NCBI RefSeq assembly: GCF_000183745.1
Contig: NC_014761.1
Span: 1,240,001-1,304,000 of the forward strand
Length of the DNA stretch: 64,000 bases
Direction of reading: 5' to 3'
DNA from: Oceanithermus profundus DSM 14977
Lineage (GTDB): Bacteria; Deinococcota; Deinococci; Deinococcales; Marinithermaceae
Shown: positions 1-64,000 of the stretch, one piece after another
How the letters are laid out: every line of letters starts with the position of its first letter
How positions within the stretch are numbered: the stretch's first letter is position 1
Made by a program: the position numbers and the translations under genes
The notes under the pieces: model-generated
Told to the model about the DNA's origin: nothing
Seen by the model: the letters and a program-made list of their open reading frames with translations, nothing else
Databases searched by the model: none

Positions 1-931
1 CGATGGCCGCGGCCAGCATGCCCGAGGGGTAGTGCACGCTCTCGATCGTGTCGGCGGGGCGGCCGTACTTGGCGCCCAGCTCCTTCACGAACTTCGCGGC
101 GGCGTTGTCCTCATGCGGCATGTAGTAGGCCGTCACCCAGAGGAAGCCCTCGGCCGCATCCCCCGCGAGGCGGAGCAGGTCGGGGCCGCCCGCGTAGTGC
201 GCGCCGGCGTGCTTGATCTTGAGACCGAGGCGCTTCGCGTCCTTGATCATGTTGGCCACCGGCCCGGCGACGTTCTGGTAGACGATGTACTCCACGCCCT
301 TGTTCTCGAAGCGCTTGAGGGTCGCGGTGTAGTCGAGGCCCTTGGCCATCTCCTGCACCTCGACGATCTCGATGCCCAGGTCCTTGGCCGCCTTCTTGGC
401 GTCCTCGACCGGCGCGCGGCCGAAGGGCGAGGGGTGGATGGCCATGGCCACCTTGGCGCCCGGCGACACCTTGGCGATGTACTCGAGGACCGCGATCACC
501 TGCTCGGAGTACGAGGCGATGGGCAGGAAGATGTAGTCGTTGTCGGGCGGGTCGATGTTGCCGATGTGGTAGGAAGCGGGGATGAAGGGCATGCCCACCT
601 CCTGCACCAGCGGCTTGAGCTGGAGCGTGCCGCCGGTCGAGTAGCCCAGGAAGACGGGGTCGCCCCGGTCCACGGCCTCCTCGAAGTTGCGCAGGGTGTT
701 GGCGTTGTTGTACTGGTCGTCGCGCGTTTCGCAGACGAACTCGACGCCCGAAACGTAGCCGGTGTCGTTCGCCCAGCTGCAGTAGTCCTCGATGCCCTGA
801 GCGTAGTACTTGCCCGCGTCGGAGGTGGGACCGGTGATGGCCCCGGACCACATGATGTGCACTTTTTCTGCGGCCGCAAATCCCATCGCGAGTACCGCGG
901 CCAAGGCCCACAACGTCCATTTGTTCTTCAT
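1..931 (-). CDS. livK: Branched-chain amino acid-type ABC transporter substrate-binding protein (partial)
   Basis: The frame runs from an ATG at 931 to the window edge without a stop, so about 310 N-terminal residues are visible and the C-terminus is missing. Residues 1-20 form a signal peptide (MKN, hydrophobic core, AAA), so the product is exported. The rest reads as a LivK/periplasmic-binding type 1 fold, with segments such as GAITGPTSDAGKYYAQG and FLGYSTGGTLQLKPL. It should capture the ligand for LivHM. It is the last visible gene of the livG-ligase-livH-livM-livK operon, 43 bases after livM. The ligand cannot be read from sequence; the embedded CoA ligase suggests a carboxylic acid as well as, or instead of, Leu/Ile/Val. 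Confidence 0.9.
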   Translation of the reverse strand, partial: MKNKWTLWALAAVLAMGFAAAEKVHIMWSGAITGPTSDAGKYYAQGIEDYCSWANDTGYVSGVEFVCETRDDQYNNANTLRNFEEAVDRGDPVFLGYSTGGTLQLKPLVQEVGMPFIPASYHIGNIDPPDNDYIFLPIASYSEQVIAVLEYIAKVSPGAKVAMAIHPSPFGRAPVEDAKKAAKDLGIEIVEVQEMAKGLDYTATLKRFENKGVEYIVYQNVAGPVANMIKDAKRLGLKIKHAGAHYAGGPDLLRLAGDAAEGFLWVTAYYMPHEDNAAAKFVKELGAKYGRPADTIESVHYPSGMLAAAI

Positions 932-974
932 ACGCCTACCTCCCTTATTGCGACGGCGCAGCGCGCCGGATCGC

Positions 975-2036
975 CTAGTACTTGAACGGCCAGTTGCGGA
1001 AGTAGCTGCGCAACAGCCGCCACCAGTTCGCGAGCCCCCGCGGCTCGAAGATGAGGAAGAGCACGATGGCGAGGCCGAAGGCCAGGGGCCGGATCGCCGA
1101 GCCGACGTCGACGCCCGGCGGATTGTAGATCGTCTTGATCCAGTAGGAGAAGGTCTCCATGTTGATGTCGAGCAGCTCCAGGAAGGCCGGCCCGAAGAAG
1201 CTGCCCACGAGGGTGCCGAGGCCGCCCACGATGGCCATGGCCAGGAACTTGATCGAGATCATCAGCGAGTAGTCCTCGATCACCACCGCGCGCGACCAGT
1301 AGGCGTAGAGCGCCCCGGCCACGCCGGCGTAGAAGGCCCCCAGGGCGAAGGCGAAGACCTTGGTCCGGCCCGGGTCCATCCCCATGGCGTCGGCGGCGCG
1401 GTCGTTGTCGCGCACAGCCACCAGCGAACGGCCGAAGCGGGTGCGCAGCAGGTTGCGGAAGCCGAAGGCCATGATGACGAGGACGACGAAGGTCACGTAG
1501 TACCAGAAGTAGTGGTGGTTCTTGAACCCCACCTTGTAGCCCAGGAAGACGACCCGGGGCATGGCCATCGCGCCGCCCTGCTCGAGCGCCGGCGAGTGCC
1601 CCACCGCCCACTCGAAGATCAGCTGGAAGGCGAGGGTGGCGATGGCGAGGTAGAGGTGCTTGATGCGCAGCGCCGGGATGCCCACCACCGCCCCAGCCGC
1701 GGCGGCCACCAGACCCGAGACGGGCAGCACCGCCCAGAAGGGCAGGTAGGGCGCGACCAGCGCCGCGGTGTAGGCGCCCACCCCCAGGAAGGCGGCGTGG
1801 CCGATGTTGATCAGCCCCGCGTAGCCGGTGATGATGTTGAGCCCCAGCACGGCCAGCGCGTAGATGAGGATGAGGTCGAGGATCTGCATGTTGCCGCGGC
1901 TGAGGAACTGGGGCAGCACGAGCATGCCGATCAGGAAGACGACCAGGCTCGCCTGTTCGCTGAAGGTGGCGAAGATGGTGGTGTCCTGTGCGTAGCTGGT
2001 CTTGTAGTTGCCCGTGCGCGTCCAGGGGTTACGCAT
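975..2036 (-). CDS. livM: Branched-chain amino acid-type ABC transporter permease LivM
   Basis: A protein of 353 residues starting MRNPWTRTGNYK, with a short polar N-terminus followed by about nine hydrophobic segments. It carries the family signature NIITGYAGLINIGHAAFLGVG (about residues 75-95) and the C-terminal IFEPRGLANWWR. It is the second membrane subunit of a HAAT-family importer and pairs with LivH. The ATG at 2036 lies 8 bases after the livH stop, which indicates co-transcription and probably translational coupling. A longer upstream reading in this frame is only antisense noise across livH. Confidence 0.93.
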   Translation of the reverse strand: MRNPWTRTGNYKTSYAQDTTIFATFSEQASLVVFLIGMLVLPQFLSRGNMQILDLILIYALAVLGLNIITGYAGLINIGHAAFLGVGAYTAALVAPYLPFWAVLPVSGLVAAAAGAVVGIPALRIKHLYLAIATLAFQLIFEWAVGHSPALEQGGAMAMPRVVFLGYKVGFKNHHYFWYYVTFVVLVIMAFGFRNLLRTRFGRSLVAVRDNDRAADAMGMDPGRTKVFAFALGAFYAGVAGALYAYWSRAVVIEDYSLMISIKFLAMAIVGGLGTLVGSFFGPAFLELLDINMETFSYWIKTIYNPPGVDVGSAIRPLAFGLAIVLFLIFEPRGLANWWRLLRSYFRNWPFKY

Positions 2037-2044
2037 GGCGCCTC

Positions 2045-2938
2045 CTATACACGTTCGATCTCCTCGGTGCCGAAGAGGCCGTGCGGTTTGAACCAAAGCA
2101 CGAGCAACAGCACCAGGAAGGGGAAGACGTCGCCGGTGCCGCCGCCGGGGATGTAGGCGTCGAGGTAGCCGGCGGCCAGGTTCTCGAGGATGCCGATGAT
2201 GATGCCGCCCACGACGGCCCCGGGAATCGAGTCGAGCCCGCCGAGGATGACGACCGGGAAGACCTTGAGCCCGATGCCGACGAGGCCCTCCAGGTTGAGG
2301 CCCGAGATCGCCCCCACGATCAGGCCGGCCGCGGCGGCGGTGATGCCCGCCGCCGCCCAGGCGAGGGCGAAAACCTTCTCGACCGAGACGCCCAGGCTCA
2401 TCGAGGCCATCTGGTCGTCGGCGACCGCCCGCATGGCGATGCCGACGGTGGAACGCTGGAAGAACCAGCCGAACGCCGCCAGGAAGACGGCGGTGAAGAC
2501 GACGGCGAGGAGCTGCGGGTAGCTGACGCTGATGCCGGCGAAGCTGACGCCGCCCTCGGGGAGGAAGCCCGGGAGCGAGAAGTTGCCCGAACCGTAGGGC
2601 GTCAGGTGGATGAGCCCGCCGAAGACCGAGGCGAGGCCGATCGTCACCATGATGACGCTGATGATCGGCTGGCCCACGAGCGGCTTGAGGAAGACCCGCT
2701 CGGTGAAGTAACCGACGACCGCGGTGAAGGCGAGGGCGAGCGCCGCGGCGATCCAGACGGAGAGCCCCAGGCTGGTCGCGAGGGCGTAGGCGGTGAAGGC
2801 GCCGATGGCGATGAAGTGGCCGTGGGCGAAGTTGATGACGCGGCTGGCCTTGTAGATGAGGACGAAGCCCAGCGCCGCCAGCGCGTAGACCGACCCCACG
2901 ACGATGCCGGAGACCAGCAGCTGGAAGAAGTAGCTCAT
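2045..2938 (-). CDS. livH: Branched-chain amino acid-type ABC transporter permease LivH
   Basis: A protein of 297 residues, close to the usual LivH length. It begins MSYFFQLLVSGIVVGSVYALAALGFVLIYKAS, the canonical first helix. It also shows the conserved RVINFAHGHFIAIGAF segment and GGLDSIPGAVVGGIIIG in the cytoplasmic coupling region that contacts the ATPase. Its ATG overlaps the stop of the upstream ligase gene in an ATGA (2935-2938). It forms the translocation pore with LivM. The substrate is not identifiable from sequence. Confidence 0.94.
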   Translation of the reverse strand: MSYFFQLLVSGIVVGSVYALAALGFVLIYKASRVINFAHGHFIAIGAFTAYALATSLGLSVWIAAALALAFTAVVGYFTERVFLKPLVGQPIISVIMVTIGLASVFGGLIHLTPYGSGNFSLPGFLPEGGVSFAGISVSYPQLLAVVFTAVFLAAFGWFFQRSTVGIAMRAVADDQMASMSLGVSVEKVFALAWAAAGITAAAAGLIVGAISGLNLEGLVGIGLKVFPVVILGGLDSIPGAVVGGIIIGILENLAAGYLDAYIPGGGTGDVFPFLVLLLVLWFKPHGLFGTEEIERV

Positions 2939-4884
2939 GCGCCCACCTCCTCACGGGCGGGGCCCGGGGTCAGATCGATCACGCGCACCTTCGCCTCCAC
3001 GCGTTGCACCGAACCGTCCTGGTACTTGAACTCGGTCTTCACGAGCACCTCGTCGGCGTCGCCGTAGAGCGCCTCCACCAGGTCGTGGTAGCGCTCGGCG
3101 ACGAACTTGCGCCGCACCTTACCGGTGCGGGTCAGCTCGTCGTCGTCGGCGTCGAGCAGCTTGAAGAGCAGCACGAAGCGGCGGATGCGCAGCCCTTCGG
3201 GCAGGTCGGCGTTCACCTGCTCGACCTCGCGCCGAATCAGCTCGGCCACCTCGGGCTTGCTCGAGAGGTCCATGTAGGTGGTGTAGGCGAGGCCGCGGTC
3301 CTCGGCCCACTTGCCCACGGTCTGGGGGTCGATGTTGATGAAGGCGGCCAGGTAGGGCCGGCGGTCGCCGTAGACGACAGCCTCCTTGATGAAGGGGCTG
3401 AACTTGAGCTTGTTCTCCAGGAACTGGGGGCTGAACATCTCGCCGCCGGCGGTGTGCATGACGTCGGAGAGGCGGTCGATGACGACGAGGTGCCCGTCCT
3501 CGGTCAGGTAGCCGGCGTCGCCCGAGTGCAGCCAGCCGCCCTCGAGCAGCTCGGCGGTGGCGTCGTCGCGCTTGTAGTAGCCGGCGCAGACGGCGTCGGA
3601 ACGCGCCAGGATCTCGCCCTCGTCGCTGATCTTCACCTCGGTGCCGGGGATGGGCACCCCCACGGTGTCGTAGCGCACGTCGCCGTCGCGGTGGACGAAG
3701 GCGATGCCGGTGATCTCGGTCTGGCCGTAGATCTGCTTGAGGTTGACCCCCAGGGCGTGGAAGAAGCGGAAGACGTCGGGGCCGAGCGCCGCCCCGCCGG
3801 TGTAGGCCCGGCGCAGGCGCAAGAAGCCCAGCTGGTCTTTGAGCGGCCGGAAGAGGACCGCGTGCGCGAAGGCGTAGGCAAGGCGCAGGCCCAGGGGCAT
3901 GGGTTTGCCGTGCATGCGGTAGTCGGCCGCCTTGTAGCCCACCTTCATCAGCTGGCGGTAGACCCAGCGGTTGAAGGCGTAGGACTCGCTGATGTCCACC
4001 CAGATGCGGCTCTGGATGCCCTCCCAGACGCGCGGCGGGCTGAACATCAGGTGGGGGCCGATCTCGACGAGGTCGCTCATGGCGGTGGCCACCTCCTCGG
4101 GGAAGTTGACCGCGAACCCGCCGGTGAGCCCCATGCCCATCGTCATCATCTGTTCCCCGATCCAGGCCAGCGGCAGGAAGGAGAGGTAGTCGTCGGTGGG
4201 CTCCATGGGGTCGATCTCCTGCAGCGCCACGCCCATGTGGATCAGGTTCTTGTGGGTGAGCATCGCCGCCTTGGGCTTGCCCGTGGTGCCCGAGGTGAGC
4301 GAGAAGTGGGCCACGTCGTCGGGTCGCCCCGCCTCGAGCCGCTCCTCGTAGGCGCGCGGTTCGGCGTGGCGGTGCTTGCGCCCCAGATCGAGGACTTCTT
4401 CGAAGCTGACGAAGAGGTCGGGGTCGTAGCCGCGCATGCCGCGCGGATCCTCGTAGACGATCCGGCGCAGCTTGGGAAGCTCGTCCTTGACCTCGAGCAG
4501 CTTGTCGGCCTGCTCCTGATCCTGCACGAGCGCCATCGTGACGTCGGCGTAGTCCATCACGTAGGCGACCTCGGCGGGGACCGAAGAGGGGTAGATGCCC
4601 ACGGAGACGCCGCCGAGCCCCTGCACAGCCAGCTCGGCGTAGACCCACTCGGGAATGTTCTCGGCGATGACCGCGAACTTCTCGCCGGGCTCGTAACCCA
4701 GCGCGAGCAGCCCGTGCGCGAAGTCGCGCACGTTGGCGTAGTACTCGGCGTAGGTCACCTCGTTCCAGATGCCGAAGTCCTTCTCGCGCAGCGCCACGCG
4801 CTCGCCTTCGTTCTCGGCGCGCAGCTTGAGGAGCTGCGGCAGCGTGTACCGTTTCAAGTCGGCGCTGGGACGGATGATCTTCAT
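2935..4884 (-). CDS. AMP-forming acyl-CoA synthetase (long-chain fatty acid/carboxylate-CoA ligase)
   Basis: A 649-residue adenylate-forming enzyme that activates a carboxylic acid to its CoA thioester with ATP. The AMP-binding P-loop-like motif SLTSGTTGKPKAAMLTH lies at about residues 195-211, the adenine motif IYGQTEITG near 390, and the hinge GWLHSGDAGYLTEDGHLVVIDR near 450-475. Length and motifs fit the FadD15/long-chain group used in beta-oxidation. It is locked into the transporter operon by 4-base ATGA overlaps at both ends (livG stop and livH start). This implies that the imported ligand, or a product of it, is CoA-activated, in contrast to simple amino acid uptake. Chain length or aromatic specificity cannot be decided here. 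Confidence 0.9.
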   Translation of the reverse strand: MKIIRPSADLKRYTLPQLLKLRAENEGERVALREKDFGIWNEVTYAEYYANVRDFAHGLLALGYEPGEKFAVIAENIPEWVYAELAVQGLGGVSVGIYPSSVPAEVAYVMDYADVTMALVQDQEQADKLLEVKDELPKLRRIVYEDPRGMRGYDPDLFVSFEEVLDLGRKHRHAEPRAYEERLEAGRPDDVAHFSLTSGTTGKPKAAMLTHKNLIHMGVALQEIDPMEPTDDYLSFLPLAWIGEQMMTMGMGLTGGFAVNFPEEVATAMSDLVEIGPHLMFSPPRVWEGIQSRIWVDISESYAFNRWVYRQLMKVGYKAADYRMHGKPMPLGLRLAYAFAHAVLFRPLKDQLGFLRLRRAYTGGAALGPDVFRFFHALGVNLKQIYGQTEITGIAFVHRDGDVRYDTVGVPIPGTEVKISDEGEILARSDAVCAGYYKRDDATAELLEGGWLHSGDAGYLTEDGHLVVIDRLSDVMHTAGGEMFSPQFLENKLKFSPFIKEAVVYGDRRPYLAAFINIDPQTVGKWAEDRGLAYTTYMDLSSKPEVAELIRREVEQVNADLPEGLRIRRFVLLFKLLDADDDELTRTGKVRRKFVAERYHDLVEALYGDADEVLVKTEFKYQDGSVQRVEAKVRVIDLTPGPAREEVGA

Positions 4885-5645
4885 CCCGCACCCCCCACGT
4901 AGGCCTCGATGACGGCCGGGTTCTCGGCCACGTCCTCGGGCTTGCCGGTGGCGATCACCATCCCGAAGTCGAGGACGTAGACGCGGTCGGAGATGTCCAT
5001 CACCACCCCCAGGTCGTGCTCGATGAGGATCACCGTGGTGCCGCGCTCGGCGAGGATGTCGAGGATGAAGCGGACCATGTCCTCTTTCTCCTCGAGCGTC
5101 ATCCCCGCCATCGGCTCGTCGAGCAGCAGCAGCTTGGGCTCGAGCGAGAGCGCCCGCGCCACCTCGACGCGCTTGCGCACCCCGTAGGGCAGGTTGCCCA
5201 CCAGCGCCTTGCGGTAGGGCTCGAGCTCCATGAAGTCGATCACGTCCTCGACGACGCGGCGGTTTTCGACCTCGACCCGGCGCGCGGAACCGTAGAACAC
5301 GGAGGCGGCGCCGATCGAGTACTTCAGGTAGGTGTGGCGCGCCAGCATCAGGTTCTCGAGGACGGAGACGCCCCCGAAGAGCTCGATGTTCTGGAACGCA
5401 CGCGCCACCCCGTAGCCCGTGATCGTGTGGGGGCTGGCGTGGGTGAGGTCGTGACCCTCGAAGGTGATGCGACCGTGGGTCGGGTGGTAGAAGCCGGAGA
5501 TGCAGTTGAGCAGGCTGGTCTTCCCCGCCCCGTTGGGGCCGATGATCGAGACCAGCTCCCCCGGCTCCACGACGACGTCGACGCCGTTGAGTGCGTTGAT
5601 ACCCCCGAAGCTTAAGGTAACGTTTTCGACTGAAAGCTGCGCCAA
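4881..5645 (-). CDS. livG: Branched-chain amino acid-type ABC transporter ATP-binding protein LivG
   Basis: ATPase subunit of about 254 residues. Walker A is GPNGAGKTS (about residues 35-43), the LivG-type signature LPYGVRKRVEVARAL replaces LSGGQ, Walker B is KLLLLDEPMAGM, and the switch region ends LIEHD. I chose the TTG at 5645 (MAQLSVENVTLSFGG) because GGGGAGG sits 5 bases upstream and the length then matches the family. A longer reading begins at 5711 inside the promoter. It is the first gene of the operon and its stop overlaps the ligase start (4881-4884). Its partner LivF is not in the window and may lie beyond position 1. Confidence 0.92.
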   Translation of the reverse strand: MAQLSVENVTLSFGGINALNGVDVVVEPGELVSIIGPNGAGKTSLLNCISGFYHPTHGRITFEGHDLTHASPHTITGYGVARAFQNIELFGGVSVLENLMLARHTYLKYSIGAASVFYGSARRVEVENRRVVEDVIDFMELEPYRKALVGNLPYGVRKRVEVARALSLEPKLLLLDEPMAGMTLEEKEDMVRFILDILAERGTTVILIEHDLGVVMDISDRVYVLDFGMVIATGKPEDVAENPAVIEAYVGGAG

Positions 5646-5682
5646 GACCGCCTCCCCGGAACCAACGATGCTGTTTGCGGCG

Positions 5683-5711
5683 AGTATACCGACGCAGCCC
5701 CTGGTTGTCAA
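5683..5711 (-). promoter_or_regulatory. Sigma-70-type promoter of the livG operon
   Basis: On the minus strand the -35 box is TTGACA (5706-5711, consensus) and the -10 box is TATACT (5683-5688), separated by exactly 17 bases. It precedes the livG TTG start by about 37 bases, leaving a short leader with a good ribosome binding site. Confidence 0.85.
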
Positions 5712-5727
5712 CGCTTATTGCAGTCGC

Positions 5728-5743
5728 TGACGTAAAAGCGTCA
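5728..5743. promoter_or_regulatory. Candidate operator, inverted repeat upstream of the livG promoter
   Basis: TGACG-TAAAAG-CGTCA is a perfect 5-bp inverted repeat with a 6-base spacer, 16 bases upstream of the -35 box. The size suits a dimeric regulator of the TetR or GntR type. Which protein binds is unknown, and a chance occurrence is possible. Confidence 0.35.
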
Positions 5744-5774
5744 TATTCAAAGGACCTGCATAGCGACCTGTGCG

Positions 5775-6566
5775 TTAAGCTGAGCCGATGAGGCGCCGCA
5801 GCGCCGCTTCGGGGTCCGGATCGCGCGCCAGCGAGCTGCCGATGAGCACGGCGTCGAAACGCCCTTCGAGGGCCGCGAGCTCTTCGCGGGCGCGGTAGCC
5901 GGACTCGGCCACCAGCAACCCATCGAAACCCAACGCGCGGACGTGGCGGGCCACCCGGGGGGCCGTGCCCAGGTCCACCCGCAGCGTCGTCAGGTCGCGG
6001 TTGTTCACGCCCAGGATCTCCGCCCCGGCTTCCAGGGCCAGCTCCGCCTCGCGTTCGTCGTGCACCTCGACCAGGGCGTCGAGCCCCGCAGTGCGCGCCG
6101 CCTCCAGGTAGGCCCCGGTGAGCGGGCCCAGTACGGCCACGATGAGCAGCACCGCCGAGGCCCCGAGCGCGCGCGCCTCGTCCACCTGGACCGGATGAAC
6201 CACGAAGTCCTTGCGCAGAAGCGGCAGCTCCACGGCCGCGCGCGCGGCCTCCAGGTCGGCGTCGCTCCCGGCGAAGAACTCGGGTTCGGTCAACACGCTC
6301 ACGGCCCGCGCCCCCGCGCGGGCGTAGGCGCGCGCCACCTCGGCGGCGTCCAGGTCGGCGATCGCCCCCTCCGAAGGGCTCTTGCGCTTGACCTCGGCGA
6401 TCACCGAGAGGCCCGGCGCCGCCAGCGCCTCCGCGAAGGAGGGCGGCCGCCCGGCCGGCGGGCCGTGCGTCCGCCGGCCGCCGGCTGCGACCCGCTCCAA
6501 GCGGCGGCGGGCGATGCGCCCCAGCACGCCGGGAACGCGGTTAAGGTCAGGAACCATGGCTTCCAT
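5775..6566 (-). CDS. trpC: Indole-3-glycerol phosphate synthase
   Basis: A 263-residue single-domain TIM barrel converting CdRP to indole-3-glycerol phosphate in tryptophan synthesis. Diagnostic segments are [16 protein letters not shown] (about 54-69, catalytic Lys), [41 protein letters not shown] with the usual variation, and LLVAESGYR. The start overlaps the upstream gene by 20 bases. Both ATG codons (MEAMVPDL at 6566 and MVPDL at 6557) fall inside that overlap, so the two are translationally coupled. No other trp gene is nearby. The 129 bases to livG contain the livG promoter; I see no strong trpC terminator. Confidence 0.93.
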
Positions 6567-7302
6567 GCAGGGCGAAGGCGTCCGGGGGCAGGTCCACCTC
6601 GGCCACCCAGGCCAGCAGCCGGCTCAGGTAGACCTGCAGGAAGTAGTCGGGGCTGATCACCTGGTCCACGGCCAGGTAGGCGTCCTGTAGCGGCGGCTCC
6701 TTGAGCGCGAAGAGGCCGTGGTACGGCTGCAGCACGCGCAGGGGCAGCCCTCCGCCGGCGTAAAGGATCAGGTCGACCTCGTGCGCGAGCGCCTCGACCT
6801 GGGCCTGCGAGAGCGCGACCCGGCCGCGCTGGGGCTGCGGGAAGCGGCCGAGCACGGCCTCCCCTTCGCTGGGGCTGGCCTGCCAGACGTGCACGGTGCG
6901 CGCCGTTCGCAGCGCCGAGCGCAGCCCCGGCCGCGGCGGCCCGACCCAGAGGACGCGCGCCCCCGTGAACCCGGCGTGTTCGATGGCGAAGCGAACGGCT
7001 TCCGGCCAGAGAAAGCTGCCCGTCGCCGCCCCGAACTGAACCTTGACCGCGTCCACGCGCCCCGCCTCCTCCGCCTCGGCCTCACGCCGCGGCACCGCCA
7101 CGAAGGCCGCCTCCTGGGCCGCGGGGTCCTCCACCAACGCCCCCCCGAAGCCCAGTGGGGCGAGGCCCGCGACGGCTTCGGCCAGCGCCGCGCCCGGCTG
7201 GGCGCTCTGGACGAACAGGGGCAGATCGTGCCCGTGCACCGCCGACACCAGGGCGTCGTGCCAGCGGCTTTGGGCGGTGGCGAAGAGCGCAACGAGGTTC
7301 AC
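6547..7302 (-). CDS. Divergent shikimate dehydrogenase-like protein, probably non-canonical
   Basis: A 251-residue protein starting with GTG ([18 protein letters not shown]) behind a GAGGGGG ribosome binding site. The overall plan resembles AroE. A segment [11 protein letters not shown] stands where AroE has its NVTxPxK substrate motif, [27 protein letters not shown] where AroE has the NTDG region, and [19 protein letters not shown] where the GAGGA dinucleotide loop should be. The catalytic Lys of NVTxPxK and the Asp of NTDG are not visible, so dehydrogenase activity is doubtful. It overlaps trpC, hinting at a role tied to aromatic synthesis. Assignment is by pattern only; another Rossmann protein is possible. 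Confidence 0.45.
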
Positions 7303-7359
7303 CTGCGCCCCCTCGGTCGGGCGGTGCGGGCGGCTGCGGCGGCGTGGCTCACGTGGCTG

Positions 7360-7365
7360 ATTATA
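7360..7365 (-). promoter_or_regulatory. -10 box for the aroE-like/trpC transcription unit
   Basis: Minus-strand TATAAT, a perfect -10 hexamer about 58 bases upstream of the GTG at 7302, in the gap after the isoaspartyl peptidase gene. No convincing -35 lies at 17 bases, so the call rests on the -10 alone. Confidence 0.45.
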
Positions 7366-7372
7366 CCCACGG

Positions 7373-8263
7373 TCACGCGCCCGGAGCGATCTGGGCGCCC
7401 TCGCCGGCCTGCGTGCGCCAAGCCACGCTCATCTCGGGGGTCGTGTGGTGCCAGGCCAGGCGGCCCTGCGCGTCCACGAGGATCAGGCCCCCGGCTCCGC
7501 CCAAGCGCGCGACCGCCTCCAGGGCCGTACGCACCGCCCGTTCGGGGGGTGCGTCGCGCAGCGCGCCGGCGGCGCGGTAGGCCGCCAGCGCCCGGGCGAA
7601 GTACTCCCCGTGCCCCGTGGCGCTGACCGCCCCCAGCCCCGCCTCGGCGTAGGTTCCGGCGCCCGGCAGCGGGGTGTCGCCGACGCGCCCGACCCGCTGG
7701 TCGACCATCCCCCCGGTGGAGGTGGCCGCCGCCAATCGGCCCGCGGCGTCCAGGGCCACCGCGCCCACGGTGCCCGAACGCTCCTCCAGCGCGCGCCGGC
7801 GGGCCAGCGACCAGCGGCGCCGTTGGCGCTCGGTCACGAGCTCGCCGGGATCGCATGCGGGGATGCCGCGCTCGCGCGCGAAGCGGCTCGCCCCCTCACC
7901 GACCAGCAGGACGTGTTCGGAGCGCAGCACTTCGGCGGCCAGCAGCACCGGGTTCTTGACGTCGCGCACCGCAGCGACGGCGCCGAAGCCCAGGTCCTCG
8001 CCGTCCATGACGGCGGCGTCCAGCTCGGCGAAACCGTCGCGGTTCAGGGCCGCGCCGGTGCCGGCGTTGAAGAGGGGGTCGTCCTCGAGCCGACGCACGG
8101 CCTCGAGCACCGCCTCCAGCGCGGTTGCGCCCTGTTCGAGCAACGCCCAGGCCGCGTCGCGTGCGCGCACCACCCCGGCGACGCGGTCGTCCCGGCCCGA
8201 CGCCTCGACGCGCCCCGCGCCGCCGTGGACCAAAAGCGCGGGCCCGCCGCCTACCAACGCCAC
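7373..8263 (-). CDS. Isoaspartyl peptidase / plant-type L-asparaginase (Ntn hydrolase)
   Basis: About 296 residues from the GTG at 8263 (MALVGGGPALLVHGGAG). A TTG at 8257 is an alternative start. Landmarks of the T2 family are LVHGGAG at the N-terminus, DPLFNAGTGAALNRDG, MDGEDLGFGAVAAVRDVKNPV, and the autocleavage site SGTVGAVALD with nucleophile Thr near residue 165, followed by TSTGGMVDQRVGRVGDTPLPGAG. The precursor self-cleaves before that Thr to give alpha and beta subunits, then hydrolyses isoaspartyl dipeptides, cleaning up damaged protein, and possibly asparagine. Its start overlaps the end of the upstream barrel-like gene by 13 bases. Confidence 0.9.
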   Translation of the reverse strand: MALVGGGPALLVHGGAGRVEASGRDDRVAGVVRARDAAWALLEQGATALEAVLEAVRRLEDDPLFNAGTGAALNRDGFAELDAAVMDGEDLGFGAVAAVRDVKNPVLLAAEVLRSEHVLLVGEGASRFARERGIPACDPGELVTERQRRRWSLARRRALEERSGTVGAVALDAAGRLAAATSTGGMVDQRVGRVGDTPLPGAGTYAEAGLGAVSATGHGEYFARALAAYRAAGALRDAPPERAVRTALEAVARLGGAGGLILVDAQGRLAWHHTTPEMSVAWRTQAGEGAQIAPGA

Positions 8264-8694
8264 ACCATCCCCAGGCCGGCGCGCGTGTAGGGTGCCGCGC
8301 CGTAGTTGTAGCTGAACTCGGCGTAGGGCCGGGCCTGGCCGACGTTGAGGGCCAGCCCCAGGGTCACGACGGCGTACGACTCCGAACCGACATCCATCAC
8401 GAACCCCCCCTCCGAAGGGAGCCGCGCGATCATCGTCGCGGCCCCCGCGGCCGCGTAGGGCTCGAGCAAACGCCGCCCCCAGGGGCGGTAGAGCAGGTCG
8501 AGCCCGCCCATCAGCCCCCCGCGCTCGCCAAAGAGCAGGCGGCCGCGGGCGGCCAGCGGCTGCCCTTCGATGTAAAAACCCAACACTCCGGAATACCCGC
8601 CCAGCACCATGTTCCTGCCGACGGCCAGATCCAACCCGCCCGCGGCCCACGCGGACGCAAACAGGAGCAGCAGCCCAATCCCGTACCTTTTCAC
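8251..8694 (-). CDS. Small exported protein, barrel-like, function unknown
   Basis: A 147-residue protein from GTG 8694: MKRYGIGLLLLFASAWA is a signal peptide. The mature part is rich in alternating hydrophobic residues and glycine (LGGYSGVLGFYIEG, GLMGGLDLLYRPWG, YAEFSYNYGAAPYTRAGLG), the look of an 8-stranded outer-membrane or surface beta-barrel, with a terminal aromatic residue (VWRW). TAGAAT lies 7 bases before the GTG, so translation is probably leaderless. I do not recognise a family. Confidence 0.6.
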   Translation of the reverse strand: MKRYGIGLLLLFASAWAAGGLDLAVGRNMVLGGYSGVLGFYIEGQPLAARGRLLFGERGGLMGGLDLLYRPWGRRLLEPYAAAGAATMIARLPSEGGFVMDVGSESYAVVTLGLALNVGQARPYAEFSYNYGAAPYTRAGLGMVWRW

Positions 8695-8699
8695 GAGCT

Positions 8700-10859
8700 C
8701 TATTCTATGCGCTCGAGCCCCGCGTACTTGACCAAGAGCCGCTTGAGCCCCGCCTCGGCGAAGTGCACCGTGACCTCCTGGCGCGCCCCCTCGCCGCTGG
8801 TGGCCACCACCGTGCCCTCGCCGTAGCGCGGGTGGCGCACCTTCTCGCCGCCGCGGAAGCCCGAAGCCGACCCCTTCGCGGCGCGGTTGACCGGGGCGCT
8901 CGAGAGCGGCGCGGGTGCGGGCTCGTGGGCGTCGCCGAAGGGGCCCACGGGCTTCAGGAAGTCTTCGGGAATCTCCTCGAGGAAGCGGCTCGGCCGCACC
9001 CGCTCGCGCTGGCCCCAGGTCTCGCGCTCTTCGGAAAGCGTGAGGTAGAGGCGCTCCTGGGCGCGGGTGATGCCCACGTAGAGGAGCCGCCGCTCCTCCT
9101 CGATCTCGGCGTCCGAGCCCAGGCTGGAGCGGTGGGGCAGGAGCCCCTCCTCCACCCCCACGACGAAGACGACCGGAAACTCCAGCCCCTTGGCGTTGTG
9201 CAGCGTCATCAGCGTGACCGACTTCTCGGGCGCGGCGTTCGGCTCTTCGGCCCGGGCGGTCAGGGCGATCTCGTCGAGGAACTCGGCCACGCTGCCGCCG
9301 TGCTCCTCCTCCCACTCGGCCGCGGCGCGCAACAGCTCCTCCAGGTTCTCCAGCCGCGGCTCGCTGTCGCCCTCGCGCCGCAGCATCTCGCTGTAACCGG
9401 TCTCGGCCAGGACGAGCCGCAGGAAGGCCTCGGGCCCGGTGCCTTCGGCGGCTTCCCGGAGCGTGGTCAGCAGGTCGGTGAACTTCGCCACCGCCGCCGC
9501 CTGGCGCGCCGCCAGCAGCTCCCCGGCTCGGTGGGCGGCCTCGAGCAGGCTCACGCCCTGCGCCTGCGCCCAGGCGGCGAGCTTGCCCACCGAGGCGGCG
9601 CCCACCCCCCGGGCCGGCACGTTGATGACGCGCCGCAGCGCCACGTCGTCGGCCGGGTTGACGGCCAGGCGGGCGTAGGCGAGCACGTCCTTGACCTCGC
9701 GGCGCTCGTAGAAACCCACGCCGCCCACGATGCGGGCCGGCAGGTTGAGGCGCCGGAAGGCCTCCTCGAGCACCCGCGACTGGGCGTTGGTGCGGTAGAG
9801 CACGGCGAAGTCGTCGAGGGCGCGCTCGCCGGCCAGCCGCGCCACCTCGCGCGCCACGAAGGCGGCCTCTTCGCGGTGGTCCGGGGCGCGGTAGAGGCGC
9901 ACCGGCTCGCCGGCGGGCTTCACCGGCCTCAGCGTCTTCTCGAGGCGCTGCTGGTTTCGCTCGATCAGGGCGTTGGCCACCCGCAGGATCGCCGCGGTGG
10001 AACGGTAGTTCGCCTCCAGGCGGTAGACGACCGCTCCGCGGTAGTCGCGCTCGAAGCCGAGGATGTTCTGGATGTCGGCGTTGCGGAAGCCGTAGATCGA
10101 CTGGTCCGGATCGCCCACCACCATCAGGTTGGCCTCGTCCCCGGCGAGCAGCTTGGTCAGCCGGTACTGGGCGGGGTTGGTGTCCTGGTACTCGTCCACG
10201 TGGATGAAGCGCGCCCGCTGCCGCACGGCCTCCAGGGCCTCGGGGTGGCGTTCGAAGAGCTCGATCGTGCGCAGCAGCAGGTCGTTGAAGTCGACGGCGT
10301 TGTTCTCGGCGAGGCGCTGCTGGTAGCGCGCGTACACCTCGGCCATCTGCTGCTTGGTGAGGCCGCCCACCCAGTCGTCAGCGTGGGCCAGGAACTCGTC
10401 GACCGACCACATGCGGTTCTTGATGCGGTCGAGGACCGCGCGCACGTAGGTGGGGCGCGCCTCGAGCCCCAGCGAACCCAGCACCTCCTTGAGCAGCACC
10501 CGCTGGTCGTCGTCGTCGTAGACGACGAAACCCGGCTTCAGCCCGATGCGCTCGCCGTAGCGGCGCAGGATGCGCAGGCTGGCGGAGTGGAAGGTGCTCA
10601 CCCACAGCTCGCCGGCCGCGCGCCCCACCATCCGCGAAAGCCGCTCGCGCATCTCGCCCGCGGCCTTGTTGGTGAAGGTCACGGCCAGCACCTCGGCCGG
10701 GTAGACCTCGCGCTCGGCCAGCAGGTAGGCGACCCGGTGCACCACCGTCCGGGTCTTGCCCGAACCGGCCCCGGCGATCACCAGCGCCGGGCCCAGGAAG
10801 TGCTGCACCGCGGCTTGTTGTTGTTCGTTGAGGGAGGAGAGGAGGTCGCGCGCAGACAC
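8700..10859 (-). CDS. pcrA: ATP-dependent DNA helicase PcrA/UvrD (superfamily 1)
   Basis: 719 residues from the GTG at 10859 (MSARDLLSSLNEQQQAAV), the normal UvrD/PcrA length. Motif I is IAGAGSGKTRTVVHRV (about 29-44), Ia VLAVTFTNKAAGEMRER, II VDEYQDTNPAQYRL, III VVGDPDQSIYGFRNAD, IV EANYRSTAAILRVAN, V LMTLHNAKGLEFPVVFV and VI EERRLLYVGITRAQERLYL. It unwinds DNA 3'-5' in excision and mismatch repair and displaces RecA. The C-terminus ends in a Tudor-like KVRHPRYGEGTVV segment typical of PcrA. TAAACT lies 7 bases before the start, suggesting a leaderless mRNA. The upstream open reading to 13349 is only antisense to the next genes. Confidence 0.96.
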   Translation of the reverse strand: MSARDLLSSLNEQQQAAVQHFLGPALVIAGAGSGKTRTVVHRVAYLLAEREVYPAEVLAVTFTNKAAGEMRERLSRMVGRAAGELWVSTFHSASLRILRRYGERIGLKPGFVVYDDDDQRVLLKEVLGSLGLEARPTYVRAVLDRIKNRMWSVDEFLAHADDWVGGLTKQQMAEVYARYQQRLAENNAVDFNDLLLRTIELFERHPEALEAVRQRARFIHVDEYQDTNPAQYRLTKLLAGDEANLMVVGDPDQSIYGFRNADIQNILGFERDYRGAVVYRLEANYRSTAAILRVANALIERNQQRLEKTLRPVKPAGEPVRLYRAPDHREEAAFVAREVARLAGERALDDFAVLYRTNAQSRVLEEAFRRLNLPARIVGGVGFYERREVKDVLAYARLAVNPADDVALRRVINVPARGVGAASVGKLAAWAQAQGVSLLEAAHRAGELLAARQAAAVAKFTDLLTTLREAAEGTGPEAFLRLVLAETGYSEMLRREGDSEPRLENLEELLRAAAEWEEEHGGSVAEFLDEIALTARAEEPNAAPEKSVTLMTLHNAKGLEFPVVFVVGVEEGLLPHRSSLGSDAEIEEERRLLYVGITRAQERLYLTLSEERETWGQRERVRPSRFLEEIPEDFLKPVGPFGDAHEPAPAPLSSAPVNRAAKGSASGFRGGEKVRHPRYGEGTVVATSGEGARQEVTVHFAEAGLKRLLVKYAGLERIE

Positions 10860-10904
10860 GCCGAACAGTTTATCAGCTCGCCCGCCCCGCGGTAGGATGA
10901 GGCC
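10860..10904. promoter_or_regulatory. Divergent promoter region between pcrA and the phosphohexomutase gene
   Basis: A 45-base gap holds two opposed -10 boxes: TAAACT on the minus strand (10867-10872), 7 bases from the pcrA GTG, and TAGGAT on the plus strand (10893-10898), 6 bases from the mutase ATG. TTATCA lies 17 bases upstream of the latter as a weak -35. Both spacings suit leaderless transcripts, so initiation of the two genes may interfere. Confidence 0.5.
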
Positions 10905-12302
10905 ATGGACGAGCTCCGCTTCGGAACCGACGGCTGGCGCGACGTCATCGCCGACCGCTACACCTTCGCCAACGTCGCCCGGGTGGCCCAGGCCACCGCG
11001 GACTACGTGAAGTCGGTCGGCGGCGCGCGCGTGGTCGTCGGCCACGACACCCGCTTTCTCTCGGAACGCTTCGCCGCGCACGCGGCGGCCATCCTCGCCG
11101 CGAACGGCCTCGAGGCCCTGCTGGCCGCCCGCTACCTGCCCACGCCGGTCACCTCGTTCGCGGTGGTGCACGAAGAGGCCGCCGCCGGGGTGATGATCAC
11201 CGCGAGCCACAACCCGCCGGAGTACAACGGCTACAAGCTCAAGGGGCCCTACGGCGGTTCGGCCACCCCCGAGATCTACGAGGGCATGATCCAGCGCCTC
11301 GACGCCAACCCCCCGGCGCCTCCCAGGCCGGAGGCGGTGCAGCGCTTCGACCTGCGCGAGGCCTACTACGAACGGCTCGCCCGGCTCGTGGACTTGAGCG
11401 CCCTCAAGAACTACTCCGGCGCGCTCTACCACGACGCCATGGGCGGGGCCGGCGGCGGCTGGCTCGCCGGCTTCGTGAAACACGCGGGGCTGGCGCTCGA
11501 CCTGCGCGAGCTCCACGGCGTGCCCCATCCCCTCTTCTATGGCGTTCACCCCGAGCCCATCCCCCAGAACCTGGTCACCCTGCGCGCGGTGATGAGCGCC
11601 GAGCCGGACCCGGTCTTCGCCGCGGTCACCGACGGCGACGCCGACCGCATCGGCGCGGTGCTCGCGGGCGGGGTCTACTTCAACAGCCACCAGATCTTCG
11701 CGGTGTTGCTGCACCACCTCTACCGCAAGGGCCTGCGCGGGCGGGTGGTCAAGACCTTCTCGGTCTCGCAAGTGGTGGACCGGCTGGCCGAGAAGCTGGG
11801 GCTCGAGGTCGTGACCACGCCCGTCGGCTTCAAGTACATCACCGACGAGTTCCTGAAGGGCGACGTGCTCATCGGCGGCGAGGAGTCGGGGGGCATCGGG
11901 GTGGCCGGCCACATCCCCGAGCGCGACGGCATCCTCAACGCCCTTCTGCTGCTCGAAAGCGTGGTGACCACCGACAAGAGCCTGGGCGAACAGTTCGCCG
12001 AGATCGAAGAGCTCGTGGGGCTGAAGCACGCCTTCGACCGCCTGGACCTGAAGGTGGCGAGCCCCGAGGCGCGCGACGGCGTGATGAAGCGCCTGGGCGA
12101 GGCGCCGCCCGAGCGCGTGGGGCGGTTCAAGGTCGAACGGGTGGAAACCCTGGACGGCGTCAAGCTCCACCTCGAAGGCGGCGCCTGGCTGCTCTTCCGC
12201 CCCTCGGGCACCGAACCGCTGTTGCGCATCTACTGCGAGGCCGAGGACCCCGGCACCGTGAAGCGCATCCTCAAGGAAGCGCGCAAGCTCGTCGGGGCCT
12301 GA
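10905..12302 (+). CDS. Phosphoglucomutase / phosphomannomutase (alpha-D-phosphohexomutase)
   Basis: A 465-residue enzyme of the alpha-phosphohexomutase family, interconverting hexose 1- and 6-phosphates for glycogen, trehalose or cell-envelope sugars. The active-site phosphoserine motif is TASHNPPEYNGYK (Ser at about 101), the metal loop DGDADRIG (about 245), the sugar loop GGEESGGIG (about 325) and the phosphate-binding loop RPSGTEPLLRIY near the C-terminus. All four domains are complete. Sugar specificity (Glc versus Man) is not resolvable from motifs. It is monocistronic, divergent from pcrA, and ends at a strong palindromic terminator. Confidence 0.93.
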   Translation: MDELRFGTDGWRDVIADRYTFANVARVAQATADYVKSVGGARVVVGHDTRFLSERFAAHAAAILAANGLEALLAARYLPTPVTSFAVVHEEAAAGVMITASHNPPEYNGYKLKGPYGGSATPEIYEGMIQRLDANPPAPPRPEAVQRFDLREAYYERLARLVDLSALKNYSGALYHDAMGGAGGGWLAGFVKHAGLALDLRELHGVPHPLFYGVHPEPIPQNLVTLRAVMSAEPDPVFAAVTDGDADRIGAVLAGGVYFNSHQIFAVLLHHLYRKGLRGRVVKTFSVSQVVDRLAEKLGLEVVTTPVGFKYITDEFLKGDVLIGGEESGGIGVAGHIPERDGILNALLLLESVVTTDKSLGEQFAEIEELVGLKHAFDRLDLKVASPEARDGVMKRLGEAPPERVGRFKVERVETLDGVKLHLEGGAWLLFRPSGTEPLLRIYCEAEDPGTVKRILKEARKLVGA

Positions 12303-12313
12303 CGTTTCCCCGG

Positions 12314-12349
12314 CCGCGAAAAAGGCGGGCCGGCCCGCCTTTTTCGCGG
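12314..12349. terminator. Bidirectional intrinsic terminator
   Basis: A perfect 36-base palindrome with outer CCGCG/CGCGG, an A5/T5 tract inside the stem and a GC-rich core. It serves the mutase gene (plus) and can also stop transcripts of the convergent lipoprotein gene (minus). Confidence 0.85.
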
Positions 12350-12375
12350 GTTCGTGAAACCTTGGACGCCTACCC

Positions 12376-12411
12376 GTTCGTGATTTATTTCCCTTGTTGA
12401 ACAACACGAAC
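12376..12411. repeat. Nested inverted repeats between convergent genes
   Basis: GTTCGTG (12376-12382) is complementary to CACGAAC (12405-12411). In the loop lies the 11-base palindrome TTGTTGAACAA (12394-12404). The segment is AT-rich against its surroundings. It could be a hairpin at the 3' end of the lipoprotein mRNA or a protein site; the sequence does not decide. Confidence 0.4.
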
Positions 12412-12439
12412 TCCACGGGCCCTACCCGACCATGGGGAT

Positions 12440-13447
12440 TCAGCGGCGGTAACGGCCGCCCACGAACTCGCCCATCCCCCAGACGCGCACGTCCTCGCCG
12501 AACCAGGTGCCCGAGCCCTCGACCGGGCCCTCCCAGTAGGCCACGGGAAGGCCGGGGGGCCGGATCTCCTGCGCCAGGCGCAGCGGCTCGAGCTCCAGTC
12601 GCCAGCCCTCCCCTTCCACCCGCCAGGCCACCGCGTAGCGCAGGCCCGTGACCGGCGAGGTCCAGTAGGCGAGCGGCTCCATCCGCACCCCGTCGAGCCG
12701 GGTGGCCCGGCCCAGGGGGTCCACACGGGTGGCGTGCAGCACCTTGAGGTTGCCCTGGACGTCGCGGATGCGGTAGAGCATCAGGTCGTCGCCGTTCGAA
12801 AGGTGGACGCCGTACCAGTCCCACAGCGCGGCCACGCCGCTCATCTGCTCGCCCCACTGGTGGTCGATCCAGGCGGTGCCGCGAACCTCGCGCCCCAGGA
12901 CGGTGCCGCGCAGTTCGGCGCGGGTGTAGGAAACGTAGTACATGCGGCCGGTCTCGGCCGTGCCCGACCAGCCCGGGGGGTGGACCACGGACGGCTTGGT
13001 CGGCGTCAGGGTCACGTCCACCGAACCGGCCTGCAGGCGGAACCCCTCGGGGGTGCGCTGGAAACGCCAGCCGTCGAGGTCGAGGTAGAGCGGGTTCGCG
13101 CGCACCTCCGCGCGCAGCTCGGGGAAGTCGTGGCGCTCCTGAAAGTCGAAGCGGTCCGCGCGCAGGTCGGTGACGGCCAGGTGCTCGCTGGCGAAGGGGT
13201 ACGGGAAGACCGCCCGCGCCGGCAACCCCAGGACCCGGTAGCCTTCGGGGGCGTAGTACTTGAAGAAGGCCCAGTGGAAGGCCAGTTCCTGTTCGGGCAG
13301 GTAGGCCGAGACGTACCACCACTCGATCGGGGCCGGCTGCGGGTCCCACTGTTCGGGGCTCGGCGGCCGCGAGGGGTCCACGCCCTGCAGGCGTGGGGCG
13401 CAGGCGACGAGGCCGAGCAGGAGCAATCCGGCGAGTGCGCGCTTCAT
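12440..13447 (-). CDS. AttH/CrtC-like lipoprotein (lipocalin-type hydroxyneurosporene-synthase fold)
   Basis: 335 residues with signal peptide MKRALAGLLLLGLVAC ending in a lipobox (LVAC), so an anchored lipoprotein. The mature part shows AttH/CrtC family blocks: PIEWWYVSAYL, AFHWAFFKY near 60, YYVSYTRAELRGTV, GTAWIDHQWGEQ and WDWYGVHLSNGDDLMLYRI. The family includes carotenoid 1,2-hydratase and secreted AttH proteins; in lipoprotein form the substrate is unknown. TATGCT 6 bases before the ATG suggests a leaderless mRNA. It is convergent with the mutase gene. Confidence 0.8.
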   Translation of the reverse strand: MKRALAGLLLLGLVACAPRLQGVDPSRPPSPEQWDPQPAPIEWWYVSAYLPEQELAFHWAFFKYYAPEGYRVLGLPARAVFPYPFASEHLAVTDLRADRFDFQERHDFPELRAEVRANPLYLDLDGWRFQRTPEGFRLQAGSVDVTLTPTKPSVVHPPGWSGTAETGRMYYVSYTRAELRGTVLGREVRGTAWIDHQWGEQMSGVAALWDWYGVHLSNGDDLMLYRIRDVQGNLKVLHATRVDPLGRATRLDGVRMEPLAYWTSPVTGLRYAVAWRVEGEGWRLELEPLRLAQEIRPPGLPVAYWEGPVEGSGTWFGEDVRVWGMGEFVGGRYRR

Positions 13448-13465
13448 GCCCGCAGCATACCGAAA

Positions 13466-13493
13466 GCGAGCCCCGCCGGGCGGCGGGGCTCGC
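13466..13493 (-). terminator. Intrinsic terminator after korB
   Basis: A 12-bp GC stem (13466-13477 with 13482-13493) with a 4-base loop, followed on the minus strand by TTTCGG. It lies just after the korB stop, before the promoter of the next gene. Confidence 0.7.
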
Positions 13494-13508
13494 AGGGGCT
13501 GCGCGCGG

Positions 13509-14369
13509 CTAGCGGAAGACCTCGATCAGCTCGGTGGTGCTTTCGAAGCTGCGGCGCTCGAGCGCCTTCTTGCGCGCTTCCTCGGCCACGCCCTCGAGCG
13601 TGGGCACGCCCTCGACCTTGTAGATCACGCCCAGGGGCACCTTGTCGGTCCACTGGGTGACCTCGTGGGCCTGGTTCCAGTCGCTGGGGTCGTGGCTCTC
13701 GTCGAGGTAGACGCCGTGTTCGCGGATGACGTTGAACTCCTGGCGGCCGCGGAAGGTCACGCAGGGGCTCTTGACGTTCACCAGGGCGAAGCCCTTGTGC
13801 CGGGTGGCCTGGACGATGAGGTCGCGCAGGTGCTTGACGTTGCCCGAGAAGCCCTGGGCAATGAAGGTGGCCCCCAGCTCGAGCGCCAGCGCCAGCGGGT
13901 TGAGCGGACGCTCGGGGTTGCCCTGCGGGGTCGACTTGGTCACGTCGCCGTGGGGCGTGGTCGGCGAGACCTGGCCCTTGGTGAGGCCGTAGATGTGGTT
14001 GTCCATCACGATGTAGGTGATGTCGGGGTTGCGGCGAATCGTGTGGACGAAGTGGTTGGTGCCGATCGAGTAGCCGTCGCCGTCGCCGCCCGCGGCCCAG
14101 ACGGTCAGCTCGGGGCGGGCCAGCTTGGCGCCCGCGGCGATGGGCAGGGCGCGGCCGTGGATCGAGTTGAAGCCGTAGCTGTTGATGTAGCCGGCGATGC
14201 GGCTCGAGCAGCCGATGCCGGAGACGACCATCAGGTTCTCGGGCGGCAGCTGCAGCTCGGCGGCCGCCTGCTGCATGGCGTTGAGCACGCCGAAGTCGCC
14301 GCAGCCCGGACACCAGACGATGGGGACGGAGGTCTTGTAGTCCTTGGCGGTCAGCTTTACCGGTTCCAT
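13509..14369 (-). CDS. korB: 2-oxoacid:ferredoxin oxidoreductase beta subunit
   Basis: 286 residues. VWCPGCGDFG (Cys20, Cys23), GIGCSSR (Cys54) and a later KSPCVTF cysteine form the likely [4Fe-4S] ligands. GGDGDGYSIGTNHF (about 94-107) through DNHIYGLTKGQ is the thiamine-diphosphate/Mg site. With KorA it oxidatively decarboxylates a 2-oxoacid (2-oxoglutarate most likely, by resemblance to KorAB) to the acyl-CoA and reduces ferredoxin. The ATG begins one base after the korA stop, so the pair is co-translated. Pyruvate or branched-chain oxoacid specificity cannot be excluded. Confidence 0.93.
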   Translation of the reverse strand: MEPVKLTAKDYKTSVPIVWCPGCGDFGVLNAMQQAAAELQLPPENLMVVSGIGCSSRIAGYINSYGFNSIHGRALPIAAGAKLARPELTVWAAGGDGDGYSIGTNHFVHTIRRNPDITYIVMDNHIYGLTKGQVSPTTPHGDVTKSTPQGNPERPLNPLALALELGATFIAQGFSGNVKHLRDLIVQATRHKGFALVNVKSPCVTFRGRQEFNVIREHGVYLDESHDPSDWNQAHEVTQWTDKVPLGVIYKVEGVPTLEGVAEEARKKALERRSFESTTELIEVFR

Positions 14370-14370
14370 C

Positions 14371-16146
14371 TCAGGCCTCCTGGAGCGAGCCGAGCGCGGC
14401 CGCGTGTTCCTTGATGGTATCGAAGACTTCGCTCACCAACAGTGGGTTGGCGCCCGAACGCGCGTAGGAGTAGGTCTCCTTGGGCAGGCCGTCGTAGTAG
14501 GCGCGCAGGTAGCGGTAGAACTGTGCCCCGAAGGAGAGCTCCACCACGACGGCGCGCTTCACGCCCTTGAGGGCCTCGTCGAGGGCCTTTTCGGGGATCG
14601 GGTAGATGAGCTGGGGCACGATGGCCTTCACCTTGAGGCCCTGCTCCTGGGCGCGCTCGATGGCCTCGCGCACCGCGCCCTTGGAGGAACCCCAGGCCAG
14701 GATGGCGAGCTCGGCGTCCTCGTCGCCGTAGACGCGCACGAAACCCGACTCCTCGGCGATGAGGGGCAGCTTGCGGGCGCGCTTTTCGCTCATGACCTGG
14801 TGCAGGGTGCCGCTCGAAGTGGGGCGGCCGTCCTCGTGGTGCTCGAGGCCGCTGATGATGTGCTGCCCCCCGGGCATCCCGGGCACGGCCATGGGCGAGA
14901 CGCCGGTGTCGGTGAGCTTGTAGCGCTTGTACTCCTTGAGGTCGTTCGGCTTGGCCAGCTGACGGCTGATCACCCGCTTGCGGGCGAAGAGCACGTCGGC
15001 TTCTACGGTCTCGCTGCGCTCCCCCAGGAACTGGTCGGAAAGGATGATGACCGGGATCTGGTACTTCTCGGCCAGGTAGAAGGCCTCGACGGCGACCTGG
15101 AAGTTGTCCTCCACGTCGCTGGGCGCGAGGACGACCCGGGGCACGTCGCCGTGGGTGCCGCCGACGGCCTGGAAGAGGTCGGCCTGCTCGCTCTTGGAGG
15201 GGATGCCGGTGGAGGGCCCTACGCGCTGGACGTTGACGACGACCAGGGGGATCTCCGCCATCGCCGCGAGGCCGAAGGCCTCCTGCTTCAGCGCGATGCC
15301 GGGGCCGCTCGAGGCCGTCATGGCCTGCTTGCCGGCCCAGCTGGCGCCGATCGCGTAGGTGATGGCCGCGATCTCGTCCTCGGTCTGCACCACGGCGCCG
15401 CCGAAGTGGGGCAGCCACTTGGAGAGGAACTCGAGGATGGGGCTCGCCGGGGTGATGGGGTAGCCGGCGAAGACCTTGACGCCGGCGTGGATGGCGCCGA
15501 AGGCCACCGCGTCGTCGCCGGTCATGACCAGCTTGGGCTCGCCCGAGCCCTCAGCGTCGAGGGCGACCTGGGTCCCCTGCGGCAGGTTCTCGTTGACCCA
15601 GGCCTTGCCCAGGTCGATCGCCTGCAGGTTCACCTGCGCGGCCTCGGGCTTGCGCTTGCCGAACTTCTTCATGACCGCGTCCTTGATGGCCTCGAGCGGG
15701 AGGCGCAACAGCTCGGAGATCACCCCCAAGGCCACCATGTTCTTGGTGAGGGGAACCTTGATCTCCTCGGCGGCCATCTTCTTGAAGGGCACCGCGATGT
15801 ATTCGACCTCGAGGTCCGCGTCGATGGGAAACTCTTCGCGCGGGGTGGTGTCGGCCTCGTCGTAGAGGACCACCGCCCCCTTCCGCAGCTGGATCTCGTC
15901 GAGGAAGCGGTTGAAGTCCTTCCAGCTGAAGACGACCAGGAAGTCGACGTAGTCGCCCTGACTGTAGATGGGCCGGTCCGATATGCGAATCCGCGCCGAA
16001 GATTCTCCGCCGCGGATCTGAGGCCCGTAGGACTTGAGCATGAAGGCATGAAGACCCTTCCGGGCCGCGGCTTGGACGATGAAATCACCCGCGGTGATTA
16101 CCCCGTCCCCACCCGAACCGGCGATGGCCAGCGTTACGTCTCGCAT
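14371..16146 (-). CDS. korA: 2-oxoacid:ferredoxin oxidoreductase alpha subunit (fused gamma-alpha)
   Basis: 591 residues in two parts. The N-terminal gamma domain (about 1-190) begins MRDVTLAIAGSGGDGVITAGDFIVQAA. The pyrimidine-binding alpha domain starts near 205 with MTGDDAVAFGAIHAGVKVFAGYPITPASPILEFLS, then TSSGPGIALKQEAFGLAAM and NVQRVGPSTGIPSKSEQADL. This gamma-alpha fusion is standard for the two-subunit KorAB type. A GGAGGG site precedes the ATG. The leader contains a TTGGGGC/GCCCCAA hairpin, and an extended -10 (TGCTAGAAT, -10 at 16192-16197) lies upstream. Confidence 0.93.
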   Translation of the reverse strand: MRDVTLAIAGSGGDGVITAGDFIVQAAARKGLHAFMLKSYGPQIRGGESSARIRISDRPIYSQGDYVDFLVVFSWKDFNRFLDEIQLRKGAVVLYDEADTTPREEFPIDADLEVEYIAVPFKKMAAEEIKVPLTKNMVALGVISELLRLPLEAIKDAVMKKFGKRKPEAAQVNLQAIDLGKAWVNENLPQGTQVALDAEGSGEPKLVMTGDDAVAFGAIHAGVKVFAGYPITPASPILEFLSKWLPHFGGAVVQTEDEIAAITYAIGASWAGKQAMTASSGPGIALKQEAFGLAAMAEIPLVVVNVQRVGPSTGIPSKSEQADLFQAVGGTHGDVPRVVLAPSDVEDNFQVAVEAFYLAEKYQIPVIILSDQFLGERSETVEADVLFARKRVISRQLAKPNDLKEYKRYKLTDTGVSPMAVPGMPGGQHIISGLEHHEDGRPTSSGTLHQVMSEKRARKLPLIAEESGFVRVYGDEDAELAILAWGSSKGAVREAIERAQEQGLKVKAIVPQLIYPIPEKALDEALKGVKRAVVVELSFGAQFYRYLRAYYDGLPKETYSYARSGANPLLVSEVFDTIKEHAAALGSLQEA

Positions 16147-16277
16147 CTTACCCTCCGTAGGGTTGGGGCTCCGGCCCCAAAACCGCCGCTTATTCTAGCA
16201 CTAGTTTTGTGAGCCTACGCATGGGAAATAAGCCCCTGGCCAGGGCGGTTAGACTTTTGTGCTACCCTACGTTCGGC

Positions 16278-17036
16278 ATGACCGACACCCACGCCCACCT
16301 GGACCGCCTCGAAGCCCCCAACGAAGCCCTGGAGCGCGCCCGCGGCCTGCGCGCGGTGCTCAGCCTGGGCACCGAGCCCGCCAGCAGCGCGGCGGCGCTG
16401 GAGTTCGCCGAGGCCTGGCCCAACGTCTACGCCGGCGTGGGGCTCCACCCCACCGAGGCCGAAGCCTTCTCGGACGAGGTGACCGAACGGCTGCGCCCGC
16501 TCGCGGCGCACCCGCGCGTGCGCGCCAGCGGCGAGACGGGGATCGACTACTACTGGGACGCCGCCTCGCGCGAGGCCCAGCTGCGGGTGCTCGCCTTCCA
16601 GCTCGAGCTGGCGCTCGAACACGACCTGGTCATGGTCTTCCACGTGCGTTCCAAGGACGGCTCCGACGCCGCCGAGCGCGACCTCGAGGCCTGGCTTCGA
16701 GAGCACCGCCCGCCCCGCTTCGTGCTGCACGCCTTCGGCGGCGACCTGCGCCTCGCCGAGGCGGGGCTCGAGCTCGGGGGCTACGTCAGCTTCGCGGGTA
16801 ACCTGACCTACAAGAAGAACGCCCACCTGCGCGAGGCCGCGGCCGCGCTGCCCGCGGACCGGCTGCTCGTCGAGACCGACAGCCCCTACCTGCCGCCGGT
16901 CCCCAAACGCGGCAAGAAGAACGAACCCGCCTACGTGCGCTACACCCTCGAGGCGCTGGCCCTCGCTCGCGGCGTCGCCTTCGAGGAGATGGAGCGCATC
17001 ACCGACGAAAATGCCCGGAGGTTGTTCCGGTGGTAG
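16278..17036 (+). CDS. tatD: TatD family metal-dependent hydrolase
   Basis: 252 residues from the ATG at 16278 (MTDTHAHLDRLEAP). An in-frame ATG further upstream would add residues unlike the family. Metal ligands are THAH at the N-terminus, Glu in ASGETGIDYYW (about 93), His in VMVFHVRSKD, His in FVLHAFGG, and Asp in LVETDSPYLPP. TatD proteins are 3'-5' DNA/RNA exonucleases or deacylase-like hydrolases. It shares 7 bases with thiI, so the two form an operon, hinting at an RNA-related role here. TACCCT at 16263-16268 is a possible -10. Confidence 0.9.
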   Translation: MTDTHAHLDRLEAPNEALERARGLRAVLSLGTEPASSAAALEFAEAWPNVYAGVGLHPTEAEAFSDEVTERLRPLAAHPRVRASGETGIDYYWDAASREAQLRVLAFQLELALEHDLVMVFHVRSKDGSDAAERDLEAWLREHRPPRFVLHAFGGDLRLAEAGLELGGYVSFAGNLTYKKNAHLREAAAALPADRLLVETDSPYLPPVPKRGKKNEPAYVRYTLEALALARGVAFEEMERITDENARRLFRW

Positions 17037-18196
17037 AACCCGCGCGCTTCCTGGTCCACTACCACGAGATCGGGCTCAAGGGCAAGAACCGCCGTCACTT
17101 CGAGCAGTTGCTGGCCCAGCGCCTGCGCGACGCCCTGGGCCCGGAAGCGACGGTGCGGCTGCTGCACGGCCGCCTGCTCGTGGAGGCGGAGCCTGGTCGC
17201 GCGGACGAGGTCGGGGCGAGGCTGGCCCGCGTCTTCGGGGTGGCCTACTTCGCCCGGGTGCGCACCGCCCCGGTGGACTTCGACCGCGTCGCCGAGGTGG
17301 CGCTCGAGTTGATCGAAGCCCAGCCCGGCAGCTTCCGCGTGCGCGCCAAGCGCGCCAACAAGCGGCTGCCCTTCACCTCGCCCGAGGCCGAGCGCGCCAT
17401 CGGCGCCCGCATCGTGGCCGCCACGGGCCGCCCGGTGCGCCTCAAGGGGGCCGACGTCGAGGTCTTCGTCGAGTTCTACGAGGACGAGGCCTGGGTCTAC
17501 ACCTCGGCCCAGCGCGTCCCCGGGCCCGGCGGCCTCCCCGTGGGCGCGAGCGGAAAGGTGGTCGTGCTCATCAGCGGCGGCATCGACTCCCCCGTCGCCG
17601 CCTGGCGCATGGCCAAGCGCGGCGCCCGGCCCGTCTACGTCCACTTCCACTCCTACCCCCACACCAGCCTCGACTCGCTGCGCAAGACCGTGGCCGAACT
17701 CGAGGTGCTGGCCCGCTGGCACGGCCCCGCGCGGCTCTACGTGGTGCCGCTCGCGGACGTGCAGGAGGAGATCTTCGCCCACAGCCCCGAGCGCTACCGC
17801 ACCCTCCTCTACCGACGCTTCATGTACCGCATCGCCGAGCGCGCCGCCGAGCGCGAGGGCGCAGGCGCGCTGGTGACGGGCGACGCCTTGGGGCAGGTGG
17901 CGAGCCAGACTTTGGAGAACCTGCACGCCGTCGAACGGGCGGTCGCCATGACGGTGCTCCGCCCGCTCATCGGCATGGACAAGACCGAGGTGATCGCCGA
18001 GGCCCAGCGCATCGGCACCTACGAAATCTCGATCCAGCCCCAGCAAGACTGCTGCAGCTTCCTCGAGCCCAAACGCCCCGCCACCAAGAGCACCCCCGAG
18101 CAGCTCGACCGCGCCGAGGCGCGCCTGGACGTGCCCGCCCTGGTCGAAGCCGCCTGGAGCCGGGCCGAGCTGCGTCGGATCGAACCGGCCGATTAA
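17030..18196 (+). CDS. thiI: tRNA 4-thiouridine synthetase ThiI (no rhodanese domain)
   Basis: 388 residues from GTG (MVEPARFLVHYHEIGLKGKNRR). N-terminal ferredoxin-like segment, THUMP domain to about residue 165, then the adenylation domain with PP-loop VLISGGIDSPVAAWR (180-194). The C-terminus ends at QPQQDCCSFLEPKRPATKS, so the fused rhodanese domain of E. coli ThiI is absent and sulfur must come from another carrier. It makes s4U at position 8 of tRNA and may feed thiamine thiazole synthesis. The start overlaps tatD by 7 bases. Confidence 0.93.
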   Translation: MVEPARFLVHYHEIGLKGKNRRHFEQLLAQRLRDALGPEATVRLLHGRLLVEAEPGRADEVGARLARVFGVAYFARVRTAPVDFDRVAEVALELIEAQPGSFRVRAKRANKRLPFTSPEAERAIGARIVAATGRPVRLKGADVEVFVEFYEDEAWVYTSAQRVPGPGGLPVGASGKVVVLISGGIDSPVAAWRMAKRGARPVYVHFHSYPHTSLDSLRKTVAELEVLARWHGPARLYVVPLADVQEEIFAHSPERYRTLLYRRFMYRIAERAAEREGAGALVTGDALGQVASQTLENLHAVERAVAMTVLRPLIGMDKTEVIAEAQRIGTYEISIQPQQDCCSFLEPKRPATKSTPEQLDRAEARLDVPALVEAAWSRAELRRIEPAD

Positions 18197-18241
18197 CCAA
18201 CGCTTCCGAGCCCGCGGTCTAGAATGCCCTTAGGAGGATCC

Positions 18242-19543
18242 ATGCGCGGACGCATCTTCGCCCTGCTCGCCCTGATTGGACTGGCCTTCGCCGCCCCCGG
18301 CCCCACGCTCTGGGTACAGCCCGACGACGGCGTAGAGCCCTTGATCCAGCTCATCGACGGCGCCGAGTCCTCGATCCGGCTCAAGATCTACCTCTGGACC
18401 CCCAGCCGCATGGACGTGGTCGAGGCCCTGGGCCGCGCGGTGGAGCGGGGCGTGAACGTGCGGGTGCTGATGGAGCGCGAACCCGCCGGCGGCCGCCCCA
18501 GCATGGAGGTGATCAGCGCGCTGCGCGACCGCGGCGTGGAGCTGCGCCTCTCCAAGCCCTTCCGCTTCGTCTTCGTCCACGAAAAGAGCATGGTCGTCGA
18601 CGACCGCGTCGCCTGGTTCGGCAGCGGCAACCTCACCGGGTCCACCTTCAAGGCCAACCGCGAGTACATGCTCGTCACCGATCGCCCCGACTGGGTTGCC
18701 GAGATCGCCCGCGTCTTCGACGCCGACTGGCACGGCCAGCGCATCGACCTCTCGCAGGCCCGCCTCGTCTGGAGTCCGGACCGGGTCGTCCGCGGCGTGC
18801 GCGAGGGCAACGCCCGTGAGAAGGTGTTGGGCCTCATCCGCGGGGCGCGCTCCACCCTCTTCCTGGAACAGGCGGGCATGGTGGACGAAGAGGTCATCGC
18901 CGCCCTGGAGGACGCGGTGCGTCGCGGCGTCGACGTGCGCCTCGTCGGCAGCCCCGCCGACCCCAAGGAGAACACCTATTTCGTGCCAGGCGCCGAGCGG
19001 CTGCGCAAGGCGGGCGTGCGGCTGCGCTACCTCCCCAGCCCCTACGTGCACGCCAAGGTGATCGTCGCCGACGGCAACACCGCGCTCGTGGGCTCGATCA
19101 ACATGAGCCAGAGCTCGATGAACGCCAACCGCGAGCTGGGTGCGATCCTCACCGCCGCGGGCGAGCCCGGGGCCTTCTTCCGGTTGCTGCGCACCATGGA
19201 GCGCGATTGGCGGAACGCCCGGCCCGACAACCCCTTCCTGCTGCCGCCGGTGGAAGGGGTGATCCCCTGGACCGAGGCGCCCAAGTACTACGGCCGCATC
19301 GTGACCGTGGAGGGTCGCATCGCCGCGGTCGAGAGCCGCACCGGCGTGGCCTTTCTGAAGTTCGAAGACACCCCCGACGCCTTTCGCCTGGTCTTCTTCC
19401 CGCGCGTCTACGGCCAGTTCGACCAGCCCTTCCCCGAGGCCTACCTGGGCAAGAAGGTGCGGGCCACCGGAAGGGTAAAGATTTACGCAGGCTATTACGA
19501 GATCATCATCAACGGCCCCAGCCAATTGGAGGTGCTGCCATGA
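18242..19543 (+). CDS. Secreted phospholipase D-like protein with C-terminal OB-like domain
   Basis: 433 residues from ATG 18242, behind AGGAGG, with signal peptide MRGRIFALLALIGLAFA. Two HKD motifs are intact: HEKSMVVD (His113, Lys115, Asp120) with FGSGNLT, and HAKVIVAD (His270, Lys272, Asp277) with GSINMS. That is a full PLD active site, as in cardiolipin synthases and Nuc-type nucleases. After about residue 330 comes a roughly 100-residue tail (YYGRIVTVEGRIAAVES, VFFPRVYGQF, KKVRATGRVKIYAGYYEI) that looks like an OB-fold nucleic-acid-binding domain. The combination suggests an exported nuclease, though lipid substrates remain possible. It ends in an ATGA overlap with the next gene. Confidence 0.85.
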   Translation: MRGRIFALLALIGLAFAAPGPTLWVQPDDGVEPLIQLIDGAESSIRLKIYLWTPSRMDVVEALGRAVERGVNVRVLMEREPAGGRPSMEVISALRDRGVELRLSKPFRFVFVHEKSMVVDDRVAWFGSGNLTGSTFKANREYMLVTDRPDWVAEIARVFDADWHGQRIDLSQARLVWSPDRVVRGVREGNAREKVLGLIRGARSTLFLEQAGMVDEEVIAALEDAVRRGVDVRLVGSPADPKENTYFVPGAERLRKAGVRLRYLPSPYVHAKVIVADGNTALVGSINMSQSSMNANRELGAILTAAGEPGAFFRLLRTMERDWRNARPDNPFLLPPVEGVIPWTEAPKYYGRIVTVEGRIAAVESRTGVAFLKFEDTPDAFRLVFFPRVYGQFDQPFPEAYLGKKVRATGRVKIYAGYYEIIINGPSQLEVLP

Positions 19544-19845
19544 GCCCGAAGACCGTATTGGACGACGCACGCAAGGTGTTGCAGGCATTGGATTACGAGG
19601 TCTGGGAGAACGAAGACGGCCTCGAGGCCGAGCGCCGCCAGGTGGGGCTGGTCTACCGGGTCTACTACGCCCCCTCGGGCGACCTCAAGCTGGAAAAGGT
19701 GCGCAGCAAGCCCGAGGAGGTGCGGGAGGCGCTGCTCGCGGACCACCACGGCCAGTTCGTGCGCCAGGAAGAGGTGCGCGAGTCGTTCTTCACCGTTTGC
19801 AAGCCGGGGGAGCTGCTCGAGCTGCTCAAGGCCTGGGAAGCTTGA
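19540..19845 (+). CDS. Hypothetical protein, co-transcribed with the PLD-like gene
   Basis: 101 residues, MSPKTVLDDARKVLQALDYEVW. Mixed alpha/beta, charged, with no signal peptide, cysteine cluster or motif I recognise beyond one cysteine near the end. The ATG overlaps the preceding stop (19540-19543), with GGAGG in front, so it is a real coupled gene. Its stop codon lies inside the -35 box of the aspS promoter. Confidence 0.7.
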   Translation: MSPKTVLDDARKVLQALDYEVWENEDGLEAERRQVGLVYRVYYAPSGDLKLEKVRSKPEEVREALLADHHGQFVRQEEVRESFFTVCKPGELLELLKAWEA

Positions 19846-19870
19846 CCCATGCAAGAAATGCGCATACACT
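19842..19870 (+). promoter_or_regulatory. Promoter of the aspS leader
   Basis: -35 TTGACC (19842-19847) and -10 TACACT (19865-19870) with a 17-base spacer. The predicted start of transcription at about 19877 lies only a few bases before the leader-peptide ATG at 19880. Confidence 0.75.
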
Positions 19871-19879
19871 TGCATTAGC

Positions 19880-19909
19880 ATGCGCGGCTTGCTGAATAAC
19901 GACCGCTAG
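19880..19909 (+). CDS. Putative aspS attenuation leader peptide (Asn-Asn-Asp)
   Basis: A nine-codon reading frame, MRGLLNNDR, starting about 3 bases after the predicted transcription start and ending with TAG immediately before the G-rich arm of the antiterminator. Codons 6-8 are AAT AAC GAC, for Asn, Asn and Asp. These are exactly the two tRNA species charged by a non-discriminating AspRS. GCGG (19884-19887) can pair with CCGC (19903-19906) as a pause hairpin across the coding part. Too short to prove by coding statistics; the argument is position and codon content. Confidence 0.6.
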   Translation: MRGLLNNDR

Positions 19910-19910
19910 C

Positions 19911-19959
19911 GGGGGAACGTGGCCTTCCCCCCGGTTCCCTTTTGAACCGGGGGCTTTTT
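19911..19959 (+). promoter_or_regulatory. Antiterminator/terminator pair in the aspS leader
   Basis: The terminator stem is 10 bp (19928-19937 with 19944-19953, loop CCTTTT) followed by CTTTTT. The competing stem GGGGGAA (19911-19917) with TTCCCCC (19925-19931) takes the first four C's of the terminator, so only one can form. A ribosome halted at the Asn/Asp codons leaves the GGGGGAA arm free (readthrough). One that reaches the TAG covers it (termination). Confidence 0.65.
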
Positions 19960-19976
19960 CGTGAAAGAGGACGACG

Positions 19977-21251
<1,275 letters not shown>

Positions 21252-21277
21252 GGGCGGTGCATGGTGCGTGGTGCGTC

Positions 21278-21310
21278 GTAGCGGCGGACCTATGTGTCCG
21301 CCCGGCTTGT
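21278..21310 (+). repeat. CCGCCC hairpin repeat, copy 1
   Basis: A short hairpin element of the form GGCGGACC-TATGTG-TCCGCC followed by CGGCTTGT. Copies occur at 22658-22691 and, inverted, at 24586-24616. Confidence 0.6.
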
Positions 21311-21443
21311 AAAAACAGGATGTGGGAGGTTGGATGTGGGAGGTAGGTTTTGTTTTTTAAAGGTATACAAGCGGGTTTGGCATAGTTTGTCAAAGCAAGA
21401 AACTAATTTTCTCACTCCCTACCCCCTACACCCTAGGCCCCGG
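21311..21443. repeat. Fold-back element, copy 1 (133 bp)
   Basis: Begins AAAAACAGGATGTGGGAGG (21311 on) and ends with the complementary-type pyrimidine run TCCCTACCCCCTACACCC (from 21414). An AT-rich centre of about 55 bases separates the arms. It is followed by a GGCGAAGCCGACC tail that also follows copy 2. Confidence 0.6.
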
Positions 21444-21670
21444 CGAAGCCGACCAATCGGGGCCCATGCCGCGCCATGTCTCCACGGTTGAGTTTGCGGC
21501 TCCGTCACCCAACCATGCTTGCTGGCTAAAGGCTTGATTCGCGGCAGCCGAATCTCGGCTTATCGTCCAGCATGGACCCCGGATCAAGTCCGGGGCAGGC
21601 CCTGAATCGAGTTCAGGGCAGGCTCCCGGATCTCCCCCGGCTAGTTGCCTCGGCCGTCCGGGGATACGGG

Positions 21671-21804
21671 AAAACGGGAGGTAGGAGGTGGGGTGTGGGG
21701 TGTAGGTTTTGCTCAAAATAAGTCTGCTGGCGAGAGGTCGTGGGCGGAAGCTCGGATACGAAGCTTGATTTTCCCACCTCCCACCCCCTACAACCCACTT
21801 CCCG
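21671..21804. repeat. Fold-back element, copy 2 (134 bp)
   Basis: Same architecture and almost the same length as copy 1: a purine arm (21671-21711), a central unique stretch, and a pyrimidine arm (21768-21804). Then come about 50 bases closely matching those after copy 1 (21801-21851 versus 21440-21490). The copies lie 360 bases apart in direct orientation. Confidence 0.6.
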
Positions 21805-21864
21805 GCGAAGCCGACCCATCGGGCCCACGCCGCGGCATTGCCCCACGGTTTGGTCACCGCACGA

Positions 21865-22035
21865 TGAAACGCCCTCCCCTAGGGGAGGGTCGGGGTGGGG
21901 GTTGTTGGCGCTAACGAAACCATCGCCCATCATTCGAATCGTGGCCAACCCACATCCCACCCCCGACCCCCTGCATCCTCAAAAAACAACCCCCCTCCGG
22001 CCTGCGGCCACCTCCCCCAAGGGGGAGGTAGAAAA
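21865..22035. repeat. CCCTCCCCTAGGGGAGGG-bounded element, copy 1 (171 bp)
   Basis: The left end carries CCCTCCCCTAGGGGAGGG followed by TCGGGGTGGGGG. The right end carries CCTCCCCCAAGGGGGAGG in inverted sense, preceded by AACCCCCCTCCGG. A second copy lies at 56247-56430. No open frame of note inside. Confidence 0.6.
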
Positions 22036-22150
22036 GCCGTTCGTGGCATCGGGTACGCGGTATCGGGTAGACAGCAAGGACATGCCGACAGAGGCCGCCT
22101 GCTCTAAGAATGACGTCTCAAAACTGCCACTAAACAAGAACGAAGCGGTC

Positions 22151-22555
22151 AGCATGCTCTAAGCTCTGGATCCCCCGCTTTCGCGGGGGCAGGTACAGCT
22201 CGTGCAGGTCTACGACCTGCTTGGCTGGAATGACGTGCTAGCTAGCGGTAAAAAAGATTGTGGGGGCTCGCAAAATCAAATGCGACAAACTTTGGCAGCC
22301 AGAATGCCCGTCAATTTCATGCCCAGCCAAACGCTAGTAGCCATGGAACGCACTACGCTCCGACAGTCTTCTACTCCTCCCGTCATCCCAGGTGAGCGGC
22401 GAAGCCGCGCGACCACAGGTCCTGACCGAGTCACCAGCCCGTGACAGGGGTTGCGTCAACGTTCTGGAAAATCGGTTTGTGGTCCGTAGCCTTTGACCTG
22501 TGGCAGGCCGGTCTATGACAACGAAACGTCGGCTTTGCGCACGGCAAGGACCCCG
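22151..22555. repeat. Long repeat module F, copy 1 (about 405 bp)
   Basis: Runs from GCTCTGGATCCCCC through GACCTGCTTGGCTGGAATGACG, TGGAACGCACTACGCTCCGA, CGTCATCCCAGGTGAGCGGC and GTTGCGTCAACGTTCTGG to CGAAACGTCGGCTTTGCG. The same order with moderate divergence is at 56462-56836. A 34-base segment (22430-22463) recurs exactly at 22557-22590, starting a partial second tail copy. Confidence 0.65.
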
Positions 22556-22556
22556 G

Positions 22557-22800
22557 GTCACCAGCCCGTGACAGGGGTTGCGTCAACGTTCCGGAAAAGC
22601 AGAGTGGGGCTCGTGACCTGTGGAAAATCATCGCGCAGTACGTGGTACGTAGTACGCGGTAGGGGCGGGCCCGTGTGCCCGCCCGGCTTGTTTGGGGCCT
22701 GTAGCTCGTGGCTCGTAGCCTGTGGTAGGCCCGTCAACGGCAACGAAACGTCGGCTTTCTGCCCGGCACGGACCCCTGCTTTCGCAGGGGCAGGACCCGG
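22557..22800. repeat. Partial module F tail interrupted by a CCGCCC hairpin repeat
   Basis: Repeats the tail of module F (GTCACCAGCCCGTGACAGGG to ACGAAACGTCGGCTTTC). At about 22625-22705 it contains a hairpin element GGGGCGGGCCC-GTGT-GCCCGCCC that is absent from the neighbouring copy. It looks like one repeat inserted into another. Confidence 0.5.
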
Positions 22801-22895
22801 ATCGAGCCCGGAGCAAGCCCCGGATCGGATCGGGTGCGGGCCCAGAACCCCGATGCGCGCGTCGAGGCGATGAGGTGTGATCGTACGGCGCCCGC

Positions 22896-22938
22896 GAGAT
22901 CCCGGATCTCGCCCCTCGGGGCTCGTCTGGGATGACGA
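22896..22938 (-). repeat. GTCATCCC...GGATCTCG repeat, minus orientation
   Basis: Reads on the minus strand CGTCATCCCAGACGAGCCCC then GGGGCGAGATCCGGGATCTC. Related copies are at 43360-43404 and 43837-43874, and shorter forms lie inside the F modules (22380, 56671). Confidence 0.6.
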
Positions 22939-23057
22939 AAAGGGAAAACCCTGTCGTTTCGTGAAAGGAAGCATTGCAAAGACGATCGACGGGCTGCAGC
23001 AGCGACAGAATAGACGTCCGGAACCGCGCTGCTGAACGGCTCGGGCGGCCCGGGTGC

Positions 23058-23063
23058 TATACT
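23058..23063 (+). promoter_or_regulatory. Extended -10 of murJ
   Basis: TGCTATACT: an extended -10 (TATACT with upstream TG) 9 bases before the murJ TTG start. No good -35, which extended -10 promoters tolerate. Confidence 0.55.
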
Positions 23064-23072
23064 GAACCCGGT

Positions 23073-24548
23073 TTGAGTAAGAAACGCATCTTGCACAACA
23101 CCCTCATCGTGATGGCGGGCACGCTGGCCAGCCGGGTGCTGGGGGTGGTGCGCCAGGGCGTGCTCAACAACTTTTTCGACAAGGCGCTCACCGACGCCTT
23201 TTTGGTGGCCTACCGGGTGCCCAACCTCTTCCGTGAGATCCTGGCCGAGGGGGCGGTGACCAACGCCCTCATCCCCGTTCTCGCCGAGCTGCCCGAAGGC
23301 GAGCGCGCGCGCTTCAAACGGCGGTTCGCCGCCTTCTTGCTGGGGGTGAACCTGCTGGTCGTGGGGCTGGGGGTGCTCTTCGCGCCGCAGCTGGCCGCGC
23401 TGCTGCTGGCGGCGGACACCCCGCTCGACCCCGGGCTCGTCACCTACCTGATCCGCCTGGTCATGCCCTTCCTGCTGGCCATCAGCATGTCCGCGCTCTT
23501 CGGGGCTTTCTTGCAGTCGGAAGAACGCTTCTTCGGCCCCAGCTTCGCGCCTTTGGCCTACAACGTCGCGGCGATCGCGGTGATGCTCGCCTGGCCGGGA
23601 AGCGCCACCGCCCTGGCCCTAGCCTACGTGCTGGGCGGTTTTCTGCAGGCGGCGGTGCAAATTCCCGCGCTCAAGGGGTTCGCGCTCGAGCTCGCCTGGC
23701 ATCCCGCCATCCGCCAGGCCTCGTTGCTGATGGCCCCCTTCGTCTTCACCACCTCCACGCGCCAGTTCCTGATCGTCGTGCTCTACGCCCTCATCACCGG
23801 CATGCCCGAGGGGGCGGTGACCGGGTTCAGCAACGCCGACATGACCTACCTGATGGCGCTGGGGTTGTTCTCGGTCTCGCCGGCGACGGCGCTCTACCCG
23901 CGGCTTTCGGCGCTCGCCGCCGCGGGCGACGGCGCGGGGTTCGCGCGGCTCTTGGAACAGGGGCTCGAGCGGGTGGCCGTGCTGCTCGGCTGGTCGGGCG
24001 CACTGATGGCGGCGCTCGCGCCCTGGATCGTGGCCGTGCTCTTCGCCTGGAAGCCGGGTTTCGACGCCGACGTCTTCCGCTTCAGCGTCGAAGCGATGCG
24101 CGCCTTGGGATTGGCGCTGGTTCCCTGGGGGCTTTACAACCTCTACGTGCGGGGGTTGTACGCCCAGAAGCTGATCCGGGTGGCCGTCTTGATCAGCGCC
24201 GGCCTGCTCCTGCTCAACACCCTGGGGTACTACCTGCTCGTGCCCTACGGGATGTTCGTGCTCAACCTGGCGACGCTGGGGGCGGGACTGGTGGGGCTGG
24301 TGTGGATGGTGGTCCTGTACGGCCGGGAGAAGGTGCTCGAGCCCGCCCGGCAGGGCACGCTCGTCCTCAAGGTGACGCTCGCGATGCTGGCCGGCGGCTT
24401 CGCCGCGGCCTGGACGGCGGCGGGGGTGGGGCCGGCGCGCGACCTCGCGGTTTCGCTGCTTCCCTTGCTGGCGGGTGCGGCCGCGGGCAGCGCGGTCTAT
24501 TTTCTGGCCGCCCGCCTTCTGGGTCTTCCCGTCCGCCTGGGGCGGTAG
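23073..24548 (+). CDS. murJ: Lipid II flippase MurJ (MviN family)
   Basis: 491 residues from TTG 23073 (MSKKRILHNTLIVMAGTLASRVLG). This start fits both the family N-terminus and the TATACT box just upstream. About 14 membrane helices. Conserved features include GVVRQGVLNNFFDKALTDAFLVAYRVPNLFREILAEGA (basic cavity residues of MurJ), NVAAIAVMLAW, and a later FSVSPATALYPRLSALAA. It flips undecaprenyl-PP-linked disaccharide pentapeptide across the membrane for peptidoglycan synthesis. Monocistronic here, between repeat islands. Confidence 0.93.
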   Translation: MSKKRILHNTLIVMAGTLASRVLGVVRQGVLNNFFDKALTDAFLVAYRVPNLFREILAEGAVTNALIPVLAELPEGERARFKRRFAAFLLGVNLLVVGLGVLFAPQLAALLLAADTPLDPGLVTYLIRLVMPFLLAISMSALFGAFLQSEERFFGPSFAPLAYNVAAIAVMLAWPGSATALALAYVLGGFLQAAVQIPALKGFALELAWHPAIRQASLLMAPFVFTTSTRQFLIVVLYALITGMPEGAVTGFSNADMTYLMALGLFSVSPATALYPRLSALAAAGDGAGFARLLEQGLERVAVLLGWSGALMAALAPWIVAVLFAWKPGFDADVFRFSVEAMRALGLALVPWGLYNLYVRGLYAQKLIRVAVLISAGLLLLNTLGYYLLVPYGMFVLNLATLGAGLVGLVWMVVLYGREKVLEPARQGTLVLKVTLAMLAGGFAAAWTAAGVGPARDLAVSLLPLLAGAAAGSAVYFLAARLLGLPVRLGR

Positions 24549-24585
24549 ACGCACCTTCGCCGCCCATGTCCGCCGCTCCGGCACC

Positions 24586-24616
24586 GCGGGCGGACACACG
24601 GGTCCGCCCCTCCCGC
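24586..24616 (-). repeat. CCGCCC hairpin repeat, copy 3 (inverted)
   Basis: Inverted copy of the element at 21278 and 22658, in the 108-base gap between convergent murJ and sbcC. Its stem (GGGCGGAC with GTCCGCCC) may also act as a terminator for either gene. Confidence 0.5.
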
Positions 24617-24656
24617 GCACCGTGAACCCAAAAGCAACCGAACCGCGGCGCAATCC

Positions 24657-27350
24657 CTACGTCTCCCAGCGGACCTGGCTGCCCTGCGGCGCCTTCTCCA
24701 CCACCAGCCGCGCCGGCATGCGCTGGGCCAGCTCGGGCACGTGGGTCACCACCCCCACCATCCGCCCCTGGGTGGGCAGCGCCTCCAGCACCTCGGCGGC
24801 CAGCTCCAGCGCCTCGGCGTCGAGGGTGCCGAAGCCCTCGTCGAGGAAGAGCGCCCCCAGGCGTCCGCGCGAGAGGTGCTCGGAAAGCGAGAGCGCCAGG
24901 CTGAGCGAAGCCAGGAAGGTCTCGCCGCCCGACAGCGTCTTCGCCGGCCGCACCGCGCCGGTCCAGAGGTCCTCGACGTGGTAGACGCCGTCGGTCAGAC
25001 GAAAGCGGTAGCGGTGTTGCGAAAGGGTGAAAAGCAGCTCGGAGGCGCGGGCCAGCATGTCGAGCTGCAGCCGTTCGAGCAGGTAGTCGGGGAACTTGTG
25101 CCCCTTCAGATCCTCGGCCAGTTGCTCCCAGACGCCCACCTTTTGCACCAGCTCGGCGGCCTCCTTTTCCGCCTCGCGTCTCCGCTGCAGGTCGCGCTCG
25201 AGCCGCTCGAGCCGCTCCTCGGCCGCACCAAGCCGCGACTCCAGCTCCGCCCTCCGCTGGCCCAGCCCGGTGAGCTGCGCTTTCTTCTGCTCGAGCTCCG
25301 CCGGTTCGATCCGGGGCTTGTCCTCGAGTAACCGGCCCACCTCTTCCAGGCGCTTTTCAACGTAGCCGCGCTCCTCGCGCCAGCGTGCGAGCTGCGCTTC
25401 CAGCTGCGCCAGTTCTTCGGGGCTGCGCCGCGCCGGGGCGACCTCTGCGGCGCTCGCGAACCCCAGCTGCTGCAAGAGGGCGGCTACGCTCTCTTCCAGG
25501 GGTGCCAGCGCTTCGGCCAGCGCCTGGCGGCGCTCCCGGGCCGCGCGCAAGGCGACCGACGCCTCCTCGGCCTGCCGGCGCAGTCGCTCGCCCTCGCGGG
25601 CCTGCTTCTCCAGGCGGGCCAGACGCTCGCGCAGCGCGCGGGCGTAGGCCCCCGGCTCCTGGCCGCCGGTCTGGCCGGCCACCTCCTGCGCGAGGCCGCG
25701 GCGCATGGCGGCGAGCCTCTGCTCCAGCTCCGCGAGCTCCTCCACCTCCACCGGCGCGCCGGCCTCGAGGCGCTTCAGGTCGCCTTCGAGCAAGGCCAGC
25801 TGCTTTTCCAGCTCGGCGATCTGGCGTTCGATGCCCTTGGCCTCGCCGCTCGTTTCCGACCACTGGCCGCGCAGCTCCTGCAGCTCGGCTTGCTTTGCGC
25901 GCAGCGCCTCCTCCAGCCGAGCGAGCGGGCCCACCTCGGTGCCCTCGGGGAGCCTGCCGACCTCTTGCAGGCACAGCGGGCAGGGCTTGCCGGGCTCGAG
26001 CAGGTGGCGGTAGGCGGCCACCGAGGCACGTTTCTGCTCCTCTTCGTAGCGGGCCCGCAGCTTTTCCACCTCGTCCGCCGCCCGCTTGCCCTCGGCGGTC
26101 AGGTTTTCGAGCGCCGCCTTCTTCTGCCGCAGCTCCCCCGCCAGCTCCTCCCGCCGGCGGGCCAGCTCGTCCCGGCGCTTGCGCAGGCGTTCCGCCTCGG
26201 CCGCCGCCCGCTGCCGCTCCCGCAACGCCCGCAAGCGCTCCTCGGCCTCGCGGTAAGCGCGTTCGTCGTAGGCCGCTGCCGGGCCCGGCCCCTCCGCTCC
26301 GCCCAGGACCGCCAGCGTGCGGGCCTTGGCCTCGAGCAGCGGCAGCGTCGCCACCCGGCCGCGCAGGTCTTCCAGCTCGCCTTCGTCGAAGGCTTCGTTA
26401 TGTTTTTCCCATTTCGTGCTTATCGCCCGGTACGCGCTCTCCAGCTTTTCGAGCTCGCGCTCCTGCTTCGCGAGGCGCGCCCGCGCCTCTTCCAGACGAA
26501 GCACCTCGGGCAGCGCCTTCTCGGCCGCTCGGGCGCGCTCGAGCCAGCCCTCCACCTCGGTCATCCGCCCGGTCTCGGCCGCGAGCGCCTGCCGGCGCGC
26601 CTGGAGGCGCGCCTTCTCCTGCCAGAGCTCGGCCAGCTCGTCCAGCCGTCGGACCTCCTTCTCCAAACGCTCGATCTCTCCCGCAAGCCGCCCGCGCTCC
26701 TCGCGCAGGCCTCGGAGCTCCTCGCGCGCCGCCTCCACCGCCGCCTCGCTGGCGTCCCGGTAGACTTCGGCGCGCTGCTGCGCCGCCGCTAGGCGTTCGC
26801 GCAGCTCACCCAGCCGCGCCACCGCCCGTTCGCGCAGCTCCGCCAGACCGGCGAGGCCGTAGAGCGAAAAGAGCAGCTCGCGCCGCTCGCGGCTGTCGCC
26901 CTTCAAGAAAGCGTCGAACCGCCCCTGCGGCAGCAGGATGGCGCGGGTGAAGGCATCGTAGTCGAGGCCCAGCAGCCGTTCGACGGCGGCGTTGAGCGTC
27001 TTCACCTTCTCCGAGGCGCTCGACAGCTGCCACTCGGCGCCCAGCTGGCGCTCGAGCCGCGCCTCCGTCTTGCCGGCGATCACCCGCGTCACCCGCCAGA
27101 CCTCGTCCCCCAACCGGAAGACGAGCTGCACCCAGGCCTTCTTCGTGCCGGGGTGGAGCAGCGCCTTCAGCCCCTTGCGCCCCATGCGCGGGGTTTCGCC
27201 GTAGAGGGCGAAGGTCATGGCGTCGAGAAGCGTTGTCTTGCCCGAACCGGTGGGGCCGGTGATCGCGAAGAGCTCGACGTCGGAAAAGTCGACCGACGCG
27301 TGCCGGGCGAAGGCGCCGAACCCCTCGAGGTCGAGCCTAAGCGGACGCAT
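24657..27350 (-). CDS. sbcC: SbcC exonuclease ATPase subunit (Rad50-like)
   Basis: 897 residues, an SMC-like architecture. N-terminal Walker A ITGPTGSGKTTLLDAMTFALYG (about 30-51), and long heptad-rich coiled coils on either side of a zinc hook CPLC (Cys456, Cys459). The C-terminal half carries the signature LSGGETFLASLSLALSLSE and Walker B LGALFLDEGFGTLD. With SbcD it forms the Mre11-Rad50-like nuclease that opens hairpins and processes double-strand breaks. Last gene of nurA-herA-sbcD-sbcC; the ATG lies 14 bases inside sbcD. ATP binding should drive ring closure around DNA. Confidence 0.95.
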   Translation of the reverse strand: MRPLRLDLEGFGAFARHASVDFSDVELFAITGPTGSGKTTLLDAMTFALYGETPRMGRKGLKALLHPGTKKAWVQLVFRLGDEVWRVTRVIAGKTEARLERQLGAEWQLSSASEKVKTLNAAVERLLGLDYDAFTRAILLPQGRFDAFLKGDSRERRELLFSLYGLAGLAELRERAVARLGELRERLAAAQQRAEVYRDASEAAVEAAREELRGLREERGRLAGEIERLEKEVRRLDELAELWQEKARLQARRQALAAETGRMTEVEGWLERARAAEKALPEVLRLEEARARLAKQERELEKLESAYRAISTKWEKHNEAFDEGELEDLRGRVATLPLLEAKARTLAVLGGAEGPGPAAAYDERAYREAEERLRALRERQRAAAEAERLRKRRDELARRREELAGELRQKKAALENLTAEGKRAADEVEKLRARYEEEQKRASVAAYRHLLEPGKPCPLCLQEVGRLPEGTEVGPLARLEEALRAKQAELQELRGQWSETSGEAKGIERQIAELEKQLALLEGDLKRLEAGAPVEVEELAELEQRLAAMRRGLAQEVAGQTGGQEPGAYARALRERLARLEKQAREGERLRRQAEEASVALRAARERRQALAEALAPLEESVAALLQQLGFASAAEVAPARRSPEELAQLEAQLARWREERGYVEKRLEEVGRLLEDKPRIEPAELEQKKAQLTGLGQRRAELESRLGAAEERLERLERDLQRRREAEKEAAELVQKVGVWEQLAEDLKGHKFPDYLLERLQLDMLARASELLFTLSQHRYRFRLTDGVYHVEDLWTGAVRPAKTLSGGETFLASLSLALSLSEHLSRGRLGALFLDEGFGTLDAEALELAAEVLEALPTQGRMVGVVTHVPELAQRMPARLVVEKAPQGSQVRWET

Positions 27351-28500
27351 GCCCCTCCTCGTAGAGCTCGCGGAAGGCGGCGAGCAGCTCGCCGGCTTCC
27401 TCGAGCCCGCGCACCTCGCGCAGGTAGCGCTCGTAGGCCTCGGGCCAGCTCAGGCTCTCCACCTCGGCCGCGGCCTCGGCCAGCGGATCGGGAGCCTCGG
27501 CCTCGAAGCGGACCTCGAGCAGGTGGGGGTTTTCCTGATACAACCGCTCACGCAGGGCGCTGTTGGCCGGTCCGGCGATGATCAGCTTGGCGTAACCGGG
27601 CCAGTTTTCCACCTCGTCGAGGCGCCGGTCGAGTTGGTCGGGCTCCAGGCGAAAGGTGCGCAGCGGCTTGCCCCAACCGGGGTCGATGGGGTGGACGACG
27701 GGCGGCCGGTCGGGCTCGAGCTCCACGACCAGCACCCCCCGTTCGGCGTCCTCGCCTTCGCCAAAGTCGAGCTGCACCAGCGAACCCGAGTACCAGGCGG
27801 CCGGCGCGTCCGAGACCTTCTGCTGCCGGTGGATGTGCCCCAGGGCCACGTAGGTCGCGGTCGTCGGCAGCCTGTCCGGCTCGACTGCGTAGCTGTTGCC
27901 CACGTAGAAGCTGAACTCCCCTCCGCCCAGCTTCAGGTTGGCCCCGGCGAGGGTCAGGTGGGCGACGAGCAGGTTGATCCGACCGGGCCCGAAGCCTGCG
28001 GTCAGGTTGGCGATGAGCCTCCCGACGGTCTCCGAGTAGCCGTGCTGCCAGCTCCCCTCGTCGGCCTCGAGCAGCTGCGCCGCTTTGACGGCGCGGCGTT
28101 CGGAAAGGAAGGGCAAAAGCGCCGCCTCGCCCCAGTCCCGCCGCACCGCCCCGCCCTCGCCGCGCACCCGCACCTCGCCGCGCACGTGCGCGCCGGCCAG
28201 CTCCAAAAGCGGCGCCAGCGCCTCCAGACGCGGGCGCGAATCGTGGTTACCGCTGATCACCAGCGCCGGGACCCCCAGCTCGCGCAGCCCCAGAAAGAAC
28301 TCGAAGGCCGCCGCCTCGGCCTCGGCGCTCACCCGGGGGCGGTCGAAGAGGTCGCCGGCGACGACCACCAGGTCGATCTTCTCTTCCCGCACGATGCGCA
28401 GGTGATCCTTTAGGGCGTCGGCGATCTCCGGGGTGCGGTCGACCCCCTTGAGCACCTTGCCCAGGTGCCAGTCGGCGGTATGGAGGACGCGCAAGGCCAT
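27337..28500 (-). CDS. sbcD: SbcD exonuclease subunit (Mre11-like)
   Basis: 387 residues. Metallophosphoesterase motifs in order: LHTADWHLG (Asp10, His12), VVAGDLFDRPR, ISGNHDSR, LLVAHLTLAG, YVALGHIHRQQK. A capping domain follows (VELEPDRPPVVHPID) and a C-terminal segment that binds the SbcC coiled-coil base. It is a Mn-dependent 3'-5' exonuclease and endonuclease. It starts 9 bases after herA and overlaps sbcC by 14 bases, so it is made stoichiometrically with both. Confidence 0.95.
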   Translation of the reverse strand: MALRVLHTADWHLGKVLKGVDRTPEIADALKDHLRIVREEKIDLVVVAGDLFDRPRVSAEAEAAAFEFFLGLRELGVPALVISGNHDSRPRLEALAPLLELAGAHVRGEVRVRGEGGAVRRDWGEAALLPFLSERRAVKAAQLLEADEGSWQHGYSETVGRLIANLTAGFGPGRINLLVAHLTLAGANLKLGGGEFSFYVGNSYAVEPDRLPTTATYVALGHIHRQQKVSDAPAAWYSGSLVQLDFGEGEDAERGVLVVELEPDRPPVVHPIDPGWGKPLRTFRLEPDQLDRRLDEVENWPGYAKLIIAGPANSALRERLYQENPHLLEVRFEAEAPDPLAEAAAEVESLSWPEAYERYLREVRGLEEAGELLAAFRELYEEGHASA

Positions 28501-28509
28501 GGTTAAATC

Positions 28510-30240
28510 CTATAGACCCAGCTCGTCCTTGAGCGCCTCGTCGGATACGTCTTCCGCGGCCTCGCCGGCCTTGGTCGCCCAGGCGGGGTAAGGGAACTGC
28601 ACGGCGATGGGTACGGGCACCTCGGGCTGGTGAAGGATCATCGTGCCCTGGGGCAGGATCAGCGCCCGGTCGCGGAAGGCCCCCGGCAGGTAGCGGTACT
28701 CGGGGCGCTCGGCCTCGGCGGCATCGAGCCGACCCACCACCCGCACCGCGGCGTTGCCCACCACCCGCCGCTCCACCTCGCTGGCCGTCTGCTGGGCCCC
28801 GATGAGGATGACCCCCAGCGAGCGGCCGCGCTCGGCGATGTCGAGGAGGATGTCCTTGATGGGGCTCTCCCCTTCGCGCGGGGCGTACTTGTTGAGCTCG
28901 TCGAGCACCACGAAGACCTTGCCCCGGTGGCTCCCCGACTCCTTGGCGGCGAAGACGCGGCGCAAGAGCGCCCCCACCACGAACATCTGGGCCTGCGGGC
29001 TGAGGTTGTGGATGTCCACGACGTTGACTTGTGCGGGGCTTCCCAAGGGATCAGGCGCGTTGCTTGGTGCATCCCCGCGCACGAGGTGGCCCACGCTGCG
29101 GGACGCGGCGCGCAGGCGGCGCACGAAGGCCTGCAACGTGCCGGTGTGCTGGCGGGCGGTCCAATGATGGTTGCCGCTCGCCGCCTCGCCCTCGCTTTCG
29201 GCACCCAAAAGCTGGAACTCTAGATAGTCCACCAACTGCCCGAAGCTGCCTATCTTGACCCGACCAAGCGAGTCGAAGGCACCGGCCTCCCCGGTCGGCC
29301 CTTCGGGCCAGTCGTCCACGTAGAGCTCGGGGCCCTCCTGCCCGCGGGCCAGCGCCGCCAGGCGGGCGGTCACGTGATCGATCAGGAAGCCCAGGTTGCT
29401 CATCGCGCCCCGATCGGTGAAGAGGAAGGGCAACAGGCCGTCCTGGCAGAAGTCAACGATGGACCAGTGGTACGGCCGCACCCCTTCGGCGCGGCTGCTC
29501 GCGGCCACCAGGTGACCCTGCCCCTGGGCCAGCCGGGGCGGCGCGAAGAAGGCGACGCTGGAAAAGGGTTCGGGCTCGAGCCCCAACCGCCGGTAGCGCT
29601 CGCGTTCTTTTTCGTTTAGCTCGCGGTTGGGCTTGTCAAGGTAGAAGAGGTCCTGCCCCTTGACGTTGAAGATCAGCGTCTTGGCGCTGGCGGCGTCTTC
29701 GAGCACGCCCGAGTTGTAGAGGCTGTGGAGCAGGAAGAGGGCGTAGCTGGTCTTGGCGGCCACGCCCGAGATGCCCGAGATGTTGACGTGGCCGCCCTGG
29801 CGGCCGTCGAGGAAGGCCAGGTTGACGTAGGCCGGCTCGCCGTTACGCATGAAGCCGACCGGCAGTTTCTGCTTCATGCGGTCGTAGTAGAGGGCGTTTT
29901 CCAGCGCTTCTTGCCGCGCCAGATAGACGGGGCTGCCCGGGTCGGGCGGCAGGTATTCTTCCGGCTCGAGCCGGGTCACGGTCACGTGGGCCACGTAGGC
30001 GGTGTTGGTGGGGATCAGGTTGCCCGCGGCCAGGAAGGTGTCGGAGTCGAACTGGGTGCCTTCCAGCACCTTGTGCACCCGGTCGACCATTCCGTAGTAG
30101 CGGACCTCGAGGCCGCCGTGGTCGGCCTCCACCCAGACCACGTCGTCGAGGCGCACCAGTCCGTCTTGAATGCCGATCCAGAACTCCAGGGGGCTCGCCT
30201 CGCGACTGCCGAGGACGACGCCGATCGCTTCTTGCTTCAT
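28510..30240 (-). CDS. herA: HerA-type hexameric DNA translocase/helicase
   Basis: 576 residues from ATG 30240 (MKQEAIGVVLGSREASPLEFWIG), the HAS-barrel N-terminus of HerA. The ATPase core has NISGISGVAAKTSYALFLL (about residues 135-155) as a P-loop with Ala where Gly usually precedes Lys. Walker B is KVFVVLDELNKYAP, followed by GVILIGAQQTASEVERR (sensor/arginine region). HerA with NurA resects DNA ends to give 3' tails for recombination. The ATG overlaps the nurA stop (30237-30240). The atypical P-loop is worth confirming but the context is decisive. Confidence 0.9.
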   Translation of the reverse strand: MKQEAIGVVLGSREASPLEFWIGIQDGLVRLDDVVWVEADHGGLEVRYYGMVDRVHKVLEGTQFDSDTFLAAGNLIPTNTAYVAHVTVTRLEPEEYLPPDPGSPVYLARQEALENALYYDRMKQKLPVGFMRNGEPAYVNLAFLDGRQGGHVNISGISGVAAKTSYALFLLHSLYNSGVLEDAASAKTLIFNVKGQDLFYLDKPNRELNEKERERYRRLGLEPEPFSSVAFFAPPRLAQGQGHLVAASSRAEGVRPYHWSIVDFCQDGLLPFLFTDRGAMSNLGFLIDHVTARLAALARGQEGPELYVDDWPEGPTGEAGAFDSLGRVKIGSFGQLVDYLEFQLLGAESEGEAASGNHHWTARQHTGTLQAFVRRLRAASRSVGHLVRGDAPSNAPDPLGSPAQVNVVDIHNLSPQAQMFVVGALLRRVFAAKESGSHRGKVFVVLDELNKYAPREGESPIKDILLDIAERGRSLGVILIGAQQTASEVERRVVGNAAVRVVGRLDAAEAERPEYRYLPGAFRDRALILPQGTMILHQPEVPVPIAVQFPYPAWATKAGEAAEDVSDEALKDELGL

Positions 30241-31181
30241 ACCGCCTCCCGCTTGATGTGTTCGAGCAGACGCCTGCGGATCAGGCCCGCGCTGCCCAGC
30301 CTGCGCCCCAGCTCGCGCTCGAGCGCCCCCACCGGCACCAGGTTCTGCGGCGCCCGGGGGTCTCGGAAGGGCCGTGAGGCCAGGCGCGGGAAGATGCCGA
30401 GCGAGACCCGGGCGAGCTCCAGGGCCTCGGCCTCGGGCGCCGCGGTCTCGACCCGCAGGAGCGTCGCCGCGGCCGCGTAGGGCCGATCGGGCTCGAGCGG
30501 CAGCCGCAGGTACCACGAATAGAAACGGCGCTCTCCGCGCGCGAAGGCGAAGACCGGCGTCCGCTCGCCCGCCGCCAGCTCGCCCAGCAGCGCCGCATTC
30601 TCGGCGTTCAGGTAGCCGCGGTGGTGGGTCTTGGCGAAGCCGAGCCGCCCCGCGGTCTGGGCCGCAGGCAGTCGGTGCAGCGGACCGTCGTGCAGCACCA
30701 GGGCCCCGGGATGACGCGCGCGCAGTCCGTCGCCCAGCCCCATTTCCAAGGCGCCCCGGCGCTCCATCGCCGCAGCGCGCAGCGCTTCGGGCTCGCCCTC
30801 GGCCTCGACGAGCTCGTAGTCGAGCCCAGGGGCCGGGGTGAACCGCGGCTCCGGCCAGGCCCCGGGCGGCGCGACCAGGTAACGGCGCACCGCGAAGGCG
30901 GCCTCGTCGTAGAAGGCGCGCCCGGGCTCGAGCCCCACCGCCCCCACGGCCACGCTGACGAGCAGCGCGGGCGCGTCGTCGAGGTAGACCAGGGCGTCGG
31001 TGCGGAACCGCCCGTCCACGAAGAAGAGCGAACCCGGCCAGTCCGCCGCCTCACGCTTGGGCGCCCAGGGGCCGTCCGCGGCGACGGGCTCGGCCTGCAG
31101 CTCCGGCAGGGGCTGGGCGAGCGCCGCCTCCGGCGCGGCGTGGTCCGGACTCCAGACGTCGAGGCGCAGGCGGGGTTTCAT
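30237..31181 (-). CDS. nurA: NurA-domain nuclease
   Basis: About 314 residues from ATG 31181 (MKPRLRLDVWSPDHAA). Two upstream ATGs (31190, 31193) would lie at or in the -10 box. NurA landmarks are FFVDGRFRTDALVYLDD near 55 (catalytic Asp), VLHDGPLHRLPA (second Asp), GFAKTHHRGYL, FSWYLRLPLEPDRPYA-like strand, and the C-terminal PRAPQNLVPVGALERELGRRLG. It supplies the nuclease to HerA. First gene of the four-gene resection operon, probably leaderless, with a palindromic operator on its promoter. Confidence 0.88.
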   Translation of the reverse strand: MKPRLRLDVWSPDHAAPEAALAQPLPELQAEPVAADGPWAPKREAADWPGSLFFVDGRFRTDALVYLDDAPALLVSVAVGAVGLEPGRAFYDEAAFAVRRYLVAPPGAWPEPRFTPAPGLDYELVEAEGEPEALRAAAMERRGALEMGLGDGLRARHPGALVLHDGPLHRLPAAQTAGRLGFAKTHHRGYLNAENAALLGELAAGERTPVFAFARGERRFYSWYLRLPLEPDRPYAAAATLLRVETAAPEAEALELARVSLGIFPRLASRPFRDPRAPQNLVPVGALERELGRRLGSAGLIRRRLLEHIKREAV

Positions 31182-31188
31182 GGAATCC

Positions 31189-31217
31189 ATCATACGTGGC
31201 GCGGCGTTATGTTTCAA
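31189..31217 (-). promoter_or_regulatory. Promoter of the nurA-herA-sbcD-sbcC operon
   Basis: -35 TTGAAA (31212-31217) and -10 TATGAT (31189-31194), spacer 17. The -10 ends 7 bases before the nurA ATG at 31181, so the predicted transcript starts at or next to the start codon. Confidence 0.85.
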
Positions 31218-31223
31218 ACATAA
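31207..31223. promoter_or_regulatory. RDRM-like operator overlapping the nurA -35 box
   Basis: TTATGTTTCAAACATAA is a perfect 17-base palindrome (8+1+8). Its outer TTATGT/ACATAA match the Deinococcus radiation/desiccation response motif, TTATGTCATTGACATAA, at all 12 outer positions. It spans the -35 hexamer, the position expected for repression. The binding protein would be DdrO if present; that gene is not in this window. Confidence 0.7.
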
Positions 31224-31240
31224 TCGCGCCGGCAAGAGCG

Positions 31241-31262
31241 GGCCCGGGGTTGCCCCCGGGCC
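31241..31262 (-). terminator. Candidate terminator after the TPR gene
   Basis: A 9-bp GC stem (31241-31249 with 31254-31262) with a GCAA tetraloop on the minus strand. The following run is CGCTCTTGCC, so the U-tract is poor. It insulates hslVU-TPR from nurA. Confidence 0.45.
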
Positions 31263-31278
31263 GCGGTCCTGGACGGGG

Positions 31279-32373
31279 CTACTTTAGCGCGGAGAGGGCC
31301 TTCTTGGCCTCCTGGTGGTTGGGGGCGAGCTCGAGGGCGCGTTCCAGCTCGGTCCGCGCCGCGTCGTTCTCCCCCGCGGCGATCAGCGCCCGGGCCAACC
31401 AGTAGTGGTAGTCGGCGTTGTCGGGGGCGAGCTTGATCGCCTTCGTGAGGTTGAGGCGGGCGTCGTCGACGTGGCCGGCTTCCAGGTGGGAACGCCCCAG
31501 GTAGAAGTACGCTTCGGGGAAACCGAGGGGGTCGAGCTCGATCGCCTTGTCCAGGGTGTCGATGGCCTCGGCGAACTTCTTCTCGAGGTAGTAGACCTGC
31601 CCCAGGTTGAGCCAGGTGCTCGCGTTCAGCGGCGCCAGCTCGGTGGCCTTGGCCAGCGCCTGCTCCGCCTCGACCAGGCGGCCCTTGACGGCCAGCACCT
31701 TGCCGTAGAGCAGCTGCAACTGCGCCGACGCCGGATCGAGGGCGACGCCCTGCGCCAGCATGTCGAGGGCTTCGTCAAGCTTGCCCTGAGACAGGTAGAC
31801 CTGGGCGAGGTTGTAGCGCACCACGGCGTCGTCGGGCGCGATCGCCAAGGCCTGCTTGAAGGCGGCCTCGGCCTTGTCGAGCTCGCCCTTGTACTGATAG
31901 ACGAGGCCGCGCTGGTTGTAGATGGCGTGGTAGTTGGGGTCGATCGTGCGCGCGTCGTCGAGGATCAGCAGCGCCTGGTCCAGGAACTTTTCGGCGGCCG
32001 TCTTGTCCTCGGCGTACAGGTAGCGGTCGGTGTAGGCCTGCGCCAGCGCCACGTAGAGCGGTGCGTAGCTGCCGTCGATGGCGATCGCGCGTTTCAGGTT
32101 CTCGATCGCCGCGGTGAACTGGTGCATCTTCAGCTGGGTGCGGCCCAGCCCGTAGAGCGCGTAGACGTTGTTGGGCTCCTTTTCCAGCGCCCGGCGAAAG
32201 GCGATCATCGCCGCGTCGTACTCCCCGGAGGAATAGTAGACGTCGCCCACCAGCAGGTAGGCCTTGACGCTCGGTTCCTTCTGCTCAGGCTGGGCCTGCT
32301 CCGACTGGGCCCAGGACGAGCCGATCATCGCCATCGTCAGGGTAAGTAACCAAATCCAGGACCGTTTTCGCAT
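31279..32373 (-). CDS. Exported TPR-repeat protein
   Basis: 364 residues with signal peptide MRKRSWIWLLTLTMAMIGSSWA. The rest is about nine tetratricopeptide repeats, with consensus units such as AMIAFRRALEKEPNNVYALYGLGRTQLK, AEAAFKQALAIAPDDAVVRYNLAQVYLS and ARTELERALELAPNHQEAKKAL. It is a periplasmic or surface scaffold for protein-protein contacts; the partner is unknown. It follows hslU by 10 bases with a strong AGGAGG site, so it is in the hslVU operon. Confidence 0.88.
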   Translation of the reverse strand: MRKRSWIWLLTLTMAMIGSSWAQSEQAQPEQKEPSVKAYLLVGDVYYSSGEYDAAMIAFRRALEKEPNNVYALYGLGRTQLKMHQFTAAIENLKRAIAIDGSYAPLYVALAQAYTDRYLYAEDKTAAEKFLDQALLILDDARTIDPNYHAIYNQRGLVYQYKGELDKAEAAFKQALAIAPDDAVVRYNLAQVYLSQGKLDEALDMLAQGVALDPASAQLQLLYGKVLAVKGRLVEAEQALAKATELAPLNASTWLNLGQVYYLEKKFAEAIDTLDKAIELDPLGFPEAYFYLGRSHLEAGHVDDARLNLTKAIKLAPDNADYHYWLARALIAAGENDAARTELERALELAPNHQEAKKALSALK

Positions 32374-32383
32374 GATCTGCCTC

Positions 32384-33643
32384 CTAAAGGATGTAGCGCG
32401 ACAAATCTTCCGACTCCAAAACCGAAGCCAGGCGCTCTTCGACGTATTCCTTGGTGATCTCGACGCGGCCGAGCTCGACCTGGAAGCTCACCTCTTCGAG
32501 CAGGTATTCGAGCACGGTCGCGAGCCGGCGCGCGCCGATGTCCTCGAGCTCGCGGTTGGCGCGGTAGGCGAAGTCGGCCACGGCCCGGATGGCTTCGTCG
32601 GCGAAGACCAGCTCGGTGCCGTCGGTGGCCAGCAGCTCGGTGTACTGCTTGATGAGCGAGTTTTCGGTGTGGCGCAGGATGCGCTCGAAGTCCTCGGCCG
32701 TGAGCTCGGCGAGTTCGACGCGGATCGGAAAGCGCCCCTGCAGCTCGGGGATCAGGTCGCTGGGTTTGGCGACGTTGAACGCCCCGGCGCCGATGAAGAG
32801 CACGTGCTCGGTGGAGATGGGGCCGAGGCGGGTGTTGACCACCGTACCCTCGACGATGGGCAGCAGGTCGCGCTGCACCCCCTCGCCGGAGACGTCGGGG
32901 CCCTGGACGGCCGACGAGCCGGCGATCTTGTCGATCTCGTCGAGGAAGACGATGCCGTCCTCCTGGGCGCGGCGCACCGCCTCCTGGCTGACCTCCTCCT
33001 TGTCCACCAGGCGCTCGGCCTCCTGGTTCTTGAGCACCTCGCGGGCCTCCACCACGCGCATGCGCTTGCGCACCGGGCGTTTGGGCAGCAGGCCCGAAAG
33101 CATGTCCTGGAGGCCCTGCATCTGCCCCTCCATGCCGCCGAGCATCCCCATGAAGGGCAGCTTGGGCTCCTCGGGCACCTCGACCTCGACGTACTCGTGG
33201 TCGTAGAGGCCGGCGCTGACGTCCTCGTGGGGAACGTTCAGCATCTGCGCGATCTGGCTGCTGGCGAGGCGCGCCGCCACCGCCGCGACCTGCTCGGTCT
33301 TCTCGCGCATGACGAGCTGGTAGGCCACCTCCGCGAGGTCGCGGACGATCGAGTCCACGTCGCGACCCACGTAGCCCACCTCGGTGAACTTGGTGGCCTC
33401 CACCTTGAGGAAGGGCGCGCCCGAGAGCCGCGCCAAGCGGCGGGCGATCTCGGTCTTGCCCACGCCCGTAGGGCCGATCATCAGGATGTTCTTGGGGCTC
33501 ACCTCGCGGCGCAGTTCGGGCGGGAGCTTCTGCCGCCGGTAACGGTTGCGCAGGGCGACGGCCACGGCCTTCTTGGCCTCCTGCTGACCGATCACGTACT
33601 TGTCGAGCTCGGCGACGATCTCGCGGGGCGTCAGTTCGGTCAC
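32384..33643 (-). CDS. hslU: HslU ATPase of the HslUV protease
   Basis: 419 residues from GTG 33643 (MTELTPREIVAELDKYVIGQQEAKKAVAVALRNRYRRQ). Walker A GPTGVGKTEIARRLA (about 56-70), the pore segment KFTEVGYVGRDVDSIVRDL, intermediate I-domain, Walker B DGIVFLDEIDKIAG, and C-terminal ending LASVLESEDLSRYIL that activates HslV. It unfolds substrates for HslV. The start overlaps the hslV stop as GTGA (33640-33643). Confidence 0.96.
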   Translation of the reverse strand: MTELTPREIVAELDKYVIGQQEAKKAVAVALRNRYRRQKLPPELRREVSPKNILMIGPTGVGKTEIARRLARLSGAPFLKVEATKFTEVGYVGRDVDSIVRDLAEVAYQLVMREKTEQVAAVAARLASSQIAQMLNVPHEDVSAGLYDHEYVEVEVPEEPKLPFMGMLGGMEGQMQGLQDMLSGLLPKRPVRKRMRVVEAREVLKNQEAERLVDKEEVSQEAVRRAQEDGIVFLDEIDKIAGSSAVQGPDVSGEGVQRDLLPIVEGTVVNTRLGPISTEHVLFIGAGAFNVAKPSDLIPELQGRFPIRVELAELTAEDFERILRHTENSLIKQYTELLATDGTELVFADEAIRAVADFAYRANRELEDIGARRLATVLEYLLEEVSFQVELGRVEITKEYVEERLASVLESEDLSRYIL

Positions 33644-34185
33644 GCGCCACCCCCTACCCGCAACACCGTGGCGTTGCCGTTGGTGTAGAGGTCGATCTCG
33701 GCGGCGATGCCCAGGGCCTTTTCGGCGATCTCGGCCGCGCCCAGCCGCGTCTCCCGGTAGAGCGCCTTGGCCGCCGAGAGCGCGTAAGGCGCGCCGGAAC
33801 CGACGGCGACGAGGGGCTCGTCGGGGGCGATCACCTCGCCCGTCCCCGAGAGCAGCAGGATCTCGCGGGCGTCGGCAACGATCAGCATCGCCTCCAGCTG
33901 ACGCAGTATGCGGTCGGTGCGCCAGAGCTTGACGGTCTCGACCGCGGCGCGCTTGAGCGAGCCCTTGGCGATCTCGAGCTGCTCCTCGAACTTCTCGAGC
34001 AGCGTCAGCGCGTCGGCCACCGCTCCGGCGAATCCGACCAGCACGTCGTCCTCGAGCTTGCGCACCTTCACGGCCCCCTGCTTCATGACGGTGTCGCCGA
34101 AGGTGACCTGTCCGTCCCCGGCGATGGCGGTTTCGCCGTCCTTGTGAACGGCCAGGATGGTGGTGCCGTGCATGGGTTCCATCAT
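33640..34185 (-). CDS. hslV: HslV peptidase of the HslUV protease
   Basis: 181 residues as read from 34185 (MMEPMHGTTILAVHKDGETAIAGDGQVTFGDTVMK). The mature protein begins at TTILAV after removal of the propeptide, giving a Thr nucleophile as in 20S proteasome beta subunits. Starts at 34182 or 34173 (MHGTTI, behind GGAA) are alternatives. VRKLEDDVLVGFAGAVADALTL and YALSAAKAL are family blocks. It forms a dodecamer capped by HslU. Confidence 0.94.
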   Translation of the reverse strand: MMEPMHGTTILAVHKDGETAIAGDGQVTFGDTVMKQGAVKVRKLEDDVLVGFAGAVADALTLLEKFEEQLEIAKGSLKRAAVETVKLWRTDRILRQLEAMLIVADAREILLLSGTGEVIAPDEPLVAVGSGAPYALSAAKALYRETRLGAAEIAEKALGIAAEIDLYTNGNATVLRVGGGA

Positions 34186-34195
34186 GCAAACCGTA

Positions 34196-34217
34196 CCCCC
34201 GCTTACTTAGGCGGGGG
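34196..34217 (-). terminator. Hairpin between trmFO and hslV
   Basis: CCCCCGC/GCGGGGG, a 7-bp stem with an 8-base loop (34203-34210). It falls between the hslV start (34185) and the trmFO stop (34244) and is not followed by a strong U-run, so it may terminate weakly or shape the hslV leader. Confidence 0.4.
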
Positions 34218-34243
34218 TGAGAGATGCGCGCCTGGGCGGGGGC

Positions 34244-35563
34244 TCACCGCGCGCTCACGTCGACGCGGGCGAGCCAGACCGTGAACGCCTGCAGCCCCCG
34301 CTCGAACATGCGCGCGCGCTTTTCCCGCTTGGGCATCCGCCCGGGCAGGCCGGGCACCAGCCCCCAGTTGGCGTTCATCGGCTGGAAGTCGTTCGGGTTG
34401 GCGCCCGCCAGGAAGCGCACCAGCCCGCCGAGCATGCTCTCGGGCGGGGGCGGGCCGGGCGCGGCCCGGCCGCGCGCCAGCGCGCCCGCCTGCAACGCCG
34501 CCAGCCAGCCGGTGGCCGCCGATTCCAGGTAGCCCTCCACGCCCGCGAGCACCCCCGCGACGAAGACGCCCGGGAGCTTTTTCAGCTCGAGCCGCTCGCT
34601 CAGGACCCGGGGGGCGTTCAGGTAGGTGTTGCGGTGCATCACCCCGTAGCGCACGATCTCGGCCTGCTCGAGCCCCGGGATCAGGCGCACGACCTGTTTC
34701 TGGTCCCCCCACTTGAGGCCGGTCTGGAACCCCACGAGGCTCCACATCCGCCCCTCGCGGTCCTCCTGGCGCAGCTGCACCACCGCGAACGGCCGCTCGC
34801 CGGTGCGCGGGTCGAGCAGCCCCACCGGCTTCAGCGGCCCGAAGAGCGGCGTCTGGTAGCCGCGGCGCGCCAGCTCCTCGATGGGCATGCAGCCCTCGAA
34901 GAACTCGAGCTGCTCCCAATCGTGGGGCGTGTGCCGCCGCGCCTCGGCGATGGCCCGGTAAAAGCGGCGGTACTCTTCCTCGGTCATCGGGCAGTTGATG
35001 TAGTCGGCGTCCTGGCCGTACCGGCCCGCGCGGTAGCAGACCTCCATGTCGATGCTCTCGCCCAGCACCACCGGCGCCGCGGCGTCGTAAAAGCTAAGGA
35101 AGGGTTCGCCCAACCGCGCCCGCAGGTCCTCGGCCAGGGCGTCGGAGGTGAGCGGTCCGGTGGCCAGGATCAGCGGACGCTCCCGGGGAAGCTCGGCCAC
35201 CTCCGCGCGTACCACCTCGATGCGCGGATGCGCCTCGATGCGCTCGGTGATGAAGCCGCTGAAGACCTCGCGGTCCACGGCCAGCGCACCCCCCGCGGGC
35301 AGCCGCGCCGCCTCGGCCGCCGCCATGACCAGCGAGCCGGCCGCGCGCAGCTCGGCCTGCAACAGCCCCTTGGCGTTCGTGCGCGCCTCGCCCCCGAGGG
35401 AGTTCGAACAAACGAGCTCGGCGAACCGGTCGGTCGAATGCGCCGGGGTCGTCTTCCGCGGGCGCATTTCGTACAGCCGCACCGGCACCCCGCGCTCGGC
35501 CAGGGCCATGGCCGCCTCGGAGCCCGCGAGGCCGGCGCCGATGATGTGGACGCGCTCCGTCAC
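34244..35563 (-). CDS. trmFO: Methylenetetrahydrofolate-tRNA-(uracil-5-)-methyltransferase TrmFO
   Basis: 439 residues from GTG 35563 (MTERVHIIGAGLAGSEAAMALAERGV). FAD-binding GAGLAGSEAA at 9-18, then RLYEMRPRKTTPAHSTDRFAELVCSNSLGG, the catalytic FFEGCMPIEELARRG, and QYLNAP-type RNTYLNAPRVL plus FVAGVLAGVEGYLESAATGWLAAL. It makes m5U54 in the T loop of tRNA with folate and FAD, the thermophile Thermus type rather than TrmA. TATGAT lies 6 bases before the GTG, so the mRNA is probably leaderless. The longer open frame upstream is antisense to the next genes. Confidence 0.95.
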   Translation of the reverse strand: MTERVHIIGAGLAGSEAAMALAERGVPVRLYEMRPRKTTPAHSTDRFAELVCSNSLGGEARTNAKGLLQAELRAAGSLVMAAAEAARLPAGGALAVDREVFSGFITERIEAHPRIEVVRAEVAELPRERPLILATGPLTSDALAEDLRARLGEPFLSFYDAAAPVVLGESIDMEVCYRAGRYGQDADYINCPMTEEEYRRFYRAIAEARRHTPHDWEQLEFFEGCMPIEELARRGYQTPLFGPLKPVGLLDPRTGERPFAVVQLRQEDREGRMWSLVGFQTGLKWGDQKQVVRLIPGLEQAEIVRYGVMHRNTYLNAPRVLSERLELKKLPGVFVAGVLAGVEGYLESAATGWLAALQAGALARGRAAPGPPPPESMLGGLVRFLAGANPNDFQPMNANWGLVPGLPGRMPKREKRARMFERGLQAFTVWLARVDVSAR

Positions 35564-35677
35564 GTCGGCATCATAGCCCCCGCCCCGACCCCTTCCGTGA
35601 GAGCCGCGTGTTAAACTTAATTCGATCAACAACTCCCCGATGCGCCCCGAGCGCACAGCGCGGGAGCGGAGGTGACG

Positions 35678-36796
35678 ATGGCCAAGGTCAAGCTGAACAA
35701 CGTATGGAAACGCTTCGGTAAAGTGGTGGCGGTCAAGGAGTTCGACCTGGAGACCGAGGACGGCGAGTTCGTGGTCTTCGTCGGGCCCTCCGGCTGCGGC
35801 AAGACGACGACGTTGCGCATGATCGCGGGCCTCGAGGAGGTCAGCGAGGGCGAGATCTACATCGGCGACCGCATGGTCAACGACGTCCCCCCAAAGGACC
35901 GCGACATCGCCATGGTCTTCCAGAACTACGCCCTCTACCCGCACATGAACGTCTACGACAACATGGCCTTCGGCCTGCGCCTGCGCAAGGTGCCGCGAAA
36001 CGAAATCGAGCGCCGGGTCCACGAGGCGGCCAAGATCCTCAAGATCGAACACCTGCTCAAGCGCAAGCCCCGCGAGCTCTCGGGCGGGCAGCGCCAGCGC
36101 GTGGCCATGGGGCGCGCCATCGTGCGCGAGCCCAAGGTCTTCCTGATGGACGAGCCGCTCTCCAACCTCGACGCCAAGCTGCGCGTGGAGATGCGCGCCG
36201 AGATCAGCAAGCTGCAGCAGCGGCTGGGCGTGACCACGATCTACGTCACCCACGACCAGATCGAGGCCATGACCCTGGGCCACCGCATCGTCGTCATGAA
36301 GGACGGCGAGATCCAGCAAGTGGACAGCCCCCTGAACCTCTACAACCTGCCCGCCAACAAGTTCGTGGCGGGCTTCATCGGCAGCCCCGCGATGAACTTC
36401 ATCCGCACCGCGGTCGAGGCCGAGAACGGCAAGATCGCCTTCGTGCACAAGAACTTCCGCCTCGTCGTCGAGGGGCCGTTCGCCGAAGAGCTGAAGCCCT
36501 ACGTGGGCAAGGAGGTCTGGCTGGGCATCCGCCCCGAGGACATCAAGCTGCGTTCGGAAGCCACCCCCGGCGAGCACACCGTCATCCGCGGCATCGTCGA
36601 CGTGGTGGAGCCCCTGGGCGCGGAGACCGAAATCCACGTGCGCCTGGAGGACGTCAAGATCACCGCGCGCATCCAGGGGTACGAACCCCTGAAGCCGGAA
36701 CAGACGGTCGAGCTGGAGGTCGACACCGCGATGCTTCACGCCTTCGACGTGGAAACCGAGAAGGCCATCGCCCACGCCCTGGCCTTCGTGGAATAG
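35678..36796 (+). CDS. Sugar ABC transporter ATP-binding protein, MsmK/UgpC type, orphan
   Basis: 372 residues from ATG 35678 (MAKVKLNNVWKRFGKVVAVKEF) behind GGAGG. An in-frame GTG at 35672 is an alternative start. Walker A GPSGCGKTTTLRMIAGLEE, Q-loop MVFQNYALYPHM, signature LSGGQRQRVAMGRAIV, Walker B FLMDEPLSNLDAKLR, H-loop YVTHDQIEAMT. After residue 240 comes the OB/TOBE regulatory domain (WLGIRPEDIKL). No permease or binding protein is nearby; such orphan ATPases commonly energise several carbohydrate importers. It sits 6 bases before a histidine kinase gene, so they may be co-transcribed. Confidence 0.92.
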   Translation: MAKVKLNNVWKRFGKVVAVKEFDLETEDGEFVVFVGPSGCGKTTTLRMIAGLEEVSEGEIYIGDRMVNDVPPKDRDIAMVFQNYALYPHMNVYDNMAFGLRLRKVPRNEIERRVHEAAKILKIEHLLKRKPRELSGGQRQRVAMGRAIVREPKVFLMDEPLSNLDAKLRVEMRAEISKLQQRLGVTTIYVTHDQIEAMTLGHRIVVMKDGEIQQVDSPLNLYNLPANKFVAGFIGSPAMNFIRTAVEAENGKIAFVHKNFRLVVEGPFAEELKPYVGKEVWLGIRPEDIKLRSEATPGEHTVIRGIVDVVEPLGAETEIHVRLEDVKITARIQGYEPLKPEQTVELEVDTAMLHAFDVETEKAIAHALAFVE

Positions 36797-36802
36797 CCCG
36801 GC

Positions 36803-37837
36803 ATGCGGGGGTACGCGCCGAGCCTCAAGTTCTGGCTCACCCTGACGATCGGAACGCTCGCGTTCCTGCCCAACCTGATCGTGATCTTCGTGCTGAGCCG
36901 CAGCTCGCCCGAGCTGCTGGCTCAGCAGAACGTTCGCATCGCGGTCTGGCTGCTCTCGGTTGGCTTCTTCGCCACCGCGATCGGCTACCTGCTGGCGAAC
37001 CGGCTCCTGGCGCCGCTGGACGAGCTGACGCGCTCGCTGCGCTACCTCAAGGTCAGCTCGCGCACCCTGGCCGACCTCAGCCTGCCCCCGCCCAAGACCC
37101 CCCTCCCGCAGGAGGTGGCCACCCTGCGCGAGCAGTTCGAGACCCTGATCCAACACCTGCGCGGCCTTACCGAGAGCCGCGAGGCCGTCTTCGCCACGCT
37201 GGCGCACGACCTCAAGACGCCGCTCATCGCCGCGGTGCGCGCGACCTCCTACCTGATCGACGCCGACGAGATCTCGCGCGAGCAGCGCATCCAGATGCTG
37301 CGCCAGCTGCAGGAGGAGTTCGACCGCACCTACCGGCTGGTGGAAAACCTGCTCACCGCGAGCAAGCTCGAGACCACGCGCCCCCAGCTCGAGCTCGTGA
37401 ACATCGGCGCCATGCTCGACGACCTGCGGCTGCGTTACCTCAAGGACGCCGCCAAACGCGGGATCGCCATCGAGGTGACGGGCTCCGGCGAGACGCGGGC
37501 CGACCGGATGATGCTCGAGCGCGCCGGCGCCAACCTCATCGAAAACGCGCTGCGCCACGCCCGCAGCCGCATCATCCTGCGGGCGGGCCCGGGATTCTTC
37601 GAGGTGGAGGACGACGGCCCGGGGCTGCCGGCCCCGCTCGAGTCGCTCTCCCAGCCCTTCCACAGCAAGAAGCTCAAGGGGGTGCGCTCGGGCAGTTCGG
37701 GCCTCGGCCTCTACATCGCCCGCCAGGTCGCCGAGCTGCACAAGGGCGTCTTCCGCAGCTGCCAGGGAACGCTGGGCGGCGCCTGCATCCGCCTCGAAGC
37801 CAACGACCGCCGCCTCTCGACCTACACCTTGCTATGA
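36803..37837 (+). CDS. Sensor histidine kinase
   Basis: 344 residues. Two membrane helices (about 10-30 and 46-66) with a very short extracytoplasmic loop, a HAMP-like linker (LAPLDELTRSLRYLK), then HisKA with phosphoacceptor FATLAHDLKTPLIAAV (His135), and HATPase_c with N box NLIENALRHA and G boxes EDDGPGLPAPL and GSSGLGLYIARQ. The short loop suggests it senses a membrane or intracellular cue. Eight bases before the response regulator gene, its likely partner. Confidence 0.92.
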   Translation: MRGYAPSLKFWLTLTIGTLAFLPNLIVIFVLSRSSPELLAQQNVRIAVWLLSVGFFATAIGYLLANRLLAPLDELTRSLRYLKVSSRTLADLSLPPPKTPLPQEVATLREQFETLIQHLRGLTESREAVFATLAHDLKTPLIAAVRATSYLIDADEISREQRIQMLRQLQEEFDRTYRLVENLLTASKLETTRPQLELVNIGAMLDDLRLRYLKDAAKRGIAIEVTGSGETRADRMMLERAGANLIENALRHARSRIILRAGPGFFEVEDDGPGLPAPLESLSQPFHSKKLKGVRSGSSGLGLYIARQVAELHKGVFRSCQGTLGGACIRLEANDRRLSTYTLL

Positions 37838-37844
37838 TGATCGC

Positions 37845-38435
37845 ATGAGACTGCTGATCGCCGACGATCACCCGCTTTTCCGCATCGGCCTGCGGGCCGC
37901 CCTCGAAAAGGAAGGGTTCAGCGTCGTGGCCGAGGCCGGAGACGGGGACGAGGCGGTCCGGCTGGTGGAGACCCACCAGCCCGAAGTCGTGATCCTCGAC
38001 ATCCGCATGCCGCGCATGGACGGCATCGAGGCCTGCGCCGCGCTGCGCCAGAAGGGTTATTCCGGCCTCGTGGTCATGCTGACCACCTTCACCGAGGCGG
38101 CGATCCAGAACAAGGCCGCCTCCGCGGGGGCCAACGCCTACTATTCCAAGGAGGTCAGCCCCGCCGAGCTGGCCCGCCGCATCCTGCGGCTCACGCAAAA
38201 CCCCGAGGACTCCTCGTTCACCCCGCCGCCGGTGCCGAGCCTGACCCCGCGGGAGCGCGAGGTGCTCGACCTGCTGGCGCGGGGGCTGACGGCGCGCGAG
38301 ATGGGCGACATCCTGGGCCTCAAGCCCGACACCGTGCGCGACTACCTCAAGCGGCTCTACGGCAAGCTCGACGCGGGCAACCGCATCGAGGCGCTCGAGC
38401 AGGCGCGGCGGCTGGGTTTTCTCGATTCACCCTAA
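37845..38435 (+). CDS. Response regulator, NarL/FixJ family
   Basis: 196 residues. Receiver domain with acidic DD (7-8), phosphoacceptor Asp52 in [16 protein letters not shown], Thr in VVMLTTF, and Lys in YYSKEV. LuxR-type helix-turn-helix from about 131 ([43 protein letters not shown]). A DNA-binding regulator paired with the preceding kinase. TGCTATGAT is an extended -10 ending 6 bases before the ATG, so a separate leaderless transcript is possible besides readthrough. Confidence 0.93.
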
Positions 38436-38463
38436 GCTAAGCCAACCCGTTAAACTGAAGTGG

Positions 38464-38793
38464 ATGAAACTCGTGATCGCCGTGGTTCAAGATGCCGACG
38501 CGCCGGCGCTGACCCGTGCGTTGGGTGAAGCCGGCCTGACCTCCACCAAGCTGGCCTCCACCGGAGGCTTCCTGCGTGAGGGCAACACCACCCTGCTCAT
38601 CGGCGTGGACGACGCGCAGCTGGAGCAGGTCAAGCAGATCATCCGCGACACCTGCCGCACCCGCACCCGACTGATCACGCCGGGTCTGCCCATGGCCGAA
38701 ACCCCGGAGGCCATGGTGGGCCAGCCCGTCGAGGTCCAGGTGGGCGGGGCGGTGGTCTTCGTGCTGGACGTTGCCGAGTTTCACAAACTCTAG
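38464..38793 (+). CDS. darA: Cyclic-di-AMP receptor DarA (PII-like, YaaQ family)
   Basis: 109 residues, [26 protein letters not shown] trimeric PII-like fold with the family pattern [19 protein letters not shown] and a long T/B loop ([17 protein letters not shown]). Known homologues bind cyclic di-AMP. No partner is proven. TAAACT lies 7 bases before the ATG, with no ribosome binding site, so probably leaderless. Followed by the DsbA-like gene 11 bases later. Confidence 0.85.
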
Positions 38794-38804
38794 GAGCCCT
38801 GCCC

Positions 38805-39725
38805 ATGAACCCAAGAATCCTGTTTGCGGCCGCGGCGCTGTCCCTGTCGCTGGCCTCGGCCCAGATCGCCGGCGACCCGGCGGCCTTCAAAGCGGCGCTC
38901 GGCTTGTCGGGCGCGTCGGACGCCTTTCGCTACGGCGGCGCGGAGGTGCGGATCGAGACCCTCGCCGACCTGCTCTACAAGGTCCACTACGAAGGCGCAC
39001 TCGAGGACTACGCCACCGCGGGCGACGTCATCGGGGCGGCCATCGGGGACGCCGGCATCAAGGGCCCCTTCGTCGACTGGATGAAGCAGAACGGCGCCGG
39101 AATCGCCGCCCGGAACGAACCCGTGAGCGTGGGCCTGGGGGACGGCTACACCCTGACCTTCCGACCCGGGGACGCGCTGGCCTTCGTCGTCGCGCCCATC
39201 GAGGTTCCGCCGACGGCGTTCGGTGAACCGCGGCACGTCCTGGGCAGCGGCCCGGTGACGATCCGCGAATACTCCGACTTCGAGTGCCCCGCCTGCCAGG
39301 CGCTGTTCAACCGCGCCCTGGCGCAGATCAAGGCCCGCTACGTCGAGACCGGCCGGGCCCGGTTCGAATACCGCCACTTCCCCCTCTTCGAGATCCACAA
39401 GCAAGCCGTGCCCGCGGCCGAAGCCAGCGAGTGCGCCGCCGCGCAGGGGGCGTTCTGGACCTACCACGACGCGCTCTTCGAAGAGGACGTGGGCAACTAC
39501 GTGGGCCTGGCGAAGCAGCTCGACCTCGACGTGGGCCGCTTCGCCGAATGCGTCGCCAACCGCACCTACCGGGACGTCGTCGAGGCGCACCGCGCCGAGG
39601 CCGACCGTCTCGGGCTGCGCGGAACCCCCAGCGTCTTCGTGGGCCCCTTCCTGCTCCCCAACCCCTTCGACGTAGGCAGCTACGACCGCTACCTGCGGAT
39701 GGCCGCCGCCCAAGCCGAGCGTTGA
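38805..39725 (+). CDS. Exported DsbA-like thioredoxin-fold protein
   Basis: 306 residues. Signal peptide MNPRILFAAAALSLSLASA. An N-terminal half with no clear family, then a thioredoxin_4 domain with active site ECPACQ (Cys161, Cys164) in VTIREYSDFECPAC, further cysteines near 199 and 247, and the cis-proline GTPSVFVG near 278. Likely a periplasmic thiol-disulfide oxidoreductase or reductase supplying disulfides to exported proteins. Shares one base with trmI (stop/start TGATG). Confidence 0.85.
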   Translation: MNPRILFAAAALSLSLASAQIAGDPAAFKAALGLSGASDAFRYGGAEVRIETLADLLYKVHYEGALEDYATAGDVIGAAIGDAGIKGPFVDWMKQNGAGIAARNEPVSVGLGDGYTLTFRPGDALAFVVAPIEVPPTAFGEPRHVLGSGPVTIREYSDFECPACQALFNRALAQIKARYVETGRARFEYRHFPLFEIHKQAVPAAEASECAAAQGAFWTYHDALFEEDVGNYVGLAKQLDLDVGRFAECVANRTYRDVVEAHRAEADRLGLRGTPSVFVGPFLLPNPFDVGSYDRYLRMAAAQAER

Positions 39726-40558
39726 TGCTGAAACCCGGCGACTGGGTTCTCCTCCTCGACCCCAAGGCGCGCCGCTACCTGGTGCGCCTGAAGGAGGGGG
39801 GCCGTTTCGGCCACCACGTGGGGGGCGTGACCCACGAGCAGATCATGGCCGCCGGCCACGGAGGTCGTGTGCGCACCACCAAGGACGCCTGGCTGTGGGT
39901 GCTCAGGCCCAGCCTGGAGGACTACGTCCTGCTGATGAAGCGCGGCGCGACCGTGACCTACCCCAAGGACGCGGCGGCGATCGTGCTGATGCTCGACCTG
40001 GCGCCGGGGGAGCGGGTGCTCGAGGCGGGAAGCGGCTCCGGCGCGCTCGCCCTCTTCCTGGCCCGGGCCGTGGGGCCCGAGGGGGAGGTGGTGAGCTACG
40101 AGCGCCGCGCCGACTTCCTGGCCCGCGCCCGCGAGAACGTGGAGGCCTGGGGGGTCCGCAACGTCGACTTCCGCCACGGCGACCTCGCCGAGGCCGCGCT
40201 CGAGCCCGAGGGCTTCGACGGCGTGGCCCTGGACGTGATGGAGCCCTGGAAGGTCCTGTCCACGGCGGTGCGCGCGCTCAAGACCGGGCGGTCGCTGGTG
40301 CTCTACCTGCCCAACATCACCCAGGTCGTGCAGGCGGTTCGCGAGGCCGAAGGGCAGCCCCTCCTCCTCCGGCGCGTCGTCGAGGTGGCCCACCGCGACT
40401 GGGACGTCCGTCCGCCGGTCGCCCACCCTCACTTCCGCCAGGTGGGGCACACGGCGTTTCTAGCCCAGTTCACCAAGGTCCGGACGGTCCGGGGGCAGGC
40501 GCAGCACGAAGAAGAGGGCGCCGGCGAGCCCCAGAGCGGTCAGGACGAAGACGGCTGA
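39725..40558 (+). CDS. trmI: tRNA (adenine58-N1)-methyltransferase TrmI
   Basis: 277 residues. N-terminal small barrel (MLKPGDWVLLLDPKARRYLVRL, FGHHVGGVTHEQIMAAGHGGRVRT), then the SAM-binding Rossmann part: VLEAGSGSGALALFLARAVG, SYERRADFLARARENVE, and the catalytic ALDVMEPWKVL (Asp of DVMEPW). It makes m1A58, needed for thermostability in Thermus. The last 30 or so residues (RTVRGQAQHEEEGAGEPQ) overlap the convergent MFS gene and look unlike the family, suggesting an extended tail. Confidence 0.92.
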   Translation: MLKPGDWVLLLDPKARRYLVRLKEGGRFGHHVGGVTHEQIMAAGHGGRVRTTKDAWLWVLRPSLEDYVLLMKRGATVTYPKDAAAIVLMLDLAPGERVLEAGSGSGALALFLARAVGPEGEVVSYERRADFLARARENVEAWGVRNVDFRHGDLAEAALEPEGFDGVALDVMEPWKVLSTAVRALKTGRSLVLYLPNITQVVQAVREAEGQPLLLRRVVEVAHRDWDVRPPVAHPHFRQVGHTAFLAQFTKVRTVRGQAQHEEEGAGEPQSGQDEDG

Positions 40559-41677
40559 GTAGCCGAACCCCGAGGCGATCAACCCGCCCGCGAGCGGCCA
40601 CAAGGCCCGCGGCGCGCCGGCGAAGGCCATCAGGGCCGTGGCCGTCGCCGCCTCGCGCGCCCGTGTGAAGGAGAGCAGGTAGGCGCTGTAGGCGTTCTCG
40701 ATCCCGTTCAGCGTGACCCCCACGAGAACGAAGGTCACCACCGCGCCCGCCAGGCCGGTGCCCAGAAGCGCCGAGATCGGGATGGCCAGGGCCAGCACCC
40801 CCACGTAGACGAGGCCGACGTGGGTGCCGCGCAGGTCCATCTGCCTTCCGATCCAGAGGTTGAGCCCCTCGGCCAGCGCCTGCGCCGCGACCAGGTAGCC
40901 GATGAACGCGGCGGGCAGCCCGTGTTCGCGGGCGGCCACGACGTAGAAGGGCAGGGCCAGGTAGTAGAGGCCGGTCAGCAGATAAGCCAGCAGGAAGCCG
41001 CGCATGCGCGGGGTGCGCGCCAGCGCCCAGGCGCCGCGCAGGTGGCGGCCCAGGGGGGCCCGCGGCCGCGGCGGATCACGCCGCTCGGGGATCATCCAAA
41101 AGCCCAGGAAGCCCACCGTTAATGCGGCCACCGCGAGGGCGAAAGCGAGCACGTAGCCGTCCGGGAAGCGCGCCCAGAGCGGGCGGCTCGCAAGGCCCAC
41201 CCCGGCCGCGAAGAGCGCACCCAGGAGGCTGCGCCAGCCGAAGAAGCGCCCCCGCAGCCGCGGGGGGATGGCCTTGCCGATCACGGGCAGGTAGGCGACT
41301 CCGCCCAGCCCGCCGGCCAGCGCGAACAGCCCCAGGAAGACGACGAGGGCGGTGTAGACGAGCGCAGGGCTGTCGAGCGCGTAGCGGGCCGTAAGAAAAG
41401 CGAGCACCGCGAAGGCCCCGGCGCGGGTCCAGATGGCCAGATATAGGAAGACCTTCTTGCGCCGCGCCGCCTCCACCCAGCTCGACGCCGGTAGACCGGC
41501 GAGGGCCGCGCCCAGCGCCAGGGCGCTGAGCACGCCGCCCACGGCGACACTGGAACCCGTAAGGTGGGCGATGAAAGCGGGCAGCACGGTACTGGGGCTC
41601 GTGAGCGCGGTGGCGGCCTGGAGCATCACCCCGTGGAGGATGCCCCCGAAGAACGCCCGCTTCACCGCCCCGTTCAC
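40460..41677 (-). CDS. MFS transporter
   Basis: About 405 residues with 12 predicted helices in two halves. Repeated MFS-type loops include ASSWVEAARRKKVFLYLA and GKAIPPRLRGRFFGWRSLLG after helices 2-4. The GTG at 41677 lies 7 bases after a TACGAT box and is my preferred start. An ATG at 41686 overlaps that box. Substrate unknown; no efflux motif I can name. The 3' end overlaps trmI by 99 bases tail to tail. Confidence 0.85.
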   Translation of the reverse strand: MNGAVKRAFFGGILHGVMLQAATALTSPSTVLPAFIAHLTGSSVAVGGVLSALALGAALAGLPASSWVEAARRKKVFLYLAIWTRAGAFAVLAFLTARYALDSPALVYTALVVFLGLFALAGGLGGVAYLPVIGKAIPPRLRGRFFGWRSLLGALFAAGVGLASRPLWARFPDGYVLAFALAVAALTVGFLGFWMIPERRDPPRPRAPLGRHLRGAWALARTPRMRGFLLAYLLTGLYYLALPFYVVAAREHGLPAAFIGYLVAAQALAEGLNLWIGRQMDLRGTHVGLVYVGVLALAIPISALLGTGLAGAVVTFVLVGVTLNGIENAYSAYLLSFTRAREAATATALMAFAGAPRALWPLAGGLIASGFGYSAVFVLTALGLAGALFFVLRLPPDRPDLGELG

Positions 41678-41722
41678 GGGCTCCATCGTAGCGGCCCGCC
41701 GGGTCCGTGTACAGTGAGGGCC

Positions 41723-43243
41723 GTGGAAGGCCTGCAGATCGCCGCGGTGTTGCGCGCGCTCCCCGAGCGGCCGCTGCCGACCAAGGGCTGGCGCTTTCCC
41801 GCCGAGGACGCCGCGGTGCTGGCGCTCGCGGGCGGACGGGACCTGGTGCTGCGCTACCGGCCGCCGAGCCCCGAACTGACGCTCGCCGAGAACGCCGGCG
41901 GCGGGCCTCCCCGAACCCCCTTTCAGAAGCTGCTCGCCGCCCGCGCGCGCGGCCCGCTGCTGCGCGCCGAACAGCTCAAGCTGGACCGGGTCGTGATCTT
42001 CGAGTTCGGCGGGGAGGAAGGCTTCGTGGACGTACCCCCGGTGCGCCTCGTCTTCGAACTGACCAGCCGCAACGCCAACCTGATCCTCACCGATCTGGAG
42101 GGACGAATCCTTGGGGCCGACCGCGCCGTGACCCCGGAGCAGAACCGTTACCGCCAGGTCCGCCCGGGGCTCGTCTGGGCCCCGCCGCCCCCCTACGAGA
42201 AACTCGACCCGCGCACGCTCGAAGAGGGCGACCTGGAGCCGCTGCTGGGCCGGCCGCTGGCCCGAGCCCTGGTGCAGACGGTGGACGGCATCGGGCCCCG
42301 GCTCGCCGCGGAAGCCGCGCACCGCGCGGGACTGGAACCGGACCGCAGCGTCCGCCCCGAAGACCTGCCGCGGCTGCGGCGGGCCCTCGCCACGCTGGTG
42401 GACGACCCCACCCTCAGCCGCGAGGCGCCCGCGCCCAGCTGGCGCGAGGAAACCGAGGCGGCGTTGCGCAAACCGCTGCTCGCGGCCCTCGAGCGCCGCA
42501 AGAAGACGCTCCAGCGCCGCCTGGAGGACTACGCCCGCGCCCGCGCGGACCTCGCGAAGGCGGAACGCTGGCAGCGTTACGGCGATCTGCTGCTCGCCTA
42601 CGCCCACCAGCTCCCCGACCGCTCGGACCGGGCGCGGCTGGAAGACTGGGAAAGCGGCGAACCCGTCGAGATCGCCCTCGATCCCGCCCTCTCCCCCAGC
42701 GAGAACGCCGAGCGCTACTACCGCCGCGCCAAACGCGCCCGCGCCCGCGCGAAGCGTGCGGAGCACGAAGCCCCGCGTACGCGGCAGGAGCTGGAAGCGC
42801 TCGAGCGCGAGATCGAAACGGTGCGGCGGCTGCCCCTGCCCGAACTGCAGCGCCGCCTGCGCGAACGTCGGCCGCACGAAGCCGCGGGGCCCGGGCTGCG
42901 GCTCGAGGCGCCCGGCGGCTTCGAGGTCTGGGTGGGCCGCAACCGCAAGGAAAACGACTGGCTCACCCGCAGCGCCCACTCGGGCGACGTCTGGATGCAC
43001 GCCCAGGGGGTGCCCGGTTCGCACGTGATCGTGCGTGCCCGCGGCAAGCCGGTGCCGCTGGAAACGTTGCTCTTCGCCGCACGGCTCGCCGCCTACCATT
43101 CGCGCGCCCGGGGCGAGAAGAACGTGCCCGTGGACTACACGCTCAAGAAACACGTCTGGCGGCCCAAGGGCGCCGCTCCCGGCGAGGTGCTCTACACCCA
43201 GGCCAAAACGCTCTTCGTCGACGCCGAAGCGCCGGAAATCTGA
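41723..43243 (+). CDS. rqcH: NFACT/RqcH-family ribosome quality control protein
   Basis: 506 residues from GTG 41723 (MEGLQIAAVLRALPERPLPTKGWRF). N-terminal NFACT-N (fibronectin-binding-like) domain, helix-hairpin-helix region (LVQTVDGIGPRLAAEAAHRAG), a middle coiled coil, and the C-terminal NFACT-R domain WVGRNRKENDWLT ... DVWMHAQGVPGSHVIVR. RqcH binds stalled 50S subunits and recruits tRNA-Ala to add C-terminal alanine tails. The N-terminus looks shorter than in Bacillus RqcH. TACAGT lies 7 bases before the GTG (leaderless). Confidence 0.88.
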   Translation: MEGLQIAAVLRALPERPLPTKGWRFPAEDAAVLALAGGRDLVLRYRPPSPELTLAENAGGGPPRTPFQKLLAARARGPLLRAEQLKLDRVVIFEFGGEEGFVDVPPVRLVFELTSRNANLILTDLEGRILGADRAVTPEQNRYRQVRPGLVWAPPPPYEKLDPRTLEEGDLEPLLGRPLARALVQTVDGIGPRLAAEAAHRAGLEPDRSVRPEDLPRLRRALATLVDDPTLSREAPAPSWREETEAALRKPLLAALERRKKTLQRRLEDYARARADLAKAERWQRYGDLLLAYAHQLPDRSDRARLEDWESGEPVEIALDPALSPSENAERYYRRAKRARARAKRAEHEAPRTRQELEALEREIETVRRLPLPELQRRLRERRPHEAAGPGLRLEAPGGFEVWVGRNRKENDWLTRSAHSGDVWMHAQGVPGSHVIVRARGKPVPLETLLFAARLAAYHSRARGEKNVPVDYTLKKHVWRPKGAAPGEVLYTQAKTLFVDAEAPEI

Positions 43244-43359
43244 GATCGCGAGCACGCCCCGCTCGGCCCACGCTGCAAAGCCGGTTCGCCGACCGCGCCG
43301 AAGGCTTCGGCCCCCGAGGCGCCCCGACACCTCGGCCGCTCACGACGACAAAGTTTTTT

Positions 43360-43404
43360 CGTCATCCCGGACGAGCCCCAGAGGGGCGAGATCCGGGATC
43401 TCGC
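43360..43404 (+). repeat. GTCATCCC...GGATCTCG repeat
   Basis: CGTCATCCCGGACGAGCCCC, a short loop, then GGGGCGAGATCCGGGATCTCG. The element is partly self-complementary; the copy at 22896-22938 is inverted. Confidence 0.6.
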
Positions 43405-43522
43405 GGAGGCTGCAAACCACCAATGGAGGCGCGCGCGAGCTTCATGACCTTTTGTTGTACTTTTGCGCGTACCAATATTTCTTGCTTATCGTAAATCTCA
43501 TCCGCCCGGACCTGATCCTGGA

Positions 43523-43567
43523 CCTGTCCCGAACTTGATTCGGGGCCTGTCCCGAACTTGATTCGGG
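43523..43567. repeat. Tandem duplication of a 22-mer
   Basis: CCTGTCCCGAACTTGATTCG plus GG occurs at 43523-43544 and again at 43546-43567, period 23, identical. It belongs to the CCGGATCAAGTCCGG-like palindrome family seen in the other islands. Confidence 0.8.
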
Positions 43568-43836
43568 ATCTCGGAAACCCACGGTTTCCCCGTCCCCAAC
43601 GACGGAGGTCTTGCAACGGGCCGGCGGTTTCCTTTACGTCACCCCGGACGCGGCCGGCGGTGGCGGCCGAGATCCGCTATTTATCGGTTGCCGCAAGCGC
43701 CCGGTGAGGGCGTGGGCAAGCTCCGCAGCATCCGCCTTCTCCTGCCATAGGGGCCGGGGCCTGCATCTGTCCCCGGCCCCAACCCGGGCTTGCTGCGGGC
43801 ACCCTACAGGGTCTCGTGGATACCGTAACGATTCCT

Positions 43837-43874
43837 CGTCACCCCAAACGAGCGAAGCGAGATCCGGGGTCTCG
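43837..43874 (+). repeat. GTCACCCC...GGGGTCTCG repeat, short form
   Basis: CGTCACCCCAAACGAGCG then AAGCGAGATCCGGGGTCTCG: same ends as the copy at 43360 with a shorter middle. Confidence 0.55.
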
Positions 43875-44048
43875 TGGCGGCTGCGAGCCACTCGGACGGC
43901 ACCGGCACGATAGAGCCTGCACGCTGCGAGCATCCGGGGCCGTCTCGTATTCGAGGACTCGCGAATGGCGGCACGGGTCACGTCTGCGGCGCACCCAGGA
44001 CACCCGGCCGCTTCCCCTGACCCGCCGCAGGCGGTAGACTGGTGAGCC

Positions 44049-44411
44049 GTGAGAAGGACGATGTTCCACGCCAAGATCCACCGGGCCACGGTCACCCGGG
44101 CCGACCTCGACTACGAGGGCTCGATCACCATCGACCAGGACCTGCTCGACGCCGCAGGCATCAAGGTGTACGAAAGGGTCGACGTCCTCGACATCACCAA
44201 CGGCCACCGGCTGACCACCTACACCCTCCCCGGCGAGCGCGGCTCGGGCGAGATCCAGATGAACGGCGCCGCCGCCCATCTGATCCACCCGGGGGACCTG
44301 ATCATCGTCATCGCCTACGGCGAGTACGAGGAGCACGAGCTCGCGGACTACCGGCCCACCGTGGTGCTGGTGGACGAGAAGAACCGCATCCGCGAAGTGC
44401 GCAAGGGGTAG
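44049..44411 (+). CDS. panD: Aspartate 1-decarboxylase
   Basis: 120 residues from GTG 44049 ([29 protein letters not shown]). The self-cleavage site Gly-Ser is in YEGSITID, making the pyruvoyl cofactor at the Ser; Tyr58-region residues are present in NGHRLTTY. It makes beta-alanine for pantothenate and CoA. TAGACT lies 8 bases upstream of the GTG. Co-oriented with the prenyltransferase gene 3 bases after its stop. Confidence 0.95.
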
Positions 44412-44414
44412 GGC

Positions 44415-45269
44415 GTGGTGGCCCGCATCCGCCTCTACCTCGACCTGATCCGCTTCGAGCACACGCTCTTTGCGCTGCCCTTCGCCTACGTGGGGGTGCT
44501 GCTGGCCGCGGCGGGCCGCTTCGACGCGGGCGTCTGGCTCTGGGTCACCGCGGCCATGGTGGGCGCGCGCACCGCGGCGATGGCGCTGAACCGCCTGATC
44601 GACTGGCGGATCGACGCCCAGAACCCGCGCACCGCGAACCGCCACCTCCCGCGCGGGCTGGTCCGGCCCTGGGAAACCCTGGCGCTCGCCCTGGTGGGTT
44701 TCGCGCTGCTCGCCTGGTCGGCCTACAACCTCAATCCTCTGACCGCGCGGCTGCTGCCCGTCGCCGTGCTCTTCCTGACCGGCTACTCCTACACCAAGCG
44801 GTTCACCTGGACCTGCCACTTCTGGCTCGGCGTCACGATCGGAGCGGCCGCCGCGGGGGGCTGGATCGCCCAGACCGGCCACTTCGACCCCGCCGCCTAC
44901 GCGCTGTGGGCGGCGGTGGCCCTCTGGATCGCCGGTTTCGACATTCTCTACGCCACCCAGGACGTCGAGTTCGACCGCACGCACGGCGTGCACGCCCTGC
45001 CCGCGCGCTTCGGCGTCCCCGCGGCCCTCGTCTGGGCGCGCGCGCTGCACGCCGCCGCCTGGCTGCTCTTCGGCCTTACCGGCTTGCTCGCGGGCGCCGG
45101 GACCTGGTACTTCGCCGGGGTTGTGCTCGTGGGCGCCGTGCTCGTCTACGAACACCGGCTGGTGCGCCCGGACGACCTGAGCCGGGTGAACCAGGCCTTC
45201 TTCGAGGCCAACGTGGTGATCTCGCTGGGGATGTTCGCCTTCACCCTGATCGACGCGCTCACGCGCTAG
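44415..45269 (+). CDS. UbiA-family prenyltransferase (menaquinone-type, MqnP-like)
   Basis: 284 residues from GTG 44415, 8-9 membrane helices. The prenyl diphosphate/Mg site is NRLIDWRIDAQNPRTANR (about 58-75) and the second Asp motif is YATQDVEFDRTHGVHALPARFG (about 178-199). Members of this group act on the futalosine menaquinone route (MqnP) or on 4-hydroxybenzoate; the Thermales use the former, so MqnP is likely but unproven. It sits in an apparent operon with panD. The stop overlaps hslO tail to tail. Confidence 0.85.
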   Translation: MVARIRLYLDLIRFEHTLFALPFAYVGVLLAAAGRFDAGVWLWVTAAMVGARTAAMALNRLIDWRIDAQNPRTANRHLPRGLVRPWETLALALVGFALLAWSAYNLNPLTARLLPVAVLFLTGYSYTKRFTWTCHFWLGVTIGAAAAGGWIAQTGHFDPAAYALWAAVALWIAGFDILYATQDVEFDRTHGVHALPARFGVPAALVWARALHAAAWLLFGLTGLLAGAGTWYFAGVVLVGAVLVYEHRLVRPDDLSRVNQAFFEANVVISLGMFAFTLIDALTR

Positions 45270-46284
45270 GGGGCTCGGGCTCCGCCTCGACGGGGCGGCC
45301 GCATTTGCAGACCGGGTCCGGGTAGACGATCTCCACCCCGTCGGCGCGCTTCTTGTACCAGAGTTCGCCGCAGTCGGGGCAGCGCACCTCTTCGGCGCCC
45401 AGCGCGCGCAGCTCCTCGGGGGAGAAGCGGTAGACCTCGCCGCACCAGTGGCAGACCACCTCGGCCCCGCCGTCCTCGCGGATCATGGCCTCGCGCTCTT
45501 CGGGGTCGAAGTAGGCCAGCGCGTCCGCCGCCTTTTCACGGCTGCAGCGGCAGGCGAAGCGCAGGGGAACGGCGTCCTCGGCGTAACCGAGGGAACGCAG
45601 GTCGGTCCACTCGAGCCCCAACCCCTCGAGCACCCGGCGCGCCGCACCCTCGAGCCCGTGTTCCACTAGCAGGTCGGTAAAGCCGCGAACCCCCGCGAGG
45701 TTTCGCTCGAGCCGGGCGATGGCCTCCTCGTCGGCGTCGGGCAACACCTGGACCACGAGCCCCCCGGCGGCCTCGACGTGGCCGCCCGGCGCAACGCGCA
45801 CCCCCAGCAGCACCGCCGAGGGGATCTGCTCGCTCTGCCAAAGGTAGTGGGCCAGGTCCTCGGCGATCTCGCCCGAGACCAGCGGGACCGACGAGTCGAA
45901 CTGCTCGCCGCCTGCGAGCACCCGCACCACCCGCAGCTCGCCCGCACCCACCAGCGCCCCCACGTTCAGCTTGCCGTCCGCGCGCAGCTCGGCCTCGGCC
46001 GCGGGGTTCTTGACGTAGCCGCGCACGGCGCCGTCCACCCCCGCCTCGGCGACCAGCCCTCCGAGCGGACCGTCGCCGTCCACGATCAGCGTCACCCGCT
46101 CGCGCGGGCTCTTGCTGAGCAGGAAGGCCAGGAGCGCCGCGCCGGTGAGCGCCCGCCCCAGGGCGGCCGTGGCCGTGGGCGAGGTGCCGTGGCGGCGGCG
46201 GGCCTCCTCCACCACGTCGGTGGTTTCGGCCGCGAGCACCCGCAGCCGACCGTCCGCGGCCAGCCCGCGCACCAACCGCCCCAT
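45259..46284 (-). CDS. hslO: Hsp33 redox chaperone with extra C-terminal cysteine cluster
   Basis: 341 residues, about 50 longer than typical Hsp33. The chaperone core is normal (GRALTGAALLAFLLSKSPRERVTLIVDGDGPLGG). The standard redox switch is present: CRC (245, 247) and CHWC (278, 281), which bind zinc when reduced. Then a further CPDC (302, 305) and CKC (326, 328) follow, spaced like a second zinc ribbon or metal site. The fusion suggests an added sensor or a stability device. GGGGAGGG precedes the ATG, with the coaD stop adjacent. Confidence 0.92.
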   Translation of the reverse strand: MGRLVRGLAADGRLRVLAAETTDVVEEARRRHGTSPTATAALGRALTGAALLAFLLSKSPRERVTLIVDGDGPLGGLVAEAGVDGAVRGYVKNPAAEAELRADGKLNVGALVGAGELRVVRVLAGGEQFDSSVPLVSGEIAEDLAHYLWQSEQIPSAVLLGVRVAPGGHVEAAGGLVVQVLPDADEEAIARLERNLAGVRGFTDLLVEHGLEGAARRVLEGLGLEWTDLRSLGYAEDAVPLRFACRCSREKAADALAYFDPEEREAMIREDGGAEVVCHWCGEVYRFSPEELRALGAEEVRCPDCGELWYKKRADGVEIVYPDPVCKCGRPVEAEPEPPSA

Positions 46285-47289
<1,005 letters not shown>

Positions 47290-47303
<14 letters not shown>

Positions 47304-48876
47304 CCCTACTACCGTATACCGCGTCCGCCAGTTCCGCCACCCGGGTGACCTCGGCGTCGATCACGTCGAGGGTCATCAGCATGTCCAGGTGGGCCGCGCT
47401 GGTGGCGCGGCTCTCGGGGCGGCCGGCCTCGAGGCGGCTCAGGTGCGCCTGACGCAGCTTCTGCAGGTAGGCCTCGGTCTCGGGGTGCTCGCTCACGACC
47501 TCGCGGGCGAGCACGTGGTTGCCCGTCGCCAGCGCCGTGAAAGCGCGCTGCATCCGTCCGTAGACCCGGCTCGCGGCTTCCGAGAGCTCGGCCCGCCCCT
47601 CGGGGCTGAACTCCAGGCCCTGGCTGCGCAGCTTGTCCTGCTGCTTGAGCAGGCGGCGGATCTGGTCGGCCAGGTGTTCGAGCTCGCCCGCGAGCAAGAG
47701 CAGCTTCTCCACCGCCTCGCCCCCGCCCTGGCTCTTCAGGCGCGCCAGGTACATCACCACCGCCTGGGTGAGGCGGTCCACCTTCTCCTCCCGCTCCTGC
47801 ACGCTCGCGAGGTCGCCCTCGCCCTGCGCCAGGGCGCGCACCGCGGTGGCCATCATCCCCTGCACGTGGTCCGAGATGCGCACCACCTCGCGCAGCGCCA
47901 GGCTGAGGGCCAGCTCGGGGGTGCTGAGCGCCTCCTCGCTCAGGTACTTGGGCGTCACCGCTCCGCGCCGCTCCGGCAGCATCCGCTCGAGCAGGCGCAC
48001 CAGCGCGGGAATGAAGGGCAGCGCCACCAGGCCCGCGATCAGGTTGAAGAGGGTGTGGGCGTTGGCCACCTGGCGGGCCGCGCCCCCGCCCAGCGCGGCC
48101 ACCGCCGCGCTCAGGGGCTCGAGCAGCGCCAGCGCCACCAACCCGAAGGCCGCCTTCCAGATCAGGTGGCCGAGCGCCACCCGCCGCGCCTCGGCCCCCG
48201 CGCCCATGGCCGCGAGCAGCGGGGTGAAGGTCGTGCCCACGGCCGCCCCCACCACCGCGGCGAGCCCGGCCTCGAGCGGGATGCGGCCGGCGACGTAGAA
48301 GGCCATGGCCATGGCCGCGGCGGCGTTGGAGGAGTGGACCAGCGCGGTGAAGACGAGCGCCAGCCCCGCCATCCACAGCGGGTTCGCGGCGACCGCGTCG
48401 AGGGCCAGCTGCATCAGCGGCCCCTGGGTCTCGGGGGTGAGCGCCTTGATCATGACGTCGAGCCCCAAAAAGAAGAGGCCGATCCCCGCCACCGCCCGCC
48501 CCCCGTGGCGCAGCGGCTTCCACAGCGAGGCGAAGTAGCCCACGGCGATGATGGGCAGTGCGTAGTCGTAGACCCGGAAGGCCGCGAGCTGCAGGGCGAC
48601 CGTTCCCCCGGCGATCGCCCCCATGCTCATGGCCAGCCCTTCGGCCGCGGCGAGCACGCCCGCCTCGACCAGGCTGATCACGGTCACGGTCATGGCGGTG
48701 CCGCTCTGGACCACGGCCGTCACCAGAGTGCCGGCGAAGAAGGCCCGCACCACGCCGCGGGTCGCCCGGGAAAGCCAGGCCCGCAGCGTGCTGCCGCCCA
48801 GGGCCTCGAGCGCCCGGCTGGCCTGGTTCAGGCCGATGAGGAAGAGGGCAAGGCCGCCCAGAAGCGTGAGCATCAC
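47290..48876 (-). CDS. Na+/phosphate cotransporter (NptA-type) with PhoU-like C-terminus
   Basis: 528 residues, GTG 48876 ([21 protein letters not shown]). About 8-9 membrane helices with the duplicated QSSS-type motifs as [16 protein letters not shown] and [16 protein letters not shown]. From about 330 a soluble helical PhoU-like domain ([44 protein letters not shown]). Na/Pi family members move phosphate with sodium. TAGGCT lies 7 bases from the GTG. It overlaps rsmD by 14 bases. Confidence 0.9.
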
Positions 48877-48901
48877 GTACCCTAGCCTACTCCAAAGGTT
48901 C

Positions 48902-48921
48902 GGGGGCTCCGAAGAGCCCCC
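48902..48921 (-). terminator. Hairpin after tRNA-Pro
   Basis: An 8-bp stem GGGGGCTC/GAGCCCCC with a stable TTCG tetraloop on the minus strand, downstream of the tRNA. The following run is CGAACCTTT. Confidence 0.6.
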
Positions 48922-48932
48922 CCTCCTTCGCT

Positions 48933-49009
<77 letters not shown>

Positions 49010-49022
49010 ACGCGCAAAATTC

Positions 49023-49051
49023 AGTCTACGGGCCCGAAAACCCCCTGTCAA
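49023..49051 (-). promoter_or_regulatory. Promoter of tRNA-Pro
   Basis: -35 TTGACA (49046-49051) and -10 TAGACT (49023-49028) with a 17-base spacer, giving an initiation site about 7 bases before the tRNA 5' end. Confidence 0.85.
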
Positions 49052-49118
49052 GGCGGCCGCCTGGATGCGAACGTCGGGATTCGGCAACGACGCCAGGCAA
49101 GTTTGCTAGGCTGGTTAC

Positions 49119-49838
49119 ATGAAGAACCAGTACTTCGGCGACATCAACGACTACCGCAAGTACGGGTTGCTGAGGAGCGTGCTCGCCGCCAGCAGGATGA
49201 GTTTGTACGTCGCCTGGATGCTGACCGAAGACGACGGCGGCACCGACGGCGGGCGCATCGATTACCTGCAAGATCCCGACCGCTGGTCGCGCTTCGACCC
49301 CGAGCTCTTCGAAACCCTTCGCAAGGCGGTCGCCGAAGAAGGGCGGCGCGACGTCGAGGTACTGGAACGGAGCGGGCTCCTCTCGCCCGCCCGCTACTTT
49401 CGCGAACCGGTCCCCCGGCGGTCCGACGAGCGCGAGCGCTGGTTCGCCCGGCTTGCGGACGGGGCGGGCGGCGCGGACCTCGTCTTCCTCGATCCCGATG
49501 TCGGCGTCGAATCGAAGTCGGCGTCTTCCGGCAACCACGGGTCCGAGAGGTACGTTTTCTGGCACGAGCTCAGGCAGCTCTGGGACCAGAACAACTCCCT
49601 CCTGCTGTACCAGCATTTCCCCCGGGAAGAGCGCTACGCGTTCACCCAGCGCCTCCTCGGCGAGATCGAGGAACGCCTGCCCGAAGCCTGCCCGCTCGCG
49701 TTCTCGACGAGCCACGTGCTCTTCCTGCTGGCGCTGCAACCGCGTCACGTTCACCACGGCTGCGCCGTCCTCCAACGCCTGCGCAGGGACTGGCCCGGCG
49801 AGTTCCGGGTCGCCCTGTACGAAGGACCGGCCGCCTGA
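49119..49838 (+). CDS. Conserved protein of the MKNQYFGDINDYRKYGLLR family, function unknown
   Basis: 239 residues. The N-terminus MKNQYFGDINDYRKYGLLR is a strong family signature; LVFLDPDVGVESKS and YVFWHELRQLW ... LLLYQHFPREERY are other conserved-looking blocks, with DPD as a possible metal or catalytic site. I recognise the pattern as a recurring hypothetical family in bacteria but can give it no function. TAGGCT ends 6 bases before the ATG (leaderless). It stands alone between tRNA-Pro and lon, a common place for acquired genes. Confidence 0.75.
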   Translation: MKNQYFGDINDYRKYGLLRSVLAASRMSLYVAWMLTEDDGGTDGGRIDYLQDPDRWSRFDPELFETLRKAVAEEGRRDVEVLERSGLLSPARYFREPVPRRSDERERWFARLADGAGGADLVFLDPDVGVESKSASSGNHGSERYVFWHELRQLWDQNNSLLLYQHFPREERYAFTQRLLGEIEERLPEACPLAFSTSHVLFLLALQPRHVHHGCAVLQRLRRDWPGEFRVALYEGPAA

Positions 49839-49870
49839 AGAGGCCAGGCGGCCGGTCGGTTTTCTCGCGC

Positions 49871-52249
49871 CTAAGCTTCCGGACGCAAAGAGGGCTTGTC
49901 GGTCGGAGGGGTGGGCTCGGGGGCCGGGAGCAGTACGGTCTCGAGCACCTCTTCAACCTGCTCGACCAGCTTGACCTCCAGGTCGCACAGCACCTCTTCG
50001 GGCACCTCGGCCAGCTGCGGCTCGTTCTCGGCCGGCAGGATCACCTGACGGATGCCCGACTGGTGGGCCGCCAGCAGCTTTTCCTTGAGGCCGCCGATGG
50101 CCAGCACCTTGCCGCGCAGGGTGACCTCGCCGGTCATGGCCCAGTCCATTCGCGCGGGGCGGCCGGTGAGGGCCGAGGCGATGGCCACGGCGATGGTGAT
50201 GCCCGCCGAGGGTCCGTCCTTGGGCGTGGCGCCTTCGGGCACGTGCACGTGCAGGTCCCACTGGGTGTGGAAGCCCTCGGGCAGGCCCCAGCGGGAGGCG
50301 GTGGAGCGCAGGTAGCTGAGCGCCGCCTGGGCCGACTCCTTCATCACGTCGCCGAGGTTGCCCGTCAGCTTGAGGTTGCCCTTGCCGGGGACGGCCAGGG
50401 CCTCGACGGTGAGCAGCGCGCCGCCCACGGGCGTCCAGGCCAGGCCCTGGGCCGCGCCCACCTGGGGCGCGTCCTCGCGCTTGTCGGGGCGGTACTTGGG
50501 CACGCCCAGGTAGTCGGGCAGGTCGGCCTCGGCAACCCGCCGCTCGCCCTCCCAGGGGTTTTCGATGTAGCGCTTGGCGGCGCGGCGCACCAGCTTGGCC
50601 AGCTGGCGTTCGAGCTCGCGCACGCCCGCCTCGCGGGTGTACTCGTGGATGACGCGGCGGATGGCGGCGTCTTCGATGGCCAGACGACCCTTCATCTGCC
50701 CCGCCTCGAGCTGCCGCGGCCAGAGGAAGCCCTTGGCAATCTGCTCTTTCTCGAGCGCGGTGTAACCGGGGATCTCGATGATCTCCATGCGGTCGCGCAG
50801 CGGCCCGGGAATGGTGGAGAGGCTGTTGGCGGTGGTGATGAAGAAGACCCGGCTGAGGTCGTAGGGCACGTCGAGGTAGTGGTCGGTGAAGGTCTTGTTC
50901 TGCTCCGGGTCGAGCACCTCGAGCATCGCGCTCGCGGGGTCGCCCCGCCAGTCGGAGGCCATCTTGTCGATCTCGTCGAGCAGGAAGACCGGGTTGACCA
51001 CCCCGGCCGTCTTCATCGCCTGGATGATCTTGCCGGGGAGCGCGCCGATGTAGGTGCGCCGGTGGCCGCGGATCTCGGCTTCGTCGCGCACCCCGCCCAG
51101 GCTGATGCGCACGAACTTGCGGTTCATGCTGCGGGCCACGGAACGGCCTAGTGACGTTTTTCCCACCCCGGGAGGCCCGACCAGGCATAGGATCGGCCCT
51201 TTGTAGCTTTCGTCATCCTCGGCCAGCTGGCGCACGGCCAGGAACTCGAGGATGCGCTCCTTGACCTCGTCGAGGCCGTAGTGGTCCTCGTCGAGGACCT
51301 GCCGGGTGAGCTGGATGTCGATCGCGTCGCCCGAGGTCTCGGTCCAGGGCACGTCGAGCAGCCAGTCCAGGTAGGTGCGCGCTACGGTCGCCTCGGGGCT
51401 GCCGGGCTGCATGCGCTCGAGCCGCGTCAGTTCCTTGAGCGCCTTCTCCTTGACCTCGTCGGGCATGCCGCTGGCCTCGATGCGCTCGCGCAGCTCGAGC
51501 ATCTCCCCCGCGGCGTCCTCGCCGCCGAGCTCCTTCTGGATCGCCTTCATCTGCTCGCGCAGGTAGTACTCCCGCTGGTTGGCGTCCATCTGTTCCTTGA
51601 CGCGGGCGGCGATCTTGGAGTCGAGCGCGAAGCGCTCGAGGTCGCGCAGCAGCAGCTCGAGCACCTTCTTGAGCCGGTTCTCGACGCCCACGGTTTCGAG
51701 GACGGCCATCTTGTCCTCGACGTTCCAGGTCGCGTAGCCGGCGGCCACGTCGGGCAGCCGCACCGGGTCGACCATGCCGAGCACGGCCTCGACCTTGTAG
51801 CGGTCCAGCCGCAGCCCCTTGTGGGCCTCGACGTAGCGCTCGAAGGCCTCCTTGAGCTCGCGCATCAGCACCCGCACCAGCGCCTCGTCGTAGGTCGGCG
51901 GGTCCTCCAGCAGCTCGCCGGCGGCGGCCACGTAGCCGCGCTCCTCGCGGTAGGCGAGCAACCGGGCGCGCGCCTTGGTTTCCACGACGACCTGCAGGGT
52001 GCCGTCGGGCAGGCGCATCACCTGCTTCACCGCGGCGAGCACCCCGGTGTCGTAGAGGTCCTCGGGGGCGGGCTCGTCCACCTCCGGCGCCTTCTGGGTG
52101 ACCAGGAAGACGTGGCGGTCGCCCTCGCTGGCGCGCTCGACGGCCGCCTTGGAGCGGGGGCGGCCCACGTCGACCGGCGAGGTCGCGTGGGGCAGGATCA
52201 CGGTGTTCCTGAGCGGAATGACGGGTAGTTCCAGGGTACGGTTTTCCAT
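49871..52249 (-). CDS. lon: ATP-dependent Lon protease
   Basis: 792 residues from ATG 52249 ([29 protein letters not shown]), the normal length of LonA. N-terminal substrate domain, AAA+ core with Walker [19 protein letters not shown] (about 358-375) and Walker [13 protein letters not shown], arginine finger region, then protease domain with the catalytic dyad: Ser in [15 protein letters not shown] and Lys in a [18 protein letters not shown]-type segment. It degrades damaged and regulatory proteins. Located 5 bases after clpX, the last gene of tig-clpP-clpX-lon. Confidence 0.96.
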
Positions 52250-52254
52250 GGTGA

Positions 52255-53437
<1,183 letters not shown>

Positions 53438-53451
<14 letters not shown>

Positions 53452-54022
53452 GCGCAATCACCCGGTCGACGAGGCCGTAGTCCCTGGCCTCGTCCGCGGT
53501 CATCCAGAAGTCGCGGTCGCTGTCGGCCTCCACCTTTTCCACCGGCTGGCCGGTGTGCTTGGCCAGCAGTTCGTTGAGCAGCTTCTTGGACTTCAGGATC
53601 TGTTCGGCCTGGATGGCGATGTCCGTGGCCTGCCCCTGGGCGCCGCCCCAGGGCTGGTGGATCATCACCCGGGCGTGGGGCAGCGCGTACCGCTGGCCCG
53701 CCTCGCCCGCGGCCAGCAGGAAGGCCCCCATGCTGGCGGCCATGCCGACGACGATCGTGGCCACGGGGCTCTTGACGTACTGCATGGTGTCGTAGATGGC
53801 CAGCCCGGCGTAGACGTCGCCGCCCGGCGAGTTGATGTAGAGTTTGATCTCCTGGTTGGGGTTCTGGGCCTCGAGGAAGAGCATCTGCGCCACGATGGTG
53901 TTGGCCACCTGGCTGTCGATCGGCGTGCCCAGGAAGATGATGCGGTCCTTGAGCAGCCGCGAGTAGATGTCGTACACGCGCTCGCCGCGCGCGGTTTGTT
54001 CGATGACGTACGGTACGATCAT
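53438..54022 (-). CDS. clpP: ClpP protease subunit
   Basis: 194 residues from ATG 54022 ([32 protein letters not shown]) behind GGAGG. Catalytic Ser in [15 protein letters not shown], His in [13 protein letters not shown], Asp in the later [10 protein letters not shown] region. Forms the tetradecameric chamber fed by ClpX. TAGAAT about 10 bases upstream gives it a possible own promoter behind the tig terminator. Confidence 0.97.
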
Positions 54023-54054
54023 AACCGCCTCCATTCTACCCCGGATGATGAGAA

Positions 54055-54076
54055 GAGCGGGCCCGCGGGCCCGCTC
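54055..54076. terminator. Palindromic terminator between tig and clpP
   Basis: A perfect 22-base GC palindrome (54055-54076) with minus-strand continuation TTCTCATC. It lies directly after the tig stop and before clpP. Confidence 0.55.
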
Positions 54077-54092
54077 GTGCCCGTAGGGGCCG

Positions 54093-55313
54093 CTAGGCCA
54101 GCTGGGCAGCCGCTTCGGTCAGCGCCTTGTCGCGCAGCAGGCGCAGCTTGAGGTTCTCGAGCGCCTCCTCGCCGACGGCCTGCTTGAACTCGGGCGGTTT
54201 CAGCCCGTAACGCTCGGCGTAGCTCTTCAGGTAGGCGTCCCACTCCTCGTCGGTCACCTGGGTGCCGAGGTCTTCCGAGAGCTTCTCGAGCGCCAGTCCG
54301 CGGCGCACGCGCATCTCGGCCTGCTTGCGCAGGTCGGCCTGGAACTCCTCGAGCTTGCCCTCGCGCTCGAGCCCCTTCAGGTAGTCCGCAAGCGGAATCT
54401 CCTGGCGCTGGAGGTCTTCCTCGACGTCGCGCAGCACCGCACGCTCCTCGTCGCGGATCATCGAGGAGGGGATCTCCACCTCCAGGGCCTCGGCCAGCTT
54501 TTCCAGCAGGGCCTGCTTGCGCGCTTCCAGGTAGTCGCGCTCGGCGGCGGCCTCCAGGCTACGCTGCACCTTGGCCCGCAGGTCGTCCAGGTTCTCGGCC
54601 TCGAGGGTCTTGGCGAACTCCTCGTCGAGCTCGGGCAGCCTGACCTCCTTGACCTCGATCAGCCGGGTGGGCACCTGACGCACCACCTCGCCCTCTTCGC
54701 TCATTACGGGGATCTCGAAGCTGTCGCCGGCCTTCTTCCCCAAGAGCGCCTCGCGCACGTGGGGCTCGGCGCGGTCCAGCTCGATCGGGAAGCGCGACCC
54801 GTCGTCCACCTCGACGACGACGTGGTCGCCCTCCTGCACCTCGCGATCGACCGTCTGCACCTCGGCGTAGCGCCGGCGCAGGTCCTCGAGGGCCTCGTCC
54901 ACCATCGCGTCGGTGACCTCGGGCTTCTCGACCCCGAGCTCGAAGCTCTTCCAGTCGGGCAGTTCCACCTCGGGGTAGAGCTCCACCTCCACGGTGTAGG
55001 CGTAGGGCGCCCCCGCCAGCGGCGCTTCCCTGCCCTCGACAAGGCGTGCCGCGATGGCCGCGAGGCCCAGCTCGCGCACCGCCTCGGGGTAGCTGGCTTC
55101 GATCAGGCGCTCGCGCACCTCGTCCCAGAACGCCTCCTCGCCCACGCGGGCCAGGATCACCTTGTCCGGGGCCTTGCCCGGCCGGAAACCGGGCACCTTG
55201 AGCCGCCGGCGGTAGGCGTCCAGCAGTTCGCGGGTGGTCTTCTCCACCTGTTCGGCGGGCACTTCGACGCGCACCTTGGCGCTCGCGCCCGATTGTTCCA
55301 GTATCTCGGCCAT
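54093..55313 (-). CDS. tig: Trigger factor
   Basis: 406 residues from ATG 55313 ([53 protein letters not shown] begins the ribosome-binding N-domain with the GFRPGKAP signature). A PPIase (FKBP-like) domain follows ([14 protein letters not shown]) and a long helical C-terminal domain. It binds nascent chains at the ribosome exit. GAGGAG precedes the ATG. Downstream of tRNA-His and tRNA-Leu, all read leftward. Confidence 0.94.
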
Positions 55314-55352
55314 ATACGCTCCTCGCTTCAAGGCTGCGGCGGCCCAACCCTC

Positions 55353-55437
55353 TGGTGCGAGGAGGGGGACTTGAACCCCCACGGCCGAAGCCACCAGATC
55401 CTAAGTCTGGCGCGTCTACCAATTCCGCCATCCTCGC
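55353..55437 (-). tRNA. tRNA-Leu (anticodon TAG)
   Basis: 85 bases with encoded CCA. Acceptor GCGAGGA/TCCTCGC, anticodon stem CCAGA/TCTGG with loop CTTAGGA (TAG, codons CUA/CUN), a long variable arm TGGCTTCGGCCG typical of class II tRNA-Leu, T arm GTTCAAGTC. Confidence 0.95.
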
Positions 55438-55464
55438 GTGGGCGGTTGGGCCGCCCGCCTAGAG

Positions 55465-55490
55465 AATACCACCCCGTCAGGGGTGGTATT
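55465..55490. terminator. Hairpin between tRNA-His and tRNA-Leu
   Basis: An 11-bp perfect stem AATACCACCCC/GGGGTGGTATT with a 4-base loop. It can stop or process transcripts between the two tRNA genes; no long U-run follows on the minus strand. Confidence 0.55.
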
Positions 55491-55495
55491 TCTTA

Positions 55496-55573
55496 TGGGG
55501 TGAGCGATGGGACTTGAACCCACGACCCCCGGTTCCACAGACCGGTGCTCTAACCAGCTGAGCTACGCTCACC
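55496..55573 (-). tRNA. tRNA-His (anticodon GTG)
   Basis: 78 bases including the extra 5' G(-1) and encoded CCA. Acceptor GTGAGCG/CGCTCAC with C73 opposite G(-1), the histidine identity element. Anticodon stem CCGGT/ACCGG with loop CTGTGGA (GTG). T arm GTTCAAGTC. Confidence 0.95.
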
Positions 55574-55589
55574 ACGCTCAGCAAACGTC

Positions 55590-55618
55590 ATTCTAGAGGT
55601 TCTCAAGAAAGGCGTCAA
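55590..55618 (-). promoter_or_regulatory. Promoter of tRNA-His
   Basis: -35 TTGACG (55613-55618), -10 TAGAAT (55590-55595), spacer 17. Initiation about 10 bases before the tRNA. It may also drive tRNA-Leu and tig. Confidence 0.8.
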
Positions 55619-55723
55619 CCGCGCGCCGTCGGCGTTTACGGGGGCGCGGTTCGGTTCGTGGTGCGTGGTGGCGGAGCAGGCCTTCAGCCAGCGGCCTGCG
55701 GCTTGAACTCGTCAGCGGCAACG

Positions 55724-55843
55724 GAAAACAGGAAGTAGGGGGTGGGGTGTGGGAGGTGGGTTTTGTTTTGAAGAATCTGCGAGCAAGTTCGAAGGCGGCC
55801 GGCCAAACACGAAACCCGATGTTCCCGCCCCCTACTTCCTAGG
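55724..55843. repeat. Fold-back element, copy 3 (120 bp)
   Basis: A purine arm GAAAACAGGAAGTAGGGGG (55724 on) through GGTGGGTTTTG, a unique centre, and a pyrimidine arm GTTCCCGCCCCCTACTTCC (55821 on). Matches copies at 21311 and 21671 in layout. Confidence 0.6.
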
Positions 55844-56246
55844 TAATCCCCGTCCCTGGCCAAGGGCGCGGAGTGCCCACGAGCCGGGGCCTGCCCCGGA
55901 CTTGATCCAGGACCCATGCCGCACCAATGGGCTACGGTTTGCTTGCTACGGGCTGACTGCGCCGAGGGAGAAGGGAATCTAACGCCTATGGCCTATGGCC
56001 TGTGGCATGTGGTTTGCAGCCTGTAGTTGGCCCGTCAGCAGCGACCGAATTTCGGCTGTTTTGCCCAGCATGGACCCCGGGTCTCGTTCGCCGGTGGCTC
56101 ACTCGTCCGGGGATACGTTTCCGAGTTGGGCGTAGAGAAGCAGTTCGCCTCCCCGGCCAAGCGGGCGAAGCCCGCGCGAGCCGGGATCCTGCCTTAACTT
56201 GATTCAGGGCCCATGCCACGCCCAGAATCCACCGTTCAGTCTTCGT

Positions 56247-56430
56247 AAAACAAATCGCCCTCCCCTGGGGGAGGGTCGGGGTGGGGGTTGCTGGCGTTGC
56301 AGAAGCTCAGCGGCCGGTCGCCAATGCATGACCAACCTACACCCCACTCCCTACAGCCCTCATCCAGTATTTTGGCAAACAATCCCCCTCTGGCGGCTAC
56401 TCCGCCATCTCCCCCCAAAGGGGAGGTCTT
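56247..56430. repeat. CCCTCCCC...-bounded element, copy 2 (184 bp)
   Basis: Left end CCCTCCCCTGGGGGAGGG then TCGGGGTGGGGG; right end CATCTCCCCCCAAAGGGGAG in inverted sense. Homologous to 21865-22035, with an altered centre. Confidence 0.6.
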
Positions 56431-56461
56431 AAATCGGCCGTCAAACAAAGCGTAGCGCCCC

Positions 56462-56836
56462 ACCATGCTTTTAGCTCTGGATTCCAGCTCGCGCAGGTCT
56501 ACGACCTGCTTGGCTGGAATGACGAAATAAGTTAGCAGCAAAAAGATTGCGGTGTCTTCGCGGAACCGGCGGTCACGCAGCTCAACAGTCAGAATGCCCA
56601 TTAGTTCCAGGCACAACCGCGCGCCAGTAGCCGTGGAACGCACTGTACTCCGACAGTCTTCTACTTCTTTCGTCATCCCAGGCAAGCGGCGAAGCCGCGC
56701 GACCTGGGATCCAGACCGGGTCACCAAGCCGTGGCCGGGGTTGCGCATACGTTCTGGAGAAGTGGCTTTGGCCCGCGGCTTGTGACTGGTAAGCCAACGG
56801 CGGCGAAACGTCGACTTTGCGTACGGCATGGACCCC
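56462..56836. repeat. Long repeat module F, copy 2 (about 375 bp)
   Basis: GCTCTGGATTCCAGCTC, GACCTGCTTGGCTGGAATGACG in pieces, TGGAACGCACTGTACTCCGA, CGTCATCCCAGGCAAGCGGC, GTTGCGCATACGTTCTGG, CGAAACGTCGACTTTGCG, in the same order as at 22151-22555. Confidence 0.65.
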
Positions 56837-57047
56837 TGCTTTCGCAGGGCTTGCCCCGGACCTGATCCTGGCCAAGCCCTGAATCAAGTTCAAGGCAGGC
56901 TCCCGGGTCTCACCCGCGTTGCGGGTTCGCCCGCGGACACGGGAAAGCAGGAGGTAGGGGGCTATAGGTGATGCCGAAGCCAGCAAACCGGTCGCCTATA
57001 CAGGGCGAACTCACGTGTCGGCTTTCCACTCCCTCCCCAGACGGCCG

Positions 57048-57053
57048 TACAAT
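57048..57053 (+). promoter_or_regulatory. -10 box of the CPBP protease gene
   Basis: TACAAT 8 bases before the GTG at 57062 and no ribosome binding site: a probable leaderless promoter. It marks the right edge of the repeat island. Confidence 0.5.
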
Positions 57054-57061
57054 ACGGCGCG

Positions 57062-57640
57062 GTGGCCGCCTCGCCCCTGACCTTCCTGCTCACGCTCGAG
57101 CTCGCGCTCGCGCTGATCGGGGCGCTGTGGATGCGGCTGGCCGGCTACGTCTTCTTCCCCGCCCCAAGGCCCTGGCACGACACCCTCTACTTCCTCGCCG
57201 GCTACGCGGCGCTGCTGCTCCTGGAACGCCTCACCGAACGCCTCGCCCCCGCCGCTTACCGCGAGCTCGACCGGCTGATGCGCAGCCTTGGGCAGGTGCT
57301 CCGCGAAGCCGGGGTGGGGCACAACGCCGCCATGCTGCTGGCCTTCGCCAGCGCCCTAGGCGAGGAGCTCTTCTTCCGCGGGGCGCTGCTGAACGCGCTG
57401 GCCCAGGGGCTGGGAACCCCGGCCGCGCTGGCGCTGCAGGCGCTCGTCTTCGCCCTGGGCCACCCCGCCCCGGGCCGCGCGGGGCGGCTCTACGCCGTCT
57501 GGGCCTTCGCGGCCGGGCTGATCTTCGGCGGCCTCTACCTGCTGAGCGGCAGCCTGGTGCCGGGCATCCTGGCCCACTTCCTCTACAACGCCAAGGGGTT
57601 CGCCGAAATCGCCGAGGAACCGGGCCCAGCGTCCCGGTAG
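57062..57640 (+). CDS. CPBP-family intramembrane metalloprotease (CAAX/Abi type)
   Basis: 192 residues from GTG 57062, about five membrane helices. Catalytic motif EExxxR is GEELFFRGALL (Glu101, Glu102, Arg106), second motif FALGHP (His) and third HFLYNAKG (His, Asn). CPBP proteases cleave membrane or prenylated proteins; some give bacteriocin self-immunity. Target unknown. Alone between the island and icd. Confidence 0.88.
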   Translation: MAASPLTFLLTLELALALIGALWMRLAGYVFFPAPRPWHDTLYFLAGYAALLLLERLTERLAPAAYRELDRLMRSLGQVLREAGVGHNAAMLLAFASALGEELFFRGALLNALAQGLGTPAALALQALVFALGHPAPGRAGRLYAVWAFAAGLIFGGLYLLSGSLVPGILAHFLYNAKGFAEIAEEPGPASR

Positions 57641-57672
57641 CCCTTGCTATCCTGAAAGGCGGAGGTTAAGGC

Positions 57673-58950
<1,278 letters not shown>

Positions 58951-58966
58951 GCGGACGCGCGCGACG

Positions 58967-58992
58967 AAAGGCCCCGTTCGCGGGGCCTTTTT
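58967..58992 (+). terminator. Intrinsic terminator after icd
   Basis: A 10-bp stem AAAGGCCCCG/CGGGGCCTTT with a TTCG loop, then TT. A strong factor-independent terminator. Confidence 0.9.
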
Positions 58993-59105
58993 CTGCGGCT
59001 TTTACTTCAGTTTTACGCGCATCGTTTATCCTGTTACGGTACGCGTCGCATTTTTCGAAAACGGCGCCCGAAGGCGGGCGCGGACGAGCGTACGGAGGTG
59101 AAACC

Positions 59106-59534
59106 GTGATCAAGGAGTTCAAAGACTTCGTCATGCGCGGAAACGTGCTCGACATGGCCATCGGCATCGTCATTGGCGCCGCGTTCGGCGCGGTGGTCAA
59201 GTCGTTCGTCAGCAACGTCCTCATGCCCCCGATCGGCCTCTTGCTGGGCGGCACCGACTTCAGTAACCTCTTCGTGGTGCTCAAGGCGGGCAGCGCCCCC
59301 GGCCCCTACGCCACCCTGGACGCGGCCAAGGAGGCCGGTGCGGTGGTCTGGCCCTGGGGCGTCTTCGTAAACGAGGTGGTGGGTTTCCTGATCATCGCCT
59401 TCGCCATCTTCCTGGTCGTCAAGGCCGTGAACCGCATGAAGAAAAAGGAAGAGGAGGCCCCGCCGGCGCCCCCCGAACCCTCGACGGAGGAAAGGCTGCT
59501 CACCGAGATCCGCGACCTGCTCGCGCAAAAGTAA
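59106..59534 (+). CDS. mscL: Large-conductance mechanosensitive channel MscL
   Basis: 142 residues from GTG 59106 ([49 protein letters not shown]). Pore helix 1 (about 14-45) and helix 2 ([26 protein letters not shown]), then a charged cytoplasmic helix. It releases osmolytes on hypo-osmotic shock. GGAGG precedes the start. Confidence 0.96.
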
Positions 59535-59550
59535 CCGTTCGGATCCGGCG

Positions 59551-59577
59551 GCGGGCGGCCCGGCCGCCCGCGCTTTT
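59551..59577 (+). terminator. Intrinsic terminator after mscL
   Basis: A 9-bp GC stem (59551-59559 with 59563-59571) with a 3-base loop followed by GCTTTT. Confidence 0.8.
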
Positions 59578-59603
59578 CGTAGACTGGGGGTACGGGAGCG
59601 GTC

Positions 59604-60170
59604 ATGGACGAGACGCCTTGGGAGATCCTCGAAACCCGCACGCTTTCCGAAGACCCGGTGCGGATCGTGCACGAGCGGCTGCGCACCCATACCGGGGCGC
59701 TGCTCGACTACTACTACCAGCCGCGGCCCCTACGGGTTGTCTTCGCCCTGCCCCTGACGTCCCGCGGCACGGCGCTGCTCATCCGTCAGTACCGCCACCC
59801 CACGCGCAGGCGCCTGGTCGAGGTCCCCGCGGGCAAGGTCGACCCGGGCGAATCGCTGGAGGCGGCCGTGCGCCGCGAGCTGAAAGAAGAGGTCGGCGCC
59901 GAGGTTGGCGAGCTCGTGCGTTTTCCGGCCTTCTACCCCCAGCCCTCGTTCAACGCGGCCGTCTTTCACCCCTTCCTGGCGCTGGACGCGCGGGTGGTCG
60001 CGCCCCCCGAACTGGAAGGGGGCGAGCTCATCGAACCCCTGGAACTCCCCCTCACCGAGGTCTACGCGCTGCTCGACCGCGGCGGCATCGAGGACGCCTC
60101 GACCGCCCTGACCCTGTTCTACGCACGGCCCTGGCTCATCGCGCGCGGCCTGCTCAGCCCCCGGCCCTGA
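59604..60170 (+). CDS. Nudix hydrolase (ADP-ribose pyrophosphatase type)
   Basis: 188 residues. Nudix box GKVDPGESLEAAVRRELKEEVG (residues about 76-97) is intact, with VEVPAGKVD in front as in ADP-ribose pyrophosphatases. LIRQYRHPTRR matches that subfamily. It hydrolyses nucleoside-diphosphate-linked metabolites; the exact substrate is inferred. Overlaps the next, convergent gene by 17 bases. Confidence 0.92.
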   Translation: MDETPWEILETRTLSEDPVRIVHERLRTHTGALLDYYYQPRPLRVVFALPLTSRGTALLIRQYRHPTRRRLVEVPAGKVDPGESLEAAVRRELKEEVGAEVGELVRFPAFYPQPSFNAAVFHPFLALDARVVAPPELEGGELIEPLELPLTEVYALLDRGGIEDASTALTLFYARPWLIARGLLSPRP

Positions 60171-60657
60171 GGTGGAGCCACAGGCGCACGATCAAGGGGG
60201 CGGCGAGCAAGATCGTCACCACCCGCACGAAGTGCATGGTGGCCACGACCGCCGCCTGGCCGCCCTCCTCGGCGGCCACCAGGCTCATCACGCTGATCCC
60301 GCCGGGCGTGAAGCCGAAGAGCGCAGTCGCGGCGTCCAGCCAACCCATGCGCACCGCCAGGGCGGCGAGCGAAAATCCGAAGACCAGAAAACCCAACGCC
60401 CCCATCAGCGCGAGCGGCAGCACGGTTCGCAACATCGGCAGCAGCGTACGGTCGGCGCTCAGTCCGATCATCACGCCCACGGCGATCTGGACGATCACCT
60501 CGAGCCCCACGGGCATGACCGCCCGCACCGGCTGGGTGAAGTTGAACAGCGCCGTCGCCAGCATCGCCCCCACCACCGCCCCGCCGGGCAGATGCACCCT
60601 CCAGGCCAGCCAGCCGCCCAAACCGCCCCAGACGGCGGCAGCGATCAATCCGTTCAT
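60154..60657 (-). CDS. AbrB-like integral membrane protein
   Basis: 167 residues with about five helices: MNGLIAAAVWGGLGGWLAWRVHLPGGAVVGAMLATALFN, LEVIVQIAVGVMIGLS, FTPGGISVMSLVAAEEGG. That PGG-SxMS pattern fits the AbrB (ammonia monooxygenase-associated, DUF) membrane family. Full-length family members usually have two such repeats (about 340 residues), so this is the half-size form. Function unknown. Confidence 0.8.
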   Translation of the reverse strand: MNGLIAAAVWGGLGGWLAWRVHLPGGAVVGAMLATALFNFTQPVRAVMPVGLEVIVQIAVGVMIGLSADRTLLPMLRTVLPLALMGALGFLVFGFSLAALAVRMGWLDAATALFGFTPGGISVMSLVAAEEGGQAAVVATMHFVRVVTILLAAPLIVRLWLHLRAGG

Positions 60658-60678
60658 ACCCCAAGCCTACCCCCACAC

Positions 60679-60707
60679 GTGACGCAACCCCGAAAAAACG
60701 CTAGAAT
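60679..60707 (+). promoter_or_regulatory. Promoter of rnpB
   Basis: -35 GTGACG (60679-60684) and -10 TAGAAT (60702-60707), spacer 17. Predicted initiation at 60714-60715 coincides with the P1 stem of rnpB. Confidence 0.7.
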
Positions 60708-60714
60708 AGGGAAC

Positions 60715-61069
<355 letters not shown>

Positions 61070-61096
61070 ACCCCCGGCTTCGGCCGGGGGTCTTCT
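61070..61096 (+). terminator. Terminator of rnpB
   Basis: ACCCCCGGC-TTCG-GCCGGGGGT then CTTCTT, a stable stem with a TTCG loop directly after P1. Confidence 0.85.
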
Positions 61097-61105
61097 TGTG
61101 GAAGC

Positions 61106-61199
61106 TGTGGACGGGCTGTGGACAACCCTGTGGACAAAACTTGGAAAGCGTGATTTTGCCGTGGGGGACGGCAACGCCGCAGTTCCCCGCTGTGCACAA
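61106..61199 (+). promoter_or_regulatory. Cluster of DnaA-box-like sites upstream of the dcw cluster
   Basis: TGTGGACGG (61106-61114), TGTGGACAA (61117-61125), TGTGGACAA (61129-61137) and TGTGCACAA (61191-61199), all in one orientation. TGTGGACAA is one base from the DnaA box TGTGGATAA. The first three are 11-12 bases apart, near the helical repeat. Confidence 0.55.
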
Positions 61200-61254
61200 G
61201 TGGGTATCCGTGGTGATTGGTGGTAAATCGTGGCATTTTAGGGGTACTCCGTGG
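61200..61254 (+). promoter_or_regulatory. MraZ boxes upstream of mraZ
   Basis: GTGG at 61200, 61210, 61220 and 61230, exactly every 10 bases, plus one at 61251. This direct GTGG-N6 repeat is the known autoregulatory binding pattern of MraZ. The -10-like TAAACT at 61255-61260 follows. Confidence 0.8.
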
Positions 61255-61345
61255 TAAACTAGGCCTCAGTAGCCTAGCGGCGAGCTTATCGGTAGCGGTA
61301 TCAAGCTCGGTACAACCCGCCCGCAGGCTCCTGGAAAGGGTCGGG

Positions 61346-62893
<1,548 letters not shown>

Positions 62894-62897
<4 letters not shown>

Positions 62898-64000
62898 ACG
62901 CCGCCAGCGTTCAGCGCGTCTGGGCGCTGACCTTTCTGCTCGCCGCCTGGGCCGCGCTGCTCACGATGGGCCTCGCGAGCATCCTGCGCACGGCGCCGCT
63001 GCCCAGCAGCGGCTGGCCCGAACCCGCGCGGCCGCAGCCGGTGGTGCCGCCCCGCGGCGCGATCTACGCCGCCGACGGCACCCCGCTCGCCCTCAGCCTG
63101 CTCAGCGGCGACCGCGTCTACCCCATGGGGACGCTCGCCGGGCAGGTCGTGGGCTACGTCAAGGGAAAACGCGACCCCGAAAGCGGCCGCATCAACACCG
63201 CGGGCGAGCTCGAGGCCGGCCAAGCCGGCGCGGAACGCGCCATGGAAGGCCGGCTCGCGCGGGCGGGGGACGTCTACCTGACGATCGATCCGGCGTTGCA
63301 GACCTTCGCCGAGGAGGCCCTCTGGAAAGGGGTCGAGGCCAGCGGGGCCGAGTGGGGAACGGCGATCGTCATGGAAACGAAGAGCGGGCGCCTGCTGGCC
63401 GTGGCCAACGCCCCCGCCTTCGACCCCGGTGCGCCCCGCGGGGCTCCGGGCGACGACCCGCGGCTCACTAACTACGCCTTCGAACGGTTGATCGAACCGG
63501 GTTCGACGATGAAGGCGCTCACCGCCGCCGCCTTGCTGCAGGCGGGCGCCGCCCGCATGGACGACGTCGTCGACGCGCCGATGCGGCGCAAGGTCGCCGA
63601 CCGCACGATCCGCGACGTCGTCCACCATCCGTCCAGGCTCAGCCTGGCCCAGGTCCTCGCCTACTCCTCGAACGTGGGCATGAGCACCTTCGCCGAGCGC
63701 ATCGACGCCCGCACCCTGACCGGCTTCCACAGGAAGCTGCACCTCTACGACGGCGACCTGCTGCCCGGCTTCCGCGTCTGGGCGCCGCTCTACCGCCCCC
63801 CCGAACAGGTGGGCGAGGTGGAGCTGGCCAACCTCTCCTTCGGCCAGGGGCTCTCGGTGACGCCGCTGCACCTGGCCGCGGCCTTCAACACCCTGGCCAA
63901 CGACGGCGTCTACGTTCCCCCGGCGCTCGTGGAACCGGTGGGCGCGCCGCGGACCGAGCGGGTCTTCCGCCCCGAGGTGGCCCGCGAGCTGCGTGCGGTG
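62894..64000 (+). CDS. ftsI: Penicillin-binding protein, FtsI (partial)
   Basis: The visible 369 residues start at GTG 62894 (MNAASVQRVWALTFLLAAWAALLTMG), one N-terminal helix, then a PBP dimerisation region with VVPPRGAIYAADGTPLA, and the transpeptidase domain with SxxK as STMK (Ser204, Lys207) and SxN as SSN (258-260). The KTG motif and C-terminus lie beyond the window. It crosslinks septal peptidoglycan. The GTG overlaps the ftsL-like stop as GTGA. Confidence 0.93.

Follow-up and report, generated by a model that had tools for sequence, protein, structure and literature searches.

A probable leader-peptide attenuator of the tRNA-dependent asparagine pathway upstream of aspS2 in Oceanithermus profundus and its relatives

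Results

A candidate attenuator precedes aspS2

The aspS2 gene of Oceanithermus profundus DSM 14977 encodes a second, archaeal-type aspartyl-tRNA synthetase (AspRS2), and the region directly upstream of it very probably controls the tRNA-dependent asparagine pathway by ribosome-mediated transcription attenuation. The analysis shows the elements of such an attenuator, their conservation, a frame-specific use of codons, a common geometry, a three-way covariation of RNA arms across families, and the identity of the enzyme. The gene lies in a window of 64,000 nt (GCF_000183745.1, NC_014761.1, positions 1,240,001-1,304,000), which is the whole stretch of DNA that was analyzed; unlabelled coordinates are positions in this window, on its forward strand.

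In the proposed mechanism, where the start of the transcript, the stall, in-vivo termination and the starvation response are predictions, RNA polymerase would make a near-leaderless transcript on which a ribosome begins at once to translate a short frame. With ample Asn-tRNA(Asn) (and Asp-tRNA(Asp)), the ribosome would arrive at the stop codon and cover the GGGGG arm, leaving CCCCC free, so that a terminator would form and transcription would end before aspS2. Under a shortage of Asn-tRNA, the ribosome would stall at the Asn codons, which lie 13-16 nt ahead of this arm; GGGGGAA and TTCCCCC would pair, the terminator would not form and aspS2 would be made. AspRS2 would then load Asp on tRNA(Asn) and GatCAB would amidate it to Asn, which would restore the supply.

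The promoter of this locus (19842-19870) consists of TTGACC at 19842-19847, a 17-nt spacer and TACACT at 19865-19870, and its -35 box overlaps the TGA stop codon of an upstream 101-aa frame. A promoter of the form TTGACN-17/18-TANNNT occupies the same place in 87 relatives. From the -10 box, a transcript start region is predicted at 19877-19879, around 19877 and 0-3 nt before the ATG, which would make the leader frame leaderless or nearly so. This frame (19880-19909) reads MRGLLNNDR from the ATG at 19880 to the TAG at 19907-19909, with the Asn-Asn-Asp codons AAT AAC GAC in tandem at 19895-19903. A single base, C19910, separates the TAG from GGGGGAA, the 5' arm of the antiterminator (region 2; 19911-19917), which pairs with the 3' arm TTCCCCC (region 3; 19925-19931). 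The latter shares four nucleotides with the 5' arm of an intrinsic terminator (19928-19959), whose 10-bp stem is formed by CCCCCGGTTC (19928-19937) and GAACCGGGGG (19944-19953) and is followed by C and TTTTT (19955-19959). A ribosome-binding site with a GAGG core (19966-19970) and aspS2 itself (19977-21251; 424 aa) complete the locus. The initial annotation had described the promoter, the frame, the one-base gap and both stems just as they are found here. It had also called the stems mutually exclusive; this holds for the full stems because both use 19928-19931, but GGGGG can still pair, more weakly, with CCUUC while the terminator is formed.

The hairpin at the terminator position was scored as an intrinsic terminator. 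Its stem has an energy of -20.2 kcal/mol at 37 C and -11.4 kcal/mol at 65 C, compared to -10.7 and -6.0 kcal/mol for the antiterminator. As the terminator is the more stable structure at equilibrium, the antiterminator would have to form earlier than the terminator, while the RNA is still being made. The combination of this promoter with a spacer of 17 or 18 nt and an ATG 6-11 nt past the -10 box occurs once in the window, against 0.01 matches expected from shuffled sequences. The folding energy of this single leader sequence was not unusual relative to shuffles (z = -0.24); relatives were therefore compared, and the case rests on conservation.

The leader is conserved across the phylum and its frame is rich in Asn and Asp codons

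We surveyed 111 genomes of the phylum; the order, class and phylum searches all returned this same set, which is devoid of Deinococcaceae. AspRS2 orthologues were present in 95 of the 111 genomes, and the region upstream of aspS2 was read in 90 relatives. A promoter with a short frame was seen in 84 of these at the first scan and in three more after correction of a misplaced gene start, which gives 87/90. The 87 orthologous leaders have promoter, near-leaderless frame and hairpins in common and come from 26 genera and five families: f1 is the window's own family, f4 the Thermaceae (Thermus, Meiothermus and others), f5 includes the Trueperaceae, and f2 and f3 are smaller. Within f4, the label Meiothermus presumably applies to the groups to which we assign it on our own reading. 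The distance from the -10 box to the ATG is 7-11 nt in all 87. Of the three remaining relatives, one has a cut contig that still reads ...RDDDNRGLGA*, in one the contig ends such that the aspS2 start could not be placed, and in one (G017) aspS2 directly follows a peptidase gene and the leader appears to be missing. One further leader, in G110, is degenerate. The initial annotation had named relatives without Asn/Asp codons or without the competing stem as what would overturn the proposal, and it survived this comparison across 26 genera.

The leader peptides vary outside their Asn and Asp residues, which as a rule sit near the end. Among 72 distinct peptides all contain Asn or Asp, 71 contain Asn and 53 contain Asp. 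Examples are MRGLLNNDR, MALAASRNNDT, MCRCGNDDH, MRWARNNNA, MRPRLLNNG, MRLPQGNDA, MLRADNNL, MLRRRDDNP, MKCFFNNSADDDN and MTHLAFSDDNSGSGRLGA. Asn and Asp together make up 24.6% of the codons in the leader frame; read in the remaining two frames, this DNA has 1.2% and 2.2%. When one and the same scan was applied inside and outside the phylum, a frame of this kind, with Asn/Asp codons next to each other, was found in 75/89 upstream regions inside it, but in 0/57 AspRS2 upstream regions outside. The choice of Asn codon is also distinctive: in f1 and f4, AAT accounts for 40 of the 79 leader Asn codons, whereas the corresponding aspS2 genes use it for 10 of 200 Asn codons (odds ratio 19; the 5% baseline derives from 30 aspS2 genes of these groups). 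The Asp codons of the f1 and f4 leaders showed no codon bias like this shift to AAT. All these codon counts come from leaders that are not phylogenetically independent. Frame-specific conservation of codons suggests that the leader frame is translated.

Two leader layouts obey the same geometric rule

Codon positions were measured from a codon's first base to the GGG core of region 2, the antiterminator 5' arm, and the ribosome was assumed to cover 12 nt counted from the first base of its A-site codon, a reach that is established for Escherichia coli. In the window, the two Asn codons lie at 16 and 13 nt, the Asp codon at 10 nt and the stop codon at 4 nt. Thermus leaders mostly have Asn codons at 14 and 11 nt or an Asn codon at 14 and an Asp codon at 11 nt, with the stop at 5 nt, while Meiothermus leaders mostly read D16 D13 N10 or D15 N12 N9. 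The typical f5 leader reads D27 D24 N21, and here the frame crosses the arm (...LGA*) and stops just past it. Of 80 distinct leaders, 79 have an Asn or Asp codon 13 nt or more away from the arm core, where a stall would leave the arm free, and with the 12-nt footprint a ribosome at the stop codon would cover the core, likewise in 79/80. This rule is thus satisfied by two layouts, with the stop codon either 3-8 nt before the core (f1, f3 and f4) or just after the arm (f5). Because two different layouts obey the same rule, the mechanism is strongly supported.

Geometry and codon counts also bear on which aminoacyl-tRNA is sensed. The initial annotation had proposed that the leader senses the enzyme's own products; this had to be revised, since the ribosome does not read Asp-tRNA(Asn) until GatCAB has amidated it. 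On the revised reading, the leader reads Asn-tRNA(Asn), the end product of the pathway, plus Asp-tRNA(Asp). Asn and Asp codons are indeed both present in the frame, as had been noted, but they are not equal. In a narrower, non-exclusive version of the attenuator, to which we give close to an even chance, only Asn-tRNA is sensed, and AAY-GAY interchange yields the Asp codons as a by-product, or else they act as slow helpers. In line with this, Asn is found in 71/72 distinct leaders and Asp in only 53/72, Thermus leaders mostly contain Asn without Asp, and the rare AAT is enriched for Asn only. Moreover, the Asp codon of the window is marginally placed: as it lies only 10 nt from the GGG core, a ribosome stalled on it would already cover part of the arm. 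Against Asn-only sensing, Asp codons, too, are far above their level in the other frames, and they come first in Meiothermus (D16 D13 N10) and in f5 (D27 D24 N21), where a stall would free the arm most fully.

We give somewhat less than an even chance to a true two-amino-acid sensor, in which the Asp codons report Asp-tRNA(Asp) and the Asn codons the end product Asn-tRNA(Asn). If so, a single attenuator would balance substrate against product in tRNA-dependent amino-acid synthesis, and lineages would weight the two signals by codon order (NN in Thermus, DDN or DNN in Meiothermus, DDN in f5). It would then be the first leader-peptide attenuator known to us for an indirect aminoacylation pathway.

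The competing stems covary across families

The pairs of regions 2 and 3 differ between groups: GGGGGAA/TTCCCCC in the window group, GGGGGGC/GCCCCCC in Thermus, CGGGGC/GCCCCG in f3, and CTCGGGG/CCCCGAG, TTGGGGT/ACCCCAA, GCTTCGGG/CCCGAAGC and CCCCGGGG/CCCCGGGG in f5. Region 2 covaries with region 3 across families, and region 4 tracks region 3. In a swap test, the arms were picked by where they stand with respect to stop codon and hairpin loop, regardless of mutual complementarity, and cognate antiterminator arms paired better than arms swapped among genera (18.8 versus 16.7, sd 0.5, P < 1/2000, one leader per genus). The cognate terminator arms likewise paired better than swapped ones. Cognate antiterminator pairing also exceeded swapped pairing within f5, whereas within f1 and f4 it was no better (P = 0.35) because the arm hardly varies there.

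One f3 leader has a clear protector (1:2) hairpin that spans the Asp codons, with GACGAC paired to GUCGUC (z -3.1). The window shows such a hairpin weakly, and the examples from Thermus and Meiothermus do not show it convincingly. A leaderless frame may be translated at once, which would make a protector hairpin unnecessary.

An intrinsic terminator precedes aspS2 in the window, in f1, f3 and Meiothermus, and in most of f5. The hairpins of all 25 Thermus leaders (for example L043, L050, L131 and L140) are without a U-run, with a mean of 2.1 T in 9 nt versus 5-6 in most other groups, and they end about 21 nt upstream of the start codon. Given these hairpins, termination in Thermus may be non-canonical, or control there may be translational. 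The Thermus arrangement would fit a general translational version of the same architecture, in which the position of the ribosome on the leader sets a hairpin near the ribosome-binding site and no termination takes place. For the leader as a whole we regard this as unlikely, as T-runs follow the hairpin in the window's family (4-6 T) and in Meiothermus (3-6 T), the window hairpin scores as an intrinsic terminator, the ribosome-binding site lies outside the hairpin, and the f5 hairpin is a median of 73 nt away from the start codon.

That aspS2 is instead controlled by a T-box or metabolite riboswitch, with the short frame being incidental, is highly improbable. Many synthetase genes in Firmicutes are under T-box control, which speaks for such an element on a synthetase gene. 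PMC2494555 reports two T-boxes in Deinococcus radiodurans as well. A T-box would, however, not fit into the mere 50 nt or so that are transcribed ahead of the terminator, and the frame-specific enrichment of codons requires translation. Near the window leader, Rfam searches with E up to 1 gave only two matches, both far below the gathering scores, and in 14 relatives the one match at the gathering score was RF03109, downstream of aspS2 in L043. We rejected this candidate, since neither the window leader nor those of the 14 relatives matched the T-box model or any other Rfam family at the gathering score. The RF03109 match itself (L043:1340-1428, minus strand) is a Thermales-rpoB RNA just downstream of aspS2 in a Thermus genome.

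A chance juxtaposition of an upstream terminator and a random short frame would fit the ordinary single-sequence folding energy and the simple G and C runs of the arms, but was rejected as next to impossible given conservation in 87/90 relatives, frame-specific Asn/Asp codons, fixed geometry and the negative control outside the phylum (0/57).

AspRS2 is the predicted entry to asparagine synthesis

Thermus thermophilus and Deinococcus are textbook bacteria that keep an AsnRS alongside a mischarging second AspRS with GatCAB. The aspS2 product of O. profundus scored above the NCBIfam cut-offs of TIGR00458 (408.8 bits versus 368.4) and PRK05159 (566.9 versus 353), and its nearest solved chain is T. 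thermophilus AspRS2 (PDB 1n9w/3kfu, E 9e-207), where 3kfu is the Asn transamidosome. By these family and structure matches, it is a non-discriminating AspRS (aspartate--tRNA(Asn) ligase) that is predicted to aspartylate tRNA-Asn. The earlier proposal of leader-peptide attenuation of a non-discriminating AspRS is well supported, having survived the comparison across 26 genera.

The O. profundus genome also encodes AsnRS, a bacterial-type AspRS and GatB. Its tRNA-Asn carries a U1-A72 pair, which the two-step pathway requires (PMC4206432). In D. radiodurans and T. thermophilus, a second AspRS makes asparagine on tRNA-Asn together with GatCAB (PMC4206432). AsnA is absent from all 111 genomes of the phylum, and no full-length AsnB was found in the O. 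profundus genome, where the sole PF00733 match is weak and spans 57 residues. Because GatB, AsnRS and a U1-A72 tRNA-Asn are present while both asparagine synthetases are absent, AspRS2 with GatCAB is the predicted asparagine route. We think it best to regard AspRS2 as catalysing the first step of asparagine synthesis, and to regard the leader as an attenuator for that pathway. Since AsnRS and a bacterial AspRS are present as well, and AsnA and a convincing AsnB are not, the sensible reading is that the leader controls the supply of asparagine and not that of AspRS in general. By inspection, AsnB-like genes in Meiothermus showed no link to the leader codons; DDN and DNN leaders occur with or without a full-length PF00733 protein.

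In the window's family, the AsnRS gene (asnS) has no such leader (loci L011-L022). We know of no description of how the decision is made when to run the indirect route. An Asn/Asp-codon attenuator on the mischarging enzyme, and none on AsnRS, would mean that this route is switched on by a lack of Asn-tRNA, and that the cell restricts mischarged Asp-tRNA(Asn) to times of need. At these same asnS loci a -10-like box lies a few nt before the ATG, and asnS itself looks leaderless.

Relation to known attenuators

The mechanism proposed for the aspS2 leader is of a known kind; its client and predicted effector are unusual. Ribosome-mediated attenuators are known from the trp, his, leu, thr, ilv and pheA genes of E. 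coli, with multivalent codon sets in ilv and thr. Like these amino-acid attenuators, the aspS2 leader has a short frame with tandem regulatory codons, on which the ribosome would choose between antiterminator and terminator. It differs from them in its client, a synthetase for tRNA-dependent amino-acid synthesis, in its predicted effector, Asn, in its near-leaderless frame of 7-11 codons (f1 and f4), and in having a strong protector stem only in f3. Closer in phylogeny, attenuation by a leader peptide has reportedly been shown experimentally for the lysine gene cluster of T. thermophilus. That leader belongs to the same phylum, has cognate codons and sits before homocitrate synthase, but it combines Lys codons with a lysine biosynthesis gene instead of a tRNA synthetase. 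Leaders of this kind were seen in the present data (MKYREAKKLYAGGAG and MAWLAKKLSAGG).

Among synthetases, pheST of E. coli is controlled by an attenuator. Leader peptides also precede hisS and hisZ in bacilli (PMC2965389). These cases share with aspS2 the leader-peptide attenuation of synthetase-family genes, but their codons are those of one amino acid that is charged by the synthetase itself, whereas the aspS2 enzyme mischarges and its leader codons would read both its own product and the end product of the pathway. The transamidation operon of Clostridium acetobutylicum is said to have a two-codon T-box. It resembles the aspS2 leader as an RNA control of the transamidation pathway that involves two tRNAs, one of them tRNA-Asn, but it binds tRNA directly, without a leader peptide, and responds to Asn and Glu instead of Asn and Asp. 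In the open-access literature we found no account of an aspS2 (AspRS2) attenuator or of an Asn-codon attenuator, although priority is not certain.

The promoter-frame pattern occurs at nine places in the O. profundus genome. Besides aspS2, four of these are leaders of argG (MKRRARRLH), homocitrate synthase (MKYREAKKLYAGGAG), ilvB (MHAFASIILRPALGLVLGRGGGGLLT) and leuC (MTYARALTLIPPPRG), with cognate codons and a hairpin-like sequence downstream, and the same is seen in relatives (loci L192, L193, L194 and L198 in the O. profundus genome outside the window; L206, L212, L217 and L222 in relatives). Since the architecture is shared while the codons follow the pathway, these leaders serve as an internal control. 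This suggests that leader-peptide control built on near-leaderless frames is a wider habit of the phylum (Arg, Lys, Leu, Ile/Val and Asn).

Several minor observations were made along the way. The near-leaderless frames with cognate codons were seen before argG (Arg), leuC (Leu), ilvB (Ile/Leu/Val), and homocitrate synthase and lysJ (Lys). At loci L191 and L219, a three-codon frame, MIL, with the same kind of promoter and a hairpin precedes a 470-aa frame that resembles a membrane protein. The AAT at 19895-19897 of the window is a rare Asn codon. Finally, about 1.7 kb separate aspS2 from the next clear gene (21252-22970), a stretch with short repeated motifs (GGTGCGTGGTGCGT and similar), and similar repeats are located near aspS2 in L003.
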